Position numbers and translations under genes: made by a program
Shown here: positions 1 to 25,224 of the stretch, in pieces
How positions within the stretch are numbered: the first letter of the stretch is position 1
Layout of the letters: each line of letters opens with the position of its first letter
Origin: a virus
Length of the DNA stretch: 25,224 nucleotides
IMG/VR virus record: IMGVR_UViG_3300028025_005067
Coordinates: 1 to 25,224 of that record
Reading direction: 5' to 3' (one strand)
The notes under the pieces: generated by a model
What the model was told of the DNA's origin: nothing
What the model saw: only the letters and a program-made list of their open reading frames with translations
Database searches by the model: none

Positions 1-1
1 G

Positions 2-49
2 ATAGAATACGATGAAGATAAAATAGCTCAAGTTGAATATAGCGAATAG
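2..49 (+). CDS. 3' end of upstream gene (possibly terminase large subunit)
   Basis: One frame is open from the left edge and ends in TAG at 47-49, giving the C-terminal residues IEYDEDKIAQVEYSE. The stop lies 16 bases before the portal start, so both genes are on one transcript. In most tailed phages the terminase large subunit directly precedes the portal gene. That position is the only reason for the suggested identity; fifteen residues are too few to recognise a family. Confidence 0.45.
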   Translation: MEYDEDKIAQVEYSE

Positions 50-65
50 AATTAGGAGGTATGCT

Positions 66-2042
66 TTGAATAAAGATAAAGCGGAAGATTCATTAATTGT
101 TTCATATTGGTATCAAAAGTTTAGAGAGGCGCTGATACACAAATCTCCAACTACAAAGAGTTGGATGATAAATAAAGATGCCTACAACGGTAATTATTTT
201 AAAAACAAGAAGAATACTGAGTACAAATCAGATAGTGTTAGTAACTATGTATTCTCGATTGTTGAGACTATCCGTCCACTTATGATGGATAATGACCCTA
301 AGTTCCAAGCTCTTCCTAGAAATTCAGATGGATTACAGTTTGCAAGTGACTTGCAAGATGCATTCAATTATGAATGGGATAGAGAGAATATGAATATGAA
401 GATGTACAGTGAGTTGATTAATTTCTTGACCATTGGTAATGCGATATTCCACGTTCCGTGGGACAGTGCTAATAAACAGATTCGTATGACCCCTGTATCA
501 CCATTTAACATTTTCCCTGACCCATTGGCCACATCATTTGAAGATGCTGAGTATATAATCTATGCAAGATATATTGCAGAGAATACTTTGAAAAACACAT
601 ATCCAGAGAAGGCTGATAGGATTCATGGTGGTAATATTAATTACATTGAGTTGGTTAATGGTGTTACTCTTAATCAAAACGTTACTAATCAGGTTCTTGC
701 TTTAGAGGTTTATGCCAGAGACTATAGTTTTGAAGAAGTATTAAAAGATGGTAAATCTACTATGAAATATCCAAATGGTAGAGTATTTACTATCTGTCCT
801 GAAATCAATCTTATGTTGGAAGATAAGGCATTGCCTTACTCTGATAAAGATTTTCCATTCGTACATTTTAAAGATTACGATATGCCTGGGGTGTTCTGGG
901 GAGAAGGCGAAGTAACACAACTCTTATCACCACAGAAACAAATGAATGATTTGAACAATGCTATTATAGATAATGCTAAAGCTGTTGCTAACATGCCTTG
1001 GGTTATTGATAAGAATAGCGGAATCCCTGTTGGTGCTATTACAGCAAGACCTGGACTCATCATTCGTAAGAACCCTGGTACAGAAGTTAAGCGTGACCAA
1101 GCTCCACAGATGCCAAACTATGTACAGAATGTAGTTGAGATATTTAAGAATGACATGGAAATGATTAGTGGTGTGCATAATACACTTAGAGGTGAGAACA
1201 CAACTGGTGTATATACTGCTCAAGGTATTATCGCATTACAAGAGGCCGGCCAAATCAGAATAAGACTTAAAGTTAAAATGATTGAAGAAGGCTTTGGTAA
1301 ACTTGGTTGCATGACATTCAGCAGAATGAAACAATTTTGGAAGAGTGATAAATGGATTCGAATCACTAAACATGACGGAACCTATGATATGAAGAAATTC
1401 ACTACTGATAAGTTGAAATATGATTATGACATCAGAGTTGTTGGTGGTAGTACAATGCCAATCAATAGAGGTGCAATGCTAGATTTCATGGTTAGACTTG
1501 CTCAGACACAAATGCCTGATGGGCAACCACTTGTAGATAGAGAAGCTGTTATGGAATATTTACCACAAGAAGCTAAGGCAGGTTTATTAGATAGAATGAA
1601 AGATAGTAAGTTACAAGTCGAGCAACAAATGGAACAGTTAATGCAAGCAGTGCAACAAACTAACCAGCAATTACAACAACTTGCTCAAGAGTCTGCTAAA
1701 AACGATGAGGATATATTTAAAATCATTGAGCAGATTACAGCTTCAATTGAGAAATTGAGCAAACAAACTTTACAGAATACTGAAAGATATGATACAATGG
1801 TTAAAGAAAAACAAGAAGAAGAAAAACTAGATAAAATAAAACGCGAATCATATAATACAGGTTATAAAGATGCAGAGTCTATGACAGAGGAAATGACAAA
1901 TATGGGTGTTACAAGTGATGAGACTGAAACTCCGCTTGATGCACTACCTGATGAATTACTTGAAGGACTTGAAAACTTAACAGACGACCAACTAGCAGTC
2001 TTGCTAGAAAAAAATCCAGAGTTAATTGATTTACTAAAATAG
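66..2042 (+). CDS. Portal protein
   Basis: Probable portal: the dodecameric ring at the capsid vertex through which DNA is packaged and ejected. It has 658 residues, in the range of podovirus portals, and is followed by scaffold and capsid genes as expected. The N-terminal half has aromatic-rich portal-like segments (NYVFSIVETIRPLMMDNDPK, SPFNIFPDP). A Q-rich stretch at about residues 518-550 looks like a coiled coil, and the last 40 residues are acidic. The start is TTG at 66: AGGAGGT at 54-60 sits 5-6 bases upstream. The earlier in-frame TTG at 33 has no ribosome site and would make this site coding. Identification is from family resemblance and gene order. Confidence 0.85.
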   Translation: MNKDKAEDSLIVSYWYQKFREALIHKSPTTKSWMINKDAYNGNYFKNKKNTEYKSDSVSNYVFSIVETIRPLMMDNDPKFQALPRNSDGLQFASDLQDAFNYEWDRENMNMKMYSELINFLTIGNAIFHVPWDSANKQIRMTPVSPFNIFPDPLATSFEDAEYIIYARYIAENTLKNTYPEKADRIHGGNINYIELVNGVTLNQNVTNQVLALEVYARDYSFEEVLKDGKSTMKYPNGRVFTICPEINLMLEDKALPYSDKDFPFVHFKDYDMPGVFWGEGEVTQLLSPQKQMNDLNNAIIDNAKAVANMPWVIDKNSGIPVGAITARPGLIIRKNPGTEVKRDQAPQMPNYVQNVVEIFKNDMEMISGVHNTLRGENTTGVYTAQGIIALQEAGQIRIRLKVKMIEEGFGKLGCMTFSRMKQFWKSDKWIRITKHDGTYDMKKFTTDKLKYDYDIRVVGGSTMPINRGAMLDFMVRLAQTQMPDGQPLVDREAVMEYLPQEAKAGLLDRMKDSKLQVEQQMEQLMQAVQQTNQQLQQLAQESAKNDEDIFKIIEQITASIEKLSKQTLQNTERYDTMVKEKQEEEKLDKIKRESYNTGYKDAESMTEEMTNMGVTSDETETPLDALPDELLEGLENLTDDQLAVLLEKNPELIDLLK

Positions 2043-2074
2043 GAGCAACCTTATAGGACTCCAAGGAGGATTTT

Positions 2075-2839
2075 ATGAACATGGAGCAATACCGTGCAAT
2101 GATTGCACAAGAAAAAGAGAGTCAGAAAACTGACCAAACTCAAGCAGAAACTCAAACTAAAACAGTAGAAGAACCAAAACAAACAACAGAAGTAGCATCA
2201 ACACCAACTGTAGTCGATGAGATAGATATTGAAGGCGTTGGTAAAGTAAAGATTGATGAGTTAAAGAATGGTTATTTAAGACAGTCCGATTATACTAAAA
2301 AGACTCAACAGTTATCAGCAGAGAAAAAAGAAGCAGAGGACGCATTAATCTTATTTGATTATTTGAAAAAGAACCCTGAACTTGCTAGTGAATTAGCAAA
2401 GAAAGCCCCTCAGTTGAAACCTGTTAATGCTGAATCAAGTAAAGTCAGCGAACTTGAAGATAGATTAGCTAACATGCAAATGCAGTTAGAACTAAGAGAT
2501 TTACTTGCAGTACATCCTGGGATTGATTCAGTTAAACTGATTAATACTGCAAAAGAAAAAAATATTAGCTTAGATGATGCCTATAAAATTATAGCACCTG
2601 TTGAAAAAGCTAAAGAAGTCAATGTCGATGATTTGGAAAAACAAATCAGAGAGAAGATTATGAAAGAACTACAAGATACTAATAACACACGTACAATCAT
2701 CACATCAAATGGAAATGCTACTAATGTATCTGGAGCAGTACCTCAAATATCTCCAGCAGAGCATAAGGTTGCTATGAACATGAAGATGTCTGATGATGAG
2801 TATATAAAGTGGAGAGACGCTGGTCTCAAGAAGAAATAG
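2075..2839 (+). CDS. Capsid scaffolding protein
   Basis: A 254-residue highly charged protein between portal and capsid genes, the usual place of the scaffold that directs capsid assembly and then leaves. A low-complexity T/Q/E-rich N-terminus (about 15-48) is followed by the segment LKNGYLRQSDYTKKTQQL (about 63-80), a pattern I associate with phage scaffolds. Long predicted helices follow (about 80-205). The C-terminus is lysine-rich, as in scaffolds that touch the capsid by a basic tail. AAGGAGGA precedes ATG 2075. Unlike the capsid protein, it has no Prp-type motif at its N-terminus. Confidence 0.8.
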   Translation: MNMEQYRAMIAQEKESQKTDQTQAETQTKTVEEPKQTTEVASTPTVVDEIDIEGVGKVKIDELKNGYLRQSDYTKKTQQLSAEKKEAEDALILFDYLKKNPELASELAKKAPQLKPVNAESSKVSELEDRLANMQMQLELRDLLAVHPGIDSVKLINTAKEKNISLDDAYKIIAPVEKAKEVNVDDLEKQIREKIMKELQDTNNTRTIITSNGNATNVSGAVPQISPAEHKVAMNMKMSDDEYIKWRDAGLKKK

Positions 2840-2847
2840 GAGGAATA

Positions 2848-3882
2848 ATGAACGATATTTTAAAATCATTTAAATTTGATTTACAGATGTTTGCAACTCC
2901 TGTTCAACCAACTCCAGAGAATACTTTCAATTACACAGAAGCAGACCGTGATAATGAAACAAACTTTGGTAAATTGCTTGAACCTGGATTACGTAAGATT
3001 TTCTTTGAAACTTACGATGAGATTCCTGAACAGTTTAGTCAAATCTACAATGTAGAATCTTCTACAAAAGCTGTAGAGCACGACTGGGGAATGGGTGCAT
3101 TTGGTACATGGGAAAAGAGAGCTTCACAAATTGATACAGTAGCTTATGGAGTTTTAAGCCCAGGTCTTGACAGACGTTATGTACATGATGCATTCACAAA
3201 AGGTTTCATGATTACTCGTGAAATGTATGACGACGATATGTATCGTCAAATGGACAAGATGTCCATGGCACTTGCTAGAGCAGGTCGTGCTAAAGTTGAA
3301 TCTGATGCAATGATTCCACTTGTTAAAGGTTTTGACAAAGCAACTAGACCTATCTATGATGGCGAAGCATTTTTCTCTAATGCGCATCCATTGCTTGAAA
3401 TGGACTATGTTGCAACACCAGGAGCTAAAAAAGGTAATAACCTCATTACAGGCCCACTTTCAGATGTTAATCTTAAAGAAGGTATTCAGTTAATGAGAGA
3501 AGTTCCAGATGAGATTGGTAATCTTGTTCAGTATAAAGCTGACAGACTTATCATCCCACCAGCACTTGAAGATACTGCAATTAGATTGTTACAATCAGCA
3601 CAACTTGCTGGTGGTCAACTGAACGATACAAATAAATTCCTTAACTCTTATGGAATCCAAACTGTAGTTCTTGATTACCTTGGAGCGGCCGCTGGTGGTA
3701 GTGATACTCATTGGTTCTTGCAAGATAGCAAAAGACACGAATTAAATTTCTTCTGGAGAGTTAAGCCAGAATTCGAATGGGACAAAGACTTTGATACCTA
3801 TGTATCTAAGTACAAAGGTTACATGAGATATTCTTACGGCGTATCTGATTGGAGAGGTATGGCAGGTTCTACTGGCCTATAG
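2848..3882 (+). CDS. Major capsid protein with N-terminal Prp-type cleavage motif
   Basis: Probable HK97-fold major capsid protein, 344 residues, directly after the scaffold. AGGAGG, which overlaps the scaffold stop, precedes ATG 2848; an in-frame upstream start inside the scaffold gene is not needed. Residues 8-16 read FKFDLQMFA. This matches the N-terminal motif of Firmicutes ribosomal protein L27 (LNLQFFA type) and of the staphylococcal phage 80alpha capsid protein, both cut after the Ala by the protease Prp. Cleavage here would fall between A16 and T17 and leave 328 residues. A Prp-like protein is encoded at 18762-18959. The cleavage itself is inferred. Confidence 0.88.
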   Translation: MNDILKSFKFDLQMFATPVQPTPENTFNYTEADRDNETNFGKLLEPGLRKIFFETYDEIPEQFSQIYNVESSTKAVEHDWGMGAFGTWEKRASQIDTVAYGVLSPGLDRRYVHDAFTKGFMITREMYDDDMYRQMDKMSMALARAGRAKVESDAMIPLVKGFDKATRPIYDGEAFFSNAHPLLEMDYVATPGAKKGNNLITGPLSDVNLKEGIQLMREVPDEIGNLVQYKADRLIIPPALEDTAIRLLQSAQLAGGQLNDTNKFLNSYGIQTVVLDYLGAAAGGSDTHWFLQDSKRHELNFFWRVKPEFEWDKDFDTYVSKYKGYMRYSYGVSDWRGMAGSTGL

Positions 3883-3894
3883 TAGTTAGTTAAT

Positions 3895-3987
3895 ATCATG
3901 TGTTGCAATATTAGACAAATTAGTCACACTAAAGCATAAATTGTGCATTAGTAAGCCAGATGTGTCTTATGTATTGCAACACATGAT
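3895..3987 (+). repeat. 16-bp perfect inverted repeat around a structured 61-base loop
   Basis: In the 135-base gap after the capsid gene, the arms at 3895-3910 (ATCATGTGTTGCAATA) and 3972-3987 are exact reverse complements. The stem can extend past a small bulge through AGACA/TGTCT. The loop holds ACTAA at about 3929 that can pair either with TTAGT on its left or with TTAGT on its right, giving two exclusive hairpins. No T-run follows the right arm, so it is not a standard terminator. Possible roles are mRNA 3'-end protection, a processing site, or a protein-binding DNA site. No clear target duplication flanks it. Confidence 0.7.
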
Positions 3988-4017
3988 TCAACTGTAATGA
4001 TTAGATGAGGTGAATAA

Positions 4018-4263
4018 ATGGCTTACGATAAATTTGTAGCAATGGAGAAATTTGCTGTTACTGCTACTGCAACAGATGCAACGAATAACTATGTTGAGGT
4101 TTTAATGCCTTATGTAGCAACAGGCATTATAGCAAGAGTAAGAAAAGCAGATGGTACTTTAAATGAGACTGCACTCACTGTAACACAACCTACTGGGAAG
4201 ATTAGAGTTGCTGTAACAGATTTACTTGCAAATGATGTAGTTTCAATCTTAGCGTTTAAATAA
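4018..4263 (+). CDS. Small protein of 81 residues, possible capsid accessory
   Basis: I do not recognise a family. ATG 4018 is preceded by AGGTGA. The protein is rich in Ala, Thr and Val, has no cysteine or tryptophan and no membrane segment, and looks beta-rich (TGIIARVRKADG, GKIRVAVTDLL). It sits between the capsid gene with its structured inverted repeat and a terminator-like hairpin, so it shares the capsid transcript. A decoration or minor head protein made at high level is a reasonable guess from position only. Confidence 0.75.
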   Translation: MAYDKFVAMEKFAVTATATDATNNYVEVLMPYVATGIIARVRKADGTLNETALTVTQPTGKIRVAVTDLLANDVVSILAFK

Positions 4264-4275
4264 CAAATAGCTTGG

Positions 4276-4305
4276 GGTAGGGTGAATGCCCTACCTCTTT
4301 TATTT
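4276..4305 (+). terminator. Rho-independent terminator or attenuator
   Basis: GGTAGGG (4276-4282) and CCCTACC (4289-4295) form a 7-bp stem with a 6-base loop, followed by TCTTTTATTT. It lies 12 bases after the 81-aa gene stop and just before the ribosome site of the next gene. It would end or thin out the capsid transcript before the tail genes. Confidence 0.75.
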
Positions 4306-4315
4306 GGAGGTATAT

Positions 4316-4921
4316 ATGGCTAATCAAATAGCAACAAATAGAGATGGAAATATTACGCCTGTTATTGGTGACAAAAATACAAATGCATTACTTACTATAG
4401 ATATTGACCATTATCTTGTTCATAAGAACAAGTTATTTTCTGCATATCATGAAAATGTGTCTGTAGCAGGTGCTACATTTCAATTTAGTTTTAAAACACC
4501 GCCAATCGAGAATGGATTAATACATTACCGTTCAGCAGGTATTCAACCTAACAAAGACAATGTCAGAACTCAAATATATGAAAGTGCAGTTATAAATGTT
4601 GCAGGTACTTTGGTTGAGTTTGATTCTAACAATAGATATCTTGATGGTGATGTTCCAGTTGGGCTTGAACTTAGAGCAGGTACTACATTTAGTAACAATG
4701 GTGTATTATTACCAGGATTCAGTAATTACCTACCAGGGTCTGAGGGTAATGGTCAAGCTAGAACCCCATCAGCAGGTAATCCAGCAGTTGATGAGATTAT
4801 TTTAAAACCAAACACAGTGTATAGATTTATTAACATCAATGGTTCCACAGAAATAAATACAATAGCAAGTAAATTTAGATTTTATGTTTCCCAATCTATG
4901 TTTGAAGGAGAAGATGATTAA
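4316..4921 (+). CDS. Probable virion protein, 201 residues
   Basis: GGAGGT followed by ATG 4316 fixes the start; the longer in-frame ORF from 4286 runs into the terminator hairpin. The predicted product is beta-rich, with no membrane segment or cysteine. The pattern YHENVSVAGATFQFSFKTPP near residue 43, followed late by EIILKPNTVYRFININGS (about 165-182), recalls uncharacterised structural proteins found near capsid genes in several podoviruses. A capsid decoration or head-fibre role is possible. Its stop overlaps the next start (TAATG), so the two are translationally coupled. Confidence 0.75.
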   Translation: MANQIATNRDGNITPVIGDKNTNALLTIDIDHYLVHKNKLFSAYHENVSVAGATFQFSFKTPPIENGLIHYRSAGIQPNKDNVRTQIYESAVINVAGTLVEFDSNNRYLDGDVPVGLELRAGTTFSNNGVLLPGFSNYLPGSEGNGQARTPSAGNPAVDEIILKPNTVYRFININGSTEINTIASKFRFYVSQSMFEGEDD

Positions 4922-5139
4922 TGTTAAATGATTTGAATAAACCAGTAAATGTAAGCGAGAAATACCTTTATGGTATTAATATGAGATTAGAAGTGTTAAT
5001 TGAACAAATGACTTCGTTGTTAAATTATATTGCAGTAAAAGAAAATGTTGCAGTGACTAATGCAGTAGTTGAGCAAGAAGTTGTTGCAGTAGAAGTTGCT
5101 CCAGTTGAGACAAAGAGAAAAAGAAAAGTAAAGGAGTAA
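4921..5139 (+). CDS. Small protein of 72 residues with valine-rich middle and basic tail
   Basis: No family recognised. ATG 4921 overlaps the previous stop, with GAAGGAG about 10 bases upstream. Residues 10-40 look helical (YLYGINMRLEVLIEQMTSLL), then comes a Val/Glu/Ala-rich stretch, then a strongly basic end (KRKRKVKE). Small proteins of this kind are common between capsid and adaptor genes. Its role is unknown. Confidence 0.7.
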   Translation: MLNDLNKPVNVSEKYLYGINMRLEVLIEQMTSLLNYIAVKENVAVTNAVVEQEVVAVEVAPVETKRKRKVKE

Positions 5140-5142
5140 AAT

Positions 5143-5595
5143 ATGAGAAGAGTTGATATTATTTCTGAGGTACGAATCATGACGAGAGATTTAACTAACT
5201 CCGTCTTTCGTGAAAGTGATATTATAGTTTTCATAAATCAAGGAATTGATAGAATAAAACAATTAATTAGTCAACTTGATGGTATGGTGTCATTAACTGC
5301 ACCGAATCAAGAACCTATTATATTGCCAGTAAAATATCACTCTTTGATTAGTGTATTTGCCACTGCAAGATGTTTTGGTCAAGATGAGAGACATTACCAA
5401 GCAACTACATTTATGAATGAATTTGAAACTAAGATGGAAGAGTTTAGAAGTGCAGTTGAGAATGGTGAGATTGTTTTAACTAACCCTGATGCGACTCCAA
5501 TCGAAGGAAGTTATAATATTGAGTATGTAGACCTTGATGCATATTGGTCAGAAGAAGCAACAGATTTGGACAGCGGTATAGCTGGATTTTGGTAG
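5143..5595 (+). CDS. Head-tail adaptor (connector) protein
   Basis: A 150-residue protein placed where P22 gp4 and related adaptors lie, just before the neck/tail protein gene. The N-terminus (EVRIMTRDLTNSVFRESDII, then FINQGIDRIKQLI, about 9-44) has the short helices typical of connector proteins that join the portal to the tail. The C-terminus is acidic with aromatic residues. AAGGAG precedes ATG 5143, and the gene starts 3 bases after the previous stop. The identification rests on the helix pattern, size and position. Confidence 0.72.
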   Translation: MRRVDIISEVRIMTRDLTNSVFRESDIIVFINQGIDRIKQLISQLDGMVSLTAPNQEPIILPVKYHSLISVFATARCFGQDERHYQATTFMNEFETKMEEFRSAVENGEIVLTNPDATPIEGSYNIEYVDLDAYWSEEATDLDSGIAGFW

Positions 5596-5604
5596 GAGGT
5601 AGTC

Positions 5605-7386
5605 ATGGCATTTATACAGAAAAGCACACCACCAGCAAATCAAATAATTACATTCTCACTCCCAGACTTTAGCGGTGGTTTAAATAATAAATCTGACTTA
5701 CTGTCTAGCAATGAAGCATCTGATTTACTAAATGTATCACTTGTTGATAATGTGTTATTTGAGAAGAGAGCTGGACAAAAACATTACAACAATTTTCAGT
5801 ATGATGGGAAGATAATCTTTATTGGAGAATTTAAACCATATGTAGACAGTGACAAACTTATTGTAGCAACTGTTAATAAATTGTATGTTGATAATGTTGA
5901 AATCATGACTCTAAATGGATTCTTCAAAGGAATTAATTATAAAGGTAAATTCTTTTTTACTGATAATAATAATATGTATGTCTATGGTAAGTTTCCTCAA
6001 ACAAGCACAACTTATGAAAAAGTAATAGGTACATCTAACCCTAACTACACTGTAATGAAGATTACATCTCCTGCTACAGGGCACCCTAGACTTCCTACAG
6101 AGCATAAGAGTGGTGTTACGCAATATGACTATACTCTTGCTAAGGTTTATTATGAGCCATGTGAGAATGAGTTTGTAGACCCATACAAAGGTGCAAATGT
6201 GTTGCCAGAGAAGATTAAATTACTTGTATCACATAAAGGTAGAATGTACGTATCAGGGAATGAGGCAGATGATGATAATGTGTACATTAACGATATTAGC
6301 GCAACATACTATTACCCTGTAGCATTACCTATACAACTACCACCCAACTCTGACAAGATAGTTGGACTCATCGTACATGATGATAGTGTTGTTATAGGAA
6401 GACATGAAGATATATTCTACATCACTGGTGTTACAAACAACCCAACATTATCAGCAGACCCATTTGCATTAAGACGTATAAATACGCACACAGGTTTTTC
6501 ATCACACGATTGTATGAATGTTGCACATAACTATCTATTCTTCTTTGGTGGTGATGGTGAAGCATATGCACTGGAATCTATTCAAGGTGAAACAAGAATT
6601 GTTAGAAGTACAATGCTGACAAAGAAAATTGATATATTCAAAAGTCCACTTAATATTACCAGAGAGAATTTAGAGAATTGCTCGGCTGTTTATTTTGAAG
6701 GTAAATGGTTTGTCAATATGGGCGATAAGGTATTGATATATTCTTACGAATCAAGGTCATGGATTGTACACAGTTCTATTGATGCGAAGACGTTTTATGC
6801 ATTTGATGATTTACTTGTGTGGGGTACTTCAACCGGTAGAATAGTTGAGTACGACTATGAAACTTATTTAGACTTTGGAGAGCCATATCAAGCATATTGG
6901 AATAGTAAATTATTCGACATGGATGATTCAATATCTTATAAACAATTCAAAGAATTTTTCATAGTTGCTCACACGTATCAAGAATATAATTCAACAATCA
7001 ATGTTTTGTTTGAAATAGATTATTCTGATGTGGCGAATAGAGTGTCAATCAAGAATCAAATCGCAATATGGGGCAAGAGTCACTTTGGTGATAGATTCAT
7101 TACTAGAGCAATTAATGAGACTGTGCCAATCATCATAGGTAGACGTGGAAGAAACATTAAGTTTAAGATAAGTAACGGTTATTATACAGATGGTGAAGTT
7201 GACACTGTAGAAGACTTAGAGTATTATGTAGGTAGGGGTGAAGGCATACTTGTCAAGGTTCTTGAAGGTAATAGATATTTCCTTTACACAAATAGGATAT
7301 GGGTTGAGCAATTTGCTGTTGACCTAAATCAAAGAATGAAGATATATAAAGTAAACGGAGATTATGAATTAAGAGGTAGGAGGTAA
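5605..7386 (+). CDS. Neck/tail hub protein, P22 gp10-like by position
   Basis: A 593-residue beta-rich protein. The N-terminal signature LPDFSGGLNNKSDLLSSNEA (about 19-38), followed by LLNVSLVDN and FEKRAGQKHYN, is common in podovirus neck or packaged-DNA stabilisation proteins that plug the portal and carry the fibres. The remainder has many short repeated strands with Tyr/Asp/Gly turns (for example KLYVDN, NNMYVYG, DDSVVIGRHEDIFYITG), which could be a beta-propeller. AGGAGG precedes ATG 5605. It follows the adaptor and precedes the fibre. The exact class is uncertain, but a tail structural role is likely. Confidence 0.75.
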   Translation: MAFIQKSTPPANQIITFSLPDFSGGLNNKSDLLSSNEASDLLNVSLVDNVLFEKRAGQKHYNNFQYDGKIIFIGEFKPYVDSDKLIVATVNKLYVDNVEIMTLNGFFKGINYKGKFFFTDNNNMYVYGKFPQTSTTYEKVIGTSNPNYTVMKITSPATGHPRLPTEHKSGVTQYDYTLAKVYYEPCENEFVDPYKGANVLPEKIKLLVSHKGRMYVSGNEADDDNVYINDISATYYYPVALPIQLPPNSDKIVGLIVHDDSVVIGRHEDIFYITGVTNNPTLSADPFALRRINTHTGFSSHDCMNVAHNYLFFFGGDGEAYALESIQGETRIVRSTMLTKKIDIFKSPLNITRENLENCSAVYFEGKWFVNMGDKVLIYSYESRSWIVHSSIDAKTFYAFDDLLVWGTSTGRIVEYDYETYLDFGEPYQAYWNSKLFDMDDSISYKQFKEFFIVAHTYQEYNSTINVLFEIDYSDVANRVSIKNQIAIWGKSHFGDRFITRAINETVPIIIGRRGRNIKFKISNGYYTDGEVDTVEDLEYYVGRGEGILVKVLEGNRYFLYTNRIWVEQFAVDLNQRMKIYKVNGDYELRGRR

Positions 7387-7388
7387 TA

Positions 7389-7952
7389 ATGCCAATTATA
7401 ATTCCAAATAAGGTAAACCCATTAGTATTGTCATATCCTGATTTTACATTAAATGCAATAATCAATCCTGATGAGTTTGACCAAAATAATCTTGACATAC
7501 AAGATAAATTAAATGAATTCATTATTGTTGAAAACACAACAATTGATAATACTGTAATCATAAATGACAACACAAATTTAGCAGTTACTCAATCAACTAC
7601 GGCATTGGGTCTTGCAAATACTGCAAGTACAAATGCAACTAGTGCAGTTGGTGTTGCTAATACTGCATTTGAAATGGCAACTACAGCAGAAGCTGTTTCA
7701 ATCAATGCAATGGAAACTGCAAACAATGCGCAAACAGTTGCACTTGATGTGCAAGGTGAGTTCAATGCAATCAAGCCTGAACTTGAGCAAGCAGTAGCAG
7801 ATGTTGCTGATAAAGCAAGTGTTGCATATGTAGACCAAATCGCGGCTGATTTCGTACTTGGTGAAGTAGTTCCAGATAGTATAACACGTGAAATGTTTGC
7901 TCCTGAAATTAGAGTTGAGTTAGATAGTATTAGAACTGACGTGATGATGTAA
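7389..7952 (+). CDS. Tail fibre, N-terminal part (187 residues)
   Basis: The N-terminus (KVNPLVLSYPDFTLNAII, then NPDEFDQNNLDIQDKLNEFI, about 8-45) resembles conserved fibre-anchor regions that attach to the tail. Residues about 62-150 are an Ala/Thr/Asn-rich heptad coiled coil, as in trimeric fibres. AGGAGGTAATA precedes ATG 7389, and the ribosome site overlaps the previous stop. The frame ends abruptly at TAA 7950-7952, while the same kind of sequence continues in the -1 frame from 7940. It is therefore probably the front half of one fibre of about 475 residues. Confidence 0.75.
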   Translation: MPIIIPNKVNPLVLSYPDFTLNAIINPDEFDQNNLDIQDKLNEFIIVENTTIDNTVIINDNTNLAVTQSTTALGLANTASTNATSAVGVANTAFEMATTAEAVSINAMETANNAQTVALDVQGEFNAIKPELEQAVADVADKASVAYVDQIAADFVLGEVVPDSITREMFAPEIRVELDSIRTDVMM

Positions 7953-7993
7953 CAAATTATGCATATTCTGCTATACCACAGATACAAGCAGAG

Positions 7994-8809
7994 TTGCCTA
8001 CATTCGCTTCATTACAAGAACTTAATCAATTAAGCATGGATAAGATAAGTCGCATAGGTGACACAATGACTGGTGCACTTAAAGTCCAAAGAGAATCAGA
8101 TATCGTAGCAATCCATGACGTGTTACACAAGTATTTTGCCACAGGTAATGTTGGAACATTAAAAATAACAATGCCTAAGTCTTGGTCGTCAACAATGATT
8201 TCAGGTAAAATACTAGGGTCAACCACAACAGATGATAAGTCATGGGAATTGAACTTTTCAGGATTTAACTTCATAGACACTCCTGCATGGTTCTATACCA
8301 CTGCAAAACTGAATGGCAATAGCCCTTTTTCAAAGGTTAGATTCGCTCATGATGGGAGTAAGTGTTGTTTGTTATTAGGTGCTACAGATACAGCATGGGG
8401 GTATTTGGGTGTTGCATTACTCGACTTACTCATTACTTTTAATAACCGTGATGGGTGGGAAACTGGTTGGAGTGCTTCTATAATTACAAGTGAAGCAGGA
8501 CTCACAAATATAGTTGAAGCAAAGATGCAATCAAGTTTCAATGGTTTCTTTGGAACAGCAAATGTATTGTCAGGTGCTTGGTCTGCAACTGGTGGTTATA
8601 CAGATTATCCTGCACACGTCACTATATCAAATGCTCAAATACTTGCTACAGATAAAGTTGATGTTGTATTCCCAGCAAACTATTTACTTGTTGCAAAGAC
8701 AGCAGGTGTTGAGCCTGTAGAGGCTCTTGCTGGTGGGTTTAAAATGTATGCAAAAGTTCCACCATTATCAACCCTATCTCTTGAATACGAAGTAAAGAGA
8801 GGTATGTAA
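7994..8809 (+). CDS. Tail fibre, C-terminal part, out of frame with the N-terminal part
   Basis: The frame is open from 7940. The first possible starts are TTG 7994 or ATG 8036, and neither has a ribosome site. The open part before 7994 (TNYAYSAIPQIQAE) and the following helix continue the coiled coil of the preceding fibre part, then the motif GDTMTGALKV appears, which is typical of phage fibres. Residues about 50-270 are beta-rich with many aromatic residues and probably hold the receptor-binding region. The simplest reading is a one-base frameshift, real or from sequencing, within 7940-7952; a programmed -1 shift is less likely because no slippery heptamer is visible. Confidence 0.65.
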   Translation: MPTFASLQELNQLSMDKISRIGDTMTGALKVQRESDIVAIHDVLHKYFATGNVGTLKITMPKSWSSTMISGKILGSTTTDDKSWELNFSGFNFIDTPAWFYTTAKLNGNSPFSKVRFAHDGSKCCLLLGATDTAWGYLGVALLDLLITFNNRDGWETGWSASIITSEAGLTNIVEAKMQSSFNGFFGTANVLSGAWSATGGYTDYPAHVTISNAQILATDKVDVVFPANYLLVAKTAGVEPVEALAGGFKMYAKVPPLSTLSLEYEVKRGM

Positions 8810-8810
8810 T

Positions 8811-9179
8811 ATGTGGGGAAAAACTAATGCACAGGGGAATGGAAAGCGGTCTGCAACAGGTTCTGTACAAGGAAGCATGGGATATTCTTTTACAAAAAAC
8901 AGCGGAACAGTTGTAGCAGACCAAGCAAGCCTAACAGTTTCTGGCTTAACTTTTTTACCATCAACGATAATAATTAAAGGTGCTAGTTATGGTTATACTT
9001 TATATAAGGCTGATTTGAATTCACCTGGAAAAATTATAATGGCAAAAGCATCTGCTTATGCGTCAGATACACTCTCTGGTACAACATGGCAATTGGTTTC
9101 AAATGCATATGTTAATGCCACTGGATTTAGGCTACCAATTGATGCAAACGCAACAAGCACTTGGGAAGCATATGAATAA
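8811..9179 (+). CDS. Small tail-tip type protein, 122 residues
   Basis: It starts one base after the fibre stop, with AGAGGT upstream. The N-terminus is Gly/Ser/Asn-rich. The middle (SLTVSGLTFLPSTIIIKG, about 41-58) resembles the strand pattern at the C-terminal ends of phage fibres and tail proteins. No cysteine or membrane segment is present. It could be a fibre-tip or receptor-binding accessory. The call is from position and style, not from a recognised domain. Confidence 0.65.
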   Translation: MWGKTNAQGNGKRSATGSVQGSMGYSFTKNSGTVVADQASLTVSGLTFLPSTIIIKGASYGYTLYKADLNSPGKIIMAKASAYASDTLSGTTWQLVSNAYVNATGFRLPIDANATSTWEAYE

Positions 9180-9191
9180 TGGAGGATTAAT

Positions 9192-9479
9192 ATGAAACGA
9201 GGAAATTTAGTAATATATGATTTAACCGGTAGAATACTTGCACAGACAGGGGAGGCTGAGGGTGATGTTTACCCTCACGAATACCCAGTAGGTGTCCCTT
9301 ATATCGAGATACCACATGGTGCCATGGAATTGCTAGAACTAACATCAATTGACACATCAGTTGAACCACACTTACCTGTATTCAAACATAGAGAAGAACC
9401 TGTTATTACTGATGTTGATGAGTTACAACTTGAGAATGCTAGGTTAAAGGCACAACTAGAAGCACTTACTGGAAATTAG
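9192..9479 (+). CDS. Small phage protein, 95 residues, with C-terminal coiled coil
   Basis: GGAGGATTAAT precedes ATG 9192. The sequence IYDLTGRILAQTGEAEGDV, then HEYPVGVPYIEIPHG (about 8-42), resembles a family of small uncharacterised proteins next to tail-fibre genes in Firmicutes phages. The last 25 residues (DELQLENARLKAQLEAL) are a heptad coiled coil that could bind a trimeric fibre. It lies between tail and lysis genes. Its function is unknown. Confidence 0.65.
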   Translation: MKRGNLVIYDLTGRILAQTGEAEGDVYPHEYPVGVPYIEIPHGAMELLELTSIDTSVEPHLPVFKHREEPVITDVDELQLENARLKAQLEALTGN

Positions 9480-9509
9480 ATTTAGCATGTCTCAATGTTG
9501 GAGGTGAAA

Positions 9510-9920
9510 ATGGCACATGATGAGGAAATATTAAATACACACAATTATCAGTTTAAGGATTTGTATAACAAGGTTATCTCAAATGAAGCAAGTGTTGCAA
9601 AACTTACTGAGAAAATTGTTAATAATGAACAAGCAGTAAAACTTCTCGATTGGAGAATGGAGAGTCAAGAGAAATTAACTCAATCTATATTTAGTATGTC
9701 CGAGTCTATGGCATCAATATCAAGAGATATAAAAGATGTTTTGAAAAAGATGGGAGAACATGATACAATATTAGAAGAGCATGATGATGCTATTAATGAC
9801 TTTAAGGTTAAACCACTTGAAGAAAAAGTTAACACATCAAGGGAAATTAAAATGTTATTTTATGGTGGCGTAATAGCTTTCATTTTTACAATACTAGGTT
9901 CACTTGTAATTGGAGGGTAA
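9510..9920 (+). CDS. Coiled-coil membrane protein, XhlA/holin-like
   Basis: A 136-residue protein with a long charged helical region (about 5-110) and one C-terminal membrane segment at about 114-134 (LFYGGVIAFIFTILGSLVIGG). This layout matches XhlA/BhlA-type proteins that work with endolysins in phages of Gram-positive hosts, although XhlA itself is shorter. GGAGGTGAAA precedes ATG 9510; the in-frame ATG at 9495 has no such site. Its stop overlaps the endolysin start (TAATGATG). It is probably part of the lysis cassette, though a tail-anchored virion protein cannot be excluded. Confidence 0.65.
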   Translation: MAHDEEILNTHNYQFKDLYNKVISNEASVAKLTEKIVNNEQAVKLLDWRMESQEKLTQSIFSMSESMASISRDIKDVLKKMGEHDTILEEHDDAINDFKVKPLEEKVNTSREIKMLFYGGVIAFIFTILGSLVIGG

Positions 9921-9922
9921 TG

Positions 9923-10390
9923 ATGAAATTAAAGAAAGATGAAAAACTGCAAAGTAATTTCTGGATGAATGAGTTCTTATCAGATAATGATAAGCAAGCT
10001 CCAACTCCAGAAATGTTAATTAATTTAACTAAACTATCGTACTCTGCACAAGCATTGAGAACTAAGTTAGGCAATATGAGAATTACGTCTGGTGCAAGGT
10101 CTGTTGAATTTAACAAAGCCGTTGGCGGTGATTCTAATAGTAACCACTTAACTGGTAAAGCAATGGACTTTGAGTTAATCGATGAGAATGGTAAAGAGAA
10201 CTATGGAACATGGACTGTTGAAAAGTTACTTCCAATATTTAATTCGGCTGGAATATCGAATGTCGGATTCTATTTTAAACAAGGAAAGTTTCAATGGATT
10301 CATGCAGATATCGGTAAGACTTGGGGTAATGTTAAGGATTGGAAAAGATTTAGCAATACATTGTCGTATCGAAGAATTGAAGTTAAATAG
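9923..10390 (+). CDS. Endolysin, peptidase M15 family
   Basis: A cell-wall peptidase that cuts peptidoglycan stem peptides or crosslinks at the end of infection. The zinc-site pattern is visible: RITSGARS (about 53-60), SNHLTGKAMD with H75 and D82, and WIHAD with H127. This is the S-x-H-x6-D ... H arrangement of the M15 D,D-carboxypeptidase/L,D-peptidase group. At 155 residues it is a bare catalytic domain with no evident wall-binding domain. GGAGG at 9912-9916 is 6 bases from ATG 9923 but only 3 from the adjacent ATG 9920, so the second ATG is preferred. The gene is coupled to the upstream membrane protein. Confidence 0.85.
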   Translation: MKLKKDEKLQSNFWMNEFLSDNDKQAPTPEMLINLTKLSYSAQALRTKLGNMRITSGARSVEFNKAVGGDSNSNHLTGKAMDFELIDENGKENYGTWTVEKLLPIFNSAGISNVGFYFKQGKFQWIHADIGKTWGNVKDWKRFSNTLSYRRIEVK

Positions 10391-10399
10391 GAGGAAGAT

Positions 10400-11968
10400 A
10401 TGGCTTTAACTACAAATGATGAAGTAGTCGTTAAACAACCTGCTACTCCTAAAGACCCACTTGTTATATTGAAAGATGTAGCAAATGCAAGTGGTAAAGA
10501 AATTAAGTGGGATGCTGGTACAGGCAATGTAACTGCTAATGGAAATCAGTACACATCTAAGCAGTTGTCTGATGCAGGTGGTGTTGTTGTAAACAACAGA
10601 TGGCAGTTACCTGAAAGTTTTGTCAATCAAATGCTTGGAAATACTACACCAACTGCTAATGCAGGTGGATTAGAATCCTTACTCAATGATGCTAAAGGAA
10701 TTAGCCAAGGTTATCTTGATGAGCAAACAGGACAGTTGCAGACTAACCTCAACGAGGAATTAGCAAACATAAGAAACACTTATGAGCAAGCTGTTGCAGA
10801 TGGTAAGATGAGTGTTGTAGAAGCACAGAAAGCTTTTGAAGAACAAAAGGCTGTTATCGAGAAAAAAGCTTATCAAGCTAAAGATGAAACAGCACTCTAT
10901 GCAAATGAACTTGGCATTCAAAACAGTCAACAAAACATTGGCCTTATGGCTGGCGACAATGCCCGTACACAAGGTTTAATTAATAGTAATATATCTGATA
11001 GGGATAGTAGATTAAATACGATTAGAGACAGATTATCAGCCATTACGAATCAAAAGAATATTGCAGAAGACTTGGCTCAAAAGAATTACAATTCTGGTTT
11101 ACTCACTGCAAAAGGTCAAGCAGGAAAAATGTTTTCTGAACAAGCGTTTAATCTTAAATCACAAGATTACTTTATGGATAAAGAACAGAATTTCCAACGT
11201 GAAGTCATTAAAGATGAACAAGGTTTCCAAGAAAAAATGACTGATAAGAATTTTGCAAACACAATGACACAAATGGCTACTGCACAAGGTTATGATTTGC
11301 AGAAGATGGATATCAATCAAAAATATAACATGGCCAACATGGCTCAACAGTTGCAAAACAGTATTAAACTTGCTACTCAAAACAGTATATTGAATAGACA
11401 AGAAATGTCAATGGCTCATGGCTTTGATATGCAGAAGATTGGTGCTGATTTTAGAAATCAATTAGAAGTTATGGATAAAGAGTTTGCTCTTAATTCACAA
11501 GCTGGTAACGAAGAGTATAAGAAAAAAGTTGACTTGATGGAAAAAGAGTACAGCTATACTCAGAAATCTGCTGTTGACCAATATAAAACAGAACTAAATA
11601 GAGCACTTGCAGGTGTAACTCCTGGTACTCCAGAGTATGAACTTTTGCAAAAGACATTTGAGCAAGGGTTACAACGACAACTAATAGAAAACAATGCAAC
11701 ATTTGTTAACCAATATGCTACAGACTCTATTGTAAACAACCCTAACCTTCCTACTGATGGGAAGATGCCAGGTAATCTTGCTACAGATTTAGAAGACTCT
11801 GGTGGGTTGAATGAGTTTATGCTTAAATCAAATCCAGTTTACTGGTTGAACAAAGGTAGCATTGATAAAGAACAAGCGAGTCAAGATGCAGTAAAAGAAC
11901 TAATGGATTTGATTAATGCTGGTGGAAGTTATGCACCTTATTCAATTCCTAACTATTTCACTGATTAG
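10400..11968 (+). CDS. Probable DNA-ejection (internal virion) protein, 522 residues
   Basis: A Gln/Asn/Ala/Lys-rich protein made mostly of long helices (about 90-455). A small N-terminal domain (about 20-80) includes the strand-turn pattern EIKWDAGTGNVTANGNQYTS. There is no membrane segment and no cysteine. AGGAGG precedes ATG 10400. It sits just before the giant 1724-aa protein; such helical, Q-rich proteins next to a giant protein in podoviruses are usually the internal proteins injected ahead of the DNA (P22 gp7/gp20/gp16 and T7 gp14-16 roles). No enzyme motif is seen. Confidence 0.65.
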   Translation: MALTTNDEVVVKQPATPKDPLVILKDVANASGKEIKWDAGTGNVTANGNQYTSKQLSDAGGVVVNNRWQLPESFVNQMLGNTTPTANAGGLESLLNDAKGISQGYLDEQTGQLQTNLNEELANIRNTYEQAVADGKMSVVEAQKAFEEQKAVIEKKAYQAKDETALYANELGIQNSQQNIGLMAGDNARTQGLINSNISDRDSRLNTIRDRLSAITNQKNIAEDLAQKNYNSGLLTAKGQAGKMFSEQAFNLKSQDYFMDKEQNFQREVIKDEQGFQEKMTDKNFANTMTQMATAQGYDLQKMDINQKYNMANMAQQLQNSIKLATQNSILNRQEMSMAHGFDMQKIGADFRNQLEVMDKEFALNSQAGNEEYKKKVDLMEKEYSYTQKSAVDQYKTELNRALAGVTPGTPEYELLQKTFEQGLQRQLIENNATFVNQYATDSIVNNPNLPTDGKMPGNLATDLEDSGGLNEFMLKSNPVYWLNKGSIDKEQASQDAVKELMDLINAGGSYAPYSIPNYFTD

Positions 11969-11977
11969 AGGTATAAT

Positions 11978-14900
11978 ATGTTCGATGTAAAACAATATTC
12001 TGCACTTAAAAAAGCTAAGGATATGAAATTTGAAACAAATACTGATTACTCAGGTATTCTCAATAAAGCAAGAGAGACAAGATATTCAAACTACAAAGAA
12101 CCAAGAAGTCTCTCTGATAGATTTTTTGATTCTATGGGTGGTACTCAGTTTGTTACAATGGGTATTTTACGTGGAATAATTAATGACGATAGAACTGTTT
12201 TAGATGGTATATGGGATGGTATTAAAGCCGCTAATCCACTTGGAGAAGGTTTTGAGCAAGGTGAGCATTCATTCTCTGATGTCATAGGTGATGTTGGCTT
12301 TAACCCAACAACAGCAACAGGTAGATTTATGAAAGGTGCAGTGGGTCTTGCAGGTGATATTCTGTTTGACCCTTCTACCTATCTTACTGGTGGATTAGCA
12401 GGTGTTGTAAAAGGCACTGGTGCAGTGAATGATGCAATGAAAGTTGCAGATGCTGTTAGAACTGTATCTACTAAGTATGATGTTATTGCAAAAAATGGTG
12501 CAGAGCTTGCATCAAGTGTTTATAAGAAGACGTTTGATGATTTGATTTCTAAAGGAAAAGTTACTACTACTCAAGCCGAGCATCTTGCAAAACTTAAAAC
12601 AGCAAAAGTTGAATCAGAATTAACAAATAAAATAGACAGTCTTACAAAAGGATTGGATATAAATGATGCTATAGACTCTGTTAAACGCTCATCAACAAAA
12701 GCAGGTAAGGTTTTATCTGATTCGGAAGTTTTAGAAAAGGCTACTGAATTTAAGACAAACTTTGATAAACTCATTGGTATCAATCGTAAAACAAAAGACT
12801 TAACTCTATCACTTGGCAATGCCCCTCTTGGCAAAAAGATATTTGGTGAATTGGCTGATAAGAGTATAAAATTAGCTGATGCAGAAACTGTTGGTAAGAT
12901 TGGTGATGCAGGTATCGGCAAGGTCTATAATAAGCTCCGTAGCGATATTTATAAATCAGAGCTAGGTAATATGTTCTCTAAGAATGCAACGCTGTATAAG
13001 CTTGCCTTGAAGTCTCCTGATGCATTGTATGATTCACTTGAAATGATTACTATGAAACTAGGTTATACAAAAGAGTTTAATAAAGCTAAAAGATTAATCT
13101 ACAGAGAATTAGAGCGATTTGAATTAACACCTGATGAGAAGAAAGAAATATTGAATATCCTACAAGACCCATCTCAATTTAGAACAATTAAAGATAAGAT
13201 TAAATTCGTCCAAACAATTGAAGGCAAGAATTTGCAGAAGTCTTATATGAATGACTTTGACAAACTCAGAGATGAGATTAATTACTTCTCAACTATAAAG
13301 AAACAGAAAGAAGATTTGATTGATGTTGGTAAATCTAAAATTGATGAATTAAAGCAGAACATATTTGAGGCTGACATTGAAAGAGTTCAAAAACTCAGAA
13401 GTCTTAACGATGCATTTGATGAGATAAAAATGCCTGACCCGGTTAAGTCGGCAAAGACCACTGCATCAAAAACTGATGATATTCTTCATGTAGATAGAGT
13501 TGAAGATGTAGATGGCCTTAAATCTATCAAGAAAATATTCAAGAGTGATGCTGTTACAACCAAAGCAAAAATTGAGAAGGTTAATGAATTTTTAGCAGAC
13601 TCTGGAATCAAGATATCAAATAGTGTTAGAGATAAAGATGTTTACAGTTTGATGAATGTTATAAAGAATGCTGTTAATAAGGATGAGGTAATTGATTTCA
13701 TCAAGAAGAATGAGAATTTATATAACGACAAAATGAAAACTGTGTATCAACATATTGCTAAAGTTATTGGTTATGGTGATGAGTATGGCTTTAAATCATG
13801 GGCTGATTACACTAAGTATATTGAAGATTTAAACACAAAAAGAAAAGTTCTTGTAGATGAGTTCGGTGTTGAAAAAGCTGAAAGGTTAATTCAAGCTGAT
13901 ATGAAAAAATCATTAACTGCATTGACCGAAAGAGCAAATAAGAATAAGAAAGGTTTTGCAAAGACCACTAAAGCAGTTGACCCTCAAAAAGTTATTGACG
14001 ATTATCTCATCAAAAAAGATACACGTGAAAAAATGTTACGTGAGTTTAATAATCTATCTATGAAAGAAACTATGGAGAAGATTACTAAATTTAATAATGA
14101 TGAAATGATGCGTGATTATTATAGGCTTATTGATGAAGGTTCTTTGAATAGCACATCAAAGAATTATAAGGATTTTAAAACACGTAGACAAATCGTTGAT
14201 GAGATTGCTACACGTGACCCACAAGAGTTGAATAAAGACTTAGGTAGAGCTACAAAACCTGAACAGCAGATGCGTTACAAGTCTTATGTCATTAATAAAT
14301 TTGATAAAGCTAAAATGAAATCATCTTATATCGAAAACAAAATATTCAAGAATCAAAAAGTTAAAGATAAAACCAAATTGAATAAAGATGGAATTGGTGA
14401 AATTAAAGTTTCCGAAGCTGTTGAAAAATGGGTTGATAAAGTTATTGATGAAGCACAAGAGATATATGATGACATATTTAAATATGACATTACAACTTAC
14501 GATGCTAGTTTAGATAGAAATGTTACTAAGAGTTATGTACGTCAATTTAATGAACTTTCAGATAAACAGATTGAGTATCTATTTGATGTGTCAGCAAGAC
14601 GTATTGCAGATAAAGCACTTGCTACTGAAAAGAAAATACTTGATGATGGTATTAAACTTCCGAAAGAAGTTGCTAAAGCTCAGAAAGTTAAGCTTCTCAA
14701 AGATGAGATACTAAAACTTGGAGATGAAGTTGATAATGAACTTAAACTTGAGTCTTCCTCGGCAGTTGCAAAAAACTCTATTAGAGATATAGATATAGAA
14801 TTTGAACTTGCCAAAGATGCTCAAAAAGCTCAGTTGTCAAAACATCAAGATGACATTCGCAAAGTTGAGCAGTACTATGATGACTATAAGGCAAACTTGA

Positions 14901-17152
14901 TGAATGATTTAGTCAAGTATGAGAATGGTTTGATTAGCTTAAAAAAAGACTTAGACAAATTTGATGTCAAGACATACGAATCAAAATTAGATGAACTTGG
15001 CAAGTTGCAAAAGATATTGTCTAGTGATGAAGCATTTGAGCAATTTATGATTAACTCTCATGGCACAAAATTCGTCAACGACGTTATAGATGCGCAATCA
15101 CCTGTGCATACTCTGCTTGATGATAGACTTAAAATAGAAGATAAAGTTGCTTTAGTATCAACTAAACTCAAGAATAGATTTAATGAGATAGGTGCAAGTG
15201 AAGTTAATATTGGCAAATTATCTGAGGAACAGTTTGAGAACTTTATCGATATGTATGTGCCTCATGTTCTTACTGATGATGGTAGAAAGTTTTTTACTAA
15301 AAATCAAGAGAATAAAGTTATAGCAGGGTTTGGAAAAGAGTTTGGATTTGGTAAGAAGTTTTCTCCATATCAAAAGTCAAGAAGTATTAAAGCATTAACT
15401 ATTGATGGAGAGTTTGTAAAGAACCCAACGATAGACCAGTTAAACACATACTTTAAAGAAAAGTTTCCTGATTTGATTGAAGGTAAAAATGTGTTTGTTG
15501 ATGATATTGCTGACTTATATATTGCAAGAGCAATTAAGAATAAAGAGTTATTGTACGATAATGCTTTTATGAATGATATGTCTAAGACGTTTGGCCTTGA
15601 GTTTGACCCTTTAAAGAAGGTGCCTACTGGTTTTAAGACAGTCATCAACATATCTCATCTTAAAAAAGGTATTTGGTCTGATGCATATGCTATTGCAAAA
15701 GAGAATATTGCCAAAGGTACTTCTCAAACTACAGATTTAAAACTTGAAGCCGAGTCACAAATTGCTGAACTACTTGGTATGTATGGTCTCGATGCAAAAG
15801 TCCTTGATGATTTGTCTATGCCTTTTATAGAATTGAACAAGTCTCAAGCAAGTCTTCTGTCTGGTAGTAAGTTAAAACCAAATGTATTTAACATGTCGGA
15901 AGAAATAGTTGATAAGACGAACCTTTCAAGAAAGAATCAAATCTTAAAGGATAACAATAAACTATTAGACATGTTTGACAAGTTTACTCACTTTATCAAA
16001 CTTAATCAGACAACAGTTATGCCAGGGTTCCATGTAAGAAATAAATTCAGTAATACATTCAACAGTTGGCTTGGTGTTGGCTCAAAAGTATTTGATGTCG
16101 ATTTGCAAAAACAAACATTTAATGCGATAATAAAGAAAGGTAAAGTTGATGATGTAGTATCTATTCCAACTAAAAATGGCGGATTCAAAGATATGTCCAT
16201 GGAAGAATTATATAATGTTGCGAAAGACTATGGCGTTATCGATGAAGGCTTTTTTGAGAAAGAGTTAGGTACATCATCTGGTAGCAAAGGTTTGTTTAAA
16301 GGTTTACCTAAAGGTGCAGACCCAACAGATACTAGAAGTTTTAAACCATATGAGATAGGTGCTAAAGCAGGTTCTATAGTTGAAAGTCAAGACAGATTCT
16401 TGCACTTCGTTGCACAACTTCAAAACGGTAAAGGTTATAGAGAAGCATCCGAATCAGTGAATACATTCCTTTTTGATTACGGTGACTTAACTGGATTTGA
16501 GCAGAATGTAATGAAGAGGATATTTCCTTATTATACTTGGATGAGAAAGAATGCACCATTGCAACTTCAAATGATGCTTGAGCATCCTGAGAAATATAGA
16601 AATACGAATAAAATACTGCACTTCCCTGAGAAGATGTTAAATGAAGATGAGAAGGTTGAAGATAGAGATTTAGCAGACTTTGCTAAAGATTGGATTCAAA
16701 CTCCATTTACACAACAAAGAGCAGATAAAGTTATCATTGATAAGAATGGTGTTGAGAGAACAGTTCCAGGTGGTGTTGAACCTGTAATGTGGAACCCAGG
16801 TATGCCTTTCCAAGATGTAAACAAAGTACCAAATATATTTGACATGAAAGATACTGCAAAACAATATTTCAGTATGTTAAACCCAATCCTTAAAGTACCT
16901 GTTGAACAGGCTTTAAATAGAAATGTATTCTTTGATGAGGCAATAGTTGATGATGAAGGCAATGGTAGAATAAACCATATCTTATCTCAATTAAGTATGT
17001 ATAATACTGCAACAGGAATCAAAGATAAAGAAGGAGTAGATAAAGCTTTACAGATATTAAATGCATTGTCTGGAGTTAAATTCTATTCAAATGACATTGA
17101 AGGTGTCAGATTAAGAAAGCTCATTAGAGCACAGGAGGAAAAGAATGATTAA
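11978..17152 (+). CDS. Giant internal virion / ejection protein, 1724 residues
   Basis: The largest gene, about a fifth of the window. A Gly-rich, partly hydrophobic segment near residues 105-145 (GRFMKGAVGLAGDILFDPST) could enter membranes. A very long Lys/Glu/Asp-rich helical region follows (about 150-1250). The C-terminal part has VMPGFHVRNKFSNTFNSWLG (about 1347), QDRFLHFVAQLQNGKGYREA (about 1470) and FPYYTWMRKNAPLQLQM (about 1516). This pattern resembles domains of phage 'large polyvalent proteins' (LPD38-type, from memory). No lysozyme motif was recognised. AGAGGT precedes ATG 11978, and the gene overlaps the holin start by 8 bases. Confidence 0.7.
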   Translation: MFDVKQYSALKKAKDMKFETNTDYSGILNKARETRYSNYKEPRSLSDRFFDSMGGTQFVTMGILRGIINDDRTVLDGIWDGIKAANPLGEGFEQGEHSFSDVIGDVGFNPTTATGRFMKGAVGLAGDILFDPSTYLTGGLAGVVKGTGAVNDAMKVADAVRTVSTKYDVIAKNGAELASSVYKKTFDDLISKGKVTTTQAEHLAKLKTAKVESELTNKIDSLTKGLDINDAIDSVKRSSTKAGKVLSDSEVLEKATEFKTNFDKLIGINRKTKDLTLSLGNAPLGKKIFGELADKSIKLADAETVGKIGDAGIGKVYNKLRSDIYKSELGNMFSKNATLYKLALKSPDALYDSLEMITMKLGYTKEFNKAKRLIYRELERFELTPDEKKEILNILQDPSQFRTIKDKIKFVQTIEGKNLQKSYMNDFDKLRDEINYFSTIKKQKEDLIDVGKSKIDELKQNIFEADIERVQKLRSLNDAFDEIKMPDPVKSAKTTASKTDDILHVDRVEDVDGLKSIKKIFKSDAVTTKAKIEKVNEFLADSGIKISNSVRDKDVYSLMNVIKNAVNKDEVIDFIKKNENLYNDKMKTVYQHIAKVIGYGDEYGFKSWADYTKYIEDLNTKRKVLVDEFGVEKAERLIQADMKKSLTALTERANKNKKGFAKTTKAVDPQKVIDDYLIKKDTREKMLREFNNLSMKETMEKITKFNNDEMMRDYYRLIDEGSLNSTSKNYKDFKTRRQIVDEIATRDPQELNKDLGRATKPEQQMRYKSYVINKFDKAKMKSSYIENKIFKNQKVKDKTKLNKDGIGEIKVSEAVEKWVDKVIDEAQEIYDDIFKYDITTYDASLDRNVTKSYVRQFNELSDKQIEYLFDVSARRIADKALATEKKILDDGIKLPKEVAKAQKVKLLKDEILKLGDEVDNELKLESSSAVAKNSIRDIDIEFELAKDAQKAQLSKHQDDIRKVEQYYDDYKANLMNDLVKYENGLISLKKDLDKFDVKTYESKLDELGKLQKILSSDEAFEQFMINSHGTKFVNDVIDAQSPVHTLLDDRLKIEDKVALVSTKLKNRFNEIGASEVNIGKLSEEQFENFIDMYVPHVLTDDGRKFFTKNQENKVIAGFGKEFGFGKKFSPYQKSRSIKALTIDGEFVKNPTIDQLNTYFKEKFPDLIEGKNVFVDDIADLYIARAIKNKELLYDNAFMNDMSKTFGLEFDPLKKVPTGFKTVINISHLKKGIWSDAYAIAKENIAKGTSQTTDLKLEAESQIAELLGMYGLDAKVLDDLSMPFIELNKSQASLLSGSKLKPNVFNMSEEIVDKTNLSRKNQILKDNNKLLDMFDKFTHFIKLNQTTVMPGFHVRNKFSNTFNSWLGVGSKVFDVDLQKQTFNAIIKKGKVDDVVSIPTKNGGFKDMSMEELYNVAKDYGVIDEGFFEKELGTSSGSKGLFKGLPKGADPTDTRSFKPYEIGAKAGSIVESQDRFLHFVAQLQNGKGYREASESVNTFLFDYGDLTGFEQNVMKRIFPYYTWMRKNAPLQLQMMLEHPEKYRNTNKILHFPEKMLNEDEKVEDRDLADFAKDWIQTPFTQQRADKVIIDKNGVERTVPGGVEPVMWNPGMPFQDVNKVPNIFDMKDTAKQYFSMLNPILKVPVEQALNRNVFFDEAIVDDEGNGRINHILSQLSMYNTATGIKDKEGVDKALQILNALSGVKFYSNDIEGVRLRKLIRAQEEKND

Positions 17153-17330
17153 GTATAAGCAATTGATTGCACCATTTGTAGCAGTAATATTTATCATCGT
17201 TCAGAATGTTTTTGGATTACAACTTGGTGATGAGATACAAAGTCAAGTACTTGATGTACTTGCAAATCTTGTAGCAGTTGGTGCCGTAATATACGGTATA
17301 GCTAAAAACAATGTTGAAGAAAAGAAATAA
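17145..17330 (+). CDS. Holin, two membrane helices
   Basis: A 61-residue protein with hydrophobic segments at about 7-25 (LIAPFVAVIFIIVQNVFGL) and 35-52 (VLDVLANLVAVGAVIYGIA), a short loop with charged residues, and a charged C-terminus (NNVEEKK). This is a class II holin layout: it would open the membrane so that the endolysin at 9923 can act. AGGAGG precedes ATG 17145 inside the end of the giant gene. It is the last gene of the late transcript, directly before the terminator, and is separated from the endolysin by the ejection genes. Confidence 0.75.
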   Translation: MIKYKQLIAPFVAVIFIIVQNVFGLQLGDEIQSQVLDVLANLVAVGAVIYGIAKNNVEEKK

Positions 17331-17333
17331 GAA

Positions 17334-17365
17334 AAGAGACCACTAAGGTCTCTTCTTTTTTTTTT
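17334..17365. terminator. Bidirectional terminator between convergent modules
   Basis: AAGAGACC (17334-17341) pairs with GGTCTCTT (17347-17354) around a 5-base loop. A run of ten T follows at 17356-17365 for the plus strand, and on the minus strand the hairpin is followed by TTTTCTTATTTC. The plus-strand holin gene and the minus-strand 67-aa gene both end here. The minus-strand stop codon (17364-17366) lies inside the T-run. Confidence 0.9.
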
Positions 17366-17567
17366 ACTTATCTAATTCAATTTTAACCTCATCACAATAA
17401 TGATATTCATCGAAGTATGCTATAGTAAGTGTTCTTCTTTTCTCATCATAAAGTATATTAAATCCAAATCCTTCTCTTCTAAGTGAGTAACTTTCTACTT
17501 CTTTTAAATCCACTATCTCACTCATATTCCATAAATCTTTTTGTTGTTGTTGTGTTGGTCTAGGCAT
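17364..17567 (-). CDS. Unknown protein of 67 residues, last gene of the minus module
   Basis: No family recognised. GAAAGGAT followed by ATG 17567 gives a good ribosome site. The protein begins MPRPTQQQQKDLW and is mixed charged, with strands predicted in the second half (FGFNILYDEKRRTLTIAYFD). It has one cysteine and no membrane segment. It is the only gene between a promoter with full consensus boxes (17703-17731) and the module terminator, with a leader of about 130 bases. Strong early expression of a small protein fits a host-directed role, but nothing in the sequence proves it. Confidence 0.65.
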   Translation of the reverse strand: MPRPTQQQQKDLWNMSEIVDLKEVESYSLRREGFGFNILYDEKRRTLTIAYFDEYHYCDEVKIELDK

Positions 17568-17696
17568 AATTATCCTTTCTCACATCAGGTATAATAGGTT
17601 TTTGTTACAGTCTGTTTTACACTGTTGCTATACTTGCAAGAAACTTCGTTTCTTGATTGACTCGCTTTCAAAACGCTCGTCAATGGAAAAACCTCT
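17568..17696 (-). promoter_or_regulatory. Structured 5' leader with three hairpins
   Basis: The transcript from the promoter at 17703-17731 would carry about 130 untranslated bases. It contains a perfect 8-bp hairpin (17637-17644 with 17648-17655, 3-base loop), an adjacent stem TTGAC/GTCAA (17657-17661 with 17679-17683), and ACAGT/ACTGT (17607-17611 with 17621-17625). No T-run follows any of them, and no known riboswitch was recognised. It may be a stabilising leader, a regulator binding site, or a small RNA overlapping the gene. Confidence 0.5.
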
Positions 17697-17702
17697 AAAA
17701 TC

Positions 17703-17731
17703 ATTATACTGTTACATTAAAATCTTGTCAA
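17703..17731 (-). promoter_or_regulatory. Consensus sigma-A promoter
   Basis: On the minus strand TTGACA (17731-17726) and TATAAT (17708-17703) are separated by exactly 17 bases: both boxes and the spacing are full consensus. It lies just after the RusA stop and points at the 67-aa gene. Transcription should start near 17696. Confidence 0.9.
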
Positions 17732-17755
17732 GTAATATTTTCTTGATGTGAATAT

Positions 17756-18202
17756 TTATTTTATAAATCTCTTTCTTTCATCCGCTAATTGAGAATGAAT
17801 CTTAATTTCTATTCTTGGATTTTCTTTGTCGAGTTCGACGGAGTTTATTCTTGGCATTGCAAAATAGTCATTGCCAAACACTCTAGGTTGTAATACATCA
17901 AATAGTAACTTTAGCATATTATGACTATCTCTAATTCGTAAATCAGGCATATAAAATACCATATCTACATAATACCAATTACCATCTTCTTCTACTTCCC
18001 ATTTGTTTTTCTTTGTTGCTAAGTTTATTAAACTTGTTGCAGTTCTTACATATTCCTCAGCGGTCTTTGTTAATCTTTTTCCACCACGTCCTGTATTATA
18101 ATACATGTGATTTACAGATGGAGGTAATGGTAATATAAATTTCAATTCTTTTTTAGTAAGTGCTTCTATTCGTTTTAAATCTTTCTTCTGTTTAACTTTC
18201 AA
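17756..18202 (-). CDS. rusA: RusA-like Holliday junction resolvase
   Basis: Cuts four-way DNA junctions made during replication and recombination, helping to resolve phage DNA before packaging. It has 148 residues, compared with about 120 for E. coli RusA. Visible family features are LPLPPSVNHMYYN (about 25-37), RIRDSHNMLKLLFDVLQ and FGNDYF. In E. coli RusA the active-site aspartates are D70, D72 and D91. Here the first and third are present, but the second is His (RDSHN in place of DxDN). The start is TTG 18202 with AGGGTGAT upstream; that site can be hidden in a hairpin. The gene has its own promoter at 18255-18283. Confidence 0.82.
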   Translation of the reverse strand: MKVKQKKDLKRIEALTKKELKFILPLPPSVNHMYYNTGRGGKRLTKTAEEYVRTATSLINLATKKNKWEVEEDGNWYYVDMVFYMPDLRIRDSHNMLKLLFDVLQPRVFGNDYFAMPRINSVELDKENPRIEIKIHSQLADERKRFIK

Positions 18203-18204
18203 GT

Positions 18205-18231
18205 CATCACCCTATTGTCGTATTGGTGATG
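18205..18231 (-). promoter_or_regulatory. Hairpin that can hide the rusA ribosome site
   Basis: On the minus strand CATCACC (18231-18225) is the exact complement of GGTGATG (18211-18205), with a 13-base loop. GGTGAT is the stretch that would pair with the 16S anti-SD end (ATCACC) just before the TTG start. Folding would block translation of rusA, so it may be a translational control or a weakening element. Confidence 0.55.
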
Positions 18232-18245
18232 TATATGTAACACCA

Positions 18246-18283
18246 CCTACGGTCATTATAGCACGTAGGATGGTATGTGTAAA
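18246..18283 (-). promoter_or_regulatory. Sigma-A promoter with extended -10 and palindrome over it
   Basis: On the minus strand TTTACA (18283-18278) and TATAAT (18260-18255) are 17 bases apart, and TG-N precedes the -10 box. The -35 box directly follows the dUTPase stop. An inverted repeat CCTACG (18269-18264) and CGTAGG (18251-18246) brackets the -10 box and could be an operator or form an RNA hairpin near the start. It drives rusA. Confidence 0.82.
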
Positions 18284-18787
18284 CTATTTTCCTGTACTGC
18301 CAATTCCACCAGTTCTGTTTTGCATGTCTGGTTCATCATTATCTGTGATTTCATATCTCATTATAATTCCTTGAGCTATTCTATCACCTTTTTTGGCCTC
18401 ATACGTTGTTCCTGTTGTATTTTTAATTGCCATGAATATGTTTCCACCTTCTTCACCAAACTCGTAATCAGCGTCAATTACAGGGCAATTAGGTATAACT
18501 AATCCATGCTTAATTCCAAGAGATGAACGAATGCGAATATCTAGCCACTGTCCTTCTTCAAGATGAACCTTGATGTCAGTAGGGAATGTTACAGTTTTGT
18601 TTGGCTCGAATCTATAATCCTTTGCTAATACAAAATCATAACCTGCTGAATTTGCAGTCTTTCTAATCGGAAGAGTAATCTCTGTTGGAAATTGGTGCTT
18701 TTGTTTTGTAGCAGTATTCTCAAATGTTTCAAATAATCTTCGTTTATTGTTATCTACAACACTAAACCTTGCGTTTGATTTTTGCAT
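18284..18787 (-). CDS. dut: dUTPase (deoxyuridine triphosphatase), trimeric family
   Basis: Hydrolyses dUTP to dUMP and pyrophosphate, keeping uracil out of DNA and feeding thymidylate synthesis by the ThyX-like enzyme in the same operon. All five motifs of the trimeric family are visible in 167 residues: SAGYDF (47-52), RSSLG (87-91), VIDADYEFG (103-111), KGDRIAQG (133-140) and RTGGIGSTGK (158-167, the C-terminal arm). An N-terminal extension of about 35 residues precedes the usual start of the fold. GGAGGATATTA precedes ATG 18787, which lies 26 bases inside the upstream prp-like gene. Confidence 0.93.
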   Translation of the reverse strand: MQKSNARFSVVDNNKRRLFETFENTATKQKHQFPTEITLPIRKTANSAGYDFVLAKDYRFEPNKTVTFPTDIKVHLEEGQWLDIRIRSSLGIKHGLVIPNCPVIDADYEFGEEGGNIFMAIKNTTGTTYEAKKGDRIAQGIIMRYEITDNDEPDMQNRTGGIGSTGK

Positions 18788-18959
18788 TAATATCCTCCAA
18801 TGCTATGTTTAATGGATATTGATTGGCCAATACTCTAAGTGCAAGTTGTGCAGATTGTAATACAGTAGACACACTTGCGCATACTATATCGTTTGTCTCT
18901 GCATAATTTGCATGACCCTCAATGTGAATTGAGTTTTTATCAAGTGTTATCTTAATCAT
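18762..18959 (-). CDS. prp: Miniature Prp-like cysteine protease
   Basis: Prp cuts the N-terminal extension off ribosomal protein L27 in Firmicutes and also trims capsid and scaffold proteins of staphylococcal phage 80alpha. The family signature is present: GHANYAETNDIVCASVS, residues 15-31, with catalytic-type H16 and C27 (H22 and C34 in S. aureus). The protein has only 65 residues compared with about 105-110 for bacterial Prp, so the C-terminal part is missing or reduced. AGGAGGAATT precedes ATG 18959; an in-frame upstream ATG overlaps the RNR gene and is not needed. The capsid protein at 2848 carries a matching cleavage motif. Confidence 0.8.
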   Translation of the reverse strand: MIKITLDKNSIHIEGHANYAETNDIVCASVSTVLQSAQLALRVLANQYPLNIALEDINAKIKRKV

Positions 18960-18967
18960 AATTCCTC

Positions 18968-21127
18968 CTAGAATACTGGACATGAACCCTTATCACATGA
19001 TTGAATGTTTACAACGTCTTTATCTGATTCGAATACTTCATATTTTTCAAGAAGTTTAATATCAAATTTAGACATTGATGCAGACAATGCTTCATATTGT
19101 TCTTTTGTAATTTCTTCATACGGTGCCAATTCATATGTTCCATTATCAGCAGGTAAGAATGAAACTCCAATCAAGTCATTCCAATTGTCTTTTAGTAGTT
19201 GTGGCAAAGAATCCCATTCATCTTCTTTTACATAAATGGTTATTGATGAGTTATGTGCGGTATAGTGTGTTTGGAATATTAAATAATTCTCAAACTGTTC
19301 TTGCAACGTCACATCTCTACTAGTCTTTGTTGCTCCTGATTCTATTGGGAAGTCAATTACTAATGTTGTTGCATTAGCCAATCTTTCTTCCATAGTTTCA
19401 CCTGGAGTAGCGACCTCTGGATTTATCGTCCATTTTAATTCTTTTGCAACTTGTACTAATGGGTCACTTGCATTGATTCGAACACGTCTGATGTAGTATG
19501 GTGCATATGAGTAATGCAATCCACTTGATACACCATTTGCCAATTGGCTTAATGTACCCTCTGGCTTGACCGTGGTGACGAGTAATGGTTCAGGTATACG
19601 CAACATCCTTGCATATGATGAAGCCTCAGCAGAGGCAACCTGCTCAAGGAATATGAGCATCTTTGATTCTTCTTCTGTTGAATATTGAAGAATATCCATT
19701 GCATCTTTCCAGCCAGTTACACTTGCACCTATTAATCTGTCTCTTTGATGAACTCTATTCCAATCAGGTAATTCTAAATTAAGACAAGTCATTCTTATTC
19801 CTGCTCTTACAGACAACCTCATTGCAGTTGCAAGTCCACCCATGTTTAACCGGATTATTCCAGTATCTTTATCTCTTATTACAAAAGCTTTAACATTTAC
19901 TGTTGTAAGATTACATACACCTTTATTGTCAAGTAGTATTTCTCCACATGGGTTTACACCTCTTGCATTTGGCCTACGTTTCTTTGCAGATTCCTCATTG
20001 TACCAGCCAGGTTCACCATTTTCTTTGATGAGTTCAACTAGATGTTTTATCTCATCGATAGTAGGTTCTTCTTTAAACACAATTGAGTTGTTGCTCATAG
20101 CTCTGTGAGATAAATTGGGATTCATCCAAAATTCTTTTTTAGCATTCATTACTTCTAAATCATCTTTATCAAACATAATCATCAATGCAGTTCTTCTAAC
20201 GCCACCAACAACAACATTTGCACCTTTTAGACAATTAATATCTAATAAATGAATAGGTCTTAATATTAAATACCCATCTTTATCTTTTTCAAGTGGTGCA
20301 AGTCTTGGGTCAATTTCATTGTCAAATACCATTTTGAATTTAGAAAACATCTCTTTTAATGGTTCATGACCTGATGCAGTACCGCCGAATGTTTCCAGCC
20401 TATCTCCTTTTGGTCTAATCGAGTTGTAACTAATTTTTATGTGCTTAACATATGAATATTGTTTTAATGTGATGAGCTTAAAGAATTCTTCAAGTGCTTT
20501 TACCCAGCCCTCTTTGGAATCTCCTACATAGATTTTTGCATATCCATTTTCAAGTAATCGAACATTTGTATGCTCAATTCTTTCTTCTTTTGGTAATGGT
20601 TTAAACTCTGAGTGTGTTAACTCAAAATCATTTCTTATGTGTGGGAATTGATATACAACATCTCTTGTAAGTCTAATCCCTACACCTGTTCCAACCAGTA
20701 GCAAGTAGAATATTTCTGACAAATCAGATACAGACTTTGGTTCACTAAATGCACAATTAAAATTTGCAAGTGGAAATAAGTCTGCTACCTTTGTGTCTGC
20801 TCCACCAATCCAATGAGTTCTACCTGATAAGAATTGACGTTGATTGAAAATGTTGTCAAACAAATGTTCAGCTTCTGCTGTTGATGAGTCAAAAGATTCT
20901 ACATAGTTGTCATACTTTGATTTGTTTCTTTCTTTGAAACCAATCGAAATATTATAGTCAACAGCTCTAGCCATTGCCTCTTTATATGTTTCTCTTCTTC
21001 TCTCTTCTCTTAACCATCTTGAATAAGTTCTTTGAAATATAAATTTCGCAAGCTCATTCATCTGTTCAGGATAATCATCATACTTTGCTAAAAATTCTTC
21101 TGACAAGAATATTAATTGTTTTTTCAT
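18968..21127 (-). CDS. nrdJ: Adenosylcobalamin-dependent ribonucleotide reductase, class II
   Basis: Reduces ribonucleoside triphosphates to deoxy forms using a cobalamin-derived thiyl radical; it needs no oxygen and no second subunit. It has 719 residues, close to the monomeric enzyme of Lactobacillus leichmannii (739). Key residues match that enzyme in spacing: C125 (NFNCAF) and C405 as the active-site redox pair, radical C394 and E396 in NPCGEI, and the C-terminal pair C711/C716 in SCDKGSCPVF. GTGVGIRLTRD (146-156) and VVVGGVRRTALM are also typical. GGAGGAATTTA precedes ATG 21127, which overlaps the previous stop (TAATG). Confidence 0.93.
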   Translation of the reverse strand: MKKQLIFLSEEFLAKYDDYPEQMNELAKFIFQRTYSRWLREERRRETYKEAMARAVDYNISIGFKERNKSKYDNYVESFDSSTAEAEHLFDNIFNQRQFLSGRTHWIGGADTKVADLFPLANFNCAFSEPKSVSDLSEIFYLLLVGTGVGIRLTRDVVYQFPHIRNDFELTHSEFKPLPKEERIEHTNVRLLENGYAKIYVGDSKEGWVKALEEFFKLITLKQYSYVKHIKISYNSIRPKGDRLETFGGTASGHEPLKEMFSKFKMVFDNEIDPRLAPLEKDKDGYLILRPIHLLDINCLKGANVVVGGVRRTALMIMFDKDDLEVMNAKKEFWMNPNLSHRAMSNNSIVFKEEPTIDEIKHLVELIKENGEPGWYNEESAKKRRPNARGVNPCGEILLDNKGVCNLTTVNVKAFVIRDKDTGIIRLNMGGLATAMRLSVRAGIRMTCLNLELPDWNRVHQRDRLIGASVTGWKDAMDILQYSTEEESKMLIFLEQVASAEASSYARMLRIPEPLLVTTVKPEGTLSQLANGVSSGLHYSYAPYYIRRVRINASDPLVQVAKELKWTINPEVATPGETMEERLANATTLVIDFPIESGATKTSRDVTLQEQFENYLIFQTHYTAHNSSITIYVKEDEWDSLPQLLKDNWNDLIGVSFLPADNGTYELAPYEEITKEQYEALSASMSKFDIKLLEKYEVFESDKDVVNIQSCDKGSCPVF

Positions 21128-21531
21128 TAAATTCCTCCGCTTGAAAGTCTAATGCATATAGATAGCACTTTTATCCTCAATCCATTTTCAACATTTATTA
21201 CTATGCATGGTCTTACATTATTTTCTGCTATATACATGTCCGCTTCAATTCTCTCTATTGGAAAGTGACTGAAAGTACGGTTTACTTCATTTATCGAAGC
21301 ATAACAATAGCTAGATTTACGGCTGAAAAGTTTATTTTTAACTAGGAATAGTCTTAACTCTTCGTCAGTTGAGTAACTTCTTTGATTCGGCCTATATTTT
21401 ATATACATCATGTCAAGTAATTCTATTAAAAATTCATCCTTTAATGCATCATCATAATCGATTGACAGCATTAAACTTTTTTCAGATATCTTTAGTTTAT
21501 TGAGTGCATCTAACACACTTATATTTACCAT
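21127..21531 (-). CDS. Unknown protein of 134 residues
   Basis: No family recognised. GGAGGCTTTGA precedes ATG 21531, which overlaps the stop of the nuclease gene, and its own stop overlaps the RNR start, so it is tightly coupled in the operon. The N-terminal half is helical with acidic patches (SLMLSIDYDDALKDEFLIEL, about 19-38), followed by KYRPNQRSYSTDEELRLFLV (about 45-64). The C-terminus ends in strands (CIVINVENGLRIKVLSI). Two or three cysteines are scattered with no metal pattern. A helper of the nuclease or reductase is possible by position only. Confidence 0.75.
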   Translation of the reverse strand: MVNISVLDALNKLKISEKSLMLSIDYDDALKDEFLIELLDMMYIKYRPNQRSYSTDEELRLFLVKNKLFSRKSSYCYASINEVNRTFSHFPIERIEADMYIAENNVRPCIVINVENGLRIKVLSICIRLSSGGI

Positions 21532-22562
21532 TCAAAGCCTCCGTTATTTTGTTTTCGCCACGATTCTATTTCAGCTCCTTCACATAAATTTGCTGTTTTT
21601 AGTGGACATGTTTTACACTTGAAGTACATTGATTTATCACCATTAGGAATACTCCACTCATTGTTTTGCATATGAGAGAATACTTCTTTTACTTCTTGTA
21701 TTGCCTTATTAATACTGATTGAATACACACGATTATTAACCTTACACTCATACACATCATCAGTTACTCTGACATATGTTCTACTTTTACCTTCTGCAAG
21801 ATAATAGAGTGTAAACTTACTCACTTCTCTTCCTGTGTGTTTTCTTACAGCATGAATATAAAGTGGTGGTTGTAGTTCTGTAACAATCTTCTGTCCAACA
21901 ACTACATGCCCAGTTTTATAATCTGATATTGCCAGCATAAGGCCGTCCTCATCGATTCTGTCCATGGTTATTGATACGTCTGGATATGAATCACCTATTG
22001 AGAAAACAATGTTCTCTTCGGCCATATATGGGCGATTAGGCATATCTTTTGATATGTCATAATATCCATCTATTGAATCTATTCCGATTTTGTACATATG
22101 TTCTCTATGCTGTTGAACATTTCTATCTTTGTAAAGATTCAAATCATTCTCAAACATCAAGTCCTCATACGTATTAAATATCTTTAAAAATTCATTCTTC
22201 ATATCTTTTATTGTTAATATCTCACCTATATTTGCTTTGTGAAATAGCTCATGCAAGTCTATTCCAACTTGAGCAAAAGATGAATGTGGCAGTTGGATGT
22301 TTTCAATGATTTCTTTATAAGCTCTATATGGACAAGACCTATATGATTCGATGTGAGAACGTCTGATAACTGTCGGTAGTTTTACATTTTCTTTGACCGT
22401 GTTTACCTCATCAATACTATTCATACAACATACGTCGCATATTGGTTTGCCTGAATCATTTAAAGCACAATCCTTGTGCATCTCACTGCCACACTTTGAA
22501 CATAATACGGATTCTTCATTTAGAATGAGTTTTCCGCATGACTTACATCTTTTGTGTTCCAT
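21525..22562 (-). CDS. RING-like zinc finger fused to Cas4/RecB-type Fe-S nuclease
   Basis: A 345-residue two-part protein. Residues 6-45 follow C-x2-C-x11-C-x2-C-x4-H-x2-C-x9-C-x2-C, a cross-brace pattern like the prokaryotic RING/PHD-type fingers. From about residue 66 comes a PD-(D/E)XK nuclease: RRSHIESYRSCPYRAY, GIDLHELFH (H104), D201 (MDRIDED), SDYKTG with D214 and K216, and QPPLY (Q231, Y235). C77 with C316, C319 and C327 (CKTCPLKTANLC) form the four-cysteine Fe-S site of Cas4/AddB-type enzymes. It probably degrades or trims DNA ends during replication or recombination. GGAG precedes ATG 22562; the gene overlaps the ThyX-like gene by 20 bases. Confidence 0.85.
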   Translation of the reverse strand: MEHKRCKSCGKLILNEESVLCSKCGSEMHKDCALNDSGKPICDVCCMNSIDEVNTVKENVKLPTVIRRSHIESYRSCPYRAYKEIIENIQLPHSSFAQVGIDLHELFHKANIGEILTIKDMKNEFLKIFNTYEDLMFENDLNLYKDRNVQQHREHMYKIGIDSIDGYYDISKDMPNRPYMAEENIVFSIGDSYPDVSITMDRIDEDGLMLAISDYKTGHVVVGQKIVTELQPPLYIHAVRKHTGREVSKFTLYYLAEGKSRTYVRVTDDVYECKVNNRVYSISINKAIQEVKEVFSHMQNNEWSIPNGDKSMYFKCKTCPLKTANLCEGAEIESWRKQNNGGFEW

Positions 22563-23133
22563 TCTCTTTTCTCCAATCTACTACTGGTGCTCTGTAATTC
22601 TGCAATTGCCTGTGGAATTTATCTGTATCACTATATCCACATGTATTCATATCAGGACAGAATCCACGGTAAACACATTCTGGAACACAAGCTTGAAATA
22701 GTTCTGGTTCTTTTAATTCTACTTCAATCAGAACCTTCTGCCAAGCTTCTTGTGTTTCTGGAGATGCGTTATGACACAGACGTTTCCTTGATATGTTAAT
22801 CAGTGATTGAGCATTTGCTTCTACTTCATGCACAACTGGTGTATCTTGTGGAGACTTGTATCGTAATACACCTGTTCTATCGCTTCTCTGTGTTTTAACA
22901 AAGTGCTCAATTCCAATTTTGTGTCTTACGAAATGTACACTTACCCAGTACATTAAGTCAACCCATTTCCAAGAAATAGTTAACCTACGAATAGGTGAGT
23001 GTTCTGCAAGAATCATACGTGCTTTCCATGATGAGTTAGGCTCTTTACTTACTTCATCTTTTCCAACAGTAGACCTTGCAGAGTTTAGCACATCAATCCA
23101 ATTACCTTTTACTTTAAAACCTGTTACTTTCAT
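22543..23133 (-). CDS. thyX: Divergent FAD-dependent thymidylate synthase (ThyX-like)
   Basis: ThyX makes dTMP from dUMP with FAD, NADPH and methylene-tetrahydrofolate. In 196 residues the family pattern is recognisable but altered: EHSPIRRLTISWKWVD (44-59), HFVRHKIGIEHFVKTQRSDR (67-86) in place of the usual RHR-x7-S motif, and LINISRKRLC with C-terminal PECVYRGFCP. The last region has C153, C159 and C165, which could bind metal. The neighbours (dUTPase making dUMP, RNR) fit a thymidylate role. The start ATG 23133 directly follows the dnaE stop, with GGAGGT upstream. Sequence divergence keeps some doubt about the activity. Confidence 0.65.
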   Translation of the reverse strand: MKVTGFKVKGNWIDVLNSARSTVGKDEVSKEPNSSWKARMILAEHSPIRRLTISWKWVDLMYWVSVHFVRHKIGIEHFVKTQRSDRTGVLRYKSPQDTPVVHEVEANAQSLINISRKRLCHNASPETQEAWQKVLIEVELKEPELFQACVPECVYRGFCPDMNTCGYSDTDKFHRQLQNYRAPVVDWRKENGTQKM

Positions 23134-24966
23134 TTAGACCTCCGCATCAGATACAATTAAATCTTTACCACTTCTTTTTCCAATGAACATTACTATTTCA
23201 TTTGGCTTGATAAATTCTTTAGTTGAAATATATGCCCAAGTGTCTTTAAATGCAATAACTTTAACATTACCGTTTAATGTTTCAACATTGATGAACGCCA
23301 TTTCCTTGCCGTTTTTGTCATTGAATGTTTTAACTTCATTGATGATACACCATATAACTGCTTTTCCACCTTCTTCAAATTCTTGAAGTGGTTTGGAATA
23401 TTTTGATTCGAGCGGATGATTCTTTAAGAATACACCCAATGCTTTCTTCTCAAGTTCTGCAATCTGTATATCAGTCATTTGAATGGTGTCTAACCATTCA
23501 CCATTTTCAATTTGTTTTTTGGACAATTGAACGTTGTGCATATATGCAAGTAATTTTCCTCTGTCTTCGTTAAACTCATCAAAACATCCAGCCATAATCA
23601 TTGATTCGATAACATTGTTTCTAATGTCTGAACGACTTCTTCGTTCCATTAAATCTTCAAAAGATTTTATAGGTCTTATTTTCTCAAGTCCTCTAATTGC
23701 AGTATCTCCAAAATTTGTGATACTTGTCAAGCGGAATCTTATTGAGTTGCCTTGTGGAACAAATTCGTTAGAACCTGTGTTTAAGTCTGGAGGCATAATA
23801 GTAATGCCAATTTTTTTACATTCTTGAATATAACCTGCAACAGCAGATTGCCCATCTCCATCAGTTTTTTCAGAACTCATTAAAGCAGAATAGAATTCAA
23901 CAGGATAATGATATTTAAGCCATGCAGTTTGATAACTCATTATTGCATAACTCGCGGCGTGTGATTTATTAAACGAATACTCACCTTGAGCATCTTCTAT
24001 ATCATTCCATATTTCCTCTGCTACTTCAATTGAATAACCACTTGCTACGGTATCGTCGTAAAACTTCTGCCGTAGTTTTGTATCACTCCTTAAATCCTTA
24101 TTTTTTCTGATGTTAGCATCTGAGAATGCAATGTCCCATCCAGCATATGTCTTCGCATCAAGTAGAAATTGCTCTTGATATGTTAACAGACCTTCTGTTT
24201 CATTCATATAGTCTTCTCGTTCTGCTCTGATGTTGTATTGCTTACCATTGCGCCTATCTATATACTCGTTCCAATCCCCTGTTCCAGGTCTTATTAGAGC
24301 ATTGATAGCTATTAAATCTAAAAAATCTTTTGGTTTTTGTTGCATAACTTTCTGTGCTTGATTTGATAATTGAAATACACCAGTTACTTCACCTTTAGAT
24401 AACATATCATACACTACTTCTTCACTGTAGTCAATAGTTTCTAAGTCAATTTCTATACCTTTATTTTGCTTAATATTAGTAACAGTCCGTTTTAACATCG
24501 GTAATGTCTCCAATCCAAGCACGTCAAATTTATAGAAACCTAGAGCCTCAAGCATATACTTATCGAAGCATGCTACACATTCATTTCTTCCATCACCAAT
24601 TGCTTTTAATGGCAGGTAATGAGAAAGATTTTCATATATAACGATTCCACCAGCATGCATTGATTCATGAGATACTGTGCCTTCGAGTCTTTCAATTATC
24701 TGAAATTCTTCTTGATGCTTATCTCTGTAGCTCAACAATTTTGGCGAAGCCTTGTATGCTTCTTCCATTGATGGGCATAACTCTGGTATTAACTTTGTTA
24801 TCTCACCAATTTCTGACATAGAAAATTCAAAGAAAGATAATACTTTTCTTGTGACTGCTCTTGGTGTAAGCGTTCCAAATGCTATAATCCTTGCAACATT
24901 CTCTGCTCCATACTTCCTTTGCAAATCGTAGAACACTTCATCTTTGTCAGAGAAGTCTACGTCAAA
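23134..24966 (-). CDS. dnaE: DNA polymerase III alpha subunit, DnaE type, 3' exon
   Basis: Replicative DNA polymerase; this is the C-terminal 610 residues. It begins FDVDFSD, the end of the catalytic PD[IF]D[VI]DF motif, then KYGAENVARIIAFGT, HAGGIVI, KFDVLGLETL with the third catalytic Asp, GVFQLSNQAQKVM, LIRPG, YQEQ and FNKSHAASYAIMSYQTAWLK. The final 80 residues look like an OB-fold, and no further tau-binding region follows, so the end is shorter than in bacterial DnaE. The apparent ATG at 24969 is not a start: the residues PD expected just before FDVDF are missing, and the sequence upstream is a group I intron. Exon 1 lies outside the window. Confidence 0.9.
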   Translation of the reverse strand, partial: FDVDFSDKDEVFYDLQRKYGAENVARIIAFGTLTPRAVTRKVLSFFEFSMSEIGEITKLIPELCPSMEEAYKASPKLLSYRDKHQEEFQIIERLEGTVSHESMHAGGIVIYENLSHYLPLKAIGDGRNECVACFDKYMLEALGFYKFDVLGLETLPMLKRTVTNIKQNKGIEIDLETIDYSEEVVYDMLSKGEVTGVFQLSNQAQKVMQQKPKDFLDLIAINALIRPGTGDWNEYIDRRNGKQYNIRAEREDYMNETEGLLTYQEQFLLDAKTYAGWDIAFSDANIRKNKDLRSDTKLRQKFYDDTVASGYSIEVAEEIWNDIEDAQGEYSFNKSHAASYAIMSYQTAWLKYHYPVEFYSALMSSEKTDGDGQSAVAGYIQECKKIGITIMPPDLNTGSNEFVPQGNSIRFRLTSITNFGDTAIRGLEKIRPIKSFEDLMERRSRSDIRNNVIESMIMAGCFDEFNEDRGKLLAYMHNVQLSKKQIENGEWLDTIQMTDIQIAELEKKALGVFLKNHPLESKYSKPLQEFEEGGKAVIWCIINEVKTFNDKNGKEMAFINVETLNGNVKVIAFKDTWAYISTKEFIKPNEIVMFIGKRSGKDLIVSDAEV

Positions 24967-25224
24967 CATATTAATCCAATATTCCTATTGGTATGGACTA
25001 TATCTTCATCCTCGTCTTTACGTTAGGATGTTCAGCACTTCGAGTGGTAGCATATCCACCCTACTCCCCATTGGGATAGTCTCTACACTTTATTTGAGAA
25101 TTATTTTGAAGTGTTTATCATGCATATGTTTCTCAAGTTGTTTTGGTTTTCCACCTAATTCACTTGCAATTTTGCATGCTTCTTTCACAGATTTACAATC
25201 ACATATTTTTATACTGTCTTTATA
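24967..25224 (-). ncRNA. Group I intron (3' part, likely subgroup IA) inside dnaE
   Basis: The 3' part of the catalytic core is visible on the minus strand. P7 is formed by GACTAT (25081-25076) and ATAGTC (25001-24996). Between them lie small hairpins like P7.1/P7.2 (for example CACT/AGTG at 25046-25036) and a P8 hairpin CATCCT/AGGATG (25030-25007). After P7 comes a perfect P9 hairpin CCAATA-GGAA-TATTGG (24991-24976). The expected last intron base is the G at 24967, after which the conserved polymerase motif resumes. P3-P6 and the 5' splice site are beyond the window. Confidence 0.85.
25090..25224 (-). CDS. C-terminal end of an intron-encoded protein (likely homing endonuclease)
   Basis: The frame is open from the right edge to TAA at 25090-25092, giving 44 residues that include CDCKSVKEACKIASELGG and end DKHFKIILK. 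It stops 7 bases before the P7 strand of the intron, as an ORF looped out of an intron core would. Intron ORFs at this place usually encode homing endonucleases, and the helix SVKEACKIASELGG could belong to a C-terminal helix-turn-helix. The catalytic domain is outside the window, so the class (HNH, GIY-YIG or other) cannot be told. Confidence 0.6.
   Translation of the reverse strand, partial: YKDSIKICDCKSVKEACKIASELGGKPKQLEKHMHDKHFKIILK

Follow-up and report, generated by a model that had tools for sequence, protein, structure and literature searches.

A minimal Prp-family protease gene in a phage replication operon and a Prp-type site in the capsid protein of the same phage

Background

Does a phage whose capsid protein begins with a Prp-type cleavage site also bring the protease that cuts it? 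Prp, with which bacteria such as Staphylococcus trim a ribosomal protein, is an essential host enzyme and a proposed antibacterial target; where Prp is known to trim capsids, it is mainly the host's copy that phages exploit. The question is raised by an IMG/VR virus contig of 25,224 bases, analysed here over its whole length and called the window, in which head and tail genes lie on the plus strand and nucleotide-metabolism and replication genes, including a small Prp-like open reading frame, on the minus strand. The window probably covers about half a genome, judging from relatives of ~50 kb that have the same genes. An earlier note on this DNA had proposed that the phage supplies its own Prp-like enzyme for its own capsid protein. 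The minus-strand features surrounding the reading frame are as follows.

18762..18959, minus strand: predicted mini-Prp protease gene (65 aa; PF04327, 41.9 bits; short-form alignment A7)
18969-18964, minus strand: Shine-Dalgarno AGGAGG of the mini-Prp gene (consensus site, from the sequence)
18968..21127, minus strand: ribonucleotide reductase (RNR), upstream neighbour of Prp (PF17975, PF21995, PF02867; synteny)
18284..18787, minus strand: dUTPase, downstream neighbour of Prp (PF00692; synteny)
17756..18202, minus strand: RusA-type endonuclease, conserved next gene (PF05866; synteny)

The same strand group also holds a PD-(D/E)XK nuclease, a gene judged by eye to be ThyX-like, and DNA polymerase III alpha, a polymerase of this type lying at 23134-24969, incomplete at the contig end. 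A 1,724-aa protein is encoded at 11978-17152 and has relatives in all of the long relatives examined.

Results

The 65-residue translation of the reading frame (MIKITLDKNSIHIEGHANYAETNDIVCASVSTVLQSAQLALRVLANQYPLNIALEDINAKIKRKV, with a stop codon at its end) contains the signature GHANYAETNDIVCASVS, in which H16 and C27 are present. Searched with the Pfam Peptidase_Prp profile (PF04327), it scored 41.9 bits (E 1.2e-10) against a curated cut-off of 27 bits, with profile positions 1-54 of 90 aligned, and it also matched PHROG 4478 'peptidase' (E 2.7e-8); the best PDB match by sequence, S. aureus Prp (SaPrp, 4PEO), was weak (E 0.0074). Residues G15, H16, D24, C27 and S31 are the counterparts of SaPrp G21, H22, D31, C34 and S38, positions at which mutation leads to loss of activity (PMC9405229), and these counterparts are invariant in 10/10 aligned mini-Prps (alignment A7). 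The Prp-family membership that the earlier note had drawn from H16 and C27, and for which it had proposed this profile search, is thereby upheld, as is the position of the gene between RNR and dUTPase, both neighbours being confirmed by Pfam. From its sequence, the protein is predicted to be a cysteine protease, a minimal member of the Prp family (MEROPS C108, clan CR).

The arrangement of the locus was followed in relatives of the capsid protein fetched from viral contigs, 40 longer records of which were searched with PF04327. Three scored over the cut-off: G011, of 53.5 kb, and G014 and G015, each of about 50 kb. All three have a full-length Prp of 97-99 aa flanked by RNR and dUTPase, and RusA comes next, as it does in the window; in some of them, one or more small genes are interposed at the locus. 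The AlphaFold model of the G015 Prp matches SaPrp 7KLD (E 1.2e-8, TM 0.80/0.75) and TM1457, and the full fold is present. A further contig, L176, carries RNR, a 66-aa short Prp (PF04327, 62.4 bits) and dUTPase, and RNR is the upstream neighbour of Prp in the window, G011 and L176 alike. The order RNR-Prp-dUTPase is conserved in the lineage of the window; in the window itself, the 3' end of the Prp gene overlaps the dUTPase start at 18787 and the dUTPase ribosome-binding site lies within Prp codons. In G018 the capsid leader, RNR and dUTPase are present and no Prp was found between RNR and dUTPase or elsewhere in this incomplete contig; contigs G016 and G002 of the same leader clade stop short of the RNR-dUTPase region, so that the absence of Prp from them is uninformative. 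A search of viral contigs with the 65-aa protein as single sequence returned no relatives, nor did a search with RNR as bait, and an initial alignment of phage Prps (A1) proved too diverse for use as a query.

The earlier note had treated the reading frame as a Prp without remarking that it is short. The whole beta-beta-alpha-beta-beta-alpha-beta Prp fold is absent from the 65-aa protein, which is therefore a shortened variant of the family and not a standard member. Missing are beta3, beta4 and the greater part of alpha2, and the length is about half to two thirds of the normal one; alpha1 passes directly into the C-terminal 'NQYPLNIALE' (QYP..IALE), which aligns with the 'KQYPKHLSIEE' that ends full-length Prps. 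The same short form is found in L123/L181, L128, the L162-L180 group, L182 and gp6 of Streptomyces phage Kromp, and about twenty other contigs hold short Prps of ~62-77 aa. Modelled as a monomer, the window protein reached weak to moderate confidence (pLDDT 76.8, pTM 0.53), and a fold search with this model gave no PDB match. Given the missing beta3, beta4 and most of alpha2, the mini-Prp probably acts as a homodimer or oligomer, and a moderate monomer model without a PDB match would fit a sheet that is completed by a partner. A Prp tree on 45 shared columns does not separate shortening in place from acquisition out of the mini-Prp group.

The full-length Prps at the same locus in three relatives could suggest that the short reading frame arose from such a gene by an error of sequencing or assembly, or else that it is a chance reading frame. 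We give this explanation almost no credence, as L176, an independent contig, repeats the arrangement RNR-mini-Prp-dUTPase, about twenty further contigs also carry the short form, and the reading frame and its ribosome-binding site are intact; L176 and the other short forms refute it.

The proposed substrate lies on the opposite strand, preceded by the scaffold gene.

2075..2839, plus strand: scaffolding protein (PHROG 3927; motif survey)
2848..3882, plus strand: major capsid protein (344 aa), proposed substrate (PF10124 and PF25209 above cut-off; PHROG 371)
2848..2892, plus strand: capsid leader MNDILKSFKFDLQMF, predicted cut F15/A16 (leader clade and pre-cut sister capsids)

The capsid protein matches the Mu gpT-like and Phage_capsid_4 families and starts as MNDILKSFKFDLQMFATPVQ, with AGGAGG ahead of its ATG. 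Its leader is followed by ATPVQ, and FDLQMF, then A, occupies residues 10-16, which places a [DN]LQxF/A site of the kind found in Prp-type capsid substrates within about 20 residues of the start. In phage 80alpha the Prp cut falls between F and A (PMC5744158), and by this precedent the predicted scissile bond is F15/A16, before A16; the cut after A16 given in the earlier note is one residue off. The N-terminal site that the note had recognised is itself well founded, being kept in 34/34 relatives of one capsid clade, and this conservation places it beyond chance. Among the other window proteins, scaffold included, the motif survey found no N-terminal Prp-type site.

The leader-bearing capsids form a single clade (34 of 57 capsid proteins, SH-aLRT 96), in which LQ (LR in L046) is followed by any residue and then F, H or Y, the surroundings being very variable; in one group of the clade, H is present and the segment after it is lost. 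The capsids of the nearest clades have no leader and begin exactly at, or close to, the predicted mature end, as in L053 (MATPVQPT) and L050 (MPTPVQPT), with further leader-less starts in L048 (MATVTPVQPT) and L047 (MPVTPITG), each of the four having a GAGGTGA-type site. PF04327 was found in no contig with a leader-less capsid, the 44.4-kb contig of L047 and the 48.5-kb contig of L053 among them, so that capsid relatives starting at or near the predicted cut occur in Prp-less contigs. The leader arose once, and its co-occurrence with Prp within the lineage is therefore one event and not independent evidence. Against the prohead protease/capsid fusion profiles NF045541 and PHROG 133, only the capsid half was matched (348-633 of 634 and 380-667 of 668, respectively), with no fused protease domain upstream of the capsid domain. 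In this incomplete contig, the separate Prp may stand in for the protease domain that fusion relatives have.

Pairing of phage Prps with Prp-type sites was then sought outside the lineage. A scan of viral contigs with the mini-Prp alignment returned 164 relatives, of which 80 were kept and 38 had distinct catalytic stretches; nearby reading frames of at least 150 aa were scored for the motif at the N-terminus, with an internal window of the same length as control. The N-terminal motif was found in a nearby reading frame at 32/38 non-redundant Prp loci versus 3/38 for the internal control, and at 6/26 leader-less capsid loci. Phage Prps adjoining proteins with Prp-type sites are thus widespread, and proteases of the Prp family are a common phage-encoded component of head gene clusters. 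In phage Fontainebleau, Prp adjoins a scaffold and a capsid gene whose products both have NLQLF in their N-termini, and in Kromp (L012, 4240-6501) a mini-Prp is flanked by scaffold (GWFQLTRHD) and capsid (SWFRLDRHD), the two sequences forming a candidate diverged Prp site of an actinobacterial phage. Several proteins of the phage locus in L236 begin with MNIQRF-like Prp-type sites, and a further late gene near 8117 in L122 also starts with one, observations that raise the possibility that phage Prps also trim proteins besides capsid and scaffold.

These surveys bear on whether the phage Prp might act mainly on a non-capsid target, for instance host L27 or a different protein of the phage, in an early takeover function. 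The location of the gene in the replication operon, away from the head genes where most phage Prps lie, would suit such a role. We regard it as very improbable, because no other window protein has the N-terminal site, site-bearing proteins adjoin most phage Prp loci, and the 65-aa protein scores far under the cut-offs of the NCBIfam L27-processing Prp equivalogs (PRK14553; 31.3 bits versus 133). None of 17 Prp phages carried L27.

A host enzyme was considered as the alternative source of cleavage. Of the relatives, phage contig L109 was binned in a Mollicutes MAG and L110 in a Bacilli MAG, the binning of 4-kb phage contigs being weak evidence. In the Bacilli MAG, prp adjoins a canonical long L27 containing MQLNIQLFAHKKG, whereas PF04327 scored over its cut-off in 0/49 genomes of the family of the Mollicutes MAG holding L109; a 395-genome sample of the class gave no further host. 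The L27 of L116 and L130-L159, from the family of Mollicutes MAG G049, retains an extension at its N-terminus after a strong GGAGGTGA site, and the end of this extension is changed (MLLEINILKCM then ASKKG; MLIDIQLLPHM then ASKKG). The retained extension with its altered end, together with the 0/49 genomes with PF04327 over the cut-off, suggests another processing enzyme or an internal start.

If host Prp cut the capsid site, as in 80alpha, the phage mini-Prp could be a remnant that is decaying or lacks proteolytic activity, acting perhaps as a chaperone or by modulating host Prp. Such an explanation would accommodate the loss of beta3, beta4 and most of alpha2, the capsid site of G018 with Prp absent at its locus, and the prp gene and MQLNIQLFAHKKG-containing L27 of the Bacilli MAG. 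We nevertheless consider it unlikely, given that the catalytic residues are invariant in mini-Prps of several unrelated phages, that the gene has a strong ribosome-binding site, that in many phages the mini-Prp lies next to a head protein with a Prp-type site, and that PF04327 is over its cut-off in none of the 49 genomes of the Mollicutes family. Independence from host Prp is plausible, although G018 has the capsid site and no Prp was found in its incomplete contig.

Discussion

The reading that we favour, and hold to be likely, is that the mini-Prp trims the major capsid protein of its own phage. It would remove capsid residues 1-15 by cutting at F15/A16, probably as a homodimer or oligomer, and we infer from the place of its gene among the replication genes that its synthesis probably precedes that of the head proteins. 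Against this reading stand the weak monomer model, the low equivalog score, the Prp-less G018, the single origin of the leader, the scaffold without a site and the fact that capsid cleavage is dispensable in 80alpha (PMC5744158). The idea of a phage-supplied Prp for the phage's own capsid has good support and is not unprecedented: the earlier note was right in the family, the capsid pairing and the operon position, and it overstated the novelty, as phage Prps are common and the arrangement is widespread and partly known already. The new elements are the shortened form of Prp, its location in a replication operon and, alongside them, a clean set of sister capsids that are pre-cut; in the open-licence papers searched, we found no description of mini-Prps, nor of phage Prps being paired in general with Prp-type sites.

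In this phage, capsid trimming would probably fall to an enzyme that the phage itself owns and that has no more than about 65 residues. The sister capsids, being pre-cut, offer a natural experiment on the purpose of the leader, and independent phage Prps, with the smallest workable form among them, bear on the mechanism and specificity of Prp. A broader and rather doubtful possibility is that mini-Prps (~62-77 aa) form a minimal class of proteases in their own right, active only as oligomers and repeatedly paired by phages with their own sites, even in Prp-less hosts, and that Prp may be at root a phage morphogenesis enzyme taken over by bacteria for L27.

Comparison with known systems

With S. 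aureus Prp (MEROPS C108) and 80alpha, the window shares the GHA..DIVCA..S signature and the LQxF/A site at the capsid N-terminus. The window Prp is phage-encoded and has 65 aa, whereas SaPrp is host-encoded and has 106, and 80alpha has sites in both capsid and scaffold where the window phage has the capsid site only. The protease of Streptococcus phage Cp-1 (gp13), placed in the same MEROPS family, is reported to cut its own major head protein (PMC12445089, citing Martin 1998), a tested precedent, and so resembles the proposed system in being a phage-encoded Prp-like enzyme with its own head protein as substrate. It differs in having 104 aa, a weak PF04327 match (18.5 bits) and a removed segment of 48 residues, and no LQxF leader was seen in the Cp-1 head protein. 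PHROG 4478 'peptidase' genes stand in the head clusters of Acutalibacter phage Fontainebleau and Oenococcus phage Krappator149, and one is unannotated in Dorea phage DO134P1; these Prps are likewise phage-encoded, with LQxF leaders on scaffold and/or capsid in Fontainebleau and DO134P1, but unlike the window protein they are full length and adjoin head genes, outside a replication operon. The short form itself is shared by Kromp gp6 'protease' and the short Prps of L162-L182, whose genes, in contrast to that of the window, usually lie between portal or minor head genes and the scaffold, the exception being L176, where the gene occupies the same RNR-dUTPase locus.
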